From Streptomyces tirandamycinicus (lineage in GTDB: Bacteria; Actinomycetota; Actinomycetes; Streptomycetales; Streptomycetaceae): DNA of 64,000 bases. The notes beneath the pieces were generated by a model, which was given only the letters and a program-made list of their open reading frames with translations, was not told the DNA's origin and made no database searches. The stretch is taken from NCBI RefSeq assembly GCF_003097515.1, contig NZ_CP029188.1, forward strand, positions 6,988,531-7,052,530, read 5' to 3'. Below, in pieces: positions 1-64,000 of the stretch (the first letter of the stretch is position 1; each line of letters begins with the position of its first letter). Position numbers and translations under genes: made by a program.

Positions 1-1632
1 CAGGACGGGGGCGGTCAGGACGGCGGCGGCAACGCTGGTCAGGCGGGCAACGGTCCGGAGCAGTCCGACTTCGTCGAGATCCAGTCGGTGCAGCCGAACG
101 CCGGTGACCCGCGCAATCGGCGTGGTGCCTCCCGTGGCGTCTTCACGACGAGTTGCGGGGTGAACGAGAACGGCAAGTTCAACCCGGACAACGTGATCGT
201 GGCGCCGGGTGTCGCCAACGGTGCCCACCATATGCACGACTACGTGGGCAACCAGGCCAACGACGCCTTCGCCAGTGACGACGACCTCGCGGCAGGCGAG
301 ACGACCTGTGTGAACCAGGGCGACAAGTCGACGTACTACTGGCCGGTGCTGCGGCTGCAGAACGGGCAGCAGGAGGCCGACGCCGATGCCGACGGCGGCG
401 GCAAGGACCAGAACGTCGGTGAGATCCAGACGCCGTCGCAGGTCACGCTGAACTTCGTGGGCAACCCGCGGTCGAAGGTGACGGCGATGCCGCGGTTCCT
501 GCGGATCATCACGGGCGACGCCAAGGCGTTCGTCAACGGTGATGCGAACGCGAACGCCTCGTGGAGCTGCACCGGCTTCGAGAACCGCCAGCTGAAGGAC
601 AAGTACCCGATCTGCCCCGAGGGCAGTCAGGTGGTGCGGACGTTCAAGTTCCAGAGCTGCTGGGACGGCCAGAACACCGACAGTGCCAACCACCGTACCC
701 ATGTCGCCTTCGCCCAGGCCAACGGCGCCTGCCCCAACGGCTTCCGCGCCATCCCGCAGCTCGTGCAGCGCATCGTGTACGACGTGCCGCCGCCGGTGTT
801 CGACGGGGCCAACCCGAGCGTCTTCGCGGTCGACTCCTTCCCGGAGCAGCTGCACAAGCCCGTCACCGACCACGGCGACTTCATCAACGTCTTCGACGAC
901 AACCTGATGGACGAGCTTGTGGGCTGCATCAACGAGGGCCGTGAGTGCGGTCCCGGCGACGCCGGTGCACCTCCCGCCGACGGCAACAACGGTGGCAACG
1001 GTGACGGAGGTGGCAACGGCGGCAACGGTGACGGAGGTGGCAACGGGGAGAACCCCGGCGACCCGGCCCCGCCCAACGACGGAGCGACGGGTGGTCAGGA
1101 CGCGCCCGGCGCACCGGCTGAGCCGCAGAACCCCGGCGGGGGCAACCCTCCGGCCGACGGCGGGGACGGCAAGCCCGGCGCGGCTCCCGGAGCCGGCCAG
1201 GACTCCGGCCAGGACGGCGCGGGTCAGGACGGGTCCGGCTCCGGGGACAACGGCTCGGGGGACAACGGCTCCGGAGACCGGAACGCACCGGAAGGCGGCG
1301 GCAAGGTGAAGAACCCCGAGGTTCTCGCCAATTCGTCCACCGGGTCCTCCGCGGGTTCGTCCGCGGACGCCCCCGCCGGGTCGAACGGTTCGGCGCAGAC
1401 GGGCACGGGTGACGGCGAGCCCGCCGCCCAGGCCACGGAGGCCGCGGGGGAGAACGCCACCGAGCCCAACGGCGGCGGCGGTCCGCTGGCAGGCGGTCAG
1501 GCTCAGAGCGGTGGGCTCGCGGAGACCGGTGCCCAGCTGTGGCCGTCCGCGGCCGGGGCCGTGCTGCTCCTGGCAGGTGGGCTGCTGCTGCGTACGCGCC
1601 GTCCGCAGCGTGTGGCGGCGCGCCGCCGCTGA
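1..1632 (+). CDS. DUF1996 secreted protein with sortase signal (5' end missing)
   Basis: The reading frame is open from the first base, so the N-terminus and signal peptide lie before the window. The first ~270 visible residues are a DUF1996 domain (TTSCG, then [11 protein letters not shown] with its paired histidines, and a TYYWPVL stretch). A Gly/Asn/Asp-rich linker of ~170 residues of low complexity follows. The C-terminus is a sorting signal: LAETG about 38 residues from the end, a hydrophobic stretch and an Arg-rich tail, as in LAXTG substrates of streptomycete class E sortases. Inference: exported and covalently anchored to peptidoglycan; the domain's activity is unknown. Confidence 0.88.
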
Positions 1633-1731
1633 CCCGGGTCTTCCTTCACATCGGTCCTGGCCGGCCCCCGTCCCGACGGGGGCCGGCCAGGCCGTGGTGA
1701 GCGCTCCGCGGCCGTCCGCCGGGCGACCGGC

Positions 1732-2529
1732 TCAGCGAGGGGGCCCCGCCACCGGATCGTTCGACGTGACGGTGAACAGGCCGCCGTCGGGGTCGCGGAG
1801 GGTCACCCAGGCGTCCGCGCTGGTCGGGTCGGCCGGCGCGATGACCCGGCCACCGAGCCCGACGGCCGTCCGCACGGCGAAGTCCACGTCGGGCACGTAG
1901 AAGTACACGTGCCAGCGGGGGCGGATGTGCGGGTCGGGGGCCTCGCCGACGGCGCCGCCGGTGATCCGGGCGACCACGTCCCCCTGGTGCCGCAGGACGA
2001 CATGGTCGTCCTCGTAGGCCACTTGGCAGCAACCGGGCTGTGCGCAGGCCCAGTCCAGTACCTCGGCGTAGAAGATCGCCGCATCGAAGGCGTCGCGGGT
2101 GCGCAACTCCAGCCAGGCCGGAGCCTTGTCGGTGCCCATGCTCCAGTCGGGGATGGCCTTGCCCTGCCAGATGCCGAACACGGCGCCGTCGCGGTCCGCG
2201 GCCAGCGCCGCCCGGCCGGTGCCGAAGCTGAGCGGGCCCACCGCCACCGTGGCGCTGCGCTCGTGGATCCGGGCCGCCGTCAGGTCCGCATCGTCGACCG
2301 CGAAGTAGGGTGTCCACGCCACCGCGACCGCGAGGCTGTCCGCGAGTGCCCCGATCCCGGCGACGGGAGTGCCGTCGAGGAAGCCGACGGCAAACTCCTC
2401 GCCGAGCCGGGTGGGACGGAACGCCCACCCGAGCACCTCCGAGTAGAACTCCTCCGCCGTCGGGAGATCACGAGCCATGAGGCTCACCCAGCACGGAGCG
2501 CCGAACAGCGCATGACTTGACGTAGACAC
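1732..2529 (-). CDS. Two-domain VOC (glyoxalase/bleomycin-resistance fold) protein
   Basis: Product of 265 residues with two tandem VOC modules. The first begins GAPCWVSLMARDLPTAEEFY and the second WLELRTRDAFDAAIFYAEVL; each ends with a DPDG/DRDG turn. Members act as metal-dependent lyases, dioxygenases or drug-binding proteins, and the substrate here cannot be read from sequence. The GTG start at 2529 was chosen because GGAGAT precedes it and the VOC fold begins directly after; the frame is open much further upstream, but that part is Arg/Pro-rich and looks non-coding. Confidence 0.85.
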   Translation of the reverse strand: MSTSSHALFGAPCWVSLMARDLPTAEEFYSEVLGWAFRPTRLGEEFAVGFLDGTPVAGIGALADSLAVAVAWTPYFAVDDADLTAARIHERSATVAVGPLSFGTGRAALAADRDGAVFGIWQGKAIPDWSMGTDKAPAWLELRTRDAFDAAIFYAEVLDWACAQPGCCQVAYEDDHVVLRHQGDVVARITGGAVGEAPDPHIRPRWHVYFYVPDVDFAVRTAVGLGGRVIAPADPTSADAWVTLRDPDGGLFTVTSNDPVAGPPR

Positions 2530-2990
2530 GACAGCCGCCCATCTCCACGTCGCGCGCACCCGGGCACGCGAGACTGGACCTCCCACGCTACTCCGCTCGT
2601 CCGGCCGCCGCCGTACCGCGTCACTCCGGGTGACCGGGGCCGTACGGCGGTGAGAGTCCCTGCGCCCAGGGGGTTCCGGCCGTGCGCGTGGAGGGCTTCT
2701 CCGCGGTCGGCGGGAAGGCGAGAGCGGCGCGGTTCCCGCCTCCCGCCTTACGCGGCGGCGCCCGCATCGGGTCCGGCACGGCGCGACAGGGCAGGAGCGC
2801 CATGGAGCGAGCCGGTGATCGCGCGTGCCTTCGCCGTCGCGACCAGCGATGCCGCAGTGCCCCCGCAGCGCCACCGAAACGCCCTCTGGACGCTTCCTGG
2901 ACGCCCCCCGGGGACGCGCTCGGGACGCGCTCGGGACCCGTCCATCGGGTTCCGCCCCTTGGAACGGGAGACGCGGGGCAGGCGGGGGAC
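2530..2990. other. Intergenic region, short tandem repeat only
   Basis: No convincing gene. The frames here are Arg/Pro-rich shadows. An 11-bp tandem repeat (GGGACGCGCTC twice, then a decayed third copy) lies around 2913-2945, just before the small membrane protein gene. Confidence 0.5.
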
Positions 2991-3128
2991 ATGACGGTGA
3001 ACAACCCCGACCCTGAGCCGCGTCCCCGCCCACGAAACCGGGCCAAGGCCGCGGTCGCGGCCGTCTGCGCGCTGGTGCTGCTGGTCGCGGCCTTCTTCCT
3101 GGCCTACGCACTCGTCCTGATGCTCTGA
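2991..3128 (+). CDS. Small single-pass membrane protein (45 aa)
   Basis: Begins MTVNNPDPEPRPRPRNRAK, a Pro/Arg-rich cytoplasmic head, followed by one ~24-residue hydrophobic helix (AAVAAVCALVLLVAAFFLAY) reaching almost to the C-terminus. The ATG at 2991 follows GGCGGGGG. Such short one-helix proteins are common in Streptomyces and usually uncharacterised. No function assigned. Confidence 0.55.
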   Translation: MTVNNPDPEPRPRPRNRAKAAVAAVCALVLLVAAFFLAYALVLML

Positions 3129-3334
3129 CGGCGAAGCCGGCAGCGACGCGTGCCCGACGACGACGCGTGCCCGACGGCCCACCGGCAGGTCCCCCCGTCC
3201 GGAGTGGCCACCACGGCCCGGCCAGGCCGTGGACACCCGTGCCGGCCGCCCGGCGGTCCACCGCGAGTGGCGACTGCGTGGCGGCATCCGGGGTACCCGC
3301 CGTATCCGTGAAGTCCCGCCGAAGGGGAGGGGAA

Positions 3335-3766
3335 ATGGCGGTTTCCAGGACAGCGATGCTCGCCCTCGACTGCGCCGAGCCGGAGACGCTCGCGGAGTTC
3401 TACGCGGCGCTGCTCGGCGCCGAGATACGGAGGACGTCCGATCCCGATCTCATCGAGGCCGTCGGCCGGGACGGTTCCGTGCTGGGCTTCCGGCGCGACC
3501 ACGGACTGGCGCCGCCGAGCTGGCCCCGCCCGGAGGACGCGCAGCAGGCCCATCTGCTGATCCTGCTGCCCCCGGGCGACCTGGACGAGGCCGAGCGCGA
3601 GGCCGTGAGCCTCGGGGCGACCCCGATGGACGTGATCGGCCGGGGAACCCCGCGCGAGGCCCGGCTGATGTCCGATCCGGCAGGCCACTCCTTCCTGCTG
3701 CGGGCCCGGGCCGAGCCCGTGGGCGGGGCCGCGGGACCGGACGGCGGTTCCGCGGCCACCGGGTAG
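3335..3766 (+). CDS. VOC family protein, glyoxalase-like
   Basis: 143-residue single VOC domain: MLALDCAEPETLAEFYAALL opens the fold, a paired half ends ARLMSDPAGHSFLL, and a short Gly-rich tail follows. The ATG at 3335 is preceded by AAGGGGAGGGGA, a strong ribosome site, which excludes the in-frame starts further upstream. The same family as the gene at 1732-2529 but only one domain; substrate unknown. A 17-bp tandem duplication (CGACGCGTGCCCGACG core) lies in the gap before it at about 3144-3177. Confidence 0.8.
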   Translation: MAVSRTAMLALDCAEPETLAEFYAALLGAEIRRTSDPDLIEAVGRDGSVLGFRRDHGLAPPSWPRPEDAQQAHLLILLPPGDLDEAEREAVSLGATPMDVIGRGTPREARLMSDPAGHSFLLRARAEPVGGAAGPDGGSAATG

Positions 3767-3849
3767 CCGTCGGAGGTCCCCGTGCGGGCGGCGCACGTCC
3801 GCTGCACCGTCACAGGAGCGAAGGCGGAGGCAGCGGGTACACGTGAGTC

Positions 3850-4926
3850 ATGAGCGACACGGCGATGGACCCCCGGGCACCGGCACTGCCGAAACCGCGG
3901 GGCAGGCTCTCCGAGGCGGTCATCGGACGTCTCAGGCAGGGAACGCCGCTTCCCGCGTCCCCGGTCCCGGCCGGGTGCGACCCGTACGGCGGCGATCTTC
4001 AGCTCGCCCTGTACCTCTGCTACGAGCTCCACTACCGGGGCTTCGCCGGAGTCGACCCCGGCCTGGAGTGGGAGCCGGAGCTGCTCCGCGTGCGGCGGGA
4101 CCTGGAGGACCGCTTCCTGGCCGCCCTGCGGAGCGACGCAACCCGCCACGAGGGCGTGGACGAGGCGGTCACGGCACTGCTGGCCGAGCCGGCCCACGGT
4201 GTGTCGGTATCGCACTACCTGCGGCGGGAGGGAGAGCTGTGGCAGCTGAGGGAACTCGCGGCCCAGCGGTCCCTGTACCACCTCAAGGAGGCCGACCCGC
4301 ACGCCTGGGTGCTGCCGAGGCTCTGGGGCAGGGCCAAGGCGGGGATGGCCGCGGTGGAGTTCGACGAGTACGGCGGCGGCCGGGCGGACCGGATCCACGC
4401 CCGGCTCTTCGCCGACCTCATGGCGGACCTGGGGCTGGACCCGGCGTACGGGCGCTATCTCGACCAGGCGCCCGCCCCGATGCTGGCGGCGGTGAACCTG
4501 ATGACGCTCTTCGGGCTGCACCGCGCGCTCCGCGGCTGCCTGGTCGGCCACTTCGCGACCGTCGAGATCACCTCCTCGCCCGCGTCGCGGCGGATGGCCG
4601 AGGCGATGCGCCGCACCGGGGCGGGGCCCGCGGCCGCGTACTTCTACGACGAGCACGTCGAGGCCGATGCCGTCCACGAGCAGGTCGTGCGGCGCGAGGT
4701 CATGGCGGGGCTCCTGGAGGAGGAGCCGGACCTGGCCGCCGACGTCGCCTTCGGTGTCGACGCGACGGTCCATCTGGACGAGCGGCTGGAGCGGCATCTG
4801 CTCGCCGCCTGGCGGGAGGGGAGGACCTCGCTCGAGGGCGCAGGCCTCGCCGACCTGACCGATCCCGGCCCCGTAGGAGACCTGACCGAACCCGGGCCAG
4901 GAGGACGGGGGAGGGGGCGAGGATGA
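3850..4926 (+). CDS. Iron-containing redox enzyme family protein (haem-oxygenase-like fold)
   Basis: 358 residues of the haem-oxygenase-2-like (PF14518-type) family. Helical core with metal-ligand candidates: CYELHYRGF near residue 58, a central E/H-rich segment (EFDEYGGGRADRIHARLF) and YFYDEHVEADAVHE near residue 265. Family members are di-iron or haem-oxygenase-like oxidoreductases. The C-terminal ~25 residues are low complexity. It is followed at once by a methyltransferase and a CDGSH protein on the same strand; the three probably form one transcription unit. Confidence 0.82.
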   Translation: MSDTAMDPRAPALPKPRGRLSEAVIGRLRQGTPLPASPVPAGCDPYGGDLQLALYLCYELHYRGFAGVDPGLEWEPELLRVRRDLEDRFLAALRSDATRHEGVDEAVTALLAEPAHGVSVSHYLRREGELWQLRELAAQRSLYHLKEADPHAWVLPRLWGRAKAGMAAVEFDEYGGGRADRIHARLFADLMADLGLDPAYGRYLDQAPAPMLAAVNLMTLFGLHRALRGCLVGHFATVEITSSPASRRMAEAMRRTGAGPAAAYFYDEHVEADAVHEQVVRREVMAGLLEEEPDLAADVAFGVDATVHLDERLERHLLAAWREGRTSLEGAGLADLTDPGPVGDLTEPGPGGRGRGRG

Positions 4927-4948
4927 TTGGTCTGATAGAGCAGGGTAT

Positions 4949-5605
4949 GTGCTCTATGTGATGCTCATCGCCCTTCCGGGTGTGTACGCCCCGCAGGAGG
5001 ACACGGCCCTCCTCGCCGGGGCACTGCGCCGCGAGGCACTGCCGCCGAGGGCGAGGGTCCTCGACATGGGCACCGGGACCGGCGTCCTGGCGGTGGCCGC
5101 GGCGCGGCGGGGCGCCCGGGTCACCGCGGTGGACATCTCCAGGCCCGCGGTGTGGACGGCGCGGCTCAACGCCCTGCTCGCCCGCACCCGGGTCCGGGTG
5201 CTGCGCGGCGATCTGGCCGGCCCCGTCGAAGGCAGCACCTTCGATCTCGTCGTCGCCAATCCCCCGTACGTGCCCAGTCCCCGCCCACCTGGCCGGGGCG
5301 CTGCTCGGGCCTGGGACGCCGGACACGACGGACGGCTGGTCCTGGACCGGATCTGCGGCGAGGTGCCCCGGCTGCTCAGGCCCGGCGGGGTGCTGCTCCT
5401 CGTGCACTCGGCGCTGAGCGGTGAGCGCTCCACGCTGGCCCGGTTGCGGTCGGCGGGGCTGACGGCCGAGGTCACGGTGCGGCGCCGGGTGGCCCTGGGA
5501 CCCGTGCTGCGGTCGAGGCGGTCATGGCTGTGCGGCCGGGGCCTGCTGCCCCCGGGCGGTCAGAACGAGGAACTGGTGGTCATCCGTGCCGAACGCACGC
5601 AGTGA
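4949..5605 (+). CDS. HemK/PrmC-like class I SAM-dependent methyltransferase
   Basis: 218 residues. The SAM-binding motif I is VLDMGTGTGVLAVAA, the acidic motif II is VTAVDISRPAV, and the catalytic NPPY tetrad sits in LVVANPPYVPSP. NPPY marks N- or Gln-methyltransferases of the PrmC/HemK2 type or nucleic-acid N-methyltransferases. GTG at 4949 is the longest plausible start; ATG at 4961 (MLIALPGVYAPQEDT) is an alternative matching where homologues usually begin. It lies 22 bp after the iron-redox gene and overlaps the CDGSH gene by 20 bp. Confidence 0.82.
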   Translation: MLYVMLIALPGVYAPQEDTALLAGALRREALPPRARVLDMGTGTGVLAVAAARRGARVTAVDISRPAVWTARLNALLARTRVRVLRGDLAGPVEGSTFDLVVANPPYVPSPRPPGRGAARAWDAGHDGRLVLDRICGEVPRLLRPGGVLLLVHSALSGERSTLARLRSAGLTAEVTVRRRVALGPVLRSRRSWLCGRGLLPPGGQNEELVVIRAERTQ

Positions 5606-5789
5606 GAAGCCGCGCCGTGTCACCGTGCGGACCGACGGGCCCGTGCTGGTAGAGGGGCCGGTCGAGGTCGTCCTGGAGGACGGCACCGTCGTCTCCTCGG
5701 ACCGCTTCTGCGTCGCCCTGTGCACCTGCCGGAGAAGCCTCCGCTTTCCCTGGTGCGACACCAGCCACCGGCGGCGCACCCGCGGCTGA
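5586..5789 (+). CDS. CDGSH-type iron-sulfur protein (67 aa)
   Basis: The C-terminal half carries the 3-Cys/1-His 2Fe-2S site: CTCRRSLRFPWCDTSH, matching CxC...P..CDxxH of CDGSH proteins. The 20-bp overlap with the upstream methyltransferase suggests translational coupling. Likely role: small cytoplasmic redox or Fe-S carrier, possibly a partner of the iron-redox enzyme two genes upstream (inference). Confidence 0.85.
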   Translation: MPNARSEKPRRVTVRTDGPVLVEGPVEVVLEDGTVVSSDRFCVALCTCRRSLRFPWCDTSHRRRTRG

Positions 5790-5857
5790 GCGGGGCGGGG
5801 CGCTCGCTGCCGGGCGGGTGCGAGCCGGACGCCGGGCCGGACGCCGGGCCTGCGGCC

Positions 5858-6196
5858 TCAGGCCGCCGTGCGGCACACCACGTCCCGGCCGTCCGGCCCG
5901 CACTCCTCCGCCGGCCGGCCCCGGGCGGGGCCGACCAGCGCCCGAAGCTCCTGCTCGCCGAGCCCGCCCCACACACCGAACCGCTCACGGGTCTCCAGGG
6001 CGTGGCGGAGGCAGGCCGCTCGCACCGGACAACCGCCGCACACCCGCTTGGCCTTCTCCTCCCGTTCGTGCCGCGCCTTGCCCCGCTCGTCGGCCGGGTG
6101 GAAGAACAGACTGCTGTCGGTACCCCGGCACGCGGCGCGCAGTTGCCACTCCCAGTGGTGGGGCGCGGCGCCGGGCAGGCGCGACACATCCGTCAT
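5858..6196 (-). CDS. WhiB-family regulator, WhiD-like
   Basis: 112 residues with the four cluster-binding cysteines (C23, C53, C56, C62), the GVWGG turn at 74-78 and a basic C-terminal part. The N-terminus (SRLPG, then WEWQLRAACRG, then SSLFFHPADERG) resembles WhiD, which binds a 4Fe-4S cluster and works with the principal sigma factor in spore development. The ATG at 6196 follows GGGAAAGGAC. It is convergent with the CDGSH gene. The true whiD sits next to bldM in model species, so this is called WhiD-like only. Confidence 0.88.
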   Translation of the reverse strand: MTDVSRLPGAAPHHWEWQLRAACRGTDSSLFFHPADERGKARHEREEKAKRVCGGCPVRAACLRHALETRERFGVWGGLGEQELRALVGPARGRPAEECGPDGRDVVCRTAA

Positions 6197-6519
6197 CGGA
6201 CGTCCTTTCCCTCGCTGTCGTGCCCGGGTACCCCGCGTTCCCCGCGCCAAGCGGAACGCCGGGCGGCGTGCGGGCGTGCGGCGCGCCGCGCGGGTCGGAG
6301 CCCGGGCCGGCTTGGCCCCCCCGGGACCGCCGTCCGTGGCGCACCGGCGCCCGGGTGGGCGCCGCGGCGTACGGGGTGCGACTGGTCCCCGATCGTGGCG
6401 CGGCTCGTCCCCGATCGTGGCGCGGTACGGGGTGCGACTCGTTCCCGGGCGCGGCGCGGTGGACGGTGCCGCCCGTCCCCGGGCGCGCCGCGGAGCAACC
6501 GGCCGCGGGACGGCCCGGG
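6197..6519. other. Intergenic region with direct repeats
   Basis: No gene seen. The segment 6364-6465 contains two copies of TACGGGGTGCGACT and two adjacent copies of CGTCCCCGATCGTGGCGCGG in alternating order. It lies upstream of the WhiB gene and downstream of lutC, so it may hold the whiB promoter region, but no promoter can be assigned by eye. Confidence 0.4.
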
Positions 6520-7173
6520 TCAGCCCTCCAGCAGGACGACTTCCAGCGTGCGGGGCCCGTGGACGCCCTCCACCCGGTCCAGCTCGATGTCGCTGGTCGC
6601 CGACGGCCCGCTGATCCAGGTCAGCGGCCGCGTCGGGTCCAGCCGCTCCAGGGCCTGCGGCACCGAGTCCACGACCTGTCCGGGGACCCGCACCACGCAG
6701 ATGTGGTGATCCGGCACCAGGGTGATCCGGCGGCGCCCCTGCCCCGGGCCGCCGTCGAGCACGACCGTCCCGGTCTCCGCGACGGCGACCGCGCAACCCG
6801 TCAGCACGCTGTCCACGGCGTCCAGTTCGGCGGGCGTCGCCCTCGGATCGTCGGGGCACAGCCGGACGCCCGCCGCGACGGCCGCGGCGGGCCACCGCTC
6901 CGGCAGCCCTTCCGGCACCAGGAGCGTGCGGGCGCCCCGGGCCGCCAGCAGCCCGGCGACCAGTGCGGGCAGCCCGGCGGCGGACACCCGGTGCACCAGC
7001 GCCCGGTAGTCCGCGAGGTTCCGGGCCAGCAGGCCGGCGGCCGCGGCCGGGGTGCGCTCCCCGTACCCCCGGAGACGTTCCCCGGCGACCGGCACGTCCT
7101 CCGGCCGCTCCTCGCGGGGTACGTCCGCCAGCGCCCGCCGCACCCGGCCGAGCACCGTCTCCCTGTCGCTCAC
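6520..7173 (-). CDS. lutC: Lactate utilization protein C (LUD domain)
   Basis: 217 residues, LUD (LutC/YkgG) domain: MSDRETVLGRVRRAL head, a central AVAETGTVVLDGG segment typical of the family, and a C-terminal WISGPSATSDIELDRVEGVHG motif. Third subunit of the LutABC L-lactate oxidation complex. The GTG start overlaps the lutB stop by 4 bp (GTGA), showing translational coupling at the end of the lutABC operon. Confidence 0.9.
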   Translation of the reverse strand: MSDRETVLGRVRRALADVPREERPEDVPVAGERLRGYGERTPAAAAGLLARNLADYRALVHRVSAAGLPALVAGLLAARGARTLLVPEGLPERWPAAAVAAGVRLCPDDPRATPAELDAVDSVLTGCAVAVAETGTVVLDGGPGQGRRRITLVPDHHICVVRVPGQVVDSVPQALERLDPTRPLTWISGPSATSDIELDRVEGVHGPRTLEVVLLEG

Positions 7174-8723
7174 CCCGGCCTCCCCTGGCCGCGCGTACGC
7201 GCCCACCAGTCGCGGAACGACTTCGCCGGCACCTCCGGGAGCGCCCGGGTGTCGGTCCAGGCCCTGCCCGGCCCGGGCAGACGCCGCGGATGGAGCCGGC
7301 GGGTACGGCAGGCGACGCGCTGGGCCGTGCGCAGCGCCGCGGGGTGGTCCAGCGTCCAGCGTGCCGCGCGCATCGCCGCACGCTCCGCCGCATGCCCTCG
7401 CGCCGGGCGGATGACGGCCTTCCGGCCGCCGCGGGTCACGGCACCGCCCTCGGCGACCCGTTCCCGCAGATGGACCAGGACCTCGGGGATGTCGATGGCG
7501 ACCGGACACACCTCGTAGCAGGCGCCGCACAGCGACGAGGCGAAGGGGAGCGAGGCGTCCAGCTCGCTGTCCGTGCCGCGCAGTTGAGGTGTGAGGATCG
7601 CTCCGATCGGGCCCGGGTAGGGCGATCCGTACGCGTGTCCGCCGGCCCGCTCGTACACCGGGCAGACGTTCAGGCACGCCGAGCAGCGGATGCAGCGCAG
7701 CGCCTGGCGTCCCACGGTGTCGGCGAGTGTGTCGGTGCGGCCGTTGTCGAGCAGGACCAGATGGAAGATGCGCGGGCCGTCGCCGTCGCCCGCCCTGGTT
7801 CGCGCCCCGGCCCCCGTCCCAGCCCCGGTTCCCGGCCCTGTTCCCGTCCCCGTCCCCGCCCCCATCCCTGTTCCCGTCCACATGCTGGTGTACGGGTTCA
7901 TCCGTTCGGCCGTGGCGGAGCGCGGCAGGAGCTGGAGGAACACCCCCAGGTCGCGCCAGGTCGGCACGACCTTCTCGATGCCGACCACCGAGATCAGCGT
8001 CTCCGGCAGCGTCAGGCACATCCGGCCGTTGCCCTCCGACTCGACCACCACCAGGGTGCCGGTCTCGGCGACCATGAAGTTGGCGCCCGAGATCGCGACC
8101 TTCGCGCGCAGGAACTTCTCCCGCAGATGCAGCCGGGCGGCCTCGGCCAGTTCGGCCGGGCGGTCGGTGAGGCCGTCCGGGGCGGGCCGGCCCCAGTCCG
8201 CCATCCGCGCGCGGAAGATGTCGCGGATCTCGGCGCGGTTGCGGTGGATGGCCGGGACCAGGATGTGCGAGGGCCGGTCCTCGCCCAACTGCACGATCAA
8301 CTCGGCGAGGTCGGTCTCGCAGGCGGTGATCCCGGCGCGGCCCAGCGCCTCGTTGAGCTCGATCTCCTGGGTGGTCATGGACTTGACCTTGAGGACCTCC
8401 GTCTCGCCGGTGGCGCGGACGAGTGCGGTCACGATCCGGTTCGCCTCGGCCGCGTCCGCGGCCCAGTGCACGGTGCCGCCCGCGGCCGTCACCGCGGCCT
8501 CGACCTGCACCAGGTAGTGGTCCAGATGACGCAGCGTACGGTCCTTGATCGCGGCGGCCGCCGAGCGCAACCGCGGCCAGTCCGCCAGTTCCGCGACCGC
8601 CCTGGCCCGCTTGTCGCGGATGGTGTGCGTGGCGTGCCGCAGATTGCCGCGGAGGGTGCTGTCGCGGGTGGCCTCGGCCGCCGCCCTGGGGAACGACGGC
8701 ATGCCGAGATACGTACCGCTCAT
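7170..8723 (-). CDS. lutB: Lactate utilization iron-sulfur protein B
   Basis: 517 residues. An N-terminal LUD domain spans about 70-280. Two ferredoxin-type 4Fe-4S sites follow: CIRCSACLNVCP from residue 344 and CGACYEVCP from 399. LutB passes electrons from L-lactate in the cytoplasmic LutABC complex. Unusual: residues ~283-316, between the two domains, are a Gly/Thr/Ala dipeptide run (GTGMGAGTGTGTGPGTG and on) encoded by a degenerate 6-bp repeat at about 7790-7880; homologues have only a short linker there. Starts overlap the lutA stop (ATGA). Confidence 0.92.
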   Translation of the reverse strand: MSGTYLGMPSFPRAAAEATRDSTLRGNLRHATHTIRDKRARAVAELADWPRLRSAAAAIKDRTLRHLDHYLVQVEAAVTAAGGTVHWAADAAEANRIVTALVRATGETEVLKVKSMTTQEIELNEALGRAGITACETDLAELIVQLGEDRPSHILVPAIHRNRAEIRDIFRARMADWGRPAPDGLTDRPAELAEAARLHLREKFLRAKVAISGANFMVAETGTLVVVESEGNGRMCLTLPETLISVVGIEKVVPTWRDLGVFLQLLPRSATAERMNPYTSMWTGTGMGAGTGTGTGPGTGAGTGAGARTRAGDGDGPRIFHLVLLDNGRTDTLADTVGRQALRCIRCSACLNVCPVYERAGGHAYGSPYPGPIGAILTPQLRGTDSELDASLPFASSLCGACYEVCPVAIDIPEVLVHLRERVAEGGAVTRGGRKAVIRPARGHAAERAAMRAARWTLDHPAALRTAQRVACRTRRLHPRRLPGPGRAWTDTRALPEVPAKSFRDWWARTRGQGRPG

Positions 8724-9472
8724 CGGACGTCCTCCTCCGTGCTCGCCAGGATCTCGGCGATGTGGACGGGCCGCACCGGCGAGTCGAGCCGGGCGAGGAC
8801 GCCGCCGATGTGCATCAGGCACGAGTTGTCGACCGCGCACACCGCCCGGGCGCCGGTGGCGGAGATGTGGCGTGCCTTGTCCGCGCCCATGGCCGCCGAC
8901 ACGGCGGCGTTCTTCAGGGCGAAGGTCCCGCCGAAACCGCAGCACTCCTCGGCGCCCTCGAGCTCCCTGAGCTCCAGCCCCGCGACGTGCTCCAGCAGCC
9001 TCCGCGGCCGGTCGCCGAGCCCGAGCATCCGCAGGCCGTGGCACGTCGGATGGTAGGTGACGGTGTACGGGTAGTACGCCCCGACGTCCGTCACCCCGAG
9101 CACGTCGACCAGGAACTCCGTCAGTTCGTACGTCCGCGGGGCAGAGGCCGCCGCGGCCTCGGCGAGCTCCCGGCCGCGGCCTTCGGCGGCTGCCCGGGCC
9201 CCGATCCGGGGATGGCCGTCGCGGACCATCGCCGCGCAGGAGGCGGAGGGCGTGACGACGTGGTCGTAGCCGTCGAAGGCGGCGGCGTGGCGGCGTACCA
9301 GGGGCTCGGCCTGGTGGCGGTAGCCGCTGTTGTACTGCGGCTGTCCGCAACACGTCTGCCCGGGTGGGAAGTCCACCTCCACGCCGAGGCGCTCCAGCAG
9401 CCGGACGACGGCCCGGCCGGTGCGCGGGAAGAGCGTGTCGTTGACGCATGTGACGAAGAGCGCTACCCGCAT
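8720..9472 (-). CDS. lutA: Lactate utilization protein A (CCG-domain Fe-S oxidoreductase)
   Basis: 250 residues with the two cysteine-rich CCG modules of the GlcF/LutA family: QTCCGQPQYNSG, then HPTCHGLR, then EECCGFGGTF. First gene of the lutABC operon, for growth on L-lactate. ATG at 9472 begins MRVALFVTCVNDTLFPRTG, the usual start of the family. No FadR/GntR-type lutR regulator is seen beside it. Confidence 0.92.
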   Translation of the reverse strand: MRVALFVTCVNDTLFPRTGRAVVRLLERLGVEVDFPPGQTCCGQPQYNSGYRHQAEPLVRRHAAAFDGYDHVVTPSASCAAMVRDGHPRIGARAAAEGRGRELAEAAAASAPRTYELTEFLVDVLGVTDVGAYYPYTVTYHPTCHGLRMLGLGDRPRRLLEHVAGLELRELEGAEECCGFGGTFALKNAAVSAAMGADKARHISATGARAVCAVDNSCLMHIGGVLARLDSPVRPVHIAEILASTEEDVR

Positions 9473-9613
9473 GGCCGTCCTTCCCGGCAACCGTCGGCAC
9501 CACACTATCCCCGGCACGTCCCGGCCGGGCGGCGGAACGGCGGCCGCCGGGCCGCGTGGTGCGCGCGTCGCGGGCGCCACGGGTGTTCACCGGCCGCGGA
9601 CCGGCCCGCTCGC

Positions 9614-9892
9614 CGCCCCAAGTCCTGCAAGCTCAAGCAGAATCCGCGGTTGCGGGAGTGGGTGCAGGACCGGCTGGCCGGGACCGTGCGTACGGAGGAC
9701 GGCAGCGAGGTGGCCAGCCCGGAAGTACCGTGGAAGAAGCGGCGGCACGGCCGCAGGGCGGACCGACGGTGGGGGACGGCATGGAGCCCCGAGCAGATCG
9801 CCCGCCGACTGCCGCTCGACTTCCCCAAGGACGACACGATGCGCATCTCGCACGAGGCCATCTACCAGGCATTGTTCATCCAGGGGCGCCGA
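9614..9892 (+). pseudogene. IS30-family transposase fragment
   Basis: About 93 codons in one open frame match the middle of IS30 transposases: RPKSCKLKQNPRLREWVQ, then WSPEQIARRLPLDFP, then MRISHEAIYQALF. The N-terminal HTH and the C-terminal DDE part are absent and no inverted repeats are visible, so this is a dead remnant marking an old insertion upstream of lutA. Confidence 0.8.
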
Positions 9893-10211
9893 CCCGGGCG
9901 CGCGCCGGGGAGGTGCCCGCCCCGGCGCCGGGGCGGGCTGCGTCCTCCGCGGTCGCGGTGGCCGTCGCGGACGGCGTGACGCCGGTGGCCGTCATCCGCC
10001 GGCCGGCACGGTGCGGATCGGCGGCGGTGTTCCCGTCATGTCCTCGTCTCCTGCCGTGCGGGAGTCCTCTGCACTCTTGGCTGTCGCCGGAACCGATCCT
10101 ACGATGGACACAGTCCAGGTCAAGAAGCTCGCCTGATCCATATCCGATCAGATTTCGGACATCCGCGGGTAGACTTCGGCCGTCCCGTCGAGTGCGAATA
10201 GGTGAACCGAC
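9893..10211. other. Intergenic region upstream of the Fur gene
   Basis: No gene is supported. A perfect 5-bp inverted repeat, TCCGA-N7-TCGGA at 10143-10159, lies 53 bp before the Fur-family start and is a candidate operator or promoter-overlapping site (weak). The ribosome site AGGTGA is at about 10201-10205. Confidence 0.4.
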
Positions 10212-10622
10212 ATGAGCGACCTGCTGGAGCGGCTGCGAGCACGTGGCTGGCGGGTGACCGCCCAGCGGCGCGTCGTGGCTCAGGTCCTCGACGGCGACCA
10301 TGTGCACCTCACGGCGGACGAGGTGCACGCCCGCGCCGTGCGGCGGCTGCCCGAGATCTCCCGGGCGACCGTCTACAACACGCTGGGTGAACTGGTTGCT
10401 CTCGGCGAGGTCGCAGAGGTCTCCACGGACGGCCGCGCCAAGCGCTACGACCCCAACGCACACCACCCGCACCAGCACCTGGTGTGCTCCGGTTGCGGCA
10501 CCATCCGCGACGTCCGCCCGGCCGGGGACCCGCTGGCCTCCCTTCCGGCCGAGCAGCGGTTCGGGTTCACGGTGTCCGGGGCCGAGGTCACCTACCGCGG
10601 GCTGTGCCCGTCCTGCGCCTGA
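10212..10622 (+). CDS. Fur-family regulator (FurA/CatR-like)
   Basis: 136 residues: winged helix at the N-terminus (MSDLLERLRARGWRVTAQRR, then ISRATVYNTLGEL), the HHPHQHLVC metal-site segment, and two CxxC zinc pairs (CSGCG and CPSCA). It resembles streptomycete FurA and CatR, which repress catalase or catalase-peroxidase genes and respond to peroxide. Neither catalase type is adjacent here, so its target is elsewhere or lost. Confidence 0.88.
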   Translation: MSDLLERLRARGWRVTAQRRVVAQVLDGDHVHLTADEVHARAVRRLPEISRATVYNTLGELVALGEVAEVSTDGRAKRYDPNAHHPHQHLVCSGCGTIRDVRPAGDPLASLPAEQRFGFTVSGAEVTYRGLCPSCA

Positions 10623-11127
10623 CCCCCCCGGGCGCGGACCCGACCGACCTCCCTACGTCCCGGCCTCCCGGCCTCGCGACGGCCTGATCTCCCGCTCTCG
10701 CGGCGTCCGCTCTCCCGGCCTCGCGACCTCGTCACGTCCTGATCTCGCCACGTCCTGATCTCGCGACGTCCCGCTCTCTCCCGATCACAGCAACGCCCAC
10801 CCGCTGGCGCCGGGCACCGGAGCCGGTGGGCGGCCCAGGAGAGCACGCGACCGGGCGGCCGTACCCGCCCGCGCCCCGCCGGCCCGGCGCGGAACCGCGC
10901 GTGATCGCCACCGGTCCGCCCTCCTGTGCGCTGCAACGCGCCCCACTGCGCTCCAATGCGCGCTCGGCGCACAGAGGGCGCACTGGGGCGCATTCGGCTT
11001 GGTTTGAGCGTTCCTGTGCCTCCCCGACGGCGACTACGTGTCCGATCCGCGGGCACCGGCTGTACGTACTGACCACTGGTATCCGGCCGGTCACATGGGG
11101 CTGCGAGGCAGTTGAGGGGGAGCGAAC
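10623..11127. other. Intergenic region: degenerate tandem repeats and a long hairpin
   Basis: No gene is supported. At 10660-10790 degenerate short repeats of CACGTCCTGATCTCG type occur in tandem. At 10938-10991 an imperfect inverted repeat has arms of ~24 bp (both begin GCGCCCCA) around a 5-nt loop GCTCG, with only a few mismatches. Two units of TGCGCTNCAAYGCG type lie at 10927-10940 and 10947-10960. The ribosome site GAGGGGGA sits before the regulator at 11128. Confidence 0.55.
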
Positions 11128-11733
11128 GTGATCAGAGTGCTGCTGGTGCACGACGGCTGTCTTATGCGGTCAGCGCTGGCGGCGTTGCTGGGGAAGGAAA
11201 GCGACCTGGAGGTCAGCGGATCCTCGTGGCGGGCGGCCGCCGGACAGGCGCGCTCCGTGCGCCCGCACGTCTGCGTCGTGGACGTCGAGTGCCCCGGTGC
11301 GGTCATGCTGGGGACTCTGGTCGGGCCGGCCCGAGGTGCGACCGGACCGGCCTGCGCACTGCTCGCGCTGGCCACGGCCGCCCGGCCGGGTCCGCTGCGC
11401 CGCGCTTTCGACGCGGGCGCCCTCGGCTACGTCAGCAAGGACGCCGGTCCTCGGCGGTTAGTGGAGGCCATCAGGCAGGTGGCGGCAGGCGAGCGGTTCG
11501 TCGACGAATCGCTCGCCTTCGGCTTTCTCCAGGCCGCGGAGATGCCTCTGACGCCGCGCGAGCTCAGCGTGCTGCGGCTCGCCGCGGAGGGGTCGACGAT
11601 CGCCGAGATCGCACGCAAGCTGCATCTGTCGCTCGGGACCGTACGCAACTACATGTCCGCGATCACCCGCAAGACCGGAGCCCGCAACCGGGTCGACGCG
11701 ATACGGAAGTCCCAGCACGCGGGCTGGGTCTGA
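11128..11733 (+). CDS. ramR: RamR/AmfR-like LuxR-type response regulator
   Basis: 201 residues. Receiver-like N-terminus (MIRVLLVHDGCLMRSALAAL) in which the usual acidic pair after VLLV is HD, while D52 in VCVVDVECP could be the phospho-site; C-terminal LuxR HTH (TPRELSVLRLAAEGSTIAEI, then GTVRNYMSAITRKTGARNR). RamR/AmfR activates the SapB lanthipeptide operon for aerial growth. Convergent with two ABC-exporter half-gene remnants, as expected from the ram/amf layout. GTG start after GAGGGGGA. The ram assignment rests on context and the atypical receiver; a DesR-like orphan regulator is the alternative. Confidence 0.65.
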   Translation: MIRVLLVHDGCLMRSALAALLGKESDLEVSGSSWRAAAGQARSVRPHVCVVDVECPGAVMLGTLVGPARGATGPACALLALATAARPGPLRRAFDAGALGYVSKDAGPRRLVEAIRQVAAGERFVDESLAFGFLQAAEMPLTPRELSVLRLAAEGSTIAEIARKLHLSLGTVRNYMSAITRKTGARNRVDAIRKSQHAGWV

Positions 11734-11949
11734 GGGGCGGAAACGCCCGCGCGAGGCCCGTGAGAGCGCCGCCCTGCCGGTGAGGAGGCCGTGCCCCGCA
11801 TGCGAGGGTGCGGTGCCCCGCCCGTGGGGACGGGGCCGTCCGTCGCCGTCTGTCGCCGTCCGTCCGTCGTCGGCGGGCCGGGCTCCCGGCGTGCCCCCGC
11901 TCCCGCTCCCGGTACGGATTGCCGCCACCCCGCCGTCGCAGTCCGAGGC

Positions 11950-12422
11950 TCAGGGATGCCGGGGAACCCAGTGCCCCACGAGGTCCCGGTAGGTCTCCGA
12001 CCGCCGCAGCAGTTCTCCCGGCGGACGAGGCCGTCGCGCAGCGGCTCCACCAGTCCGGCGGGATGGTGGAACACCCTGCTCGGGGCCGCACCTCCGGCGA
12101 TGACCGCCGCGGCGGCCACGGCCAGCCAGACCAGCCCCACCCCCGGCCGCCCCGCGAGGAAGCCGCGGTCCAGTGCCGCGGCCACGCCGTATCCGCCGAG
12201 GAAGGTCTGCACGGACTCCAGCAGCGACCAGGCGCCGAGGCGCACCACGGCGCCGCGCCGCCGGCCGAGGAAGGGGACCGCGTGCGGCAGCATCCTCCGC
12301 AGCGCCCCCCGGACCGGATCGGGCTCCCCGGGCGGAGAGGGACGGTGCCGGCGTGGGGGAGTGCTCCCCGCCCCGTGCCCGGCTGCGCCCACGGCCGCGG
12401 GCACCCGCCCTCCGGCCGTCAT
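11950..12422 (-). pseudogene. ABC exporter gene with large internal deletion (ramB/amfB-like remnant)
   Basis: The ATG at 12422 overlaps the stop of the upstream ABC gene (ATGA). The first ~115 codons encode the start of a transmembrane domain (RRMLPHAVPFL, then SLLESVQTFLGGYGVAAALD). The frame then shifts, and the last ~20 codons read ELLRRSETYRDLVGHW, the extreme C-terminus of an exporter ATPase domain. Everything between (most of the membrane domain, Walker A, signature, Walker B) is missing, so a deletion of over 1 kb fused the two ends out of frame. Confidence 0.78.
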
Positions 12423-13078
12423 CGGGCGCTCTCGGCCGGCTCGTCGTTCCCCGCCGAACCGTACGGCGCGCGGCCCGAGTCGTCGTCCGGTGCGGCGAAC
12501 ACGGCACGGTACCCGGGCAGTTCCCACAACGCGGCATGCGGGCCCACCGCCCGGACGCGGCCATCGTCGAGCCAGGCCACGAGGTCGGCCCGAGCCGCCG
12601 ACGAGACCCGGTGGGCGACGACCAGACGGGTGCCGGGCCGGACCTGGTGCAGCAGGGCCTGGGCGACCCGGCGCTCGGTGACGCTGTCCAGGCTCGATGT
12701 GGCGTCGTCCAGGACGAGCAGCCGTCCGGCGTGCGCGAAGGCCCGTGCGAGACCCAGTCGTTGCGCCTCGCCGCCGGACAGCGGCGCGCGGTCCAGCGGC
12801 GTGTCGTAGCCCTCCGGCAGCCGCCGGACGAAGGCGTCGGCGTCCGCGGCCCGGGCGGCGGCGACCACCTCGGCAGGGGGTGGGGCGTACGGCCCGAAGG
12901 CGATGCAGTCCGCGACGGTCGTGCCGAGCAGCGCGGGCCGTTCGAAGGCGTATGTCACCTCCCGGCGCAGGACTGCGGGGTCGATCTCCGCGACGGGGAC
13001 GCCGTCCAGGTGGACCGTGCCGGTGGCGGCGTCCGCCAGCCGACCGGGCAGCCCGGCCAGGGCGTCCCGCGGGCTGCG
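12419..13078 (-). pseudogene. ABC exporter gene, only the ATPase C-terminal part left (ramA/amfA-like remnant)
   Basis: Homology begins near 13078 (GLPGRLADAATGTVHLDG) after an in-frame stop at 13097-13099. Present: Q-loop region, signature APLSGGEAQRLGLARAFAHA, Walker B LLVLDDATSSLDS and the switch histidine in VVAHR. Absent: the whole membrane domain and Walker A, so it cannot bind ATP normally. Tandem half-transporters next to a LuxR-type regulator fit a ram/amf (SapB-type) exporter pair; ramC- and ramS-like genes are not seen. Confidence 0.78.
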
Positions 13079-13385
13079 AAACGCGCCGCCCCGCGGTCAC
13101 GCGCCGCGCTGCGACCACGCGCCGCGCCCGACTCCGCTCACCGTCGCGGCGCGTGGGCGGACCTTCAGCGGCACGGCCTCCCGTGGCTGCAGCGGCCCCC
13201 GGCCGTCGGCACCCTCATGGACGTGCAGTACGAACGTGCGGCCAAGGCCGAACCGCTGAACGTCCCGCTGCACGTTGCGCGGAGGCCTGCCGCGGAACGA
13301 GCCGCGGACACGTGTCGCCAAGGCGTGCCGGGCATGAACGGCCCGATGGCCGCGGCTCCTCGTGCAGCTGCGCCTGCCCGCGCGG
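13079..13385. other. Unassigned stretch between ABC remnant and MerR gene
   Basis: A 74-codon minus-strand frame ends at 13097 and could be a fragment of the lost upstream ram-type genes, but no family is recognised. Nothing else is supported. Confidence 0.35.
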
Positions 13386-13793
13386 TCACGGAGCGGCCGC
13401 GTCCTGCGGAAGCCGTTCGCGCAGTGTGGCGGCGAACTCCTCGGCGCGGGCGAGCCGGACGCGCAGGTCCGCCACGGCCCGCTGAGCGTCCTGCTCGAAG
13501 GCGCGGATCCGCCCGAGCAGTTCGGCGCGCTCCGCGGCGGGCAGTTCCTCGCCGGAGTCGAGGCGGTCGGTCGCGGCGAGCAGTTCGCGCATCTGGTCCA
13601 GGGTGAAGCCCAGCGGCTTCATCCGGCGGATCACCATCAGGCGGGCGACGTCGGCCTCGGTATAGAGGCGGAACCCGCCCTGGGACCGGGCGGACGGGCT
13701 GACCAGGCCGGTCTCCTCGTAGTGCCGGATGGTGCGCAGCGACAGCTCGGTCCGCGCGGCGACCTCGCCGATCTGCATGTGCCCGCGGCTCAT
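13386..13793 (-). CDS. MerR-family transcriptional regulator
   Basis: 135 residues. The N-terminal MerR winged helix is IGEVAARTELSLRTIRHYEE, then LYTEADVARL; a long coiled-coil dimerisation helix follows (residues ~80-130). There is no cysteine-rich effector loop, so the inducer is unknown. Transcribed away from the SulP gene, with a near-perfect dyad between them. ATG at 13793 or at 13778 (MQIGEV) are both possible. Confidence 0.87.
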   Translation of the reverse strand: MSRGHMQIGEVAARTELSLRTIRHYEETGLVSPSARSQGGFRLYTEADVARLMVIRRMKPLGFTLDQMRELLAATDRLDSGEELPAAERAELLGRIRAFEQDAQRAVADLRVRLARAEEFAATLRERLPQDAAAP

Positions 13794-13901
13794 GGGAGGG
13801 CCATGTCTGCCGCGGTCCTCCTCGGTGGGGTCGTGACCTCGCACCCGCCCGCCTTCCTCGTCCCGGCCGCCCTCGCGAAGGGCGGCTGCCGTCTCTGCCG
13901 T

Positions 13902-13925
13902 CTCTACCGTAACGTTAGGGTAGAG
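13902..13925. promoter_or_regulatory. MerR-type dyad operator
   Basis: Inverted repeat with perfect 7-bp arms, CTCTACC at 13902-13908 and GGTAGAG at 13919-13925, around GTAACGTTAG, which is itself nearly symmetric. It lies 109 bp before the MerR start and about 340 bp before the SulP start. The length and symmetry fit the long-spacer dyad that MerR proteins bind between -35 and -10; divergent control of both genes is inferred. Confidence 0.7.
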
Positions 13926-14054
13926 TTGTCGTGCCGGGTCGGCCCGTGGGCCGGCCCCTTGCCGTGGTGCGGGGACATCCTCCCGCACTTCCCCGCCGCG
14001 CCGGGGCCGACGACGCCCCCGGACGACACCGAGCCCGCAGGAGAGAGCGTGCGC

Positions 14055-14093
14055 ATGCCCATGGTGCCGAGCGCCGCCGCCTGCCCGCCCTGA
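14055..14093 (+). CDS. Possible 12-residue leader peptide or truncated gene start
   Basis: ATG at 14055 is preceded by the strong ribosome site GGAGAGAG with good spacing, but the frame (MPMVPSAAACPP) stops after 12 codons. It lies in the leader between the MerR dyad and SulP. Either a leader peptide or the surviving start of a deleted gene. Confidence 0.3.
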   Translation: MPMVPSAAACPP

Positions 14094-14263
14094 TGCCTCG
14101 TCCCCGAGCGGCGTCCGGGCCTTCGGGACCGGCGGCCGCAGCCGCCCCCTGCCCCTGAGTCCGCCGCCGGCGGACGCCGCGGAAGGCCGCCCGGCCTCCC
14201 GCGCCCCTCCTGCGCGCCCCAGGTGATGCCGGGCGTGCCCGAGCACGACAGGTTCTGCCTCCG

Positions 14264-15769
14264 TTGTCTTCCTCCGCACCGTCCCCGGCCGCCATGCTGC
14301 GTGGCCTGAAGCCCGACTGGCTGTCCGATCCGCGCGTCTGGCGCACCGAGATCCTGGCCGGCCTGGTCGTCGCCCTGGCGCTGATCCCCGAGGCGATCTC
14401 CTTCTCGATCATCGCCGGGGTCGATCCGGCGATCGGCCTGTTCGCCTCCTTCACGATGGCCGTGACCATCGCGATCGTCGGCGGCCGACGCGCGATGATC
14501 TCCGCGGCGACCGGCGCGGTCGCCCTGGTCATCGCCCCGCTCAACCGCGAGCACGGCCTCGGCTACCTGATCGCCGCGGTCATCCTGGCCGGTGTCTTCC
14601 AGATCGTCCTCGGCGCGCTCGGTGTCGCGAAGCTGATGCGGTTCGTGCCCCGCTCGGTCATGGTCGGCTTCGTCAACGCCCTCGCCATCCTGATCTTCAT
14701 GGCCCAGGTGCCCGAGCTGGCGGGGGTGCCCTGGGCCGTCTACCCGCTGGTCGTGGGCGGGCTGGCACTCATGGTGTTCTTCCCGAGGGTCACCAGGGTG
14801 ATCCCGGCGCCGCTGGTCTCGATCGTGGTCCTCACCGTCATCACGGTCGCGGCCGGGATCGCCGTGCCGACCGTCGGCGACAAGGGCGACCTGCCCTCCT
14901 CCCTGCCCGTGCCCGGCCTTCCCGACGTCCCGTTCACCCTGGACACGCTGACCACCATCGCGCCGTACGCGCTCGCCATGGCGCTGGTCGGCCTGATGGA
15001 GTCCCTGATGACCGCCAAGCTGGTGGACGACATCACCGACACCCACTCCTCCAAGACCCGCGAGTCCGTCGGCCAGGGCATCGCCAACATCGTCACCGGT
15101 CTCTTCGGCGGGATGGGCGGCTGTGCCATGATCGGCCAGACCATGATCAACGTGCGGGTGTCCCGCGCCCGCACCCGTCTGTCGACCTTCCTGGCCGGTG
15201 TCTTCCTGATGGTGCTGTGCATCGTCTTCGGCCCCGTGGTCTCCGACATCCCCATGGCCGCGCTCGTCGCCGTGATGGTGATGGTGTCCTTCGCGACCTT
15301 CGACTGGCACTCCATCGCCCCGAGGACCCTCCGGCGGATGCCCGCCGGGGAGATCACCGTGATGACGGTCACCGTCGGCTGCGTGGTCGCCACTCACAAC
15401 CTCGCCGTCGGTGTCGTCGTCGGCACCCTCACCGCGATGGTCGTCTTCGCCAAGCGCGTCGCCCACCTGGCCAACGTCACCTCGGTCACCGACCCCGACG
15501 GCAGCAGCGTCGTGTACTCCGTCACCGGCGAGCTCTTCTTCGCCTCCTCCAACGACCTCGTCGGCCAGTTCGACTACGCCGCGGATCCGGACAGGGTCGT
15601 CATCGACCTGAGCGGCGCCCACATCTGGGACGCCTCCTCCGTCGCCGCCCTCGACGCGATCGAGACGAAGTACGCACAGCGCGGCAAGAGCATCGAGATC
15701 GTCGGTCTCAACCGGCCCAGCGCCCGGATCCACGAGAAGCTCAGCGGCGAGCTCACCGGCAGCCACTGA
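14264..15769 (+). CDS. SulP-family anion transporter with STAS domain
   Basis: 501 residues: about 10-12 hydrophobic helices (LAGLVVALALIPEAISFSII opens the transport core) followed by a cytoplasmic STAS domain at ~400-495 (VVIDLSGAHIWDASSVAAL). SulP proteins move sulfate, bicarbonate or other anions; bicarbonate and sulfate cannot be told apart here. Start uncertain: TTG at 14264 or ATG at 14294 (MLRGLKPDWL), neither with a strong ribosome site. Likely controlled by the divergent MerR protein. Confidence 0.88.
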   Translation: MSSSAPSPAAMLRGLKPDWLSDPRVWRTEILAGLVVALALIPEAISFSIIAGVDPAIGLFASFTMAVTIAIVGGRRAMISAATGAVALVIAPLNREHGLGYLIAAVILAGVFQIVLGALGVAKLMRFVPRSVMVGFVNALAILIFMAQVPELAGVPWAVYPLVVGGLALMVFFPRVTRVIPAPLVSIVVLTVITVAAGIAVPTVGDKGDLPSSLPVPGLPDVPFTLDTLTTIAPYALAMALVGLMESLMTAKLVDDITDTHSSKTRESVGQGIANIVTGLFGGMGGCAMIGQTMINVRVSRARTRLSTFLAGVFLMVLCIVFGPVVSDIPMAALVAVMVMVSFATFDWHSIAPRTLRRMPAGEITVMTVTVGCVVATHNLAVGVVVGTLTAMVVFAKRVAHLANVTSVTDPDGSSVVYSVTGELFFASSNDLVGQFDYAADPDRVVIDLSGAHIWDASSVAALDAIETKYAQRGKSIEIVGLNRPSARIHEKLSGELTGSH

Positions 15770-16090
15770 CGCGCCCCGGGCGGCCTCGGGCCGCCGTCCC
15801 GCGCACCGGGTTGTGCTCGACGGCCCTCAGCCCCGAGGATACGTTCATGACAACCCGTCAGTTCATGACGGTCCACCCCTGCCCGGCTGCGGGCCGGCTC
15901 CCCCGTTCGCGCGGCACGGAGCCGGCCGGGTCACGGCGCGGCGCAGTGCCCTCACCGGCCCGGCGCCGCCCGGCCGGTTCCCGCCCGCCGCGGCCCGCCG
16001 GGCCGCGCGCGTACCGCACCGGTCGCCGCAGTAGCCGCGGTTCCCGGTAGTGCCAGCGTTCCCCGCCTCCCCCGAGAGAAGGGCCAGAAC
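15770..16090. other. Intergenic region
   Basis: Holds a GC-rich hairpin at 15779-15795 (GGCGGCC, TCG loop, matching arm) just after the SulP stop, a likely terminator. The rest shows no gene; the ribosome site for the next gene (GAGAAGGG) is at about 16075-16082. Confidence 0.5.
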
Positions 16091-17032
16091 ATGTCGGCAC
16101 CACGTACAGGACCACGGGCCGGTCTGCTCGCCGTGAGCATGGCGGTGGTCACCGCGACCGCGGTCGCCACTCCCGCCGCGCGTGCGGACGGCCCCCCGGC
16201 CGCACCCGTCACCGGCACCTTCAGCGTGCTGACCTACAACATCGCCGGACTGCCCGAACCCCTCTCGGGCAGTCGGCCCGCGAAGAACACGAAGGAGATA
16301 TCCAAGAGGATCAACACCTACGACGTCGTCAACGTCCAGGAGGACTTCGCCTACCACGCAGACCTCCTCGCCCACGACGAGCACGCCTACCGGACCCGCC
16401 CGTCGGTCCCCCCGTGGGTGCCGGTGCCCGGAGTGCCCTTCTCGGACGGACTCAACACCCTGTCGGACTTCAGGATCAGGAAGCTCGACCGGGTGGCGTG
16501 GGACCGGTGCACCAACGCCGACTGCCTCACCCCGAAGGGCTTCACGTACCTGCGGCTGGAACTGCCCGGCGGGCGGTCGCTCGACCTCTACAACGCGCAC
16601 ATGAACGCCGGGTCCGGTACGGAGGAGATGCTGCGCGTCCGCCGGGACAACGTCCGCCAGCTGTCGCGCTACATCGCGAAGCACTCCGCCGGGCGGGCGG
16701 TCATCGTCACCGGCGACACCAACAGCCGCTACACCAGATCCGGCGACGCCGTCCGCGAACTGCGGGACGGCAACGGGCTCACGGACGCCTGGGTCCAGCT
16801 CGTCCGGGGCGGCTCGACCCCCGGCGTCGACGACGACGCTCCCACGTGCAAGGACTCCACCGGGTGCGAACTCCTCGACAAGGTCTTCTACCGCAGTGGT
16901 CCGGGAGTGACGCTGGAGGCGACCCGCTACGGAAACGAGTACGCGCGCTTCCTCGACGCCAAGGGGGAGCCGCTGTCCGACCACAATCCACCGGCCGTGA
17001 CGTTCGCCTTCACCGTCGACGGCGACGGCTGA
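16091..17032 (+). CDS. Secreted sphingomyelinase-like endonuclease/exonuclease/phosphatase-fold enzyme
   Basis: 313 residues. Signal peptide of ~34 residues ending ARADG. EEP-fold motifs in order: FSVLTYNIAGLPE, the metal-ligand Glu in VVNVQEDF, YNAHMNAG, VTGDTNSRY, and the catalytic SDHNPPAVTF near the C-terminus. The architecture matches secreted neutral sphingomyelinases and phosphodiesterases; substrate not proven. ATG at 16091 follows GAGAAGGG. Confidence 0.88.
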   Translation: MSAPRTGPRAGLLAVSMAVVTATAVATPAARADGPPAAPVTGTFSVLTYNIAGLPEPLSGSRPAKNTKEISKRINTYDVVNVQEDFAYHADLLAHDEHAYRTRPSVPPWVPVPGVPFSDGLNTLSDFRIRKLDRVAWDRCTNADCLTPKGFTYLRLELPGGRSLDLYNAHMNAGSGTEEMLRVRRDNVRQLSRYIAKHSAGRAVIVTGDTNSRYTRSGDAVRELRDGNGLTDAWVQLVRGGSTPGVDDDAPTCKDSTGCELLDKVFYRSGPGVTLEATRYGNEYARFLDAKGEPLSDHNPPAVTFAFTVDGDG

Positions 17033-17214
17033 CCGCCGCCGCGATCGGGCCGGGCCGCGGGGCGAGGGCCGGCGGGTGTGGTCCGCGGGTGTGGTCCGCC
17101 GGTGTGGGCGGGACTTGGCCGAGTCCCCGTGAACCGGGTGCCGAGGGTACCGATTTGACTTTGCCGCACCCCTGGGATTCCCTGCCGGTTGCAACTGTGA
17201 TCAAGGGGGATCCC

Positions 17215-17637
17215 ATGCTCCGAACCGTCCGTGCCGCCGTCGGCGCACTCGCCGTCGCCGGCCTCGCACTCGGCCTCACCGCCTGCACCGAGGCCGCGGA
17301 CAAGGCCGTCGACCAGGTCGACAAGGCCGTCACCGACACATACGAGGTGACCTACGAGGTCACGGGCAAGGGCGTCGACTCGATCGACTTCCACGCCGGC
17401 GGCGGCACGGCGCTGGAACCGCAGATCGAGACGGTGCAGAAGCCCACGCTCCCGTGGAAGAAGACGGTGACGCTGAAGGGCATCATGCCGCCCGCCGTCA
17501 TGCCCACCGCGGTGGACGTCACCGAGGCCGAACTGACCTGCTCGATCACCTACAAGGGCAAGGTCATCAAGGAGTCGAAGGACGCGGGACTGGTGGCGGC
17601 GGGCGGCTGCGTCGCCGTCTCGCCACTGGCCGGGTAA
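17215..17637 (+). CDS. Lipoprotein with MmpS-like domain
   Basis: 140 residues; lipobox LGLTAC with lipidated C24, then a short helical stretch of Lys/Asp repeats and an MmpS-like beta domain (YEVTYEVTGKGVDSIDF, later CSITYKGKVI). Exported to the outer face of the membrane. MmpS proteins assist RND exporters in mycobacteria, but no MmpL gene is adjacent. ATG follows AAGGGGGA. Confidence 0.8.
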   Translation: MLRTVRAAVGALAVAGLALGLTACTEAADKAVDQVDKAVTDTYEVTYEVTGKGVDSIDFHAGGGTALEPQIETVQKPTLPWKKTVTLKGIMPPAVMPTAVDVTEAELTCSITYKGKVIKESKDAGLVAAGGCVAVSPLAG

Positions 17638-17650
17638 CCCCCCGGCCAGG

Positions 17651-17683
17651 CCGCACACGGCGGCCCCGCACCGCCGTGTGCGG
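17651..17683. terminator. Perfect-stem terminator
   Basis: 13-bp perfect stem (CCGCACACGGCGG and its complement) with a 7-nt loop, 13 bp after the lipoprotein stop and between convergent genes; probably works in both directions. Confidence 0.75.
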
Positions 17684-17764
17684 GCCCTGCCACCGGGCCC
17701 GTGCACGGGGAACGCCGTGGTGCGGTCGGCGGCCCGTTGGCGGTGCCCCGCCCCGGCCCACGCC

Positions 17765-17848
17765 CGCCGCCCGCCGCAGTGGCGCCCCCCGCCCATCGCC
17801 CGCCGCAGTGGCGCCCGCCGCCCATCGCCCGCCGCAGTGGCGCACGTC
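17765..17848. repeat. 29-bp tandem repeat, three copies
   Basis: The core CGCCCGCCGCAGTGGCGC occurs three times at 29-bp spacing, the first copy incomplete. Copies are directly adjacent without spacers. Lies between the lipoprotein and the MFS pseudogene; the rest of 17684-17954 shows no gene. Confidence 0.75.
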
Positions 17849-17954
17849 CGTACCGCCGACCGGCGGCCCCGGCACCACCGGGAGACACCCGGCACCGCTC
17901 CACCGACCCGCCCCGCCCCGCAACCGCATCACCGGCACGCGGGCCGGCCGCCGG

Positions 17955-19509
17955 TCACCGCGCCCCGCGTGCGCGGTACGGGCGCCAGAGCAGCGGGAGG
18001 GCCAGAGCGGACGCCACGGCCACCAGCCCCGCCAGCCAGACCGCCTGCCCGGTCCCGGTTTCCTGCACGTCGCGCAGGACCGCCTTGATGACCTCCTTGG
18101 TCGCGGGCGCGACCCCCGACAGCAGCCGCTCGGTCAGGGTGGAATCGGTCACCGCGATCGCCAGAGTGCCGGCGTCGTCCTGTGACAGCCCTTCCGCCCG
18201 GGCGACGTCCACCGCGACGTCGTCCTCGAAGTAGCGCTGAGCGGCGGAGAAGACGGCCACACCGAAGGCGCCGCCGAGCATGCTGGACTCCTTGAACACC
18301 CCCGACGCGGTGCCGGCGAGCCTGAGCGGCGGTCCCGCGACCAGCGCACGCGACATCGGAATGGACATCAGACCGAGCCCGACACCCGCCACCACCAGGC
18401 CCGTGACGACGACGGGATACCCGGCGCCGCGCCCGAGCGCCCCCATGACCAGCGCCCCGACCCCCAGGAACACCAGGCCGGCCATCACCGGCAGCCGGGG
18501 GCCCCGGCGGGACTCGAACCGCCCGCCGACCGGGATCAGGGCCAGGATGGTCACGCTGGCCGGCAGCAGGAGGAGCCCGGTGGTGAACACGGAGAACCCC
18601 TGCACGTCCTGGAAGTAGACGGCCAGCAGGAACACGACACCCGTGAACACGGCGTTCATCACGGTGTTGGCCAGGAGCGCCCCCCGGAAGGACGGATAGG
18701 AGAACAGCACGAGATCGAGCAGCGGTTGGGCCGCCCGCCGCTGCAGGAGCACGAAGGCCGTACCGAGGAGCACCGCGGCGCCCAGCAGCCCCAGCGTCAG
18801 CGGATCGACGAACCCGCGCTCCTGCCCCAGCGTGCAGCCGTAGATCAGGGAGAAGAAGGCCGCTCCACTCGTCAGCAGCCCGGGCACGTCCACGTGCCGG
18901 GAAGCGTCGGGATCACGTGACTCGACGAGCACACTCCTGCGCACCAGCCACAGCGCCGCCAGCCCCAGGGGCACCGCAATCCAGATGACGGAGCGCCAGC
19001 CGAGGAGGGGAGTGAGCACCCCGCCCACCGCCGGGCCCGCCGCCTGACCGATCCAGGTGGTGCCCATCCAGGCGCCGAACGCCCGCGCCTGCTCGTGCGG
19101 CGGGAACATCGAGGGGATCAGGGCGAGCGTGGCGGGGAGTACGAAGGCGGCGGCGCAACCCATCAGCGCGCGGCTCAGGACCAGGCCCGGATACCCCGGC
19201 ACGAGCAGCACGAGCAGCGAGAAGGCGCCCATCCCGACGAGACCGAGTTCCAGCATCCCGGCGGCGCCCGTACGCGTCGCACAGCCGTCCCGCCGCGAGG
19301 ACGAGCACACCGGTCGTCAGCCCGAAGGCGTTGTTGGCCATCTGGAGCTGCGGCAGGGTGACGGGAATCTCCGCGGCCACGGTCGGGATGACCACGGCGA
19401 AGTCGGCGAAGGACAACCACACCACGGCGGCGGCCAGGCAGATACCGGTCAGGGCCTGCCAGCGGCGCTCGTGGTAGTCCCCGCTCGGGAGCACGGTCGG
19501 ATCTGCCAT
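17955..19509 (-). pseudogene. MFS drug-efflux transporter (DHA2/14-TM type) with one frameshift
   Basis: From ATG 19509 (MADPTVLPSGDYHERRW, ribosome site GGAGGCAGGGG) one frame encodes the first helices up to RLCDAYGRR. The protein then continues in the next frame as MLELGLVGMGAFSLL through to RPYRARGAR. One extra G in the GCCGCCGGG run near 19258-19264 explains the shift; without it the protein would be ~517 residues of typical 14-helix efflux type with the LALIPSMFPPHEQARAFGAW motif. Either a recent inactivation or a sequencing error. Confidence 0.82.
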
Positions 19510-19727
19510 CCCCTGCCTCCACCCGCCGGCGCCGGCTCGCCGGCTGTGCCTCGTACCGGTGCGGATGCCGGACCGAGTCCCAGCCGCGGCGGCACCAGCA
19601 CCATAGATGAGCGGGACACGCTTCCGGCGCAGCCGCGCCATCGTGCCGGGAGGACTCGCGCACGCCGGGCACCGACTCCGGCGCGCCGCGGGCATCGCCC
19701 CGCCCGCCCGGACACCCGCGGGCCCGC

Positions 19728-20576
19728 TCACCCGCCCGCGGGCCGGGAGGCGGCGGGCCGTGCCTCCAGCAGGCGCCGGGGGTGCATCCCGTCGACCATG
19801 CCGACGAACGGGGGATGGACGCTGTAGCCGATCATGCGCCGGATGTCCTCGGACACCGTTCTGGCGGTGTCGCGGGTGACGGAGAGGGTGAAGGCCTCCT
19901 GCTGCCGCAGCCAGGGCTGAATGTACTGGGCGGTCACGGCGAGGCGGTTGCCACCCGATCGGTTGGCGCCGCCGCCGTGCCACAGGGTGCCGACGTAGAA
20001 CAGGCAGGAGCCGGGAGGCATCACGGCCGTCACACGGGTGTCGTCGCCGCCGGGCGGCGGTCGTCGCCCCACGGGTGACTGCCCGGCAGCAGGACGGTCG
20101 CACCGTTGTCCCGGGTGAAGGGGTCGACGGCCCACATCGTCGCGGCCCCGAGTGGCGGTCTGGGGCGCGGCGAACGGTAGAACGCGTCGTCGGTGTGCAG
20201 CGGCTGGGCGTGTTCACCGTGGTTGATGTCGATGACTGGGGTGGTCGGCCAGCCGGTCGCAGCGGCGGGTCTTGTTGAGCAGACCGTGGACGCGTTGTGT
20301 GCGGTGCCCCTCGAAGGCGCTGCGGCCGGCCCGGTTGAGCAGCGGCGCCACCGTGTGCCGGATCTCGGCGCACTCGAGGGGGGTGAGGAGGCCGGGGAGG
20401 ACGACATAGCCGTCGCGTTCGAGGGCGGCGAGGTCGTATTCGACGGTGGCTCGGTCGACCCGTGCGCCCGCGCCGTGCCCGCGCGGATACCCGGACGGCA
20501 GGTCATCGGCGGCGTGTCCCGGCGCAGCGGCGTGCTCGCCGCCCGCCAGGCGGTGGGCATCAGGAATCGGGGGCAC
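19728..20576 (-). pseudogene. Phytanoyl-CoA dioxygenase family gene, frameshifted twice
   Basis: Three consecutive frames carry one protein: YDLAALERDGYVVLPGLL at the N-terminus (start near 20576), then the iron site INHGEHAQPLHTDDAFY and NGATVLLPGSHPW, then VMPPGSCLFYVGTLWHGGG with the distal His. Breaks fall near 20247 and 20060; residues that normally separate the first two parts are also missing. The non-haem iron motif HxD is present but the gene cannot give one protein. It starts within the end of the tetR gene, so it was in one operon with it. Confidence 0.82.
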
Positions 20577-21186
20577 GGTGTGCGTCCTCTCCGGAGGCGG
20601 CGCCGGGCAGGTTCATCGCGCCACGGATGAACGCCCACACCTGGGCGGCCACCTCCTCCGCGGGCGGGCGCGGTGTGCGGGCGAGGGCCACCGCGACCAT
20701 GGCGGACGCTCCCGCGAGGGTGGCGGCGGCCAGCAACTCGGCGTCGCCACCGGCCGGGACCTCGCCCGTGCGCTGGGCACCGGCGATGTTGCGCGCCCCG
20801 AGTTCGACGATGCCGGCGAGCCGGCGCGTGCGGAAGGCGGCCACCTCGCCCTCGCCGACCAGGCCGCCGAGGATCATCGGGGCCAGCGGCTCGGCGTAGA
20901 GGAACCCGACCCAGTCGCGCACCCTGCGCGACTCCCGCTCGGCCCAGGCCGGATCGTCGTACTCACGCAGCACGCAGGCCGCCGCGAGCCGTTCGTAGAA
21001 GGACTCGACCACGGCGATGAGCAGGCCGGTCCGGCTGCCGAAGTAGCGGTAGGGCAGGCCTACGCTGACTCCGGCCCGGCGGGCGACGGCTGCGACCTCG
21101 ACCCTCCCGCTCCCGGTCAGCTCCTCGGCCGCGGCGCGCAGCAGCAGGGCCCGCGAGGCGGCACCGCGAGGCGTGGGCGTGGTCAC
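20560..21186 (-). CDS. TetR-family regulator
   Basis: 208 residues. HTH at the N-terminus: LLLRAAAEELTGSGRVEVAA, then AGVSVGLPYRYFGSRTGLL. The helical ligand domain that follows shows no known specificity. GTG at 21186 is preferred because a perfect 17-bp palindrome lies just upstream and the frame beyond it would run through this operator. Overlaps the dead dioxygenase gene, which it probably controlled. Confidence 0.85.
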   Translation of the reverse strand: MTTPTPRGAASRALLLRAAAEELTGSGRVEVAAVARRAGVSVGLPYRYFGSRTGLLIAVVESFYERLAAACVLREYDDPAWAERESRRVRDWVGFLYAEPLAPMILGGLVGEGEVAAFRTRRLAGIVELGARNIAGAQRTGEVPAGGDAELLAAATLAGASAMVAVALARTPRPPAEEVAAQVWAFIRGAMNLPGAASGEDAHRAPDS

Positions 21187-21199
21187 CGCCTCACAGTAA

Positions 21200-21216
21200 G
21201 TTGAGTTCAACTCAAC
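21200..21216. promoter_or_regulatory. Perfect palindromic TetR operator
   Basis: GTTGAGTTCAACTCAAC, an exact 17-bp palindrome 13 bp before the tetR GTG, in the position of an autoregulatory operator. Confidence 0.75.
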
Positions 21217-21546
21217 AATCAACGGGTCTGCGGACACCGGCGATTGATGACCCATCAGCTCAAGGGCGCCGGGTCGCCCGGTCGCTCAGTCGCCCCGGTC
21301 CCTCAGTCGCCCGGTCGCCCGTGCCGGGCAGCCGGTGCCGCGCCCTCCCGCCGCGACTTTGAGGCGGCCCACCGGAAGCCGCCCCCGGCCACCAGGGACG
21401 CCTTCGCCTCCCTCATCCGCTGTGGCCTCAGCCGCCGCGCCGCACGACCGGAACCGGCCTCCCTTTGTCTCGTTCGCGGCGTTCCCATCCGCCGTACCCC
21501 CCAGTAGAAACCGGCGGTAACCGTTCCGCCGGACAGGAGGACGCCC
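21217..21546. other. Intergenic region
   Basis: No gene seen; holds the divergent promoters of the tetR and SGNH genes. Ribosome site CAGGAGG at about 21534-21541. Confidence 0.4.
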
Positions 21547-23067
21547 ATGCACCGCAGAAGACGCAGACTCAGACACACGCTCGTGACCGCCGTCGCCGCG
21601 GCCGCCGCCCTCGCCGGGCTGCCCGCCATGGCGCCGGCGGCCGCGGCCGGCAGCGGCGCAGCCGTCTCGGCGCCGCTGCCCGCCGAGCTGGAGCGCATCC
21701 GGGCGGCAGAGGCCACGGCCCTCTACGGCAGCCCCGCCGAGCGCCCGCTGGCCGAGCGCAAGACGTCCATCGTCTCCCTCGGCGACAGCGAGATCTCCGG
21801 AGAGGGCATCGGGACGTACGAGCCCGGCACCAACGGGCCCGACAACTGGTGCCACCGCTCACCCGACGCGGCGATCCACCGCACCGGCATCGGCACGGAC
21901 ACCACGTACAACCTCGCCTGCTCCGGCGCCCGGACCGGGCACATCGTGATCGGCGGCACCAAGCAGCACGCCGACGAACTCGTCCAGAGCGACCATCTCG
22001 CCGTCAAGGCGCGCAACACCGCCGTGAAGATGGTGCTGCTGGTCGCCGGAGCCAACGACGACCTGCGCTTCGGGTCCGTGATGACCGACTGCGTCACACG
22101 CTGGTTCCTGTTCAAGGGCGCCTGCGAGCCCGGCTACGCCCCCGGCTGGCAGGCACGCGTCGACGGGCTGCGGCCCAAGGTCGAGCAGGCCGCGCGCGAC
22201 CTGCGGACCGTGATGCGCGAGGCCGGCTACGCGGACTCCGACTACAAACTCGTCGTCATGGGCTACCCGAGCCCCGTGGGCCCGGACGTCTACGACAACC
22301 CGCGCTTCCGGGGCAAGCTGCTGGGCGGCTGCACCGGCTACGACTCCGACGCCGCCTGGGGCCGCAACCAGGCCGTCCCCGCCTTCGAGCGGGGCATCCG
22401 CGAAGCGGCGCGCAACGCCGGCGCGGTCTACCTCGACAACTCGCGCCTCTTCCACGGGCACGAGGTGTGCATGGACGGCGCGTGGGCGCGAGGACTCCAC
22501 ATCGACCTCTTCAACCCCTTTCCCCCGGACTCCAATTCGCTGCGGCAGTCCTTCCACCCCAACAAGGGCGGGCACGCCGCGTTCGCGGCCTGCCTGACCC
22601 GGCTGTACGCCGTCGACTGGCGCGAGGCGAGCTGCGCCGACCCCGCGAGCACCTCGCGACCCGTGCTCTACGAGGGCGCGTGGGACGACATGTTCCGTCC
22701 GCTGCGCAACCGCGCGACCGGCACCTGCGTCGACGTCGGCCGCTCGAAGACCGCGAACGGTTCGGACGTGGGCGGCTGGGACTGCCACGGCGGCCGCAAC
22801 CAGGAGTGGTGGTACGACGGGGAGCGCGGCTCGCTGCACAGCGCGCTCACCCACGACCGGTGCCTGGACGTGCCCCGCGGCGACTACACGGCAGGGGCGT
22901 CCCTCCACCTGTGGAACTGCCACGGCGGTCCCAACCAGCGCTTCGTCCTCAGGGACGGCACCATCAGCCCGAGGTCGGCGCAGCACCTGTGCCTGACGCT
23001 GGCCTCCGCCCGGGACGAGCTGCGCCTGCGCCCCTGCGACGGCTCGGCAGGGCAGCGCTTCGTCTGA
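21547..23067 (+). CDS. Secreted SGNH hydrolase with C-terminal ricin-type lectin domain
   Basis: 506 residues: Arg-rich start and signal peptide to ~35. The SGNH/GDSL hydrolase domain (~70-370) has block I SLGDSEISGEG, Asn in VAGANDD, and the catalytic Asp/His pair in QSFHPNKGGH. A ricin B lectin domain (~380-506) has repeated WDCHGGRNQEWW / WNCHGGPNQRF motifs. Inference: an extracellular esterase or lipase held on a polysaccharide by its lectin. Strong ribosome site CAGGAGGA. Confidence 0.9.
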   Translation: MHRRRRRLRHTLVTAVAAAAALAGLPAMAPAAAAGSGAAVSAPLPAELERIRAAEATALYGSPAERPLAERKTSIVSLGDSEISGEGIGTYEPGTNGPDNWCHRSPDAAIHRTGIGTDTTYNLACSGARTGHIVIGGTKQHADELVQSDHLAVKARNTAVKMVLLVAGANDDLRFGSVMTDCVTRWFLFKGACEPGYAPGWQARVDGLRPKVEQAARDLRTVMREAGYADSDYKLVVMGYPSPVGPDVYDNPRFRGKLLGGCTGYDSDAAWGRNQAVPAFERGIREAARNAGAVYLDNSRLFHGHEVCMDGAWARGLHIDLFNPFPPDSNSLRQSFHPNKGGHAAFAACLTRLYAVDWREASCADPASTSRPVLYEGAWDDMFRPLRNRATGTCVDVGRSKTANGSDVGGWDCHGGRNQEWWYDGERGSLHSALTHDRCLDVPRGDYTAGASLHLWNCHGGPNQRFVLRDGTISPRSAQHLCLTLASARDELRLRPCDGSAGQRFV

Positions 23068-23584
23068 GTCCGGCCGCCTCCGCGGTCTCGTCTGAGTCCG
23101 GCCGACTCCGTGGCCCGCCTGAGTCCGGCCGCCCATGCAATCCCTGCGATCGGCTGACCGGTCGGCTCCGTGCCCGGCGCCACACCGAGGCCCGCGCGGG
23201 TGGGAGCGGAGACGATCCGCTCCCACCCCCGTGGACCGGGCTCCGCCGCGTTCCGGTTCGCACAGTCGGCCGCGGGCCATCATGCTGGTGGTGGAGCCGG
23301 TGGACGGCCGTCCCGGCTCCCCTCGTCGACCACCCCTCGGCGCGCGGTCGGGCCGGCCGGCCCGACCCGTGGCGGGCGGATCGCAGCCGCCCGGCCGGAT
23401 GCCGGAACCGACAGGGCCGCCACGGGTGCCCCGCGGATCACCCCGGGCCGCCGAGCCACCAGGCGGGTGCGTCACACACCCCGCGGCCGCGAGCCGTTAC
23501 GACCGCCTTACCCAGCCCCTCCGTATGGTGCTGCCAAGGGCCCGGTGCCCGGCACCGGCCACGAGGGACCTCCAAGGAAACGCC
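23068..23584. other. Intergenic region with threefold direct repeat
   Basis: GAGTCCGGCCG occurs three times at 23067-23133, each with a similar flank, right after the SGNH stop (the first copy overlaps the stop). The remaining ~440 bp show only low-quality frames. A possible -10 TATGGT at about 23524-23529 precedes the P450 gene. Confidence 0.45.
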
Positions 23585-24829
23585 ATGACCCAACCCCTGA
23601 TCCGGCAGATCCTCGACTACGAAAACCGCGCGGACCCCTACCCCCTCTACGCGAAGCTCCGCGAGACGCCGGTGCTCCACGACGGGCACGGCACCTACGT
23701 CGTCAGCACCTACTGGGAGATCCTGAGCCTCCTCCACGACCCCCGGGTCAGTTCCGACCGGCGCAAACGCACCGTGCAGGACATCTATGGCATGACCGAC
23801 GACGGCGGCGACGGCGGCGAGGGTGCCACCCTGCCGCCCCCCTTCCTGCGCCTGGACCCCCCGGAACACGACAGGCTGCGCACGGTCACCAACCGCTCCT
23901 TCGGGCCGCCGCATTCGCCCCGGCGCGTCCTGGAGATGCGCGGCGAGCTCGAAGCGGTCGTCTCCGGCCTCATCGACGGCATCGAGGACACCGGCCGGAT
24001 CGACCTCGTCGAGCAGTTCTCGTACCCCTTCCCCGTGACCGCGATCTGCCGCCTCCTCGGCGTCCCCCGCGAGGACGAAGCACGCTTCCACACCTGGGCG
24101 GACACCCTCGCCGCCAGCCTGGACCCCATGCCCGGGGAGGACCCGACCGAACGCAACCAGCGGACCCGCGACGCCCAGCTGCAGCTCGGCGGGTACCTCG
24201 CCGGCCTCATCGAGGAACGCCGCAGCCGGCCGGGCGACGACATGCTCTCCGCACTGGCGGCCGGCTCCGGGGCGGACGACACGCTGTCGACGATGGAGGC
24301 CATCACCACGGCGGCGCTGCTGCTGATCGCCGGCCACGAGACCACCGTCAACCTGATCACCAACGGGATGCTCACCCTGCTGCGCAATCCCGAGGTGCTC
24401 AAACGGCTCCGCGACGACCCCCTGCTGGCCCCGCGCATCGTGGAGGAACTGCTGCGCTACGAGCCGCCGGTGCAGCTCATGCCGAATCGCACCGCCGTCG
24501 CGGACATCGACATCGGCGGCCTCACCATCCCCAGCGGCGCCGCACTCTGGCTGGTACCCGGCTCCGGCAACCGGGACCCCCGGCGCTTCGCCGACCCCGA
24601 CCGTTTCGACCCCGACCGCGAAGACATCGAGCACCTGGGCTTCGGCAGCGGCATCCACATCTGCTTCGGCGCCCCGCTCGCCCGGCAGGAGACGGAGCTC
24701 GCCCTGATCCATCTGGCGCGCAGACTGCACAATCCCCGGCTGCTGGAGGACCCTCCGCCCTACCGCAGCAACGCGGTCCTGCGCGGACCCCGGCACCTGT
24801 ACCTCGGCTGCGACGACATCCGGCCCTGA
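23585..24829 (+). CDS. Cytochrome P450
   Basis: 414 residues, normal length for a soluble bacterial P450. I-helix oxygen-binding motif AGHETT at ~251, K-helix ExxR in EELLRYEPP, and the haem-binding loop FGSGIHICFGAPLAR with the thiolate Cys. No ferredoxin or ferredoxin reductase gene is adjacent, so redox partners are elsewhere. ATG follows CCAAGGAAA. The subfamily is left open (CYP105/107-like by general look only). Confidence 0.92.
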   Translation: MTQPLIRQILDYENRADPYPLYAKLRETPVLHDGHGTYVVSTYWEILSLLHDPRVSSDRRKRTVQDIYGMTDDGGDGGEGATLPPPFLRLDPPEHDRLRTVTNRSFGPPHSPRRVLEMRGELEAVVSGLIDGIEDTGRIDLVEQFSYPFPVTAICRLLGVPREDEARFHTWADTLAASLDPMPGEDPTERNQRTRDAQLQLGGYLAGLIEERRSRPGDDMLSALAAGSGADDTLSTMEAITTAALLLIAGHETTVNLITNGMLTLLRNPEVLKRLRDDPLLAPRIVEELLRYEPPVQLMPNRTAVADIDIGGLTIPSGAALWLVPGSGNRDPRRFADPDRFDPDREDIEHLGFGSGIHICFGAPLARQETELALIHLARRLHNPRLLEDPPPYRSNAVLRGPRHLYLGCDDIRP

Positions 24830-24873
24830 CCCGCGACCGCCCCTCGTCCCGCCGCGCGCGGCCCCTCGCCTTC

Positions 24874-24905
24874 CACGGCCCCGTCTCCCACGAGGCGGGG
24901 CCGTG
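24874..24905. terminator. Terminator after P450
   Basis: 13-bp stem (CACGGCCCCGTCT with one wobble) and 6-nt loop, 45 bp after the stop. Confidence 0.65.
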
Positions 24906-25109
24906 CCGCGGCCGCACCGGCGTGGGCGGCCCGTCCCCCGAGGGAGCGACATCCGTCCCCCGGACGGATCCCGCGATTCCCCCGTCGCGGGAGCCGATCG
25001 GTGGATCACGGCGGCGGTCCGCACTTCCTAGCGTGGTGAACCCAGGTCGGACCCACCGGGGAGGACGAGAACCCGGCGGGCCCGCAGCACCACGAGAAAG
25101 GATCCCCAC

Positions 25110-25649
25110 ATGCATGTCGTTGCCAGGACCGCACTCTGCGCCGCCGCCGCAGGCGCGCTCACCCTCGGAGGCGCGGCCGTCGCCGGCGCAACTGCGAAGG
25201 CGGCAGCACCCACGGGCGTGGTGGCTGCGCCCGTCGCGAAGAAGGCCGCAGCGGAGGTGAAGTCCGCCTCCGCGCCGAAGCAGGCCGTTGCCGGTGACCT
25301 TACGGTCGTCTCCGTACCGGAGCGGAAGGGGCCGGCCGTCTCCGTACCGGAGCGTAAGGGGCCGGTGGTCTCGTCTGTACCTGACCGTAAGGGGCCGCTG
25401 CTTTCGTCCGTGCCGGAGCGTAAGGGGCCGTTGGTCTCCTCCCTCCCTGAGCGGAAGGGACCGCTGGTCTCGTCCGTGCCGGAGCGGAAGGGACCGCTGG
25501 TCTCGTCCGTGCCGGAGCGGAAGGGACCGCTGGTCTCGTCCGTGCCGGAGCGGAAGGCCCCTGCCGTCTCCTCCCTGCTGCCTGAGCGCAAGGCCGGTGC
25601 CGCTGGTGCCGCCGAGGTGTTCGCAGCGGCGAAGCCCGTCAACCGCTGA
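25110..25649 (+). CDS. Exported protein with nine 11-residue PERKGP repeats
   Basis: 179 residues. Signal peptide to about 28 (ALTLGGAAVAGATA), an Ala/Lys-rich spacer, then nine tandem units of the type SVPERKGPLVS (the first two slightly shorter, the last decayed to LLPERKAG), then a short Ala-rich tail. Several units are identical 33-bp DNA repeats at about 25430-25555, pointing to recent slippage expansion. No known domain. The evenly charged ERK/DRK core suggests a surface or cell-wall-binding role, but no function can be assigned. Ribosome site GAAAGGA. Confidence 0.75.
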   Translation: MHVVARTALCAAAAGALTLGGAAVAGATAKAAAPTGVVAAPVAKKAAAEVKSASAPKQAVAGDLTVVSVPERKGPAVSVPERKGPVVSSVPDRKGPLLSSVPERKGPLVSSLPERKGPLVSSVPERKGPLVSSVPERKGPLVSSVPERKAPAVSSLLPERKAGAAGAAEVFAAAKPVNR

Positions 25650-25707
25650 CGCCGTGCGGCCCTGAGCGCTGACGCGCTGCGGTGCACGCAGTGTCGCGTG
25701 CTGAATC

Positions 25708-25755
25708 GCGCCGCTCGCCGGAGGGCACGATGAGCCTCCCTCCGGCAAGCGGCGC
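25708..25755. terminator. Long-stem terminator
   Basis: Arms of 18 bp with one mismatch (GCGCCGCT and GCCGGAGGG blocks and their complements) around a 12-nt loop, after the repeat-protein gene. Confidence 0.7.
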
Positions 25756-25859
25756 GGCGACGTGTGCGCCCGTCGAGTGAGATGACCGGGGCCGCCGGAG
25801 ACACGTCCTGAAGGTCACGATCAGATCTCGCCCGTCACCCCACCCCTTGCGGACCCCGT

Positions 25860-25908
25860 GTGTAATCGATTCCAATCCTCTCTGCGCCCACTCGTGTAAT
25901 CGATTCCA
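25860..25908 (+). promoter_or_regulatory. Two LacI-type operators upstream of the ribose operon
   Basis: GTGTAATCGATTCCA occurs identically at 25860-25874 and 25894-25908, 34 bp apart. The AATCGATT centre is the usual CG-centred LacI-family half-site pair. They lie 31-79 bp before the lacI start, so the regulator probably controls itself and the operon behind it. Confidence 0.8.
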
Positions 25909-25938
25909 CGCACTGCTCCCCAAGGAGGTGTACCAGCG

Positions 25939-26976
25939 ATGGCGAGTATCAAGGACGTCGCCGCCGAGGCGGGTGTCTCCGCCGCCACGGTCTCGCGCGT
26001 CCTGAACGACCATCCGTCGGTCAGCGCCGACGCCCGCACGCGCGTGCTGGCCGCCGTCGCGACGCTCGGCTACCGCCCGAACGCCGTCGCCCGCTCCCTG
26101 CGCACCGACCAGACCCACACCCTCGGCCTGGTCATCAGCGACGTGCTGAACCCCTACTTCACCGAACTGGCCCGCTCCGTCGAGGAGGAGGCCCGCGCGC
26201 TCGGCTACAGCGTGATCATCGGGAACGCCGACGAGCGGCCCGACCTCCAGGACCACCACGTACGGAACCTGCTGGACCGCCGCATCGACGGCCTCCTCGT
26301 CTCCCCCACCGACGGCGGCTCGCCGCTGATGCTCGACGCCGCACGCGCGGGGACGCCGATGGTGTTCGTCGACCGGTGGATCCCGGGCGTGGACGTGCCC
26401 GTGGTCCGCTCGGACGGGCGGGCGGCCGTACGGGACCTGGTCGAGCACCTGCACGGCCTCGGGCACCGGCGCCTCGCGATCATCGCAGGACCTGCCGCGA
26501 CCACCACCGGGCGGGAGCGCGTGGAGGCCTTCAGGGAGGCGCTCCGCGCGCACGGCCTCGACCTCCCCGACGCCTACGTGGGCCAGGGCGACTTCCAGGC
26601 CGAGAGCGGCCGCCAGGTCACCGAGCGCTTCCTCGACCTGCCCGAGCCGCCCGAGGTCGTCTTCGCGGCCGACAACCTGATGGCCCTCGGAGCCCTGGAC
26701 GCCGTACGCGCCCGGGGCATGCGCGTCCCCGGCGACATCGCGCTCGCCGCCTTCGACGACGTCCGGTGGTTCGTGCACACCGACCCGCCGGTCACCGCCA
26801 TCGCGCAGCCCACCGGCGAACTGGGGCGCGCCGCGGTGCGCGCACTCGTCGCCCGGATCGAGGGCCGGCCCGGTGAGTCACTCACCCTGCCCGCCCGCCT
26901 CGTCATCCGCCGATCGTGCGGCGAGCCCCCCTCGACCGTGCCGCCCCCGTCCCCCGTACGAAGGAGTATGCCGTGA
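25939..26976 (+). CDS. rbsR: LacI-family ribose operon regulator
   Basis: 345 residues: LacI HTH (IKDVAAEAGVSAATVSRVLN), hinge RPNAVARSLR, and a periplasmic-binding-protein-like ligand domain (LGLVISDVLNPYFTELAR on). First gene of the ribose operon; its stop overlaps the rbsA start by 4 bp. Two CG-centred operator copies lie upstream. Ligand inferred from the operon as ribose or its phosphate. ATG follows AAGGAGGT. Confidence 0.88.
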   Translation: MASIKDVAAEAGVSAATVSRVLNDHPSVSADARTRVLAAVATLGYRPNAVARSLRTDQTHTLGLVISDVLNPYFTELARSVEEEARALGYSVIIGNADERPDLQDHHVRNLLDRRIDGLLVSPTDGGSPLMLDAARAGTPMVFVDRWIPGVDVPVVRSDGRAAVRDLVEHLHGLGHRRLAIIAGPAATTTGRERVEAFREALRAHGLDLPDAYVGQGDFQAESGRQVTERFLDLPEPPEVVFAADNLMALGALDAVRARGMRVPGDIALAAFDDVRWFVHTDPPVTAIAQPTGELGRAAVRALVARIEGRPGESLTLPARLVIRRSCGEPPSTVPPPSPVRRSMP

Positions 26977-28493
26977 GCGACCCGGACGAGTTGCTGCGAA
27001 TCGAGGGCATCCGCAAAACCTTCCCCGGCGTGGTCGCGCTCGACGGCGTCGACTTCGATCTGCGCCGGGGCGAGGTGCATGTGCTGCTCGGCGAGAACGG
27101 CGCCGGCAAGAGCACGCTCATCAAGACGCTCTCCGGTGCCTGCACGCCCGACGCCGGGCGGATCCTGGCGGGCGGTGAGGAGGTGCACATCAAGAGTGCG
27201 CAGGACTCCGAGCGGCTCGGAATCGCCACCATCTACCAGGAGTTCGTCCTCGTACCCGATCTGTCCGTCGCCGAGAACATCTTCCTCGGACGCCAGCCCC
27301 GGCGGTTCGGGATGGTCGACCGCAAGCGGATGGAGGCCGACGCCGAGGAACTGCTCGCGCGCGTGGGCGTGAACGTGTCCCCACGGGCGCGCGTGCGTGA
27401 ACTCGGCATCGCCCGGCGGCAGATGGTCGAGATCGCCAAGGCGCTCAGCCTTGACGCACGCGTGCTCATCATGGACGAGCCCACCGCCGTACTCACCACC
27501 GAGGAGGTCGAGAGGCTGTTCGCCATCGTGCGGCAGCTGCGGGCGGACGGGGTCGGAGTCGTGTTCATCACGCACCACCTGGAGGAGATCGCCGCCCTCG
27601 GGGACCGCGTGACCGTCATCCGCGACGGGAGGACCGTCGGGCAGGTGCCCGCCTCCACCGCCGAGGACGAACTCGTCCGGCTCATGGTGGGGCGGCCGAT
27701 CGAGCAGCAGTACCCGCGGGAAACGGCCGAAGCCGGAGCCACACTGCTGACCGTCGAGGGCCTCACCCGGGACGGCGTCTTCCACGACGTGAGCTTCGAG
27801 GTGCGGGCCGGTGAGGTGGTGGGCATCGCGGGGCTCGTCGGGGCCGGCCGTACCGAGGTCGTACGGGCCGTGTTCGGGGCCGATCCCTACGACAAAGGCA
27901 CCGTGAAAGCCGGGGGAGCGGCGGTGAAACCCCACGACGTCAACGCCGCCATGGCCGCCGGGATCGGCCTGGTGCCCGAGGACCGCAAGGGCCAGGGACT
28001 GGTCCTCGACGCCTCCGTGGAGGAGAACCTCGGGCTGGTCACCATGCGGCAGGCCACCCGCGCGGGGCTCGTCGACCTCGGCAGGCAGCGCGAGGCCGCC
28101 GCACGGATCGCCAACCGGCTCGGAGTGCGGATGGTCGGGCCCGGGCAGCAGGCGCGGACCCTGTCCGGCGGCAACCAGCAGAAGGTCGTCATCGGCAAGT
28201 GGCTGCTCGCCGACACCAGGGTGCTGATCCTCGACGAGCCGACACGCGGGATCGACGTCGGCGCCAAGGTCGAGATCTACCGGCTCGTCAACGAGCTGAC
28301 CGCCGCCGGAGCCGCCGTCCTGATGATCTCCAGCGATCTGCCCGAGGTGCTCGGCATGAGCGACCGGGTCCTGGTGATGGCGCAGGGGCGGATCGCGGGC
28401 GAACTCCCCGCCGGCGAGGCGACCCAGGACGCCGTGATGGCGCTCGCCGTCGGCAACCCCACTACGGAAACGGAGGCCTCACGTGGCCACTGA
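26973..28493 (+). CDS. rbsA: Ribose ABC importer ATP-binding protein
   Basis: 506 residues, two fused ATPase domains as in RbsA/XylG. First: Walker A GENGAGKST at ~40, Walker B VLIMDEPTA. Second: degenerate P-loop LVGAGRTE, signature TLSGGNQQKV, Walker B LILDEPTRGID. GTG at 26973 follows AAGGAG and overlaps the regulator's stop. Confidence 0.93.
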   Translation: MSDPDELLRIEGIRKTFPGVVALDGVDFDLRRGEVHVLLGENGAGKSTLIKTLSGACTPDAGRILAGGEEVHIKSAQDSERLGIATIYQEFVLVPDLSVAENIFLGRQPRRFGMVDRKRMEADAEELLARVGVNVSPRARVRELGIARRQMVEIAKALSLDARVLIMDEPTAVLTTEEVERLFAIVRQLRADGVGVVFITHHLEEIAALGDRVTVIRDGRTVGQVPASTAEDELVRLMVGRPIEQQYPRETAEAGATLLTVEGLTRDGVFHDVSFEVRAGEVVGIAGLVGAGRTEVVRAVFGADPYDKGTVKAGGAAVKPHDVNAAMAAGIGLVPEDRKGQGLVLDASVEENLGLVTMRQATRAGLVDLGRQREAAARIANRLGVRMVGPGQQARTLSGGNQQKVVIGKWLLADTRVLILDEPTRGIDVGAKVEIYRLVNELTAAGAAVLMISSDLPEVLGMSDRVLVMAQGRIAGELPAGEATQDAVMALAVGNPTTETEASRGH

Positions 28494-30444
28494 CACCATC
28501 AAGAGCCCCGCGGGCGCGGGCGGCGCCTCCGGCCCCGGCGGGCTGCGCCGGCTGCTGCTCGACAACGGGGCGCTCACCGCGCTCATCGTCCTCGTCGTCG
28601 CGCTGTCGGCACTGTCCGGCGACTTCCTGACGGCGGACAACCTGCTCAACATCGGCGTCCAGGCGGCCGTCACCGCGATCCTCGCCTTCGGCGTGACCTT
28701 CGTCATCGTCTCGGCGGGCATCGACCTTTCGGTGGGCTCGGTCGCCGCGTTGTCCGCGACCGTCCTCGCCTGGAGCGCCACCAGCGAGGGAGTACCGGTC
28801 GTCCTGGCGGTGATCCTGGCCGTCGCCACCGGCACGGTCTGCGGCCTGGTCAACGGCTTCCTGGTCTCGTACGGCAAACTCCCGCCGTTCATCGCGACAC
28901 TCGCCATGCTGTCCGTGGCGCGCGGGCTGTCGCTCGTCATCTCGCAGGGCTCGCCGATCGCCTTTCCGGAATCGGTCTCACGCCTCGGTGACACCCTCGG
29001 CGGCTGGCTCCCGGTGCCGGTGCTGGTGATGGCCGTCATGGGGCTGATCACGGCGTTCGTGCTGGGGCGGACCTACCTCGGCCGGTCCATGTACGCGATC
29101 GGCGGCAACGAGGAAGCGGCCCGGCTGTCGGGGCTGCGGGTCAGCAAGCAGAAAGTCGCCGTCTACGCGCTGTCCGGGCTGTTCGCCGCCGCCGCGGGCA
29201 TCGTGCTCGCCTCCCGGTTGTCGTCCGCGCAACCGCAGGCCGCCCAGGGGTACGAACTCGACGCCATCGCGGCCGTCGTCATCGGCGGTGCCTCGCTCGC
29301 GGGCGGTACCGGCAAGGCGTCCGGGACTCTGATCGGCGCGCTGATACTGGCGGTGCTGCGCAACGGCCTCAACCTCCTGTCCGTGTCCGCCTTCTGGCAG
29401 CAGGTGGTCATCGGTGTGGTGATCGCGCTGGCCGTGCTGCTCGACACCGTGCGGCGCAAGGCGGGGGCGACTCCGGTGGTCGCCGGTACCGGTGGCGGCC
29501 CCGGCAGGCGCAGGCAGGCGGCCACCTACCTCCTCGCCGCCGTGGTCGCCGCCGCGGTCGTGGGGGCCACCTCGCTGCTGCACGGCGGCGCGCAGACGGC
29601 CGCGCAGCAGCGGATCGGGCTGTCGCTGTCCACGCTCAACAACCCCTTCTTCGTGCAGATCAGGGCGGGCGCGGAGGCCGAGGCGAAGAGGCTCGGTGTC
29701 GACCTCACCGTCACCGACGCGCAGAACGACGCCTCTCAGCAGGCCAACCAGCTGCAGAACTTCACCAGCGGGGGCCTGGCGTCGATCGTCGTCAACCCGG
29801 TGGACTCGGACGCGGCGGGCCCGGCGGTCCAGGCCGCCAACCGGGCCGGCATACCCGTCGTCGGCGTCGACCGGGGCGTCAACAACGCGAAGACGGCGGC
29901 GCTGGTCTCCTCCGACAACGTCGAGGGCGGCAGGCTGGGGGCCCGGGCACTCGCCGAGAAGCTCGGCGGCAAAGGCACCATCGTCATCCTGCAGGGCCAG
30001 GCCGGAACCTCCGCCAGCCGGGAGCGCGGCGCGGGATTCGCGGAGGGACTGAAGGCCTACCCGGGCATCAAGGTGGTCGCCAAGCAGCCCGCCGACTTCG
30101 ACCGCACCAAGGGCCTCGACGTGATGACGAACCTCCTCCAGGCGCACCCCGGCATCGACGGGGTCTTCGCGGAGAACGACGAGATGGCGCTCGGCGCGAC
30201 CAAGGCACTGGGATCAAAGGCCGGTACGTCGGTTCAGGTGGTCGGCTTCGACGGCACGCCGGACGGGCTGAAGGCGGTCGAGAACGGGACACTGTACGCG
30301 TCGGTGGCCCAGCAGCCGAGGGAACTCGGCCGGATCGCCGTGGGCAACGCCCTGCGCGCCGCCGCGGGCGAGAAGGTGAGTGCGACGGTGAAGGTGCCGG
30401 TGAAGGTGGTCACGAAGGAGAACGTGGCCGGATTTGGTGGCTGA
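28483..30444 (+). CDS. Ribose ABC permease fused to its substrate-binding protein
   Basis: 653 residues. Residues ~1-330 are an RbsC-type permease (~9-10 helices; VIVSAGIDLSVGSVAALSAT is the family signature). A ~20-residue linker and one further membrane helix (~347-365) lead into an RbsB-type binding domain at ~370-653 (IGLSLSTLNNPFFVQIRAGA, then VDRGVN, then ENDEMALGATKAL). The binding protein is thus tethered to the permease on the outside instead of being a separate lipoprotein, fixing the stoichiometry. No separate rbsB is present. GTG start, 11-bp overlap with rbsA. Confidence 0.9.
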   Translation: MATDTIKSPAGAGGASGPGGLRRLLLDNGALTALIVLVVALSALSGDFLTADNLLNIGVQAAVTAILAFGVTFVIVSAGIDLSVGSVAALSATVLAWSATSEGVPVVLAVILAVATGTVCGLVNGFLVSYGKLPPFIATLAMLSVARGLSLVISQGSPIAFPESVSRLGDTLGGWLPVPVLVMAVMGLITAFVLGRTYLGRSMYAIGGNEEAARLSGLRVSKQKVAVYALSGLFAAAAGIVLASRLSSAQPQAAQGYELDAIAAVVIGGASLAGGTGKASGTLIGALILAVLRNGLNLLSVSAFWQQVVIGVVIALAVLLDTVRRKAGATPVVAGTGGGPGRRRQAATYLLAAVVAAAVVGATSLLHGGAQTAAQQRIGLSLSTLNNPFFVQIRAGAEAEAKRLGVDLTVTDAQNDASQQANQLQNFTSGGLASIVVNPVDSDAAGPAVQAANRAGIPVVGVDRGVNNAKTAALVSSDNVEGGRLGARALAEKLGGKGTIVILQGQAGTSASRERGAGFAEGLKAYPGIKVVAKQPADFDRTKGLDVMTNLLQAHPGIDGVFAENDEMALGATKALGSKAGTSVQVVGFDGTPDGLKAVENGTLYASVAQQPRELGRIAVGNALRAAAGEKVSATVKVPVKVVTKENVAGFGG

Positions 30445-30592
30445 CGACTGACGGCTGACGTCGGCCATGTGACGACTGACGGAACACATCTGACGGATGA
30501 CACTTGACGACTTCTGTCAGCTGTCATCATCAGGTGGCCGGCGCCTCGGCTCCGGCCACCTGCCGGATACGGGGTACCAGGGGAGACCTTTC
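30445..30592 (+). promoter_or_regulatory. rbsCB-rbsK spacer with direct repeats and hairpin
   Basis: TGACGACTGACGG-like repeats fill 30440-30515. A perfect 11-bp stem (CAGGTGGCCGG and complement, 10-nt loop) lies at 30531-30562, 30 bp before rbsK. It may be an attenuating hairpin lowering kinase expression relative to the transporter, or a terminator with a separate rbsK promoter. Confidence 0.55.
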
Positions 30593-31495
30593 ATGTACGA
30601 CTACGACCTCCTGGTCATCGGGTCGGCCAACGCCGACCTGGTGATCGGGGTCGACCGGCGGCCGGGCCCAGGGGAGACGGTGCTCGGCTCCGACCTGGCC
30701 GTCCATCCGGGCGGCAAGGGCGCCAACCAGGCCGTCGCGGCCGCCCGGCTGGGAGCCCGCACGGCGCTGCTGGCCCGGGTCGGCGACGACGCGCACGGCC
30801 GTCTGCTGCTCGACGCGCAGCGGGCGGCCGGGGTCGACACGGTGGGCGTGCTGGTCGGCGGCGCGCCGACCGGCGTCGCGCTGATCACCGTGGACCCGTC
30901 CGGTGACAACAGCATCGTGGTGTCGCCGGGTGCGAACGGGAAGCTCACGCCCGGGGACGTCCGGGCGGCGGGGAGCCTCTTCCACGCCTCCCGGGTGGTG
31001 TCGGCGCAGTTGGAGATTCCGCTGGAGACGGTGGTGGAGGCGGTACGGAACCTGGCGCCGGGCACCCGCTTCGTCCTGAACCCGTCGCCGCCCCGCCCCC
31101 TGCCGGCGGAGGTGCTGGCGGCGTGCGACCCGCTGATCGTGAACGAGCACGAGGCGAAGGCGATCCTCGGCGACGTGCCGGTCGGCGGCGGTGCCGCCGA
31201 CTGGGCGCGGATCCTGCTCGCCCGCGGCCCGCGTTCGGTGGTGGTGACGCTCGGTGCGCAGGGTGCTCTGGTGGCGTCGGCGCGGGGCGTGGACCTGGTG
31301 CCCGCGGTGCGGGTGGACGCAGTCGACACCACTGGTGCGGGCGATGCCTTCACCGCGGCACTGGCCTGGCGGCTGGGGCAGGGCGACGCGCTGGCGGACG
31401 CGGCGGCGTACGCGGTGCGGGTCGGGGCCGCGGCGGTGACGAGGGCGGGGGCGCAGGAGGCGTACCCGACGCGCGAAGAAGTCGCCGCGCTGTGA
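30593..31495 (+). CDS. rbsK: Ribokinase
   Basis: 300 residues, PfkB family. N-terminal GSANADLVIGVDRRPGPGET and GGKGANQAVAAARLGA; catalytic C-terminal motif DTTGAGDAFTAALAWRL with the base Asp. Phosphorylates D-ribose to ribose-5-phosphate. Ribosome site GGGGAGA; its stop overlaps the rbsD GTG. Confidence 0.93.
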   Translation: MYDYDLLVIGSANADLVIGVDRRPGPGETVLGSDLAVHPGGKGANQAVAAARLGARTALLARVGDDAHGRLLLDAQRAAGVDTVGVLVGGAPTGVALITVDPSGDNSIVVSPGANGKLTPGDVRAAGSLFHASRVVSAQLEIPLETVVEAVRNLAPGTRFVLNPSPPRPLPAEVLAACDPLIVNEHEAKAILGDVPVGGGAADWARILLARGPRSVVVTLGAQGALVASARGVDLVPAVRVDAVDTTGAGDAFTAALAWRLGQGDALADAAAYAVRVGAAAVTRAGAQEAYPTREEVAAL

Positions 31496-31881
31496 GGAGG
31501 GCCGGGATCCTCAACCGCCATCTCGCCGGGGCCCTGGCGGAGTTGGGGCACGGTGACCTGGTGCTGGTGTGTGACGCCGGAATGCCGATCCCGCGCGGGC
31601 CCCGCGTCGTCGACCTGGCCTTCCGGGCCGGGGTGCCGTCGTTCGCGGAGGTGCTGGACGGGCTGCTGGCCGAACTGGTCGTGGAGGGCGCCACCGCGGC
31701 GAAGGAGACACGGCGGGCCAACCCGGCGGCGGCCGCGCTGCTGGACGGCCGCCTCCCCGCGCTCAGACTCGTACCGCACGAGCGGCTGAAGAGGCTCTCG
31801 GGAGGCGCACGTCTCGTCGTGCGCACCGGGGAGGCGTCGCCGTACGCGAATGTGCTGCTGCGCTGCGGTGTCTTCTTCTGA
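31492..31881 (+). CDS. rbsD: D-ribose pyranase
   Basis: 129 residues, RbsD/FucU family: GILNRHLAGALAELGHGDLV with the catalytic His region, and the C-terminal TGEASPYANVLLRCGVFF that forms the active site. Converts beta-pyranose to beta-furanose ribose for the kinase. Coupled to rbsK by a GTGA overlap; last gene of the operon. Confidence 0.92.
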   Translation: MRRAGILNRHLAGALAELGHGDLVLVCDAGMPIPRGPRVVDLAFRAGVPSFAEVLDGLLAELVVEGATAAKETRRANPAAAALLDGRLPALRLVPHERLKRLSGGARLVVRTGEASPYANVLLRCGVFF

Positions 31882-31894
31882 GGCCCGTCCCTCC

Positions 31895-31933
31895 GGGCTG
31901 ACGGTGCGGCCGGTTCCGCCGCACCGTCAGCCC
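31895..31933. terminator. Bidirectional terminator after rbsD
   Basis: Perfect 16-bp stem (GGGCTGACGGTGCGGC and complement), 7-nt loop, overlapping the last bases of the convergent DUF4396 gene. Confidence 0.8.
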
Positions 31934-32781
31934 AGACGTCCGAAGATGCCGGCCAGCAGGACTCCGGAGGCGAGGAAGACGACGGTCAGCGTCGCCATCG
32001 CCGTCTTCTGCTCCCGGGTCACCTCGGTCTGCGGCATGTCCATTCCCGTGCCGGCCCGGACGGGCGCCGCGGGGGCCGCCTCGCCGCCCTTGCCCAGCAC
32101 CCTTACCGTCCCCATGCCGTGCTTCAGATGGTTGGCCACCAGCCAGACGTTCACCGGATAGGCGAACAGGAGACCGGCCAGGACGGCGAGGGAGAAGGTG
32201 GCCCAGAAGCGGACGTCGCCGGCGTCGTCGGTGCCCGGCACATGGCTCCGGATGATCACGAGTACCGCCACCATGGCGCCCATCACGCAGTTCATCGACA
32301 GCCACTCCGAGAACACCGTGGAACGCACGGCCCGGAGGTAGCTTCCGCCCAGCATGTCGCGCATGAACAGGGCCTGGAACACGAGCAGTCCGAAGCCGAA
32401 GCCCACGACGTACTCGAGCAGGCTGTCGCCCCACGGGGGAAGCCTCAGCAGCGACGCGGCCACCGCCGCGATCATGATGCCGGTGGCGTCGCCGGCGACG
32501 CAGTGGATGGTGGATCCGAAGGCCTGCTTCCACAGCGGTGCCACGAACCGCTCGTGGGTCCCGGGCCGGGGTTCCTTGCAGGAGAGCACATAGAGGGCCG
32601 CGCCGACCGGGCCGATGTAGAGCGTCACCAGGACCCAGCCCCACTTCATCACGGTCAGTTCGGGGTTCTTGGTGTACGCGTCGTAGGCGACATAGGCCGT
32701 GGACACGGCGACCAGGAGGAACCAGGAATACATCAGTGCGTCAGCGGTGGTCCCGCTGATGCCGTTGCCGGCCGCGTACAT
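31927..32781 (-). CDS. DUF4396 integral membrane protein
   Basis: 284 residues with about seven hydrophobic helices and the DUF4396 core (a Trp-rich first half, STIHCVAGDATGIMIAA, then the YPVNVWLVANHLKHGMGT segment with conserved His). The family has unknown function; the His-rich membrane core hints at metal or redox chemistry. Convergent with rbsD. Confidence 0.83.
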   Translation of the reverse strand: MYAAGNGISGTTADALMYSWFLLVAVSTAYVAYDAYTKNPELTVMKWGWVLVTLYIGPVGAALYVLSCKEPRPGTHERFVAPLWKQAFGSTIHCVAGDATGIMIAAVAASLLRLPPWGDSLLEYVVGFGFGLLVFQALFMRDMLGGSYLRAVRSTVFSEWLSMNCVMGAMVAVLVIIRSHVPGTDDAGDVRFWATFSLAVLAGLLFAYPVNVWLVANHLKHGMGTVRVLGKGGEAAPAAPVRAGTGMDMPQTEVTREQKTAMATLTVVFLASGVLLAGIFGRLG

Positions 32782-32879
32782 GTACGTCGTGCCCCCTGAT
32801 CGTCCACCCGACGGGCGCCCTGTCCCGGTTCACCGTGCATCATGGGCGCAGAGGTGCGGGACGCGGTCGGCCGACGCTC

Positions 32880-33818
32880 TCACCGCGCCGTCTCCGCCTC
32901 TGCTCTCACCCCACTGGGCGAGCTTGCCGCGTCGCCGACCGGATGACCGCTCGGCGGACCGGCCGCCGTACGGCACCGATATCGCCGGCCCGCGCCACCC
33001 CGCCGCGGCCGGGGGCGCGGGCCGGCGCGGCCGACCGCCCGCGGGCCGTTCTTGACGGACACTTCGCCACCCCTGGGGAGCTTCTTCGTGCCGCTCACCA
33101 GGTCCTTGAAGCCCTGGCCGGCGCGGAACCGCGGCACCGAGGTCTTCTTGACCCGTACGCGCTCGCCCGTCTGCGGGTTGCGGGCGTAGCGGGCCGGACG
33201 GTCCACCTTCTCGAACGAGCCGAAGCCGGTGACCGAAACCCGGTCGCCGCCGACAACCGCGCGGACGATCGCGTCGAGGACCGCGTCGACAGCGTCGGCG
33301 GCCTGCTGCCGACCGCCCATCTTGTGCTTGCAGCCCGAGGTCTTGAAGAAGTCGCCCTCCTTGAGCTCCACGATGGCGCTGCCGGTCGTGTAGTCGTTGG
33401 CGAGGATGCTGCTGTTGCTGCCGCTGGCGTCGCTCATGCGCGCCCAGTAGCAGCCGCCGGCGCTGTCGGGGCCTTTGGTCTTGTAGGTGCCGGGGGCGAG
33501 GTATTCGTCATCGAGGGCCTCGGTCATGTCCTCGTAGTCCGGCGTGTTCTCGGTGACCTCGTAGGTGCCGGGCTGGATGCCGAGGGTTTCGCCCATGGCC
33601 GCGTCGAACGATTCCAGGACCTTGTCGAACTCTGCTTTGGCGTCCTCAAGGGCCTTGGACGGGTCCACCGTGGGCTCGGCTGCCGGGCTGGTCGTCGCTG
33701 CCGGCTTGCTCGGCGCTGCGGCTTTGTCGTCCCCCTCGGCGCCCCCGCATCCCGTGAGCGTGATCGTTGCAAGGATCGCGGCTCCAGCCGCTGCGCGCCA
33801 TGCGGTCTTCTTGTGCAT
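32880..33818 (-). CDS. Chimeric gene: element lipoprotein fused in frame to a HupS-type HU protein
   Basis: From ATG 33818 (ribosome site AAAGGGG) the first ~166 residues are a lipoprotein: lipobox TLTGC, Thr/Pro/Ala spacer, then a domain with PGTYKTKGPDSAGGCYWARM and LKEGDFFKTSGC. At about 33320 the sequence becomes HU: GGRQQAADAVDAVLDAIVRA, then GFGSFEKVDRPARYARNPQT, to LVSGTKKLP. The first ~15 HU residues (normally M-N-x-A-Q-L-V-E...) are missing and replaced. The usual Lys/Ala-rich HupS tail is also absent; an Arg/Pro/Gly tail of ~55 residues follows instead. If made, the product would be an exported DNA-binding domain; more likely HU function from this copy is lost. Confidence 0.85.
   Translation of the reverse strand: MHKKTAWRAAAGAAILATITLTGCGGAEGDDKAAAPSKPAATTSPAAEPTVDPSKALEDAKAEFDKVLESFDAAMGETLGIQPGTYEVTENTPDYEDMTEALDDEYLAPGTYKTKGPDSAGGCYWARMSDASGSNSSILANDYTTGSAIVELKEGDFFKTSGCKHKMGGRQQAADAVDAVLDAIVRAVVGGDRVSVTGFGSFEKVDRPARYARNPQTGERVRVKKTSVPRFRAGQGFKDLVSGTKKLPRGGEVSVKNGPRAVGRAGPRPRPRRGGAGRRYRCRTAAGPPSGHPVGDAASSPSGVRAEAETAR
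33300..33345. other. Probable left attachment junction inside hupS
   Basis: Chromosomal HU codons (KxGGRQQAA) end and element codons (KTSGCKHK) begin here. The crossover core is likely in or near GGGCGGTCGGCAGCAGGCC on the minus strand, since that part still matches HU exactly. Confidence 0.65.
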
Positions 33819-33952
33819 CCCCACCCCTTTTTCGGCTCTGTGTCCGACGGCGCATCATATGGCGGATCGTGCCCCCTGGCGGTGTGGAATGCGCAAGAGG
33901 GCGTACGCTGATCGTCAGGCCCGGTACTGCATCCCCCGTCGGTACCGGGCCG

Positions 33953-34987
33953 TCAGCTTGTCCGGCCGCGCAGGACGATGACTTGATGCACGCCGCCCTG
34001 CTCTTCCTCGCGCTGACGTAGCTCGTCCTCGACGGCGCGGCGCAGCGGTTCGAGGCGGGTCGGCATGGGCGTCCACTCCGGGACCGCGGTGCCGACTTGC
34101 GGGGCGTTGCGCTCGGCGAGGAGTTTCTCCATCTCCTCGTTCAGGACTTGGGCGGCGCGGGCGAAGACGCGCTGTACGCCGCGCGGCCGTAGCGGGAGGC
34201 CTGGCGGGTCCTGGACGACGTCGCCGTCCGGGAGGCGCCGGTTGTTGTGCTCCAGGGACACCCACAGGTGCTTGACGGGGTGCTCCAGGGGCTTGGTGAG
34301 CTGGTCGCGGAGCGGCAGGTAGGCGGCCAGGGCGTCGCGGGTGGCCGGGGAGAGCTCCCATTCCTCTACGGGCGGCTCGGTGGTCTGGCGCCCGCCCCGC
34401 GGGCGTTGGAGGCGCAGCGTGGATAGGTCGCGGGCGAGGTGGGCGACGTGCTGCCCGGCGAGGGTGCCGGAGCTCGCGGCGGTGTCGAGGACGACGCCGT
34501 ACATCGCGAGGAACCGGACGCGGAATGGCTCGCTGATGGACCGCTCGACCTGGCCCTTGAAGTGCTCCAGGAGCAGGGCGCGGGTGACCGGGGGGACGAC
34601 CGGGGCCGGCTGGGGCGCGGGTGGCATTTCGGGCCGCATGAAGGGTGTGCGGGTGTGCTCGGCGACGATCTCCATGGCGCGGATACGGGCGCGGATCTGT
34701 GCGTCGGACTCCGGCTCGGTTTTGCCGTCGCCGCGGATCAGGCCGCGGGCGGCCAGACGTAGGAACTCGGCGACCGAGTCGGGGGCGAGCAGGGATGCCA
34801 GGTCGTCGTACGCGTCGGGGGTGAGTCCGAAGCCGTTCACGGCCCGCTGGAAGGCGCCTTCGAGGGCGCGGAGGTGCTTCTTGCGGGAGGCGCCCATCTG
34901 CTCCTTGGGGAGCGCGCACAGCTCGTCCACGGCGCGGCTGAGGGCGGCCAGCGAGGGTGTGACGGTCGGCTCCGGGGCGGTGGACAT
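33953..34987 (-). CDS. Phage protein with tyrosine-recombinase-like layout, catalytic residues not seen
   Basis: 344 residues. The middle (~150-290) follows the order of an integrase catalytic domain: RFLAMYGVVLDTAASSGTLA where the box-I Arg should sit, ELSPATRDALAAYLPLR, then PRGVQRVFARAAQVLN. The box-I Arg, HxxR and Tyr are not visible, so activity is doubtful. It sits next to the attachment junction and downstream of terminase, so a degenerate integrase or a packaging-linked protein are both possible. Function unassigned. Confidence 0.6.
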   Translation of the reverse strand: MSTAPEPTVTPSLAALSRAVDELCALPKEQMGASRKKHLRALEGAFQRAVNGFGLTPDAYDDLASLLAPDSVAEFLRLAARGLIRGDGKTEPESDAQIRARIRAMEIVAEHTRTPFMRPEMPPAPQPAPVVPPVTRALLLEHFKGQVERSISEPFRVRFLAMYGVVLDTAASSGTLAGQHVAHLARDLSTLRLQRPRGGRQTTEPPVEEWELSPATRDALAAYLPLRDQLTKPLEHPVKHLWVSLEHNNRRLPDGDVVQDPPGLPLRPRGVQRVFARAAQVLNEEMEKLLAERNAPQVGTAVPEWTPMPTRLEPLRRAVEDELRQREEEQGGVHQVIVLRGRTS

Positions 34988-35085
34988 GCCCCCATGATGA
35001 CGGCTGGGGCTGCGGGCGGTGCGGTCTCCCTCGTTTCTGCCGGGTGCTGCTCGGCGCTCCAGCGGTGATCACCCTGTCCGCGCGG

Positions 35086-36852
35086 TCAGGCGATCAGGCC
35101 GCGGCGGCGGACGTGCGGCTCGTACACGGCGAGCAGGATGCCTTCGGCGCGGTCGGGGCTCTTCATGCCGCGGGCCTTCATCTGCTTCTTCGACTCCACG
35201 ACGGCGTAGCCGCCGCTGTTGTTGCCGAGGTTGGGGGTCGTGAGCTGGATGCCGGCCTGGCGGTCGACGCGCAGGCGCAGTCGGCCGGAGCCCGTTGCGG
35301 GGTCGGGCTGGAGCAGGGCGCGGCCGGCGAGCCACATCTCGTCCCGCTTCCGGTACGGGCGCATCACGGCGCCCGGGTCGTCCCGCTCGGGAGATTCAGA
35401 GACCATCACGCCGATGATCTCGGAGTCGTGCTTGCCGTTGTCTCCCCACACGGTGAGCATGCTGACCGCGCCGTGGCCGAGACCGTTCTTGTCGATCTTG
35501 ACGTGGACCTTCGCGGTGGAGCCGAGGGCCTGCGCCAGGCGCTCCGCGGCGTGGACCTCTTCGAGGATCTTCTTGGCGACGGTGACCTGGTTGTCGTTCG
35601 CGGCGCCGCTGGAGTGGTGGCGGTGCTCGACGGCGTCGCCGACCACCCGGTAGATGGTGAACTCGTCGCCGCCGTCCGCGGCGACGTCGATACCGAGGCG
35701 TACCCAGGAGCCGCGCTTGACGGTGTGCGTGGCGGTCTCGCCCTTCAGGCCGAGGTCGCACAGGCGGACCCAGCCGGGCCCGGTGGGGTCCTCGTTCTGC
35801 TGGGCGTCCTCGACCCACGTGACGGGGATGACCTTGCCGCCGCCGCCCTTGGGGAAGCGGGCGTACACCTTGGCCTGGACGTACGGGTGGTCTTCTCCGT
35901 ACTCGCGGATGGTGCGGTCGATCCAGTCCTGATCGGGCAGGTGGATCGCGAGGGAGTGCTTCGGTACGCCCGGGGGGCAGTCGTTGCAGAACGGGACGCG
36001 TTCGTTGGTGATGGCCGGGCTGTCGAAGGTGGCGATCGGGACGGTGACGGTGCCGGGTTCTTCGGGGTCGTCGCCTTCCTCGCAGAGGCCTTCGAACCAG
36101 GAGCGGGGGTCGTCGGCCGGCGGGTTGCCGATGGCGAGCATCCGCGCGTCACCGGTGAGGAGGTTGTTCGTTCCGTTGCCGATGGTGCGGGCGATACCGC
36201 CGGCCTCGTCCACGATGATCAGCAGTTTCGGCGTGCCGTGGATGCCCTGCATGGCCGCCTCGTCGTTCTCCGGGGCGGTGAAGCCGTACGCGACGACGAC
36301 GTCGTTGCCGTAGGCGTCGGGGATCTTCCACTGGGTGGTGTCGCACCATCCGGGCAGGCCTGCGCGGGCGACGGTCTTGCGGATGTGGGGCCACAGCTGG
36401 TTGCGGACCTGCCGGAACCGGGTCGCGGTGGTGACGATGACCATGGTGCCGGGCGGGTTCACGGCCCCGGCCCACGCGACCAGGCGCCCGGCGATCCATG
36501 TCTTGCCGACTCCGAAGCCCGCGGGGCAGGCCACCCTTTTGTGGAAGGGGATGGCGTCGACGATCTCCCGCTGTTTCGACCAGATCGACTCCCCCAGCAC
36601 GTCCTCGATGAACCCGGACGGGGTGTCGTGCCAGAGCCCGTACATGGAGCCGGTCTCGCGCTCGACCTCGGTGAGGACGTGCGCCAGGTCCACGTTGTCG
36701 AGGGTCTTGATGGCCGCGCGGCGCACAGGTACCGGGGCGCGGAGCAGCATGTCGGCGATGCTGGCGGCGTCGGAGGAGCGGACGCCTTGTCGCTTCTCCT
36801 TGGAGGCGTGGGCGGCCACCACGGCGGGGGTCGGGGTGTGCGGGGTGGCCAT
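35086..36852 (-). CDS. Phage terminase large subunit
   Basis: 588 residues. ATPase domain: Walker-A-like GFGVGKTW, Walker B LLIIVDEAGG, coupling region IGNPPADDP. Nuclease domain: first acidic strand RLGIDVAADGGDEFTIY, later HVKIDKNGLGHGAVSML. This is the motor that packages phage DNA, the clearest evidence of phage origin. No small terminase or portal gene is adjacent. ATG 36852 chosen; an in-frame GTG lies at 36861. Confidence 0.9.
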   Translation of the reverse strand: MATPHTPTPAVVAAHASKEKRQGVRSSDAASIADMLLRAPVPVRRAAIKTLDNVDLAHVLTEVERETGSMYGLWHDTPSGFIEDVLGESIWSKQREIVDAIPFHKRVACPAGFGVGKTWIAGRLVAWAGAVNPPGTMVIVTTATRFRQVRNQLWPHIRKTVARAGLPGWCDTTQWKIPDAYGNDVVVAYGFTAPENDEAAMQGIHGTPKLLIIVDEAGGIARTIGNGTNNLLTGDARMLAIGNPPADDPRSWFEGLCEEGDDPEEPGTVTVPIATFDSPAITNERVPFCNDCPPGVPKHSLAIHLPDQDWIDRTIREYGEDHPYVQAKVYARFPKGGGGKVIPVTWVEDAQQNEDPTGPGWVRLCDLGLKGETATHTVKRGSWVRLGIDVAADGGDEFTIYRVVGDAVEHRHHSSGAANDNQVTVAKKILEEVHAAERLAQALGSTAKVHVKIDKNGLGHGAVSMLTVWGDNGKHDSEIIGVMVSESPERDDPGAVMRPYRKRDEMWLAGRALLQPDPATGSGRLRLRVDRQAGIQLTTPNLGNNSGGYAVVESKKQMKARGMKSPDRAEGILLAVYEPHVRRRGLIA

Positions 36853-36890
36853 GGCGCGCACCGTGCATGGCCTGCCCGGCTACCGTCCCG

Positions 36891-36928
36891 GGCCACCGCC
36901 AACGTCGGGGGCCACCGCCAACGTCGGG
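36891..36928. repeat. 19-bp tandem duplication upstream of terminase
   Basis: GGCCACCGCCAACGTCGGG occurs twice in direct tandem, about 40-75 bp before the terminase start, next to a CTACCGTC copy at 36880. Confidence 0.8.
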
Positions 36929-37063
36929 GGCAGTAGTCGTATCGAGCCCATCGAAGTCGCGAGAGGGCGGTGAGCGGGCGGTGAGCGGGCGTACGGCGAC
37001 GTTCCGGCGCTTGCTACCACGAATGTCTACCTGCGGCCGTCTCGACACGGTGAAATAGGCGGC

Positions 37064-38224
37064 ATGTCCTATCGCAGAATCGCCCAGTTACACGCCGCTC
37101 GCAGCGCGGCTACCAGCCGTGCCCTATCCCGGCCACGACCTCGTGCGGTCAACCGCGTGGTGCGCACTGCGCGAGTCCTGGTTCCGGTCGCCCCGTCGCC
37201 TCGGCGCCGGGCGGGTGCCGCTGGTGGCCACGAGCAGGGCGGTGGTTTGGACTGGGCGCGTCGAATAGAACTGGTCACGGTCGTTGTCGCGGCGGTCGTA
37301 GCGGTGGCTGGGTTGTGGTACTCGAACGTGCAGGCTCGGGAGCAGCGGGCAACGGAGTACGAAGGTCAGATCACCGACCGCTACACCGCGGCCGTGGAGA
37401 ACCTCGGCGACGATGCGATCGATGTACGGCTCGGCGGCATCTACGCCCTGCAGCGCATCATGCAGGACTCGGTCCGCGACCACCCCACCATCGTGAACGT
37501 CCTGACCGCCTACATCCGCAGCCACGCCCCCCTGCCCGAGGCGCCACGGCGCTCGGCAGAAGCTGAAGACCAGAAGAAGGAGCAGTCGAAACCGACTGAG
37601 CCGGATGCCGATGTCCAAGCCGCGCTGTCCGTCCTGGGCCGGCGCAACCCCATCCATGACGCTGGCCGCACCTGGATCGATCTGCACAGAGCGGACCTGC
37701 GCGGCGCGGACCTGAGCAGCGCGGACCTGAGCAGCGCGGACCTGCGCGGCGCGGACCTGCGCGGCGCGACCCTGGGGAGCACGGACCTGAGCGGAGCGGA
37801 CCTGTTAATGGCGAACCTGCGCGGCGCGGACCTGGACGATGCGGACCTGAGCAGCGCGGACCTCCGCGGCACGGACCTCACTGGCGCGGGCCTCCGCGCC
37901 GCGGACCTCACTGGCGCGGAACTGAGCAGCGCGGACCTCCGCGACGCGGACCTGCGCGGCGCGGGCCTCCGCGACGCGGGCCTCCGCGGCGCGGACCTCC
38001 GCGCCGCGGACCTCACTGGCGCGGATCTGAGCAGCGCGGACCTCACTGGCGCGGACCTCCGCGGCGCGGACCTCCGCGGCGCGAATCTCAGAAACTGTCG
38101 CGTCTCTGCAGGGCAGGTGGCAGCAGCGGTGCTCAATGCGTACACGAGGTTGCCGTCCGAAATTGCATCCGATCCGAAGGTGTGGGAGCGGGCCGCTCAT
38201 CCGTTGCCGGCGGGTGCCCGTTGA
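37064..38224 (+). CDS. Membrane-anchored pentapeptide-repeat protein
   Basis: 386 residues. Basic N-terminal ~60, one membrane helix (~75-90, [16 protein letters not shown]), then a helical domain seen in many bacterial pentapeptide proteins ([20 protein letters not shown], then [13 protein letters not shown]). About 28 A(D/N)LxG/S units follow (residues ~210-350) forming a right-handed quadrilateral helix, mostly ADLRG or ADLSS. The DNA repeats are nearly identical 15-mers. It is one of only two rightward genes within the left arm, so it may be a cargo gene. Confidence 0.9.
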
Positions 38225-38383
38225 TCAGCCGCACGGTGCGGCCCCCGTCCGGTCTCGTGCCTCCGCTGCGGCCACCAGGGGAGTTGGGTGGGAGCGGTGC
38301 GCGATCGGGGACGGGGGCCGGCGGCTGGTGGGGGCGGCCCGGTTGGGGCCGGGCCGCCCCGTGAGCGGGTTGCTGACCTACCT

Positions 38384-38407
38384 CGTGAAGGGGGTGGGCC
38401 CTTCACG
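38384..38407. terminator. Hairpin between convergent genes
   Basis: CGTGAAGGG and its complement CCCTTCACG, 6-nt loop, between the pentapeptide gene and the 38459-39493 gene. Confidence 0.6.
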
Positions 38408-38458
38408 GCCATAGACGGAGTGACCCGCGAAAGCGTTACAGGTTCCGCGGAGGGACTT

Positions 38459-39493
38459 TCAGGTGTTCTCCGCGGGGGCCACGACCCTGGCGACGACCTT
38501 CGGGTCCCGGTCGATGGCCTCGGCGATCTGCGTGCGGCTCCAGCTGTACGGGGCGGCGTGCATCACGCGAATCGCCGCGTCGCGGATCTCGATGGCCGCG
38601 GACCGTCGAGCCTGCGCGGCCTCGTACTCCTTGGCGATATCGGGGAGGGTCGAGGCGGCGTCCTCGAGGAACGGCACGCCGGCGGCGCGGGCCGCGGCGG
38701 GCTGGTCGGCCCTCTTGGGCGGCTCGCTGTCGCGGGGGAGCCCGAGGGCGCGGGTCAGGACGCGCTTGAGCGAGTTCCGGTTGATGCCCGCGGAGTAGTA
38801 CACGCCGCGGGCGGTGGTGTAGAAGGCGAGACTGCACACCGCGGCGTCCCGCTCGGGCAGCAGGGTCGCGGCCTCCTCCTCCGCCTGGTCGACGGCCTCG
38901 GCGGCGCGGCGCAGCCGCTCCTCCGGGGAGACGGCGAGCTTGGCGAACTCCTCCACGATCTCCTTGCGGGCCTGCTCGCGGATGGCGTCGAAGTCGGGGC
39001 GCTCCAGGGCTTCGACTGCCACGCGGCCGCCGGCGGTGCGGACGGCTTCGTGCGCGGCCTCCAGGTGCGCGAGGGCGGCGCCGCGGCGGGCTTCGGCGTA
39101 CTCGTACCGTTCGGCGACGGCGGCGGCCTGGTCCACGACGTTCTTCGGGTGCGGGATACCGGCGTCGGCAGCGGCCTTCGCCCGGTCCGCGGGCCAGCTC
39201 GGCGGGCTGACCGGGTCTTCGAGGCCTCCGAGGAGCTCGCTCATGGCCAGCCGCTTGAGGTGGGTGCGGGTGATCCCGAACCGCTCGTGCAGCTGGGGAG
39301 CGTACTCGTACAGGGCCGCGGCGGCGATGAGCTGCTGCCACTCGCTCCTCCGCGAGGCGAGCTCCATGTGCGCCTGGTCGCGGATTTCCTCGGCGACGGT
39401 GCGCCGCTCGAAGGGGTCCTTCACCTCGGCGAGTTCGGCGTTGACCTCGGCTTTCGCCGCGGCGCGGAGCTTGGCGTAGTCGGTGCTGCTCAT
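38459..39493 (-). CDS. Phage protein with repeated HTH-like segments
   Basis: 344 residues, Ala/Glu/Arg-rich and mostly helical. Three segments look like helix-turn-helix units: LHERFGITRTHLKRLAMSEL (~70), YSAGINRNSLKRVLTRALG (~235) and YSWSRTQIAEAIDRDPKVVA (~315), separated by coiled-coil stretches. Possibly a DNA-binding organising or regulatory protein of the element. Preceded by a TACAGT-type promoter and an ACGGGACACC ribosome region. Confidence 0.7.
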   Translation of the reverse strand: MSSTDYAKLRAAAKAEVNAELAEVKDPFERRTVAEEIRDQAHMELASRRSEWQQLIAAAALYEYAPQLHERFGITRTHLKRLAMSELLGGLEDPVSPPSWPADRAKAAADAGIPHPKNVVDQAAAVAERYEYAEARRGAALAHLEAAHEAVRTAGGRVAVEALERPDFDAIREQARKEIVEEFAKLAVSPEERLRRAAEAVDQAEEEAATLLPERDAAVCSLAFYTTARGVYYSAGINRNSLKRVLTRALGLPRDSEPPKRADQPAAARAAGVPFLEDAASTLPDIAKEYEAAQARRSAAIEIRDAAIRVMHAAPYSWSRTQIAEAIDRDPKVVARVVAPAENT

Positions 39494-39600
39494 GGCGGTG
39501 TCCCGTTTCCGGGCGCGCGCCCTGGGGGCGCTGGTGGCAGGGGCCTCCCCTAGCCGTTCATCCTTGGCCCGAAACTGTACACCACGTCTCGACTGGGGAG
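39494..39600 (-). promoter_or_regulatory. Element promoter, hairpin-less copy
   Basis: Minus-strand GGTGTACAGTTT with -10 TACAGT at 39579-39574, the same core as at 49.45, 52.73 and 59.09 kb. The leader crosses the end of the small gene 39550-39720 and leads to the 39493 start. The hairpin found in the other copies is absent. Confidence 0.6.
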
Positions 39601-39720
39601 GGTTGTGCGGCTGAGGTCCAGGAGCGCGAGGAGCAGCAGGGTGTCCATCACGGGCGGCCGGCCCGCTTCCAGGCGGACGCGTGGCGGGATGGTCCGCGGG
39701 GGTGTGGCGGTGGCGGTCAT
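39550..39720 (-). CDS. Small element protein (56 aa)
   Basis: MTATATPPRTIPPRVRLEAG head and a short hydrophobic LLLLALLDL segment in the middle. The ATG overlaps the stop of the next gene upstream (ATGA), so it is translationally coupled to it. Unknown function. Confidence 0.5.
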   Translation of the reverse strand: MTATATPPRTIPPRVRLEAGRPPVMDTLLLLALLDLSRTTLPSRDVVYSFGPRMNG

Positions 39721-40145
39721 CGCTTCCCCTTCCGGGCGCGCTTGGCCTCCCAGTACGGGCGGTACTCGGCGGCCGAGCACAGGTACATGACGTAGACGGT
39801 GCGGGAGGCGAGCGTGACGCTGATGCCGTAGGGCCGGGGGCCGCCGCGCATCCATCCGGTGCTGATGGGGACGGAGGTGCCGGTGCGCCACCCGCCGACG
39901 GTCCACCGTCCGATGAGGCGTCCGCCGAAGTCGCGCCACCAGGAGTCGTGGATGGCGAGGCCGACGGTCGGCCCGAGGCGGGCCAGGCTGATCGTCAGGC
40001 GCCACATGCTCAGGGTGACGCCGACGGTGCGCATGCGGGCCCTGTCGGGGTCGTAGGCGCGCATGGGGCCGATGGCGAAGCGGGAGCCGCCGCGCCACAG
40101 CAGCAGGTGCCAGCACAGGGTGAGCTGGATGGTGCGGGCCTTCAT
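39717..40145 (-). CDS. Uncharacterised Trp/Arg-rich element protein
   Basis: 142 residues, rich in Trp, Arg and Gly, with alternating beta-like segments (VGVTLSMWRLTISLARLG; GGRLIGRWTVGGWRTG) and a basic tail KRARKGKR. Coupled to the HNH gene upstream and the 56-aa gene downstream by 4-bp overlaps. No family recognised. Confidence 0.6.
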   Translation of the reverse strand: MKARTIQLTLCWHLLLWRGGSRFAIGPMRAYDPDRARMRTVGVTLSMWRLTISLARLGPTVGLAIHDSWWRDFGGRLIGRWTVGGWRTGTSVPISTGWMRGGPRPYGISVTLASRTVYVMYLCSAAEYRPYWEAKRARKGKR

Positions 40146-40522
40146 CGTGCACCGCCGGCGTGGGCGTAGCGGATGGGCGGCGCGATGCGGGAGCGGGTGC
40201 CGTCGGGGTGGAGGACGTACTCGGCTCCGCTCGGGTAGCGGACGGGCATCTCCCCGGGGAGCATCGGCCTGCGGACCTTCCAGCCGTGGCTGTAGGACTC
40301 GCGGGGGTGGTCCTCGAACCAGCCATTACAGGTAGTGCAGGTGAGGAGCAGGTTATGCGGCTCGTTGATCCACTCCTCCCGGGCGCCGCCCATGCCCCGG
40401 TTGACGCGGTGGTGGATGGTCAAGTCCCGGACGGTGTTGCAGCGCACGCAGCGCCCGCCGTCGCGCAGGTGGACGAGTTGGCGGACCGTGTCCGTGGGGC
40501 CTGTGCGGCGTCGAGAGGCCAC
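40142..40522 (-). CDS. HNH endonuclease
   Basis: 126 residues from GTG 40522 (GGAG 10 bp before it). HNH site: zinc pair in GRCVRCN, catalytic LTIHHRVNRGMGG, Asn in EPHNLLLTCTTCNGWFEDH with the second zinc pair. Phage HNH enzymes commonly work with the terminase during packaging, and the terminase lies ~3.3 kb downstream on the same strand. An upstream ATG at 40603 would add an Arg-rich N-terminus that does not look native. Confidence 0.88.
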   Translation of the reverse strand: MASRRRTGPTDTVRQLVHLRDGGRCVRCNTVRDLTIHHRVNRGMGGAREEWINEPHNLLLTCTTCNGWFEDHPRESYSHGWKVRRPMLPGEMPVRYPSGAEYVLHPDGTRSRIAPPIRYAHAGGAR

Positions 40523-40637
40523 GGCAGGGGTTCTCCGTCCCGCCCCGCACGCTGGGCCGCGACGGCGGCCGCGGGGAGCGGCGAGGCGGGACGGAACATG
40601 CACGCCCGGGACGGCTACCGTCGCGGGCTGCCGGCGA

Positions 40638-41132
40638 TCAGTGGCGCAGCTTGTTGACCGCGGTCATCAGGGTCTGCATCGCTTCCCGGGCCCGGTCACG
40701 GCTGCCCGCGTCGAGAACAGCGAGCGCGGCCGCTGCGGCTTCGCGTACGGAGTGGGGCAGTTCCTCGGTGGCCGCGACCTGGTAAGCGGTGGCACGGCGG
40801 GCGCGGCGCTCTTCGGCGGAGACTGCGTCGTCGCCGGAGAGGGGGAAGACGGACGCCTCGTACATGGCGATCTTGACCAGGGTCATGTGGGCGATGCCTT
40901 CGGCGTAGCCGCGCGCGGCGGCTTCACCGCGGGCCTTGGTGAGGTTGGCCAGGGTGCGCCGGCGAACAAGCTGGGTGCCGATGGCCGTGCCGCCGCCGAG
41001 GGACACTGCGGCGATGAGGCCGAGCGCCGGGCCTTCCAGGATGGCGCCGAGGGCAGCGCCGATAGCGGCTGCGCAGGTAACCATCGTGGTCATGAGCAGC
41101 AGGTATTCGCGTCTGGGGTCGTGCCGGGCCAT
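40638..41132 (-). CDS. Small membrane protein with coiled tail
   Basis: 164 residues; two hydrophobic segments near the N-terminus (MTTMVTCAAAIGAALGAI and LGLIAAVSLGGGTAIG), then a helical cytoplasmic region. Topology like phage immunity or exclusion membrane proteins, but no family is recognised. Confidence 0.65.
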   Translation of the reverse strand: MARHDPRREYLLLMTTMVTCAAAIGAALGAILEGPALGLIAAVSLGGGTAIGTQLVRRRTLANLTKARGEAAARGYAEGIAHMTLVKIAMYEASVFPLSGDDAVSAEERRARRATAYQVAATEELPHSVREAAAAALAVLDAGSRDRAREAMQTLMTAVNKLRH

Positions 41133-41204
41133 GGGGTGCAGTGTGCCAGCCGGGTGCGACAGCGTGGCGGGGCGGGACCGGCAGCGCGGGCCCGCCCCGG
41201 CTGC

Positions 41205-41705
41205 TCAGGAGGTCGCGGCGGCCTCGCGTTGCTGTCGCTCGCGCGCGGTGCTCATGGCGTCGAGGAGCTCGACGGCGTACGGGACGGGCACGTAGGCAAC
41301 GAAGACGCGGCCGGTGTTGGCGTCGTTGCCGCCGAGGACGACTTCGTACTCCGCGCCGGTCTGTTCGTCGTCGTAGTTGTACGTGCCGGGTCCTTCGTCT
41401 TCCAGGGGACCGTCGGCGTGGTCGAACCAGGCGATCCCGAAGACTTCGTCCACGGCTTCGGCGATCACCGCGTTCGGTACGTCGTCGAGCTCGACGGTGG
41501 CGCGGGTGTCGTCATCGACGCACACCCGGCCTGCGCCGAGGTCGTTCGGCCGGTCGATGTGGAGCATGACGGGGCAGCAGTAGGTCGGGGTCTTGGTGTG
41601 GTCGAGGCCGGGCAGCGCCAGGCGCAGCGCGTTGACGGCGCTCTCCTGGAGGCTGTCGGACGCTTCTTTCCACGCTTCGAGGGCGTTCATCACGGTGGGC
41701 TTCAT
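41205..41705 (-). CDS. Uncharacterised acidic element protein
   Basis: 166 residues, strongly acidic middle (VCVDDDTRATVELDDVPNAV; FDHADGPLEDEGPGTYNYDD). ATG at 41705 follows GGAAAGAG. It is the first gene downstream of the palindrome array, across a ~200-bp leader, and is therefore the best candidate for being controlled by that array. Confidence 0.65.
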   Translation of the reverse strand: MKPTVMNALEAWKEASDSLQESAVNALRLALPGLDHTKTPTYCCPVMLHIDRPNDLGAGRVCVDDDTRATVELDDVPNAVIAEAVDEVFGIAWFDHADGPLEDEGPGTYNYDDEQTGAEYEVVLGGNDANTGRVFVAYVPVPYAVELLDAMSTARERQQREAAATS

Positions 41706-41930
41706 GGTGCTCTTTCCGGTCGTTCGTGCCGGGCGTGCCGATGGGGTCGGCTGCCTGGCCTGGAGCGGTCGGAGCTGATGAAGCCGGCTGAAGGGGTTTG
41801 CGTCCCGGGTGAGGCCGCTTGTCGGCCGAGGATGCCGGTGACCACGGCGCGGCCGCAGCGGCTCACCGGGGTCCGCTACGGCCCTTGTTCGTCTTCTTCC
41901 TTCGGTTGTGTTGGGTTCTTCTTGTTTACG

Positions 41931-42050
41931 TGCGCTGCAGCGCATCAGGCCAGGTGCGGTGTAGCGCACGTGGCCAGGTACGCCACAGCGCACGTGGATT
42001 TCACCTGATGCGCTGCAGCGCACTAGGAAACCCTGATGCGCTGGAGCGCA
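41931..42050. repeat. Array of five 14-bp palindromes (TGCGCTGCAGCGCA)
   Basis: Units start at 41931, 41955, 41979, 42009 and 42037 (steps 24, 24, 30, 28). Units 1 and 4 are the exact palindrome; 2, 3 and 5 have 1-4 changes. Outer flanks are shared as well (CCTGA or CCAGG on the left, CNTGG or CTAGG on the right). To the left is unusually AT-rich DNA (41885-41930). The rest of 41706-42056 has no gene. Looks like an iteron, multi-operator or partition site. Confidence 0.85.
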
Positions 42051-42056
42051 CTTGGG

Positions 42057-42242
42057 CTATTTCCGCAGGCCACGACGGACACGGCGCAGGCGCTTCAGGC
42101 TGGAGGCGAGCATTCGGTCCAGGGCATCCCGGCCGGGCGGGTGGGCGTAGACGATCCGCGGGGGCACGGTCTCGCCGATCACCAGCCGGGAGGAAACGAC
42201 ACCGCCGGAGGGCCGGGCATCGGGTGCGGAGCTGTCAGTCAT
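42057..42242 (-). CDS. Small basic element protein (61 aa)
   Basis: MTDSSAPDARPSGGVVSSRL head and a strongly basic C-terminus (SSLKRLRRVRRGLRK), compatible with nucleic-acid binding. It ends 6 bp from the palindrome array. GACGGTAGT lies 28 bp before its ATG as a possible promoter element. Confidence 0.5.
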   Translation of the reverse strand: MTDSSAPDARPSGGVVSSRLVIGETVPPRIVYAHPPGRDALDRMLASSLKRLRRVRRGLRK

Positions 42243-42284
42243 GGGCGGGAACGTAGACGCGGCCGCGTACTACCGTCCCGTGCG

Positions 42285-42644
42285 TCAGCGTGCCTCGCGG
42301 AACGCGGCGATCATGGCGGCCGTCTCCTCGTCGGTGAACCCGTCAGCGGCCTCCAGAGCGGCCTCCGGGAGCGGGTCGTCGGCCGAGTGCCCCAGTGCGG
42401 GCTCTCCGTCCAGGTGCCCACACATTGCGTCCAGGTGGTCCAAGAGCGTCGCCTGCCGGGCCTGCTCGGCGCTGAGGGAGCGCCACCACTCATACCGACC
42501 GCGCACATCGTGCGGACGCGGCGGGAGGCTGCGGCGCAGCATGTCGGCCCGGGCTGCGAGCGTGATCCGCACGGCGAGGCGCAGAGCGTCCGGGCTGGCT
42601 GCCGTACCGGTCGCGGAGGCCGTGGGGGCGGAACCGGTGACCAT
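42285..42644 (-). CDS. Uncharacterised element protein (119 aa)
   Basis: Helical, Ala-rich. RLAVRITLAARADMLRRSLP is followed by HDVRGRYEWWRSLSAEQARQ and an acidic end DGFTDEETAAMIAAFREAR. No recognised domain. Confidence 0.55.
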   Translation of the reverse strand: MVTGSAPTASATGTAASPDALRLAVRITLAARADMLRRSLPPRPHDVRGRYEWWRSLSAEQARQATLLDHLDAMCGHLDGEPALGHSADDPLPEAALEAADGFTDEETAAMIAAFREAR

Positions 42645-42731
42645 GTGGCCACAGTGCCACCCGGGACTGACACGACCCGACGCCCCGGGCGACGGGCAGT
42701 CGTCCGGGGCGCGCGGATCATCCGGCCGGGC

Positions 42732-42947
42732 CTACAGGTAGCGGATCACCGCGGTGGCGCCGAGCCGGCCGAACGCGATCGACTCCCCGGTGAGGGTGAC
42801 GGTGGCGGCCCGGCCACCGACGCGGATACGGATGGTGGAACCGAGCGGCGCTGCGCTAACGAAGGTGATCTCGCGGTCGCCGAAGAGCGGCTGGCCGTTG
42901 ATCACGACGTACGTGCGCGGACGCGCGGCGGCGTTGTTCTGGCCCAT
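42732..42947 (-). CDS. Small beta-rich element protein (71 aa)
   Basis: MGQNNAAARPRTYVVINGQP then alternating short strands (TIRIRVGGRAATVTLTGESI), as in a small barrel or SH3-like fold. AAAGG ribosome site 9 bp before the ATG. Function unknown. Confidence 0.6.
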   Translation of the reverse strand: MGQNNAAARPRTYVVINGQPLFGDREITFVSAAPLGSTIRIRVGGRAATVTLTGESIAFGRLGATAVIRYL

Positions 42948-43046
42948 TGGATGGCCTTTCGGTGCGGGGTTGCGACGCCAGGTTGGGCGCCTCACCCCTT
43001 CGGCGCGGTCGTGCGGGGTAGGACAGCATGACCGCGCAGGATTCGC

Positions 43047-43490
43047 TCAGGCCGCTGCCGCTATGTCTTCCTGCGCGAGCGTGGCGCCCTTGTAGGTCTT
43101 CAGGGCCTGCCGCGCCTTGACGACATCTTCCGGGGAGCAGTGCTGCCGGACGGCGTTCCAGTGCGGGTGACAGCTGACGTCGATCGCGCGCTCGCGGGCC
43201 TGCGCCCACAGCCGGTCATACTCGGCGTTCTGCTCGTCGGTCCAGCCGCCGGTTTCCGGCCGCGCGGTCTCCCGCCACCGTCCGCTGCCGGTGTCGTCCC
43301 ATCCCCCGCCGGGCTCGACCGACCACGGCAGGTCAGGGTTCGCGCTGAAGGCGTGCAGTTCGGCGTAGGCGGCGGCAAGCGCCTGCTGCTTCTGGACCAG
43401 GTCGGGCGGGAAGTACAGGGGGTCGAACGGCTGCTCGTCGGCGGTGGAGGCGTTGTTCGTCGGGTTCTGCTCGGGGGAGGTGCTCGGCAT
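43047..43490 (-). CDS. Uncharacterised element protein (147 aa)
   Basis: Helical, Trp-rich: LYFPPDLVQKQQALAAAYAE, WSVEPGGGWDDTGSGRW, EYDRLWAQARERAIDVSCHP. Possibly a metal- or DNA-binding protein (CHPHWNAVRQHC), but no family is recognised. Confidence 0.6.
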   Translation of the reverse strand: MPSTSPEQNPTNNASTADEQPFDPLYFPPDLVQKQQALAAAYAELHAFSANPDLPWSVEPGGGWDDTGSGRWRETARPETGGWTDEQNAEYDRLWAQARERAIDVSCHPHWNAVRQHCSPEDVVKARQALKTYKGATLAQEDIAAAA

Positions 43491-43526
43491 GTTCGGGGAT
43501 GTTAGTTCGAGGCTCTGACATGCGGG

Positions 43527-43559
43527 GGCACCCCGCCGCGCGCCTGGCGGCGGGGTGCC
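43527..43559. terminator. Hairpin terminator
   Basis: 13-bp stem built on GCACCCCGCCGC with a 7-nt loop, after the 43579-43947 gene on the minus strand. Confidence 0.65.
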
Positions 43560-43578
43560 TCGCGGGGCGGGACGAGGT

Positions 43579-43947
43579 TCAGGAGGAGGCGCCGCCGGTG
43601 ACGGCGCCGGCGTCCGTGCCGGACGTCGTACCGGTGGTCGTGCCGCCGTCTGTGCCGGACGTCCCGCCGGACGTCGTACCGGTGGTCGTGCCGCCGTCCG
43701 TGCCGGACGTCGGGGCCGGGCCGGGGCCGCCGCCGGTCGTCGTGCCCGCGTCCGTGCCGCCGGTCGGCGTCGGGCTGGTGGGCGACGGGACCGGCGTAGT
43801 GGCGGTGGGCGACGGGGCCGGCCCGGGGCCGGGCGCACTCGGGCTGCCACCGAACACAGCGATGAGGGCGACGACGATGCCGAGGACGACCAGGGCGAGA
43901 CCGAGAAGCTCGGCGGCGCTGCGCAGCGAGGTCCGGGAGTCGGACAT
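43579..43947 (-). CDS. Single-pass membrane protein with Thr/Gly/Pro-rich repeats
   Basis: 122 residues: cytoplasmic ~14, one helix (LLGLALVVLGIVVALIAVFG), then an extracellular low-complexity tail with repeats of the type GTDGGTTTGTTS. Likely surface-exposed. ATG follows GGAAGG. Confidence 0.65.
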   Translation of the reverse strand: MSDSRTSLRSAAELLGLALVVLGIVVALIAVFGGSPSAPGPGPAPSPTATTPVPSPTSPTPTGGTDAGTTTGGGPGPAPTSGTDGGTTTGTTSGGTSGTDGGTTTGTTSGTDAGAVTGGASS

Positions 43948-44033
43948 GGGGAACCTTCCTGTCGGAGACGAATCCGCGGGAGGGTCGCCTACCGTCACGC
44001 CTTGCGTCGCGTCCTGCCGCCTACTCTCGAACC

Positions 44034-44342
44034 ATGGACACCAGCACGGAACCGGAGCAGGCACCGCCGTGGCGGCCGGAAGACGGACCCGCGCCGACGG
44101 TGTGGCTCTGGCCTGCCGGGAACCGCCCGGGTCTGTTCGTGCTGGTGAACGGGCGATGGCGGTATGCCGTCGTGCAGGCCCGGCACGACTACCCGGACGG
44201 CCGGGTCTCGTATCAGGTGGAAGTCGACGTGCACGGCTCGACGTCGATCACCTCCCGTTCGTACTGGTGGCCGCAGGAAGGGCTCAAGGCGGCGCACGGC
44301 AGCACAGTGGAGCCGACTCGCTTCCAGGGCCGGTACGGCTGA
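44034..44342 (+). CDS. Uncharacterised rightward element protein (102 aa)
   Basis: Trp-rich, beta-like protein (TVWLWPAGNRPGLFVLVNGR; YQVEVDVHGSTSITSRSYWW). A TACTCT hexamer ends 6 bp before the ATG, so the mRNA may be leaderless. Divergent from the membrane-protein gene. No family recognised. Confidence 0.6.
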   Translation: MDTSTEPEQAPPWRPEDGPAPTVWLWPAGNRPGLFVLVNGRWRYAVVQARHDYPDGRVSYQVEVDVHGSTSITSRSYWWPQEGLKAAHGSTVEPTRFQGRYG

Positions 44343-44385
44343 CCGCGTAGCCGTCAGTAGGTGGAGCCGATGAGCGCCGGGCCGG

Positions 44386-44721
44386 TCAGTGGTGTCCGTA
44401 GTCGCGGGCGGGACGGGAGCGGCGGACCGGGGCCAGGGCTGGCTGTCGGGGCGCGGGCGCGGTGAGCTGCGCGGACACGTCCGTCATCCAGGCCCGGAGT
44501 CCGTTGGGCGTACCCGAGCCGGCCCGCTCGATGACCGTCCGTACCTGCGCTGCCGTCGCGATCCCCAGCAGGCCGTTCGGCGATGCGGGGAGCAGCGGGC
44601 CGGGCGGGAACGGGACGCCGAGCGCGGCGGCCAGGTCCCGGGTGAACCAGACGGGCTCACCGCCGCGCACGCGGACCCGCACAGGGGTGTGGGCGTAGCG
44701 GAAGACGCGCGTGCGGCTCAC
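44386..44721 (-). CDS. BRO-N-like phage protein
   Basis: 111 residues. FRYAHTPVRVRVRGGEPVWF then TRDLAAALGV matches the start of BRO-N domains found in phage antirepressors. The domain is short and the C-terminus is Pro/Arg-rich, so it may be a reduced form. GTG start overlaps the next gene's stop. Confidence 0.65.
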   Translation of the reverse strand: MSRTRVFRYAHTPVRVRVRGGEPVWFTRDLAAALGVPFPPGPLLPASPNGLLGIATAAQVRTVIERAGSGTPNGLRAWMTDVSAQLTAPAPRQPALAPVRRSRPARDYGHH

Positions 44722-45173
44722 AGCACCGTCACCGGGTCCGTGTCGTAGGCCAGGACGAAGCTCAGCGCCAGGCCCACGGCGCGCGCCTCCGGTCCGCCCT
44801 TCTGGGACTGCCGCTTCGCCTCGTGGTGCAGGCGGTCCCGCATGGCTTCGAGCCGTTCGATACGGCGCCGGTTCAGGGCGATCGTCGCCTGATGGTTCTC
44901 CATGCCGCACCGGTGCGCGGTGTTCATGCTGTGCACCAGGCCGTTGGCTACGCTCAGGCGGATTTCGGCCGGGGCGTGCCCGAGTGCCCACAGCAGATGC
45001 CCGCCGCTGGTCATCTCCTCGTACGGCTCGATGGGTTCCTCACCGGCGCGGAGCCGCGCCACTTCGGCGCGCAGCTGCTTCACCTCGTCCGCCAGGGCGG
45101 CGTTCACCTTCGTGCCGGACATGTCGCTGCCTATGGGCACGCAGATGAAGCCGGGGTGCGGGTGGTGGTTCAT
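44718..45173 (-). CDS. Uncharacterised coiled-coil element protein
   Basis: 151 residues with two coiled-coil stretches (ALADEVKQLRAEVARLRAGE; LNRRRIERLEAMRDRLHHEA). ATG 45173 after GAGAGGA; coupled to the BRO-N gene downstream. Upstream TGTAACGCATTCG motif at about 45220 is shared with 38.43 kb. Confidence 0.6.
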   Translation of the reverse strand: MNHHPHPGFICVPIGSDMSGTKVNAALADEVKQLRAEVARLRAGEEPIEPYEEMTSGGHLLWALGHAPAEIRLSVANGLVHSMNTAHRCGMENHQATIALNRRRIERLEAMRDRLHHEAKRQSQKGGPEARAVGLALSFVLAYDTDPVTVL

Positions 45174-45234
45174 GGGGTCCTCTCGGTGCGGTGGAGTCGC
45201 CACGTAGACGGAGTGAGGGGGCGAATGCGTTACA

Positions 45235-45257
45235 CCCCGCCGCCGGGCGCGGCGGGG
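45235..45257. terminator. Hairpin terminator
   Basis: CCCCGCCGC with complement, 5-nt loop, after the 45272-45814 gene (minus strand). Confidence 0.6.
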
Positions 45258-45271
45258 CGCAGCGGCGCGGG

Positions 45272-45814
45272 TCAGACCAGGGCCCACTTGCCGGAGACGT
45301 CGAACTCGCCGGTGGCCAGGTTCACGACCAGGTGCGCGCCGTCGGCCGGGGGCGCAGCGCGGGAGTAGTCGGCCAGCAGGGTCCGGAACTTTCCGTCCCG
45401 GGCCGTCTGCACCGGGTCGTCGTCGGGGTTCTCGAAGTCGACCGGGACGGGCTCGTCATGCCCGTCGATGTGGACGTAGACGGTGCTGTCGTCCCAGTAC
45501 ACGCCGTCCTCGTAGTTCGAGGTGGTGACGAACTCGATGTGCGTCACGCGCGGACTGCCGGGCTCACCCGCGCCGATGTCGCGCAGCAGCCGCAGCAACT
45601 CGCCCTCGGTGCGGCTGTCCGCTTCCCCGATCACGATGTCGGCCAGGGCGTACAGCTGCTCCCGGGTCCACGACGTGAGCAGCGGCAGCACGCGCTCCCT
45701 GTCGGTCAGGAACCCCGGGTCCAGGTGCGCGGAGACAATGCCGCCGGGGGCGTAGCCGACCGGCCCGCGCGTCGTGCCGACGTCGATGGTGTCGCCAGTG
45801 CCGTACAGGTTCAT
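45272..45814 (-). CDS. Uncharacterised element protein (180 aa)
   Basis: MNLYGTGDTIDVGTTRGPVG head, helical centre (WTREQLYALADIVIGEADSR), acidic beta C-terminus (YVHIDGHDEPVPVDFENPDD). 4-bp overlap with the gene upstream. No family recognised. Confidence 0.6.
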   Translation of the reverse strand: MNLYGTGDTIDVGTTRGPVGYAPGGIVSAHLDPGFLTDRERVLPLLTSWTREQLYALADIVIGEADSRTEGELLRLLRDIGAGEPGSPRVTHIEFVTTSNYEDGVYWDDSTVYVHIDGHDEPVPVDFENPDDDPVQTARDGKFRTLLADYSRAAPPADGAHLVVNLATGEFDVSGKWALV

Positions 45815-46134
45815 GCGGGCTCTCCGTCCTCGCGGATCTCGGGCAGGGTGAATCCGGCGCGTTCCAGGTCCGTCACCAGGTCGTTGACGTCCAGGCCGCC
45901 GACGTTGTTCGACTCGGTGACGTGCTCCGCGATCAGGCGGAGGATCACCTCGTGCGGCGGGGCCGGCTCAGGGTTCGGCCACCACATCTCGCCGATGGGC
46001 TCACGCGTGTACGGGCCGATGAGCACGGCGTGATGCCGCTCGTCGGGCCCGTGTGGGGCCAGATCGCACGTGACGTCGATGCCCTCTTCTTCGTCGCGGC
46101 CGGGCGCTCCGCACAGGGCAGGCGTAGCGGTCAT
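45811..46134 (-). CDS. Uncharacterised element protein (107 aa)
   Basis: N-terminal CGAPGRDEEEGIDVTCDLAP resembles a short Cys-pair turn, followed by HGPDERHHAVLIG and a helical C-terminus ending EIREDGEPA. Coupled to the gene at 45272-45814 by a 4-bp overlap. Confidence 0.6.
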   Translation of the reverse strand: MTATPALCGAPGRDEEEGIDVTCDLAPHGPDERHHAVLIGPYTREPIGEMWWPNPEPAPPHEVILRLIAEHVTESNNVGGLDVNDLVTDLERAGFTLPEIREDGEPA

Positions 46135-46165
46135 GGGCTCCTCCAGGGAGTGAGGTTGGGGGTTG

Positions 46166-46193
46166 GGCCGCCCGGCGTACGTGCCGGGCGGCC
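46166..46193. terminator. Hairpin terminator
   Basis: GGCCGCCCGGC stem, 6-nt loop GTACGT, after the 46204-46470 gene (minus strand). Confidence 0.65.
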
Positions 46194-46203
46194 GGAGAGG
46201 TGG

Positions 46204-46470
46204 TCAGGCGGTGACGGGCTCGAAGCCTTCGACCTCATCAATCAGGCCCTCGGCGTCGAAGCCGTCCCGGACGTACTCCTCAAACGCGCGCTGCACGGCG
46301 TCGGCGTGCCGGTCCACGTCGAACGCGCACGACCACGCCATCGAGTCGGCGTCGTCCTGGTCCTCGACAAGGGCGTCGATGGTCGCCTGGTCGCCGTCCT
46401 CCACCTGGTGGGACTCGGTGATCACGAGGTTCCCGCCGTGGTCCCAGCGGCCGAGCAGCAGAGTGGACAT
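46204..46470 (-). CDS. Uncharacterised acidic element protein (88 aa)
   Basis: MSTLLLGRWDHGGNLVITES then an acidic helix-rich part (ALVEDQDDADSMAW; GLIDEVEGFEPVTA). AAAGGA ribosome site. Flanked by hairpins on both sides, so a single-gene unit. Confidence 0.55.
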   Translation of the reverse strand: MSTLLLGRWDHGGNLVITESHQVEDGDQATIDALVEDQDDADSMAWSCAFDVDRHADAVQRAFEEYVRDGFDAEGLIDEVEGFEPVTA

Positions 46471-46494
46471 GAGATGTCGGGGTCCTTTCGAGGG

Positions 46495-46522
46495 GCCCGC
46501 CCGGCGTACCGGCCGGGCGGGC
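46495..46522. terminator. Hairpin terminator
   Basis: GCCCGCCCGGC stem, 6-nt loop, after the 46536-47087 gene (minus strand). Confidence 0.65.
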
Positions 46523-46535
46523 GCGGCAGGGGTGG

Positions 46536-47087
46536 TCAGGCGGAGAGGGAGAGCGGCGCAGCAGCGTTTACGGCAGACGCCGAAGCAGCGGCGGCCTGCT
46601 CGCGGCGCAGGTCGCTGTACGCGCCCCACGCGGGTATGCCGGGGTGGGACTCGTCGGCGACGAACAGCACGTCCGGCGCCTGGCCGTCCGGGGCGCCCAA
46701 AGGGCGCTGCCCCTCGAACCACTCCCGAAAAGAGGGCAGGCCGGTGAGGGTACGGCGCGCGTCGTCCAGGTCGCGGGCGCAGACGACGAAGCCGTACGGC
46801 TTCTCTCCGTCGTGGCGCTCCAGTCCGGCGAACGTCAGCGTGAACGCCTCCCCGGGCACCGGCTCACCGCACAGGGCGACCAGCTCGCCGACCAGCTCGG
46901 CGAGGAACTCGGCCGCCTGCAGCGCGTTGGTGGCGCGGGTCTCGTCGTAGTCCGCGTAGCGGCGGGGGTCCGCGTCGCCGTCGGCGCCCAGGTACGGGGC
47001 GAGGCTCTCCGTGTGGCACGCGTCCATGTCGCGGTACCGGCGCACCAGGCCGTGGACGTAGCCGACGTAGTCGATGGTGTCGCTCAT
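46536..47087 (-). CDS. Uncharacterised element protein (183 aa)
   Basis: MSDTIDYVGYVHGLVRRYRD head, an acidic middle, then FTLTFAGLERHDGEKPYGFV and FREWFEGQRPLGAPDGQAPD. Flanking hairpins mark it as a one-gene unit. No family recognised. Confidence 0.6.
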   Translation of the reverse strand: MSDTIDYVGYVHGLVRRYRDMDACHTESLAPYLGADGDADPRRYADYDETRATNALQAAEFLAELVGELVALCGEPVPGEAFTLTFAGLERHDGEKPYGFVVCARDLDDARRTLTGLPSFREWFEGQRPLGAPDGQAPDVLFVADESHPGIPAWGAYSDLRREQAAAASASAVNAAAPLSLSA

Positions 47088-47110
47088 GATCAGAGGCTTT
47101 CTGCGAGGGC

Positions 47111-47141
47111 CGCGCCCGGGCCGGCATCGGGCCCGGGCGCG
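47111..47141. terminator. Hairpin terminator
   Basis: CGCGCCCGGGCC stem, 7-nt loop, after the 47153-47407 gene (minus strand). Confidence 0.65.
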
Positions 47142-47152
47142 GGAGGGCGGGT

Positions 47153-47407
47153 CTAAGCGGCGGCAGGCGTGGGGCAGACGGTGCAGCCGTCCCCCACGCA
47201 GCTGTGCAGCTCGATGCCGTCGACCGCGTCAAGGTCTGCGGTGTGCGGCTCGATGGCGATGTCCTCGATCTCGACTCCGCCCTGTGTGAACGACTCCTCG
47301 AACTTGGTCTCGCTGATGGCGTCGATGGCGTCGCGGGCGGCGTCCTCGCTGTCGGCGGTGACGGTGAGCTTCGCGGTCAGCGTGGCGGTGAACTCGAACG
47401 TGGGCAC
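47153..47407 (-). CDS. Small acidic element protein (84 aa)
   Basis: MPTFEFTATLTAKLTVTADS strand pair, a helix of SEDAARDAIDAISETKFEE and a Cys-containing end (HSCVGDGCTVCPTP) that could bind a metal. No family recognised. Confidence 0.55.
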   Translation of the reverse strand: MPTFEFTATLTAKLTVTADSEDAARDAIDAISETKFEESFTQGGVEIEDIAIEPHTADLDAVDGIELHSCVGDGCTVCPTPAAA

Positions 47408-47426
47408 GGGGCACTCCTTTCTGGGC

Positions 47427-47457
47427 GGGGCTCGAGCCGGTCGTCGGCCCGAGCCCC
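47427..47457. terminator. Hairpin terminator
   Basis: GGGGCTCG and CGAGCCCC arms with a second short stem inside, after the 47472-47690 gene (minus strand). Confidence 0.6.
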
Positions 47458-47471
47458 GGGGGCGTAGCGGG

Positions 47472-47690
47472 TCAGATGGCGGCGGGAAGGACCGGAGTCA
47501 CGTCCGGCTGCTCGGCGGTGAGGTCGCCCTCGACGCGCCGGAGGATCTTCCTGGCCGTGTCGGCGTCGAACAGCATCAGCAGATCCGTGACCAGGTCACT
47601 GGCCTGCCAGTGCTCGGGCTCCTTGGCCTCACCGGGCCCGCAGTTGCCGACGTACGCGGCCAGCGCTGCCTCTGCGGCCTTGCGGTTCAT
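47472..47690 (-). CDS. Small element protein (72 aa)
   Basis: MNRKAAEAALAAYVGNCGPG helix then a second helix DLVTDLLMLFDADTARKIL. Its ATG overlaps the stop of the gene upstream. Confidence 0.55.
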   Translation of the reverse strand: MNRKAAEAALAAYVGNCGPGEAKEPEHWQASDLVTDLLMLFDADTARKILRRVEGDLTAEQPDVTPVLPAAI

Positions 47691-48139
47691 CGGGTCGCCT
47701 CCGGGCCCTCGGCGAGGCGGTCGGCGAGCTCCCCGGAAACCTCGGCGTACTTCGTGAGCGGACAGCGGGGGAAGCCGTACGCCCACATGTCACGGATGGC
47801 CTGGCGCGCCTCCAGTTCGGCGGCCCGGGCCTCGGTGACCGTGTCCGGCAGGGCGGCGAGCTGGTCGGAGAGCACTTCGGCGCGCAGCGTCCCCAGTCGG
47901 GCGAGGACGGCGCGGGCGACGCTGCCCAGGTGGCGGCCGTGCCCGCCGGTGCGCTCCGCGTATCGGTCGTTGGCCAGGGCCATGAGTTGAGTCGTCGGGC
48001 TGTGCCCGTCGGTGGTGAGGACGGCGAGCATGTCCGGGGTCGCGCGCAGGAGGTCCCGGGCCATCTCCTCGATGACGGGGTGGTCGGCGAGCTCGCGCAC
48101 GGACTGGTCGTGAGCGGGGGACAGAGCAGTGAGCGACAT
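47687..48139 (-). CDS. Uncharacterised helical element protein (150 aa)
   Basis: Almost wholly helical and Ala/Leu-rich (ELADHPVIEEMARDLLRATP; HLGSVARAVLARLGTLRAEV). Coupled to the 72-aa gene downstream by a 4-bp overlap. No domain recognised. Confidence 0.6.
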   Translation of the reverse strand: MSLTALSPAHDQSVRELADHPVIEEMARDLLRATPDMLAVLTTDGHSPTTQLMALANDRYAERTGGHGRHLGSVARAVLARLGTLRAEVLSDQLAALPDTVTEARAAELEARQAIRDMWAYGFPRCPLTKYAEVSGELADRLAEGPEATR

Positions 48140-48251
48140 CGGTTGTTCCGTTCAGTGCAGGGCACGGCAGCGGGCCGGGCTCGGTGCTGGGGTAGGAGGA
48201 TGGGGGGCGGGAGCGGCTTGGGTCGCGCGCTCCCGCCGGGGGGTGCGGCCG

Positions 48252-49385
48252 TCAGGCGGTGCCGTTGGCGATGGCGCGCAGCTCGGCGAGCGTGAGCGGG
48301 GCGGGGTGGGCAACTGCGGCCGTGGCGAACTCGAACGCGGCCCGCTCGTGCTCCGGGGTGGGCGCGTACTCGGCGCGCATCGCCTCGATGGCGGGCGCCT
48401 CTTCGCGCAGGAAGGCGAACCAGGCGGCACGCGGGCCCTTGGCCTCCCAGCGCTTGCGGGCGAGGTCCAGGGCGTGCCCGGCGCTCATCGCGTGGGGGAA
48501 GCCGTAGCGGGTCAGGCCGCGCGCGGTGAGCTGCTGGTCGACGGCGTGCCAGTCCTGTCCGGCGCAGAGCTGCTCGGCGGGGACGACGGAATGCAGGGGC
48601 AGGTCGGCCCAGCGGGCGCCGGTGAGTGGCGAGTCGGTGTGGAGCAGCACCTGCCAGGAGCGGGGGTTCTTGGCGAGGGTGACGCCGGTAGACGTCTCCG
48701 GCTGCTCGTCGTCCTGGTCGTCGTCTTCGGCGGTGGCGGCCGCCGTGGCGGCGGCGAGCACGGCGCGCGCCTCGGCGATCAGCTCGTTCTCCCGGTCGCC
48801 GGAGAGGGTCCCGGCGACGGCGAGGTCGTCCACGTGGTTCCACGTGGCGATCAGGGCCGCAACGGGCGTGCGCTCCTCGGTGTAGTGGGCCATGGCGTCG
48901 GGGCCGTAGTCGCCGAGCACGTCACCGATCTGGGCCCAGATCTCGGCCGGGGTGAACTGCGGGCCGCCTTCGGCAACGGTGTCGTCGGCGTTCGCCTGGA
49001 AGGCGGTGACCACGTAGGAGGCGGTGTAGCAGGTCTCACCGAAGATGAACGCGGCCGTCGCGCGCTGGTCCTGGCGCTTTTCCTCGGCGAGCTCCGCTTC
49101 CCACGCGGCGTCCTCGGCGGCGCGCTTCTGCGCCTCGGGGTGGCTGGCGACCTTGGCCTCAGCCTTGGCGCGGCACCGGTCGTGGATGTTGGAGAGGGGG
49201 AACGCCTCGGCGTCGGCCAGCGTGCGGAACCACGTCCAGTCGCGGTGCCCGTGGGCGCGGATGCGGCGGTTGCACAGGGCGTGGCCGTCGGCGTCGAACG
49301 CGTGCCAGAGCTGGAGGTTCGACTCCGTGCAGTTCCACACCGTGGAGCTGGTCAGGTAGGAGGTCCACTGCGGGTCGGCGGACAT
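48252..49385 (-). CDS. Uncharacterised element protein (377 aa) behind a leader-type promoter
   Basis: Acidic, Ala/Glu-rich. N-terminus MSADPQWTSYLTSSTVWNCT with WTWFRTLADAEAFPLSNIHD, a charged helix ~110-140, a Glu/Asp-rich linker (AEDDDQDDEQPETS) and a C-terminal AWFAFLREEAPAIEAMRAEY segment. No fold recognised. Its conserved promoter-hairpin leader suggests strong early expression. Confidence 0.65.
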   Translation of the reverse strand: MSADPQWTSYLTSSTVWNCTESNLQLWHAFDADGHALCNRRIRAHGHRDWTWFRTLADAEAFPLSNIHDRCRAKAEAKVASHPEAQKRAAEDAAWEAELAEEKRQDQRATAAFIFGETCYTASYVVTAFQANADDTVAEGGPQFTPAEIWAQIGDVLGDYGPDAMAHYTEERTPVAALIATWNHVDDLAVAGTLSGDRENELIAEARAVLAAATAAATAEDDDQDDEQPETSTGVTLAKNPRSWQVLLHTDSPLTGARWADLPLHSVVPAEQLCAGQDWHAVDQQLTARGLTRYGFPHAMSAGHALDLARKRWEAKGPRAAWFAFLREEAPAIEAMRAEYAPTPEHERAAFEFATAAVAHPAPLTLAELRAIANGTA

Positions 49386-49480
49386 GGTGTCCCCTTCGGT
49401 CGGTTCGGAGCGTTGGCGTTGGTCCCGCTCGCTCGTGCGGTCCAACAAGGGAAACTGTACACCATGTCCGACCAGGTTGA
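49386..49480 (-). promoter_or_regulatory. Element promoter/leader, copy I
   Basis: Minus strand: GGTGTACAGTTT with -10 TACAGT at 49459-49454, then a 5' hairpin at 49446-49418 (stem GTTGG/CCAAC, inner CGC/GCG, loop ACGAGCGA), then CCAACGCTCC, an AAGGGGACACC ribosome region and ATG 49385. Confidence 0.75.
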
Positions 49481-49486
49481 CAGGGA

Positions 49487-49506
49487 ATCCCCGCTCCTCC
49501 GGGGAT
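49487..49506. terminator. Hairpin terminator
   Basis: ATCCCCG and CGGGGAT arms, 6-nt loop, between the end of the 49516 gene and leader copy I. Confidence 0.6.
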
Positions 49507-49515
49507 CGTTGGTAG

Positions 49516-50136
49516 TCAGCGGCGCACACGCGCCCGGGCCCGGGCGATGAACGCGGCCCGTATCGCAGGGTCGATCACCCGGAAGTGCGCGGAGAACGAC
49601 ACCGGCCCGTCACCGATCTCCGGGTACCGGTGCACGACCAGCGTCCCGCCGGGGAAGTACACGGACGGCTCCATGACCTGGAACACGACCCGGGAGCGGC
49701 CCATGCGGCGCACCCACGCGTACGTGACCCCGTCGTGGTCGGGCATCGAGTACCGGGCCGGCCCGATGCTCAGCCGGTACCGGGTGCACGCCGTCGGCGC
49801 CGCCGGGTTGTCGTGCTCCCCCTTCCAGTGCCCGCACCGGGCGCAGCACGGAGTGAGCGGCGGCCGCTCGCACGGCACGGCACGGAACACCGGCCCGAGC
49901 TCGGCGGGCGCCATGCACGCGATCTGCCCGAACGTCAGCAGCACCGTGCCCGTGTCGGGTTCGACGGCGGCCGCGCCCCGGGAGTGGAGCGCGGACGCCA
50001 GCAGGGAGCGCAGCAGCGCACCGGACACCGGGGCCGGTGAACTGTCGCGGTCGGCGTTGCTCAGGGCGTAGGCGGTCGCGGTGGCGTCCAGCGGCCGGGC
50101 GATGGCGTGGGCGGACGGGGCGGCGACGGTGGTCAT
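49516..50136 (-). CDS. Uncharacterised element protein with Cys-ribbon
   Basis: 206 residues; middle segment TPCCARCGHWKGEHDNP looks like half of a zinc site; later YAWVRRMGRSRVVFQVMEPS and YFPGGTLVVHRYPEIGDGP. ATG follows AGAGGAA. No family recognised. Confidence 0.6.
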   Translation of the reverse strand: MTTVAAPSAHAIARPLDATATAYALSNADRDSSPAPVSGALLRSLLASALHSRGAAAVEPDTGTVLLTFGQIACMAPAELGPVFRAVPCERPPLTPCCARCGHWKGEHDNPAAPTACTRYRLSIGPARYSMPDHDGVTYAWVRRMGRSRVVFQVMEPSVYFPGGTLVVHRYPEIGDGPVSFSAHFRVIDPAIRAAFIARARARVRR

Positions 50137-50171
50137 GATCGGTTCCTCTCGGACGGGAATGGGCGGTTGCA

Positions 50172-50207
50172 GGGCCCGGGGCGCAGCACGCGGCGCGCCC
50201 CGGGCCC
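50172..50207. terminator. Hairpin terminator
   Basis: Perfect 13-bp stem from GGGCCCGGGGCGC, after the 50217-50720 gene (minus strand). Confidence 0.7.
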
Positions 50208-50216
50208 ACTGGCTGG

Positions 50217-50720
50217 TCAGGGCTCTTCGCGGCGCAGCGTCACGGCGTGCGCTTCCTCGCGGCCCCGGGCGTACAGGCCGTCCAGCCCTTCGGGTTGGGC
50301 CGTGCACCTGTCGGCCGTCCACCGGTACTCGGCGGCGCCGAGCGCGAACACGGCCTGCCCGGCGGTGTGCGGCACGTGGTCACCCCACTCGTCCCACGAC
50401 CACATGCCGCCGATGGCGTACCGGCCGTGGCCGTCCGGAGCGATGCTCTTGGTGCCGCCGTCGCCGTCGTAGTCGCGGGTCCACGTGAACGTGAGCGTCC
50501 CGTCGTCGGCGAACGCGGCCGTCATGCCGCAGTCGTCCTTGTGGAGGTCCTTCACGATCTCCTCGGCCGTCGCCCGGGTGAACAGGTGCGCGCTGTACGG
50601 CGTCCACATGTCGCTCAGCGGCAGAGCGACGTACGGGCCGTACGCGCTGCCCTCCACGGTGAAGAGCTGGACGCTCAGGGGCGTGCCGTCCGGGAGGGTG
50701 GGGTTCGGGTTGCTGCTCAT
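50217..50720 (-). CDS. Uncharacterised element protein (167 aa)
   Basis: Contains repeated small turns: MTAAFADDGTLTFTWTRDYD, then GDGGTKSIAPDGHGRYAIGG and MWSWDEWGDHVPHTAGQ. Trp- and Asp-rich, beta-like. Unknown function. Confidence 0.6.
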   Translation of the reverse strand: MSSNPNPTLPDGTPLSVQLFTVEGSAYGPYVALPLSDMWTPYSAHLFTRATAEEIVKDLHKDDCGMTAAFADDGTLTFTWTRDYDGDGGTKSIAPDGHGRYAIGGMWSWDEWGDHVPHTAGQAVFALGAAEYRWTADRCTAQPEGLDGLYARGREEAHAVTLRREEP

Positions 50721-50815
50721 CGCGCGGGGGTCCTTTCCAAGGGTGCGGGGAGGGTTTCAGGGGCGGCGGGTTTGCGGCGCGGCCCGGCGCACGGTGCGCA
50801 GGGCCGGCCGTTTCC

Positions 50816-51349
50816 TCAGTGGCGCGTGGTGTGCTCGCGGTACTCGGCGTCCAGGGCGCGCAGCGCGTCCGCCCACGCGGGCGTGCCGGGCCCTACGTCC
50901 AGGTCGGCGATGCGGGCCCGCCCGTCGGGCGCCTCGCCACCGGAGCCGTCCGGGTTGGTCCACGCGTACGGCGGCTGCGCGGCGACCTTCAGGCACAGCC
51001 GGAAGACGTCCTGCGGGGCGTCGTTGTGCTCGCACTCCAGGGGCGCGGCGAGCGGCGCGTTCGGGACGGGGCCGCACTGGCGGTTGCCCATCGTGGCGCA
51101 GTCCCGGCCGGACTCGTCCTCTTCGATGACGCCGTCGCGGTTGTCGTCACCGGCGTTGTACGCGGCCACGGTGTCCTCCTGGTCGTCTTCGGCAACGACC
51201 GTGACCGTGGCAGGCGGCCGGGTGGGACCGGACGGAGCGGAGCGCACGGCCCCGACGACGGCAGCGGCGGCGAGCACCAGCAGGGCGCCCAGAGCGCCGA
51301 GGATGACGGCGGCGCGGATCTGCTCGAAGGTCTGGCGGGAGCGGGTCAT
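50816..51349 (-). CDS. Membrane-anchored exported element protein with EF-hand-like loop
   Basis: 177 residues: ~14 cytoplasmic, one helix (AAVILGALGALLVLAAAAVV), then an outside domain with DDNRDGVIEEDESG, the pattern of a calcium-binding (Excalibur-like) loop, and several cysteines (C83, C92, C105) that could form disulfides. Possibly a cell-surface or superinfection-related protein (inference). Confidence 0.62.
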   Translation of the reverse strand: MTRSRQTFEQIRAAVILGALGALLVLAAAAVVGAVRSAPSGPTRPPATVTVVAEDDQEDTVAAYNAGDDNRDGVIEEDESGRDCATMGNRQCGPVPNAPLAAPLECEHNDAPQDVFRLCLKVAAQPPYAWTNPDGSGGEAPDGRARIADLDVGPGTPAWADALRALDAEYREHTTRH

Positions 51350-51376
51350 GACGGGTTCTCCGATCGCGGGAAGGGC

Positions 51377-51401
51377 GGGGCGCGGCGGGGTGCCGCGCCC
51401 C
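51377..51401. terminator. Hairpin terminator
   Basis: GGGGCGCGGC stem, 5-nt loop, after the 51416-52099 gene (minus strand). Confidence 0.65.
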
Positions 51402-51415
51402 GGGGAGCAGCAGGG

Positions 51416-52099
51416 CTATGCGAGGACGGCGGCGGCCTGGCGGCGGGTCAGGATCTCGGCGGCGCGGTCGCGCGCCGTGGGCAGGTTCGGCGCGACGGGG
51501 GACAGCACCTCGAAGGTGTGGGTGTGGCGGCGGTCGGCGTGCCGCGTCCAGCCGTTGACCGTGCTGAAGGCGTGACCGCGCGGGTTCCGGCACGGGTGCG
51601 ACTCCTGCCGACTCGGGTCGGTGGCGCGGGGCGCGCAGATCGTGCAGTCCCACCCCAGCGCGTGAGGGTTGCCCCCGCCGTACGTGCCGTCCGGGTTGAC
51701 CACGGCGGCGAAGTAGACGCGCCCGATCTCCACGGGGATGTCGTGGGGAAGCGGCAGGCCCATGGCGCGCGCGGCGTCCAGCTCGGCGAGCGCCCGGCGG
51801 TACTCGGCGTGAGCCGCCTTCTGCCACCCCCACAAGGTCGGGTCCTCCATCACGGCCCGCGCCTCGCGGTACCGGTTCAGCGCCACGACGGGCGCCGTGA
51901 CGTAGGCCAGCAGACCGGCCGGGGTGATGCACCAGCGCTCATCCGGGTCCAACACCAGGTCGCGCGGGGTGATGACGCTTCCGCACGGGCAGTGGAAGCG
52001 GCCGTCCGGCCCGGCGGCGAAGTGGTTCTTGCAGCAGTTGGCGCAGACGATGACGGTCACGGGGTCGGGCAGTTCGGGGGCGCGGTCGATCGCGGGCAC
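51416..52099 (-). CDS. Zinc-ribbon-containing element protein
   Basis: 227 residues. N-terminal zinc-ribbon VIVCANCCKNHFAAGPDGRF then HCPCGS; a second Cys/His set in the C-terminal half (WDCTICAPR; HPCRNPRGHAF; HADRRHTHTF). Two putative metal sites suggest a nucleic-acid-binding protein. A hairpin (52145-52184) closes the gene that lies upstream. Confidence 0.65.
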   Translation of the reverse strand: MPAIDRAPELPDPVTVIVCANCCKNHFAAGPDGRFHCPCGSVITPRDLVLDPDERWCITPAGLLAYVTAPVVALNRYREARAVMEDPTLWGWQKAAHAEYRRALAELDAARAMGLPLPHDIPVEIGRVYFAAVVNPDGTYGGGNPHALGWDCTICAPRATDPSRQESHPCRNPRGHAFSTVNGWTRHADRRHTHTFEVLSPVAPNLPTARDRAAEILTRRQAAAVLA

Positions 52100-52205
52100 G
52101 GCTGATCTCCTGTCGAGGCGTAGCGGGGTGAGCGGGGAAGGGTGGCCGGGCGGCCGGTGAGGGGGGAGTGCCGGGCGCCCGGCCAGCTGGGGGGCGTAGC
52201 GGGTG

Positions 52206-52535
52206 CTACGCGGCGGGGGCGTACTCGGCGGTGCGCTTGTAGGTGGAGAGCGCGATCGTCAGGGCCGGGTCACCCGGCTGGTACTGGAAGACGGTGCGGA
52301 GCTTGCCGTTGACGCGGCGGCGGGTGGTCTGAGGGTCACGGCCGTCGTGGGCGGCCCGGTACGCCTTGGCGGCGTGGCGGCCGAACGGGGAGGCGTAGCG
52401 CTCCACGAACGCTGTCTCGTACCCGAGGGAGCGCAGGAACGGCTTCACGGTGTGCGGCCGGTTCATGCGGCGGCGGTTGCGGAGTTCGGCGGCGGCGTTG
52501 CGGCGGCGGGCGCGGCGTGCGGCGGCAGCAGACAC
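52206..52535 (-). CDS. Small basic element protein (109 aa)
   Basis: Arg-rich start (MSAAAARRARRRNAAAELRN) then KPFLRSLGYETAFVERYASP and FGRHAAKAYRAAHDGRDP. Basic and helical, compatible with DNA binding. GTG 52535 chosen for the conserved AAAGGGGAACC leader directly before it; first gene of the leftward arm. Confidence 0.65.
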   Translation of the reverse strand: MSAAAARRARRRNAAAELRNRRRMNRPHTVKPFLRSLGYETAFVERYASPFGRHAAKAYRAAHDGRDPQTTRRRVNGKLRTVFQYQPGDPALTIALSTYKRTAEYAPAA

Positions 52536-52641
52536 AGGGGTTCCCCTTTGGTTCCGGAGCGTTCGGCGGCTGACGGGTGCTCGTTCCGTCGCTGCCGTTC
52601 GGTGCGAGCACCACTCTACATGACCAGAATCAAAAAGTGCA
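52536..52641 (-). promoter_or_regulatory. Element promoter/leader, diverged copy IV
   Basis: Minus strand: TGCACT at 52641-52636 and TAGAGT at 52618-52613, 17 bp apart; then a hairpin 52612-52576 with a perfect 8-bp stem GGTGCTCG/CGAGCACC and an inner CCG/CGG pair; then CCGAACGCTCC and AAAGGGG before GTG 52535. Confidence 0.65.
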
Positions 52642-52712
52642 CACCACGTCCAAGATTGAATGCGCGCCACGCATAAGAGGCGCGATAGATCAGGGGATTC
52701 CCGTTAAGGCTG

Positions 52713-52809
52713 TTGCGCACTGCCGGACAGGGTGTACAGTTCTTCTCGTTGGACGGCACGAGCGAGCCGGCCCAACACCAACGCTCCCAACCAACCAAAG
52801 GGGACACCC
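52713..52809 (+). promoter_or_regulatory. Element promoter/leader, copy II
   Basis: TTGCGC at 52713-52718, 16 bp, TACAGT at 52735-52740; hairpin at 52748-52776 (GTTGG/CCAAC, inner GGC/GCC, loop ACGAGCGA); ACGCTCC box; AAAGGGGACACC before ATG 52810. Confidence 0.75.
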
Positions 52810-53553
52810 ATGCCCGTCACCCTCGGCAAGGCCACCGACACCCCCACCGTCACCGGGCCGGCCCACCTGCACATCACCATCGCCCAGCTCCCCGACGGGC
52901 GTATCTCCAGCGTCGAGATCAGCGGCCCCGCCCCCGACAGCGAAGAGCTCTGGTACGACGAGCCGCGCGCCACCGTGTGGACCGGCCTCACCCCCGACGC
53001 AGACGACGACGACCGCGCGATGGCCACCAAGGTGCTCGACCTCGCCATGAGCCCCGAGTACCGCCAGACCAACGGCCACGACTGGGCCGAAGGCGAGCGC
53101 AACGCCTTCGCCTTCCACTTCGACCACACCGAAGAGCGCGCGTTCCTGCGCACCGTGGAAGCGCACCTCATCCGCGCCGGATACCTGGACGCGCACGTGG
53201 GCAGCGTCGCCTGCCACTCCTTCGGCCTCACCCTCGCGGGCAGCGCCGAGCACTACGCCTACAACGGTGACGGCGGCTGGCGCTTCGCAACCGAAGACTG
53301 CACCACCGCCGAAGGCGCATACGAGTACCGCGCCCCGATCGCCCCGGCCGACGCCACCCCCCGCCGCGTCGCCGCCGCGATCCTCGTGCACCTCGCCGAC
53401 GCCGGAGAGATCGAGCCCGCCGCACTCGCCCCGCTGCACCGCATCCCCGTCCGCTACGGCCTGTGGCGCATCACCAACTGGGCCCACTTCACCCGCCGCA
53501 TGGGCCAGCGGCTCGACCGCTACCGGCGCCGCATCACCGCCCGCACCCGCTAG
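52810..53553 (+). CDS. Uncharacterised element protein (247 aa), first gene of the rightward arm
   Basis: MPVTLGKATDTPTVTGPAHL then a beta-rich part and an acidic loop (TPDADDDDRAMATKVLDLAM). The middle has HFDHTEERAFLRTVEAHLIR, and the C-terminus is basic (RMGQRLDRYRRRITARTR). No fold recognised. Driven by leader copy II. Confidence 0.68.
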   Translation: MPVTLGKATDTPTVTGPAHLHITIAQLPDGRISSVEISGPAPDSEELWYDEPRATVWTGLTPDADDDDRAMATKVLDLAMSPEYRQTNGHDWAEGERNAFAFHFDHTEERAFLRTVEAHLIRAGYLDAHVGSVACHSFGLTLAGSAEHYAYNGDGGWRFATEDCTTAEGAYEYRAPIAPADATPRRVAAAILVHLADAGEIEPAALAPLHRIPVRYGLWRITNWAHFTRRMGQRLDRYRRRITARTR

Positions 53554-53560
53554 CCCCGGC

Positions 53561-53589
53561 GGGGCGCGCCGCACCCCCCGGCGCGCCCC
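53561..53589. terminator. Hairpin terminator
   Basis: GGGGCGCGCC stem, 9-nt loop, 7 bp after the gene stop. Confidence 0.7.
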
Positions 53590-53776
53590 GGCCTGCCCGA
53601 TGAGACCCCCGCCCCGCGCGCGCATAGGACGGTCTCACGAGTTCCACGAGCGTCCCTTTCCGCTGGTCACAGCATTGCCCTTCGTCGTGCCCGCATCGAG
53701 CCGCGGCGCCCTGGTCGCGACCCGGTGCGGGGATGCACGAGCGCCCCACCCACCTATGGCCCTTGGAGGTCTGTAC

Positions 53777-53914
53777 ATGTTCGGCAAGTCTCCTGACGAC
53801 GAGCGTCCCGTCACCCGCAAGGAGTTCCGCTTCCTCGCGCTCAGCACGGCCGGTGGCTTCATCTGCACTTCCCTCGCGCTGGCCTGCCTCCTGGCGCTGG
53901 ACTTCACGGGCTGA
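53777..53914 (+). CDS. Small single-pass membrane protein (45 aa)
   Basis: MFGKSPDDERPVTRKEFRFL cytoplasmic head, one helix (GGFICTSLALACLLALDF). CCCTTGGAGG ribosome site. Size and shape like small phage membrane proteins; function unknown. Confidence 0.6.
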   Translation: MFGKSPDDERPVTRKEFRFLALSTAGGFICTSLALACLLALDFTG

Positions 53915-54073
53915 TCCGTCAGTCGGGGCCGGGGCGTGCGCCCGTCGCCCGCCCCGGCCCCGGCCCCCGACCGCGCCGCTTGTCCGTCGCGGCCGTGTGC
54001 AGGGCGCGCCGTAAGCGAGTCCTGCCGGTCATCCTTCGCGCCCGGTCCCCATCCCGAACCATCTGGAGTAGCT

Positions 54074-54667
54074 GTGTCCGTTCTGCCGTACGTCCCTGCC
54101 GTGTTCACACCGGGGGACCGCATCACGCTCGCCCAGGAGACCCACACCCGCGACGAGCGCGGCCACTGGGCGTGCGACACGCCGCTGTGCCCGTCCTCCT
54201 TCACCGACGACGAGATGCGGCGCTTCTTCGCCGACCCGCGCACCCTTGCCCAGGTCGGGCCGCTGATGATCGCCCCGGCTGACCTTGCGCCCGGTGACCC
54301 GCTGCCCGGCCGTGTCGTGGAGAGCGGGGAGGACCCGTTCGAGCTCAGCCGCCCGTACCTCATGGCCGGTACCGCCGGTCCGTCGCACATGCCGTTCCAG
54401 CCGCTCCGCGATGACGTGCCGGGCCCGTGGGGCTTCGGGCAGCGGACGCGCGTCAGCCACAAGCCGCTCGCCCGCATGCGGTGCTGGCAGATGACGCTGA
54501 CGCCGACGGGCGTTGTGTGGCTCCGTCTCCCGAGCGGCACCGGCACGTACGCGTACATCCCGGCCGACGAGCCCGGCGCCGAGCAGATCGAGGCGCTGAT
54601 GACCGTGGCCGTGCTGCGCGCCGCGTTCCCGGCCGGGGCCGTGGCGATCGAGCCCGACCGGATCTGA
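54074..54667 (+). CDS. Uncharacterised element protein (197 aa)
   Basis: Starts VSVLPYVPAVFTPGDRITLA and contains HWACDTPLCPSSFTDDEMRR and YLMAGTAGPSHMPFQPLRDD. Mixed alpha/beta look. GTG after TGGAG. A duplicated intergenic block (53925-54012) lies before it. No family recognised. Confidence 0.6.
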   Translation: MSVLPYVPAVFTPGDRITLAQETHTRDERGHWACDTPLCPSSFTDDEMRRFFADPRTLAQVGPLMIAPADLAPGDPLPGRVVESGEDPFELSRPYLMAGTAGPSHMPFQPLRDDVPGPWGFGQRTRVSHKPLARMRCWQMTLTPTGVVWLRLPSGTGTYAYIPADEPGAEQIEALMTVAVLRAAFPAGAVAIEPDRI

Positions 54668-54675
54668 CTCGGGCC

Positions 54676-54710
54676 CCGGCGGGGGCGTACCGCCCGTGCG
54701 CCCCCGCCGG
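54676..54710. terminator. Hairpin terminator
   Basis: CCGGCGGGGGCG stem of 12 bp, 11-nt loop, just after the 54074-54667 gene. Confidence 0.65.
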
Positions 54711-54761
54711 CCTGCTGCTCCACCTTCTCCCGTCCCTGTGAGCCCTTGGAGGACTCGACCC

Positions 54762-55568
54762 ATGAGCACCGCCGTTACGCCCCAGATGCGCCCGTACGTC
54801 GCCGCCATTCACGATGCGCTGAGAGCCGTGGAGGAGCGCGCCAGCACGGAGACGCTCGGGAAGCTGAGCGCGGCCCTGCGCAACGTCCCGGGCAACGAGC
54901 TGGGCGACGTCGCGTTCAGGGCCGTCGACCGCGCCGACCGGCTCGCCACGCACGCCATGGACAGCGACGAGTTCGAGGCTGTGCGCCGCGTGGAGACGGC
55001 CGTGTCTCAGCTCATCCACGACGGGCCCACGGGGGCCGTGCAGGACGACCCGGCGTTCGTCGCTCTGCTGGAGCTGGTCTCCACGTGCATCGCCCACACC
55101 GACGAGAGCGCATCCGTGTTCGCCAAGGCGTGGGACCGCGCGTACTGGCACGGCGTGGAGGCCCTGTCGATCGTGATGCGCGTGGTCCGTCGCGAAGAGG
55201 TGGGCACCGGCGAGTTCGACCGGCGGATGACCGCGTTCCTCACCGCCGCGCGGCGCGCCATCGCGTACCGGGCGCTGAGCGAGGCCCGTGACGCCGTGGC
55301 GCTCGCGGCCGCCGACTTCGGCCTGTTCCCCATCGGCGGCCGTCAGGCCGTGGCCGATGACGAGCACGCGTGGACGCGCCGTATCGGCTCAGCGCTGTAC
55401 CGGTTCACCGTCACCCGGCCGTACAACGGCGACGGCGCCCCGCTCGGCCTGGTCGTGGCCGTACGCATCGGCCCCAGCAATGCCGTGGAGCGGCACGCCC
55501 TTGCGCTGTCCCCGTACGCGAGCGAGAAGCGCCGCAACGCCGTGGGAGAGGCGCTGTACCGCATCTGA
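54762..55568 (+). CDS. Uncharacterised helical element protein (268 aa)
   Basis: Mostly helical (IHDALRAVEERASTETLGKL; FRAVDRADRLATHAMDSDEF) with a beta C-terminus (GLVVAVRIGPSNAVERHALA). CCCTTGGAGG ribosome region. Unknown function. Confidence 0.6.
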   Translation: MSTAVTPQMRPYVAAIHDALRAVEERASTETLGKLSAALRNVPGNELGDVAFRAVDRADRLATHAMDSDEFEAVRRVETAVSQLIHDGPTGAVQDDPAFVALLELVSTCIAHTDESASVFAKAWDRAYWHGVEALSIVMRVVRREEVGTGEFDRRMTAFLTAARRAIAYRALSEARDAVALAAADFGLFPIGGRQAVADDEHAWTRRIGSALYRFTVTRPYNGDGAPLGLVVAVRIGPSNAVERHALALSPYASEKRRNAVGEALYRI

Positions 55569-55571
55569 CCG

Positions 55572-55609
55572 CCCGTCCGGCCGGGCGCCCGTCGTCCCGG
55601 CCGGACGGC
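55572..55609. terminator. Hairpin terminator
   Basis: CGTCCGGCCGGG stem of 12-14 bp, ~10-nt loop, right after the 54762-55568 gene. Confidence 0.7.
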
Positions 55610-55652
55610 CCCCACCATCCGCGTTCCGCCCGCACCTTCCCGGAGGCTCCCC

Positions 55653-56516
55653 GTGTCCGTACAGACGTCGCCCGTTGCCCTCGCCCGTCAGATCCTGTCC
55701 GCCGCATCCCTGCCCGTGATCGACGGGGAGCCGCTGGAGGACTCCCGCGGCTACCAGCTGCGGGAGAACTCCGACGGGACGGTCACGGTCTGCCCGGTAC
55801 TCGACGGCCGGCCCGGCGCCCCCGCCAATCCCGTGTTCCGTGGCGGCTCCATGAGCGAGTGGCGCGCCATGAACCGTGCCGCGCTGGACGCGGTGACCGC
55901 CGAAGGGTGGGAGCGCACCGGCGACACGTGGGACGGCAATGTCTTCCGCGCCCCGGCGGGCCCGCTGGCGCCGATGGTGAAGGAGACCATCCACGTCCTG
56001 GAGCGCGACGGGCAGCCCGGCTACGCCCGGTTCGACGTGTCCCCGTACATGGGCGCCGTCAGTATTGACGTCGCGGGCGGCTGGAACTGCCGGGAGCTGT
56101 CCATCAGTGACGTGGCGCTGCCCGCGCTGCACGCTGCCGGGTTCGACGTCTCGACCGTCCATGAGGGCGAAGGGGCCGAGCGGCGGGAGTGGGGCACGCT
56201 TCACCACCTGGTCGTGCGGCCCCCGGTCGAGCGGCGGGAGGAGTGGGCGCTGGCGCACACGGTGCGCCGTCTCCTCCAGAGCAAGCACACGCACGTCGGG
56301 TGGAACGTCCACATGAAGCCCGCGCTGCCCGAGCGCCTGCCGGAGGACGCGGCCCCGGACGCGCACCGTGGCGCGCTGTTCTTCCGGTTCGACGGTCACG
56401 CCGTCCACGGCCCCCGGGACTTCGACCACACGCTTCAGGACGCCGGATACGTCCTCGGCCCGTCCCGGCACGAGTGGTGGCGCAACGTCCGCATCCTGCG
56501 GCCCGCCGCGCCGTAG
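55653..56516 (+). CDS. Uncharacterised element protein (287 aa)
   Basis: MSVQTSPVALARQILSAASL start, a beta-rich middle (GNVFRAPAGPLAPMVKETIH; YMGAVSIDVAGGWNCRELS), and a C-terminal HVGWNVHMKPALPERLPEDA. GTG after CGGAGG. No domain recognised. Confidence 0.6.
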   Translation: MSVQTSPVALARQILSAASLPVIDGEPLEDSRGYQLRENSDGTVTVCPVLDGRPGAPANPVFRGGSMSEWRAMNRAALDAVTAEGWERTGDTWDGNVFRAPAGPLAPMVKETIHVLERDGQPGYARFDVSPYMGAVSIDVAGGWNCRELSISDVALPALHAAGFDVSTVHEGEGAERREWGTLHHLVVRPPVERREEWALAHTVRRLLQSKHTHVGWNVHMKPALPERLPEDAAPDAHRGALFFRFDGHAVHGPRDFDHTLQDAGYVLGPSRHEWWRNVRILRPAAP

Positions 56517-56654
56517 CCCTGCCCGGCCGGGGCGCGCCCGTCGCCCGCCCCGGCCCCGCCCGCTGTTCCCTCCCCTCGGCCGTGCCCGTCGCGGCCGTGA
56601 GCAGGGCGCACCGTGCCCCCGCCGTACCGACCGAACCCCCTTGGAGATGACCTC

Positions 56655-57281
56655 GTGTCCACCATGACCTCGACCGTCCCGGCCGTGCAGCCGGCCATGT
56701 TCCCCCCGCCGTCCGTCCCGCTACTCTTCGCCGATGGCGACCGCTACGTGTGGACGCACACCGGGGACGTGTGGACCCGCACCAACGGGTCGTGGGTGCC
56801 GTCCCGGTACGACGGGCTGAACGACGGCCAGGACGACGGCACCGGCTGGTGGTCCGACGCCCAGGTGAGCGCTGCTCTGGGCCGGGCCATTGCGAACTGG
56901 GACGTGCGGCAGCGGTTCGTGCCCGCCGCCCCGGGCCCCGCCCTGCCGGGGCGGACGCTGCTCGCGCTTCCGCCCATGCGCGACTCCGCGCAGTACGTGA
57001 CCGAGCACCAGGGGTCGGGGCTGCTCGTGCCGCTGCGGGACCTGGTGGCGCAGCATGACGAGGACGCGGCGTACGACGTTCCCGGCGTCATCCCCGGCGA
57101 CAGGATGCGGGACGTCGTGATGGAAGTCGTCAGCCAGCAGCGACGGCCGCGCGCCACGTACGACGAAGCCGCGGGGCGGGTGTACGTCCGGTACGACCTG
57201 CCCGTGGACCTGTACGGCCGTCCGGCGATCGTGGAGTGCCTGCACGTGTTCGTGCTCACCGCGACCCCGGCGGAGGCGTAG
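56655..57281 (+). CDS. Uncharacterised element protein (208 aa)
   Basis: VSTMTSTVPAVQPAMFPPPS head, then a Trp-rich part (DRYVWTHTGDVWTRTNGSWV; GTGWWSDAQVSAALGRAI) and a beta-like C-terminus (YDEAAGRVYVRYDLPVDLYG). CCTTGGAG ribosome site. No family recognised. Confidence 0.6.
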   Translation: MSTMTSTVPAVQPAMFPPPSVPLLFADGDRYVWTHTGDVWTRTNGSWVPSRYDGLNDGQDDGTGWWSDAQVSAALGRAIANWDVRQRFVPAAPGPALPGRTLLALPPMRDSAQYVTEHQGSGLLVPLRDLVAQHDEDAAYDVPGVIPGDRMRDVVMEVVSQQRRPRATYDEAAGRVYVRYDLPVDLYGRPAIVECLHVFVLTATPAEA

Positions 57282-57283
57282 CC

Positions 57284-57577
57284 GTGGCAAACGCGAAGGA
57301 GCGCGGCCGGCTCGGGGACATCCTCATGCGGGAGCTGTGCGAGTACATCACCGCCCTCACCGAGGCAGGGCACGACTGGGAAGCCGTCTGGGCCTGGGCT
57401 GTGTGGCCCCCGGACAGCCGTCTCCGCTGGTTGCATGGCCGGTTCCTGCTCGCGCGGGAGTGCGCAGCCATGATCGGTCACCGCTTCACCGACGAGGAGA
57501 TCACCCAGTTCGGTCGGGAGCAACTGGCCTACCTCGCGCAGTACCCGGCCGGGCTGCCGAGCCTGACCGATGAGTGA
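57284..57577 (+). CDS. Uncharacterised element protein (97 aa)
   Basis: Helical (GRLGDILMRELCEYITALTE; RFLLARECAAMIGHRFTDEE) with a conserved-looking WEAVWAWAVWPP. GTG 57284, 2 bp after the previous stop; overlaps the next gene by 8 bp, so 56655, 57284 and 57570 form one unit. Confidence 0.6.
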   Translation: MANAKERGRLGDILMRELCEYITALTEAGHDWEAVWAWAVWPPDSRLRWLHGRFLLARECAAMIGHRFTDEEITQFGREQLAYLAQYPAGLPSLTDE

Positions 57578-57917
57578 ACGATCCTGGGCCCGCGCGCAGT
57601 TGGTGCTGCACGCGGACGCCCTCCGGTACGACCTTGCCCGTCGGCTTCGCGGCACCGTCGAAGCCGACGGAACGGTCGAGACTCGGCGCATCCGGGCCGT
57701 CGTGACCGTCATCGCCGTCCGGGCCGGCCTGGTGCGCGTCACCATCCGCCGCCACGACCGTGCCCGCCCGCCCCTGACCGTCGAGATGCCCGTAGAGGGC
57801 ATCGACGTGGGCGCCGTGGCCGCTGCTGCCCGTGCTGTCGCCCGACGCCCGTGGCAGGCCCGGATCGCCGCTCTTGGCCCTCTTCTTCACGTCCCCTTCC
57901 GTAAAGATCAGGAGTGA
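57570..57917 (+). CDS. Uncharacterised basic element protein (115 aa)
   Basis: Helix ARAQLVLHADALRYDLARRL, then basic beta segments (RRIRAVVTVIAVRAGLVRVT). Unknown function; possibly RNA/DNA-binding by charge. Overlaps the gene before it by 8 bp. Confidence 0.55.
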   Translation: MSERSWARAQLVLHADALRYDLARRLRGTVEADGTVETRRIRAVVTVIAVRAGLVRVTIRRHDRARPPLTVEMPVEGIDVGAVAAAARAVARRPWQARIAALGPLLHVPFRKDQE

Positions 57918-57922
57918 TCAGC

Positions 57923-59002
57923 ATGACCAGCAATCTGCCGCGCACCGTGTTCCGGTCCGTAGAGCTCACCGCCCGTGTGACGACGCTGCTCGCCCGCACG
58001 CTGCCGGAGTGCGGCCCCGGTGGGCAGGACGGTTTCCGCGTCACGTCGCACGACTACCAGGAGCCGCGCCGGATGTTCGTCCGCTGGTACGACGATGGAC
58101 GGAAGGACGGTGTCGAGCAGTACCGCGCCCAGATCGCCGACACGCTCGCCCGTGAGGGGTACGCCGTGACGCTGCCGCCCGGCTGCTGGGACGTGTACGT
58201 GGCGGACCGGCCGGTGAACACCTCCGGGCCCCGGTACGCGCCCATACCTTCCGATCTGCCGTTCGGTGACCCGTGGGTGGTCGTAGACCAGTGGACGCGT
58301 GCGGAGGTGACCACCGCGGCGACGGAGGAGGAGGCGAAGGCGGCAGCGATGCGCGCCGAGCGGCGCCACGCCCTCACCGACGCCCGCATGGTCACCGCGC
58401 CGGAGTTGCACGACCACCTGGTGCGCGCGGACGAGCTGCTGGGCGACGGGCTGACGTGGCTGCGGCGCGAGGTGCATGCCGTCACCCGGTACGGGGCGAT
58501 CGTACGGCGCGAGCGGATAGACGCCCTGGTGCAGGTGGCGAACGCGCTGCGGGCCGGTCGGGCGGTCACGGAGGTGGGCCGCATGGTGGCTTGGGCGGAA
58601 CCGGTGCCGATGCTGACCCGGGCGCATCCGCCGCTGACCTACGACGTGCAGTGGGTGCCGAAGAGCGCCGCCCCGGCCGTCGGGTACTTCCCCAGCCCGG
58701 CATGGCAGCGGGGCCCGGCGGAGAACGCGGCGATCACGCTGCTGATCGAAGGCGGGTTGCAGCCGGTCGTGTACGGCGAGTCCGTCGGTGACGGCGCATG
58801 GATGTGCGAGCAGAACGGGTTCATGGTGAGCGCCGCCGACCCGACCAACCTGTCCGTGCCCGGTATCCACGTTGACGCCATCGGCCAGTCGGCACACGAG
58901 CAGCAGGAACGGGTGCCGGAGGTGCTGCGCGGGGCCGGCTGGAGGGTTGAGGGCGACCGTGGTTGGGCTGGCGCGTGGACGGCGTTCCCGCCGGCCGGGT
59001 AG
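57923..59002 (+). CDS. Uncharacterised element protein (359 aa)
   Basis: N-terminal half with FRVTSHDYQEPRRMFVRWYD and WDVYVADRPVNTSGPRYAP; a helical middle rich in Ala/Glu/Arg (TTAATEEEAKAAAMRAERRH); C-terminal part similar in style (GGLQPVVYGESVGDGAWMCE). ATG after TCAGGAG. No domain recognised. Confidence 0.62.
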   Translation: MTSNLPRTVFRSVELTARVTTLLARTLPECGPGGQDGFRVTSHDYQEPRRMFVRWYDDGRKDGVEQYRAQIADTLAREGYAVTLPPGCWDVYVADRPVNTSGPRYAPIPSDLPFGDPWVVVDQWTRAEVTTAATEEEAKAAAMRAERRHALTDARMVTAPELHDHLVRADELLGDGLTWLRREVHAVTRYGAIVRRERIDALVQVANALRAGRAVTEVGRMVAWAEPVPMLTRAHPPLTYDVQWVPKSAAPAVGYFPSPAWQRGPAENAAITLLIEGGLQPVVYGESVGDGAWMCEQNGFMVSAADPTNLSVPGIHVDAIGQSAHEQQERVPEVLRGAGWRVEGDRGWAGAWTAFPPAG

Positions 59003-59069
59003 CCGAGCGCGCCTGTTCCCCGGGGGAACACCTTGGGCGGGGGCCCGGGACGTGCGCGGGCCCCTACCC

Positions 59070-59163
59070 CCATCGTCGGACACGGTGTACAGTTTTGCTT
59101 GTTGGACGGCACGAGCGAGCCGGACCAACGCCAACGCTCCGCATCAACCAGGAAGGCACCGCT
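59070..59163 (+). promoter_or_regulatory. Element promoter/leader, copy III
   Basis: GGTGTACAGTTTTG with TACAGT at 59088-59093; hairpin 59101-59129 (GTTGG/CCAAC, inner GGC/GCC, loop ACGAGCGA); CCAACGCTCC box; AGGAAGG before GTG 59164. Confidence 0.75.
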
Positions 59164-59958
59164 GTGCCCACACTCACGAGCACCGACTTCACCGCCTCGG
59201 CCGTGCTGGAAGCCACGCGCACGGTCCTCGGTACCGGCTGGCAGACGTTCCCCGCCCACAACGGCCAGATCCAGGGCACCGTGCGGTCCGACCACGGCCA
59301 CCGCATCGAACTCCTCGGCGCCAACTGCGGCTTCGTCTACGCCGCCGCCATGCTGCCGGACGGCACCCGCTTCGAGGCCAACGCCGCACCCACCGCGCCG
59401 ACCGCAGCCGCCTACGGCGTCGCCCTGGCCCAGCTCATCGCCCGGACCCTCGCGCCCGCCCACAACGCGCTCAGCGAGACCCGGGCGAACGTCGGCAAGA
59501 TCCGGGCCGCCATCGGCCGCGACGTCACGACGCACTGGAGCTTCGGCCGCGCGACGACCAGCTGGGCGCTCCGCGACGGCGGCCGCGCCCTGCACCACAC
59601 CGAGCCGCGCCCCGCGCACCTGGGTGACCCGCCCCAAGGGCCCGGCGCCGAGTCGTGGGTGAGGTTCACGGACCTCAACCCCGACCAGGTCGAAACGGTG
59701 CTCCGCGCGATCGACACCACCAGCGACGACGTGCGGCAGCACGCCCCGGTACACGGCCTGTTCGCCCAGCGGATGAAGGCCGCAGCGCCCGGACTGCGCC
59801 CCCTGGACACCGTGCGATTCGCGCAGTGGGGCCGCCAGACCATCGCCCTGGGCATCGACGGGCTGGTCAAGGTCGAGTTCGTCGCCGCCTGCCACTCGAC
59901 CAACGTCACCGTGACCGGCTCGATCGACAGCCAGGTCCGCGCGGCCGCCGCTCTCTGA
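59164..59958 (+). CDS. Uncharacterised element protein (264 aa) behind leader copy III
   Basis: VPTLTSTDFTASAVLEATRT start, beta segment GHRIELLGANCGFVYAAAML, helical middle, C-terminal FVAACHSTNVTVTGSIDSQV. Unknown fold; leader-type promoter suggests the same regulon as the genes at 48252 and 52810. Confidence 0.65.
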   Translation: MPTLTSTDFTASAVLEATRTVLGTGWQTFPAHNGQIQGTVRSDHGHRIELLGANCGFVYAAAMLPDGTRFEANAAPTAPTAAAYGVALAQLIARTLAPAHNALSETRANVGKIRAAIGRDVTTHWSFGRATTSWALRDGGRALHHTEPRPAHLGDPPQGPGAESWVRFTDLNPDQVETVLRAIDTTSDDVRQHAPVHGLFAQRMKAAAPGLRPLDTVRFAQWGRQTIALGIDGLVKVEFVAACHSTNVTVTGSIDSQVRAAAAL

Positions 59959-59966
59959 CGCTCCCG

Positions 59967-59994
59967 GCCGGGGAGGGATCGCCACCTCCCCGGC
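59967..59994. terminator. Hairpin terminator
   Basis: GCCGGGGAGG stem of 10 bp, 8-nt loop, 8 bp after the gene stop. Confidence 0.7.
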
Positions 59995-60079
59995 ACCGCA
60001 CACCTCTATCCCCCTTCCCTACCGGCGTGGCCGGCGTGCCCGCGCACCGCCGCGCCCTGCCCGAACCCGGAGCATCCCC

Positions 60080-61078
60080 ATGACCCCTGACGCTTTCGCC
60101 CGACTGTCCACCGGCGCCCGCCACGACGCGCTGCGCGTGGTGCGGCGGATGCAACTCGCCGACGCGCTGGAGAGCGCCCGCGCGGAGCTCGACGCCGCCC
60201 GCGAGACCCGCCGCATGACGAGCACCAAGCTCGACCAAGTGACGGCCCACGCCGAGAAGCTGGCCGGGCACAGCCTGATCTACCCGTACTCCCAGGACAG
60301 GCAGGACCAGCGGACGCACGTCGAAGCGCAGATCACGGAGCTGACGAGGACGGACACGCACGCCAAGGCGCACAAGGCCGCCGCCAACGTCGTGTACGAG
60401 TCCGCTCGGCTGGAGCTCGCGAAGCTGACCCGCCGCTCGCCGCGCGGCAACGAGGAGGCGCAGCGCTTCGCCCGTGTGCTGCGGCACCTGCCCCTGGACG
60501 TGATGACCCAGTTGGTGCACGCCTCGAGCTACACCGTGACCCGGCTGTCCCTGGACCAGGGCGCCGCTGGCGGCTCTTGGGGGACGGTCGATTCTCGCAC
60601 CGTACGCCGCTCCCGGGTGCGCTCCATGCTCTCCGCATGGGCCAGGGAGCCGCAGACGTACATCCTGCGCGACGCGGACGGCCAGCTGTTCATCGCTGCC
60701 CCGTCGATCCTGCTTGAGCTCGTCCCCGACGACCTCGCGGCCCCGCCCACCGAGGGCGACGCGCTGAGGGCCGCACTCGACGTCTACGGCATGACCGCGC
60801 GCAAGGACAGCGAAGGCGGCGTCACGTGGCTCGTGGTCCAGGTCGACCCGGAGGACGAGCCGTACGGCGGGCCGCACTTCCGCATCTCCTCCGGCGGGCA
60901 CGCGGACCGTCCGGCCTCCGCCCATGACGAGCTGTGGGGCGCCTCGCTCTACGACGCGGACGGCGCCTACGTGACCACGCTCGACGCCGCGCCGGCGGGC
61001 TCCACCCTCGCCGAGGACAGCGCGCACATCGCTGGCGCCATCGCCACCTATGTCTGGGCCGTGCTCACCCAGCAGTGA
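60080..61078 (+). CDS. Uncharacterised coiled-coil element protein (332 aa)
   Basis: Long helical N-terminal half (LADALESARAELDAARETRR; THVEAQITELTRTDTHAKAH), then an alpha/beta C-terminal half (GVTWLVVQVDPEDEPYGGPH; AHIAGAIATYVWAVLTQQ). No recognised domain. ATG after CGGAG. Confidence 0.62.
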   Translation: MTPDAFARLSTGARHDALRVVRRMQLADALESARAELDAARETRRMTSTKLDQVTAHAEKLAGHSLIYPYSQDRQDQRTHVEAQITELTRTDTHAKAHKAAANVVYESARLELAKLTRRSPRGNEEAQRFARVLRHLPLDVMTQLVHASSYTVTRLSLDQGAAGGSWGTVDSRTVRRSRVRSMLSAWAREPQTYILRDADGQLFIAAPSILLELVPDDLAAPPTEGDALRAALDVYGMTARKDSEGGVTWLVVQVDPEDEPYGGPHFRISSGGHADRPASAHDELWGASLYDADGAYVTTLDAAPAGSTLAEDSAHIAGAIATYVWAVLTQQ

Positions 61079-61087
61079 CCCGGAGCG

Positions 61088-61130
61088 CCGCACTGCCCGC
61101 CCGCGCCCCGGCACGGGCGGGGGTGTGCGG
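61088..61130. terminator. Hairpin terminator
   Basis: CCGCAC plus CCCGCCCG arms with small mismatches, ~10-nt loop, right after the gene. Confidence 0.65.
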
Positions 61131-61172
61131 AACCCCGGTTCCCCCCTACCCCACCACCGCGAAAGGCCCCCC

Positions 61173-61895
61173 ATGCGCCCGTCCCTGCCCTCCGTCATCG
61201 TCGGAAACCCTGCCGCGCTGGCCGCGCATCTGGCCGCGCACCACATGCCCGGCCAGCGCTCGAAGACCGCCATCGCCCGCCTACGCCTCGAACGTCGGCG
61301 CCTGAACGCGCCGCTGCCCACGACTCGCCCGCTGCCCGAGCGTGCCCACGACCGGCTGTGGACGTCCGCGATCCGCGAGATCCGCCGCCGCGGCGGTGAG
61401 ACCGAGATCGAAAGCAACTACGGCACCGCCGACCTGGAGATCACCGACCGGAAGAACCGCATGGTGCTGATGCACGCTGAAGGCTGGCGGCGCTACGGCA
61501 AGCAGCCGGCGCGGCGGGCCCAGCTCAGCTACCTGTGGGGCCCGGACGACGCTGGGTCCGGCCCTTGGGCCGTCCGCGTTCCCGGCACCGTGACCACCGT
61601 CGCCGATGCCCTGGAGTGGCTCACCCCGGCCGATGTGAAGAAGGCCCTGGAGAAGGGGCTCCGGGTGCGGCGCCAGGGCGACGTGTATGCGGTCGAGACG
61701 ACACCGGCGCACGACGGCCGAGGCGTCGAGCTGCTGCCGGAGTCACACGAGTGGCGGCCCGCCACCCGCTACCTGGTCCACCGACCCGAGGACGGCCGCC
61801 GCCACCTGCCGGTCCGGCTGCCATGGCCGGTCCGGTTCGTCCAGCAGAGCGCCTACGGCATGGGCCGCACCAGCGCGCGGGCCGCCGCCGACTGA
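61173..61895 (+). CDS. Uncharacterised basic element protein (240 aa)
   Basis: Basic N-terminus with RSKTAIARLRLERRRLN, a middle with GTADLEITDRKNRMVLMHAE and LSYLWGPDDAGSGPWAVRVP, then tandem beta segments (VRRQGDVYAVETTP; TRYLVHRPEDGRRHLPVRLP). Possibly nucleic-acid-associated. ATG after GAAAGG. Confidence 0.6.
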   Translation: MRPSLPSVIVGNPAALAAHLAAHHMPGQRSKTAIARLRLERRRLNAPLPTTRPLPERAHDRLWTSAIREIRRRGGETEIESNYGTADLEITDRKNRMVLMHAEGWRRYGKQPARRAQLSYLWGPDDAGSGPWAVRVPGTVTTVADALEWLTPADVKKALEKGLRVRRQGDVYAVETTPAHDGRGVELLPESHEWRPATRYLVHRPEDGRRHLPVRLPWPVRFVQQSAYGMGRTSARAAAD

Positions 61896-61929
61896 CCACC
61901 TTCACCGCACCGCCCCTCTCTCAGACAGT

Positions 61930-61956
61930 GGCCCGGCCGGATCGTCCGGCCGGGCC
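61930..61956. terminator. Hairpin terminator
   Basis: Perfect 12-bp stem GGCCCGGCCGGA with 3-nt loop, between the two genes. Confidence 0.7.
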
Positions 61957-61972
61957 GGAAGGAAGAAGCCCC

Positions 61973-62965
61973 ATGATCACGCTCAGCCCCACCGGCGCGC
62001 GCATCCTCGACAGCAACAACGACGGCGTCGTCTCTGGCCACGCCGCGGCGATGGCCCGGCTCGAAGCCGACGGCCTGGTGGTCCGGCACGACCGCGACGG
62101 CGGGACGCACTGGATGACCGAGGACGGTTGGACGGCCCTGGACACGTGGCGCCAGAAGAACGGCCGGGCCCCGGCCGCGCCCGTCACCATCCCGCGCAGG
62201 CTGCCCAAGGCCCAGCACGATGCGATCCTGACGGCCGCCGGCCGACCCGACCAGCTTGTCCCGGGCCGGGACGACGGCGACGTGTTCGCCGCCGGGGAGA
62301 CGTGGTTCCGTGGGCCCACGCTGCGCGCCGTCCACGCCGCCGGATACGCGGACTTCTGGCGCCGCCCGGGCGAGGAGAACGCGCCGTACACGGGCCGGTC
62401 CCTGTATCTCACCCCGGCCGGCCGCGAGTACGCCCGGCTGCGCGGCAGCATCGACGTGCACCGCCGCCGGGTCGTGATCATCGCGTGCGGCTCGGAGAAG
62501 CTGCCGCACCCGGGCCGCAACGAGTACGGCAACCTGAACGCGGGCTACCCGGCCGGAGAGCTCTACACCGGCCAGTACCACCGGTCCCTGCGCCTGGCCG
62601 CGGACGCGCTGACTGCCCCATCCCTGATCCGGATAGCGTCCGCGCTGCACGGGCTGGTGGACCTCAAGCGCCCCCTCCTCCCGTACGACGTGACGATCGG
62701 CGACGAGCGCGCCGTTACCGCCGAGAGAGTCGCCCGCCACGCAGCCGAACTCGGCACCGACGACGCCGACGTCATCTTCCTCGGCGGTCAGGAGTACGCC
62801 GCGCTGCTGCGCCCGGCGATCCCGCACCTGCTCACCCCGCTCGCCGGCGGAATGGGCGAGCACCGCGGACTGTGCAAGCAGGCCCGCGAGGACGCCGCCG
62901 TGCGCGACGCCTGGTGGAAGGAAGCCGCAGAACTTCACGCAGAGCACCACCCGGCCCGCGCCTGA
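61973..62965 (+). CDS. DUF6884-domain protein
   Basis: 330 residues. N-terminal helical region of ~60, then RRVVIIACGSEKLPHPGRNE, the CGS/K motif of DUF6884, followed by AGELYTGQYHRSLRLAADAL, IRIASALHGLVDLKRPLLPY and the C-terminal VIFLGGQEYAALLRPAIPHL. Family proteins are common in phages and mobile elements; activity unproven. Sits immediately before the CRISPR-like array. ATG after GGAAGGAAG. Confidence 0.78.
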   Translation: MITLSPTGARILDSNNDGVVSGHAAAMARLEADGLVVRHDRDGGTHWMTEDGWTALDTWRQKNGRAPAAPVTIPRRLPKAQHDAILTAAGRPDQLVPGRDDGDVFAAGETWFRGPTLRAVHAAGYADFWRRPGEENAPYTGRSLYLTPAGREYARLRGSIDVHRRRVVIIACGSEKLPHPGRNEYGNLNAGYPAGELYTGQYHRSLRLAADALTAPSLIRIASALHGLVDLKRPLLPYDVTIGDERAVTAERVARHAAELGTDDADVIFLGGQEYAALLRPAIPHLLTPLAGGMGEHRGLCKQAREDAAVRDAWWKEAAELHAEHHPARA

Positions 62966-62982
62966 GAGGCTATGGTGGCTTC

Positions 62983-63185
62983 ACTCTCCCCGCCGCTGCG
63001 GGGGTGGTCCAGGCCGACATCTGCCCGGCCGGTCCCTGCTCCCCGCGCAAGCGGGGTTGGCCCCATATCCGTTACACCGTGACGGACGAGGCAACTTGCT
63101 CCCCGCACAAGCGGGGTTTCCTCCCTCTTGGCCTCCCGATGAGGCTGCACTGTCCGTTGTTCCCCCGCATGTGTGGGGGTGGATC
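62983..63185 (+). CRISPR. Degenerate type I-E-like CRISPR mini-array, four repeats
   Basis: Repeat-like 28-mers at 62983-63010, 63036-63063, 63096-63123 and 63158-63185. Core CTCCCCGC-N4/6-GCGGGG, best in copies 2 and 3 (GCTCCCCGCGCAAGCGGGG and the same with one change); copies 1 and 4 are more diverged. Spacers are 25, 32 and 34 nt. The repeat form, hairpin and ~60-bp period match streptomycete type I-E arrays. No cas gene is in the window. Confidence 0.7.
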
Positions 63186-63198
63186 GAAGGGATTGGCG

Positions 63199-63876
63199 GT
63201 GTCTCGTACCCCTTCGCGGCCGCACCCGTTGGCCGCGTACGCGGAGAAGATCGACGTAGAGGCGGTCTACACCCTGCGGCAGGTCGCCGGGCTGATGGAA
63301 CTGGCGCCGAGCAGCGTGCAGGCCATGGCTCGCCACGGGTGGCTTCCCGGTAGCCGAGTGCGGCCCCACGCCCGTGGCGGGCGGCGGTACACGTGGACGG
63401 GGAAGCAGCTGCTGCGGCTTGCGAACCGGCCCATCCGGGTCGCGTTCGACCATGAGCTGTTCTCGCCGACGACGCTGTACCGGGTCGGCTGCCGGTGCCA
63501 GACATGTGTGGACGCCCACACGGTAGAGAGCCGGGAGCGTCGCCACCGGCTCTCCGACGAGGCTTTCCCCGAAGAGAAGCAGAAGCGGCTTCTCGGCCTG
63601 GTCGCCGATCAGATGCCCGTGGCCGAGGCCGCAGCAGCAGTCGGGGTGACTCTCGGCCAGGTCTACGGGCGCGCGAACTGGGACCCCTCGTTCGCCGAGG
63701 AATTGGACGAGGCGGCATGGTCCTTGTGCGTGCTGGGCCCGGACTCGCCCGGTTGCAGCACACCGTCGGGGTACCGCGGGTATGCCCGCGGGCGAGACCC
63801 CCGGCCGGCGTGCCGGGGAACCGGGTGCCGGGAGTGGCGCCGGGAGACGTCGCAGCAGGCGCGTGCCGCCGCCTGA
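63199..63876 (+). CDS. HTH protein with Cys-pair, DNA-binding
   Basis: 225 residues. N-terminal HTH (VEAVYTLRQVAGLMELAPSS, then ARHGWLPGSRVRPHARGGRR), a Cys pair in YRVGCRCQTCVDAHTV, and a second HTH in the C-terminal half (VADQMPVAEAAAAVGVTLGQ). Fits a phage regulator or small-terminase-like DNA-binder. GTG 63199 after GAAGGGA; the start lies 13 bp past the last CRISPR repeat, so the array overlaps its promoter region. Confidence 0.72.
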   Translation: MSRTPSRPHPLAAYAEKIDVEAVYTLRQVAGLMELAPSSVQAMARHGWLPGSRVRPHARGGRRYTWTGKQLLRLANRPIRVAFDHELFSPTTLYRVGCRCQTCVDAHTVESRERRHRLSDEAFPEEKQKRLLGLVADQMPVAEAAAAVGVTLGQVYGRANWDPSFAEELDEAAWSLCVLGPDSPGCSTPSGYRGYARGRDPRPACRGTGCREWRRETSQQARAAA

Positions 63877-63906
63877 GTCGTGTGCCGTACGGTTGCATGC
63901 GCCGGT

Positions 63907-63957
63907 GCTGTCTTGCCCGAGACAGCAGTAGAGGGGCCCCAGAATCTGGGGCCCCTC
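63907..63957. terminator. Double hairpin with strong terminator
   Basis: GCTGTCT/AGACAGC at 63907-63926, then GAGGGGCCCCAG with complement at 63931-63957 (3-nt loop) followed by TTGCTTCC. It ends the rightward arm seen here. Confidence 0.75.
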
Positions 63958-64000
63958 TTGCTTCCGTTCCGCCTGCACCCCCGTGTCAGGCGAGACGGCG

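Follow-up and report, generated by a model that had tools for sequence, protein, structure and literature searches.

What is a short run of type I-E-like CRISPR repeats doing on a mobile element of Streptomyces tirandamycinicus that has no cas genes at hand? The window that we analyzed is a stretch of 64,000 nucleotides (6,988,531–7,052,530 of a genome that forms a single contig of 7,289,495 bases), and the original prediction was that four hairpins near its end make up a mini-array with which the element could turn host type I-E proteins against rival phages.

Anatomy of the repeat array

The anatomical part of that prediction was borne out, both by the positions of the hairpins and by a genome-wide pattern count. 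Four type I-E-like repeats occupy 62983–63186 of the window, with stems starting at 62987, 63040, 63100, and 63162, a spacing of 53, 60, and 62 bp. Hairpins 1 to 3 read TCCCCGC-N4-GCGGGG(G/T), and hairpin 4 reads CCCCCGC-ATGT-GTGGGGG. The pattern CCCCGC-N4-GCGGGG-NTGG, with no more than one mismatch, has 61 matches in the 7.29 Mb genome, 36 of which belong to the host's two arrays (1.32–1.33 Mb) and three to the 200-bp spot in the window, compared to six occurrences of the reversed control pattern in the same genome; on these counts, the cluster is more than chance.

With repeats set at 29 nt, the array runs on the plus strand through repeat 1 (62983–63011), spacer 1 (24 nt, 63012–63035), repeat 2 (63036–63064), spacer 2 (31 nt, 63065–63095), repeat 3 (63096–63124), spacer 3 (33 nt, 63125–63157, containing a small inverted repeat, GCCTC/GAGGC), and repeat 4 (63158–63186), which is the most diverged and has a Shine-Dalgarno-like GAAGGG 3′ of its stem. 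A −10-like box, TATGGT (62971–62976, plus strand), begins 16 nt before the stem of repeat 1. The predicted fold of the whole leader has a z score of −2.4, and its lowest-energy form pairs repeats 1 and 2 together. The window contains no Rfam match at gathering scores, and no tRNA or tmRNA was found in it.

The array sits, as predicted, between two genes of the mobile element and away from cas genes: no cas6e is present in the window, and the sole PF08798 match of the genome is at 1,327,067. The upstream gene (61973–62965, plus strand) encodes a DUF6884 protein, a phage family by PHROGs, and its counterpart region is mostly unrelated in relatives of the locus. A terminase-large-subunit-like gene (35089–36861, minus strand) marks the edge, as inferred from contig coordinates, of a 124-kb IMG/VR element that holds the array. 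The downstream gene (63199–63876, plus strand) starts 12 nt past the last 29-nt repeat and encodes a 225-aa protein with a BldC/MerR-like winged helix at its N terminus, a conserved CxC..C..H motif, a second, homeodomain-like helix-turn-helix (HTH), and a Cys-rich tail, these profile matches being weak and below curated cut-offs. Pfam returned nothing above cut-off, PHROG 4044 (terminase small subunit) weakly covered one HTH, and Foldseek matches to a structure model of moderate confidence (pLDDT 73, pTM 0.48) were mostly partial and HTH-type, with none at E ≤0.001. We therefore refer to the product as a putative DNA-binding protein. A small HTH gene downstream of the repeats, in what appears to be the same transcription unit, is the arrangement typical of Aca genes.

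The leader and the HTH gene behave as a cassette

Homologues of the HTH protein were gathered by protein similarity from plasmids, genomes of the genus and order, genome contigs, IMG/VR, and phages. We obtained matches in five plasmid records, in five of 392 genus genomes and four of 391 order genomes (the window's own included in both genome sets), and at 12 loci in genome contigs, where a first scan with the single HTH protein as query had given no loci. IMG/VR contributed three loci, one being the window's own element, and further homologues came from phages and from plasmids found with a Nocardia relative as query. The same locus as in the window is also present in another Streptomyces genome, G320. 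Removal of duplicates left 27 distinct loci, with the eight cluster BP phages, three of which were read, counted as one, and with two homologues that came from a repeat search (L078 and L083) left out.

At least one I-E-like hairpin lies upstream of the gene in 24 of these 27 homologues, and at least three do so in 18; the carriers include phages of cluster BP as well as plasmids from three further genera. Two repeats each precede the gene in L016 and L018 (near-duplicates), L043, and L044, and one does in L023. Upstream repeats are missing from L015, L017, and L035, the last of which matches the HTH protein only over residues 103–225 and was free of repeats in the preceding 460 nt. On the NBC_00445 plasmid (L009), one or two hairpins of another stem type lie ~200 nt upstream of the homologue. 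The three phages read (L045, Eklok, MT521991, 1974–2338; L046; L047) are isolated Streptomyces sanglieri phages with six I-E-like repeats before a 162-aa homologue; a term search of the available text of the cluster BP announcement (PMC9583777) did not return the word CRISPR. A Nocardia farcinica plasmid (L019, 3640–3905), L043, and L044, from the three other genera, have repeats ahead of a shorter relative, whose match to the HTH protein is limited to that protein's second half.

A −10-like box is found 16–18 nt ahead of the first stem in 14 of 16 non-redundant leaders, compared to 1.6% of random positions in the same loci, placing a predicted promoter shortly upstream of the repeats, and a Shine-Dalgarno sequence lies 3′ of the last repeat. 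The typical order is thus −10 box, usually three to six repeats, Shine-Dalgarno sequence, and putative HTH gene. Among six relatives whose proteins are 80–96% identical, the repeats were the most conserved part (0.95 for repeat 1 and 0.90 for repeat 2), followed by spacer 1 (0.87), the coding sequence (0.85), spacer 2 (0.78), the promoter (0.71), and the upstream sequence (0.60). Since sequence upstream of the promoter is mostly unrelated, leader and gene behave as a cassette; the exception is the pair L028/L030, which retains 0.93 identity upstream of the promoter. By eye, an inverted repeat, CCGAACCGGCT / AGCCGGTTCGG, adjoins the promoter upstream of repeat 1 in L014 and is a candidate operator; CCGAACCGGCTG is shared by L014 and L007, with variants in L026 and L027.

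When the outermost stem pair (mostly U-G) was set aside, the inner stem pairs of leader repeats included nine G-U pairs, one A-C pair, and three other mismatches, which fits selection on a putative RNA more than on a DNA palindrome. Percentage paired, both-sides-changed cells, and covariation score all exceeded 500 of 500 shuffles; 109 of 500 shuffles reached the observed number of covarying pairs and 319 of 500 the number of pair types, so that neither count stands above chance.

Repeats of one leader resemble different type I-E subtypes

For comparison, we assembled genuine type I-E repeats from 54 regions, 30 of which contained an array, giving 66 arrays with 42 distinct consensus repeats, and grouped the Streptomyces repeats as subtypes A, B/B2, C, and D (labels set in this analysis). 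Repeats of subtypes A, C/D, and B belong to separate branches of a Cas6e tree, with L123 and L125 as exceptions. Further Streptomyces subtypes, with CTCCGC or TTCCCGC stems and their own Cas6e branch, were seen in L114, L117, L112, L116, and L118.

Within a single leader, the nearest subtype differs among the repeats. In the window, repeat 1 is nearest subtype A (22/29), repeats 2 and 3 subtype B (26/29 and 22/29), and repeat 4 subtype B2 (19/29). Six leaders form a branch with its own pattern. Repeat 1 matches the subtype C repeat GTGCTCTCCGCGCGAGCGGAGGTGGTCCG at 26–27/29 in five of them (L021, L022, L024, L028, and L034), and in the sixth, L033, where a CCCC/GGGG stem encloses the GCGA loop, it is nearest B2; for repeat 2, the nearest subtype is A in all six (20–24/29 in the same five leaders); and the last repeat is nearest B or B2 in the five scored (L021 not among them), at 19–23/29 excluding L033. 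The repeats of the pZL1 leader read A, A, B, B. As single-repeat labels are nearest-match calls, often at 19–24/29, part of this mosaic could be drift.

The spread within a leader can also be expressed without labels. Mean mismatch between repeats of one leader had a median of 10.1/29 and a lowest value of 5.7 (18 leaders with at least three repeats), compared to a median of 0.73/29 and a highest value of 9.0 in the 66 genuine arrays; of 826 four-repeat windows taken from genuine arrays, only 1.2% are as divergent as the least divergent leader. The leaders thus lack the near-identical repeats of an adaptive CRISPR array. Because the repeats are unlike each other and nearest to different subtypes, it is unlikely that any one Cas6e would cut standard crRNAs from such a leader.

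One homologue lies beside a cas operon. The NBC_00445 plasmid (L010, 9678–18640) carries a type I-E operon annotated Cse1, Cas7, Cas5, Cas6, and DEAD/DEAH helicase, then three repeats, and then a longer, 477-aa HTH homologue; no Cas3, Cse2, Cas1, or Cas2 is listed in this stretch, for which the gene table is incomplete.

The host type I-E system and its contact with the element

The host's own type I-E system at 1.32–1.33 Mb comprises 38 repeat-core matches, mostly at 61-bp steps, in two arrays with the repeat GTCCTCCCCGCCGACGCGGGGGTGTTCCG, which flank the stretch with the genome's only Cas6e match. The leader repeats proved not to be copies of this repeat. The window repeat nearest the host's subtype matches it at 22/29, repeat 4 reaches at most 19/29 to any genuine repeat, and the identity to host repeats that marks a mini-array is absent from the window.

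Cas6e was not enriched where the cassette occurs, being present in 4 of 12 distinct carrier genomes (a set without the L033 genome and the plasmid hosts) vs. 89 of 199 Streptomyces background genomes. According to the available text of PMC10651486, ~90% of viruses and prophages bearing solitary repeat units (SRUs) infect hosts with CRISPR-Cas. The scarcity of Cas6e among carriers allows two readings: either the element resides in hosts that lack this immunity, or its host range is broad.

We compared 129 host spacers from three carrier genomes with the elements, of which 11–15 kb was covered for the two carriers other than the window's host. A single spacer matched its own resident element. 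It belongs to the window's host (L001, 13645–13676) and matches, at 30/32, a phage tail gene of the resident prophage (7,079,976–7,080,007; L164, 5976–6007) within the 124-kb IMG/VR element, which by its inferred boundaries starts at the terminase gene. The target has a mismatch at position 1 and is flanked by AAA instead of AAG, the PAM reported for Streptomyces avermitilis (PMC4762764). We considered self-targeting as proof of anti-CRISPR activity and rejected it, since both differences look like escape at the sequence level; the match shows contact of the host immune system with such elements, not inhibition. A spacer of genome G320 (L159, after index 310) matches viral contig L055 (11008–11031) over 22 identical nt, the rest being mostly mismatches, and L055 itself carries a mosaic array.

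Spacers are inherited by point mutation, with no convincing targets in phage and plasmid records

None of the three window spacers had a convincing protospacer among 50,697 phage and 72,556 plasmid records, so that matches to related viruses or plasmids, as expected of a mini-array, were missing from these records; the best match (29 nt at 89.7%, E 0.04) was to Rhodococcus plasmids, mostly in an alcohol dehydrogenase gene. Leader spacers vary in length from 4 to 40 nt; when 40 of them were compared with 43 loci at 34 bits or more, matches occurred only at the same position of related leaders. Relatives hold the same spacers at the same array position, differing by point mutation, and the three BP phages differ at four bases in 385 bp around the leader. 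Spacer turnover was not seen between close relatives, and distant relatives share too little to tell. In distant elements, same-position spacers were more alike than different-position spacers for spacer 1 (p 0.009) and spacer 2 (p 0.011), and spacer 3 was without positional conservation (p 0.56).

The proposed role against rival phages is not supported by these results: no convincing protospacer was found in phage and plasmid records, spacers are inherited by point mutation, repeats within a leader are unlike, and Cas6e is not enriched in carriers. The original prediction had itself named spacers conserved across related elements as grounds for regarding them as structural, and conservation is what we observed, visible at long range for spacers 1 and 2 only.

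Conserved spacers could instead be fixed guides, with host Cascade employing them as crRNAs that silence or cleave one unchanging target, for example a gene of the host or a standard rival. In many relatives, the lengths of spacers 1 and 2 are close to that of type I-E spacers; spacer 1 equals the gene in conservation among the six relatives, and the likeness of same-position spacers across distant elements points the same way. We nevertheless consider this unlikely, given the lack of a convincing protospacer in phage and plasmid records, neighbouring repeats that are nearest different subtypes, other spacers as short as 4 nt, and a third spacer without positional conservation.

Mosaic arrays occur in viral contigs without the gene

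When IMG/VR was scanned for the pattern, 54 stretches containing two such hairpins came up, including five on a single contig, and the HTH protein family adjoins the repeats in only three, one being the window's own element. Among 30 non-redundant arrays with at least three repeats and room on both sides, 22, including the window's own, were mosaic by a mean mismatch of at least 5, a cut-off chosen after the values had been seen. A −10-like box accompanies 11 of the 22 (background 3.7%) and a terminator-like inverted repeat 12 (background 3.0%), compared to two and one, respectively, of the eight non-mosaic arrays. Mosaic arrays without the gene were seen in L092, L061, L066, L068, L097, L055, and others of L048–L101; in L092 the order is roughly B, A, C, C, and L061 contains B, A, and C. 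Several have a 49–50-bp period, which corresponds to 20-nt spacers.

These arrays bear on a regulatory reading in which the repeats form a 5′ leader that responds to Cas6e: when the last repeat, near the Shine-Dalgarno sequence, is cut, translation of the HTH protein would rise or fall, and the element would in this way sense the host's type I-E system. In most Streptomyces relatives, the last stem begins ~36–40 nt ahead of the start codon and is followed by the Shine-Dalgarno sequence, a position that would suit such a switch. A single cleavable hairpin would suffice for it, however, rather than three to six unlike ones, and similar mosaics occur in viral contigs without the HTH gene, about half with a terminator-like inverted repeat. 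We judge this reading improbable.

Likeness to genuine repeats extends beyond the stem in one orientation

Outside the stem, and read as transcribed, 71 non-duplicate leader repeats share 10.8 of 16 positions with their nearest genuine repeat; the figure is 6.4 for flanks read backwards and 7.1 for random flanks. The forward direction was better for 66 of the 71 repeats and worse for two, and all 21 leaders agreed (p 3e-5). A flank match of at least 11/16 was reached by 37 of 71 leader repeats vs. 1.4% of random ones. The expected match to type I-E repeats was therefore found, in the transcribed orientation only.

Against isolated hairpins, the outcome depends on how the strands of the control are treated. 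With both strands counted, the control mean was 8.4 (75 sequences, p 2e-10); with the better strand taken for each of 36 hairpins, it was 10.4 (p 0.15). Leader repeats are similar to known CRISPR repeats in sequence and hairpin, but the better-strand control does not separate them. Eight of the 36 score 13–16, and without them p is 0.0004 (28 hairpins, the cut set after the values had been seen). These eight may be stray genuine repeats, as the control loci include regions around cas operons. Leaving out cas regions and pattern-scan contigs leaves three control hairpins, with a better-strand mean of 8.3 (p 0.07).

We also considered whether the hairpins are terminators and rejected this: those of the window are without T-runs, a clear terminator-like hairpin lies 3′ of the gene at ~63935–63958 (by eye), and stems alone would not produce the oriented flank likeness. 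The hairpins could, alternatively, be binding sites of the HTH protein itself, as DNA operators or in RNA, with no CRISPR link. The protein looks DNA-binding, and the sites are palindromic and adjoin its gene, but a symmetric operator needs neither the likeness to genuine repeats in loop and flanks nor its single orientation. Moreover, one branch has the stem, loop, and prefix of subtype C repeats, the NBC_00445 leader hairpin shares its CCCCAC/GTGGGG stem with the array beside the local cas operon, and mosaics occur without the HTH gene, all of which make this explanation highly unlikely. That uneven repeats and a short first spacer might mark a decaying array drifting without function, one half of what had been predicted (the other, a specialised form, stands), is scarcely credible: spacer lengths and repeat 4 of the window are irregular and many repeats reach only 19–24/29, but the repeats are the most conserved part among the six relatives, are kept with promoter, Shine-Dalgarno sequence, and gene in many Streptomyces elements, and stand ahead of a homologue across three families of bacteria as well as in phages.

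Discussion

On balance, and going by sequence, we take the locus to be probably a multivalent RNA anti-CRISPR decoy together with its regulator. The predicted promoter directly before repeat 1 would produce an RNA whose four hairpins mimic type I-E repeats. Host Cas6e, perhaps with Cas7 and other Cascade subunits, would bind and cut these hairpins and become tied up in unproductive complexes, as with solitary RNA anti-CRISPRs (Racrs). Because the hairpins in one leader resemble different subtypes, one leader RNA could occupy the Cas6e of several Streptomyces type I-E lineages. The HTH protein, made from the same transcript, would most likely repress the shared promoter in the manner of an Aca protein, as in acr operons. 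Short and uneven spacers are irrelevant for a decoy and relevant for guides.

Several observations run against a decoy. The window leader is a weak mimic, both of the host's subtype and in repeat 4. A pure decoy would have no need of a spacer 1 conserved to the same degree as the gene. Carriers show no enrichment for Cas6e, three homologues (L015, L017, and L035) are without repeats, and the predicted fold pairs repeat 1 with repeat 2.

The closest known parallels are Racrs and solitary repeat units, which are likewise described (PMC10651486, available text) as repeat mimics on viruses and plasmids, without cas genes and after a promoter, and which sometimes share a transcript with a protein gene (RacrIC1-AcrIC5). 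RacrIF1 is reported there to inhibit by binding Cas6f and Cas7f, mainly via RNA upstream of the Cas6 cut. The cassette described here differs in its tandem repeats (usually three to six), its several type I-E subtypes, and its tie to an HTH gene, and its repeats are not solitary in the sense of having no full or partial repeat within 100 bp. The SRUFinder procedure, as given in that text, dropped full matches <100 bp apart, as well as candidates whose flanking 100 bp contained a partial match (>70% identity); therefore, most tandem repeat mimics would have been left out of that survey.

Virus-borne mini-CRISPR arrays (PMC6858448 and PMC11656645) are also short, on mobile elements, and without cas genes, but as portrayed in the text available they have host-identical repeats and mostly spacers against related viruses, neither of which we found. 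Like acr-aca operons and the dual Acr/Aca protein AcrIF24 (PMC9638941 and PMC9001735, text available in part), the cassette would be a counter-defence unit with an HTH protein; the inhibitor here would be RNA, and the HTH protein is likened to Aca by arrangement only. Genuine Streptomyces type I-E arrays (host L001; S. avermitilis, PMC4762764, as excerpted) share hairpin geometry and, in part, the 61-bp period with the leaders, which differ from their near-identical repeats, uniform spacers, and location beside cas genes. A survey of plasmid CRISPR systems (PMC9071438) reports orphan arrays, and its main text, so far as available, does not name Streptomyces. No paper on tandem repeat mimics of several subtypes was evident by title or start of abstract in the open-licence literature, which makes for a weak negative.

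Beyond this locus, it is quite possible, judging from the leaders and viral contigs compared here, that multivalent RNA anti-CRISPRs are widespread on actinobacterial phages and plasmids, as tandem mimics of different type I-E lineages in one transcript that would disable the Cas6e of many hosts, with one branch having its own HTH regulator and moving as a cassette. If this is true, RNA anti-CRISPRs are not only single repeats, and elements of wide host range combine several mimics in one RNA. The persistence of certain short, uneven "orphan arrays" on mobile elements would then also have an explanation. A search rule follows: unlike adjacent repeats, with a promoter before them and a terminator or an HTH gene after them. 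The cluster BP phages, which are sequenced and have six repeats in the three read, would be a tractable model, and such decoys could aid genetic work in Streptomyces with native type I-E systems.
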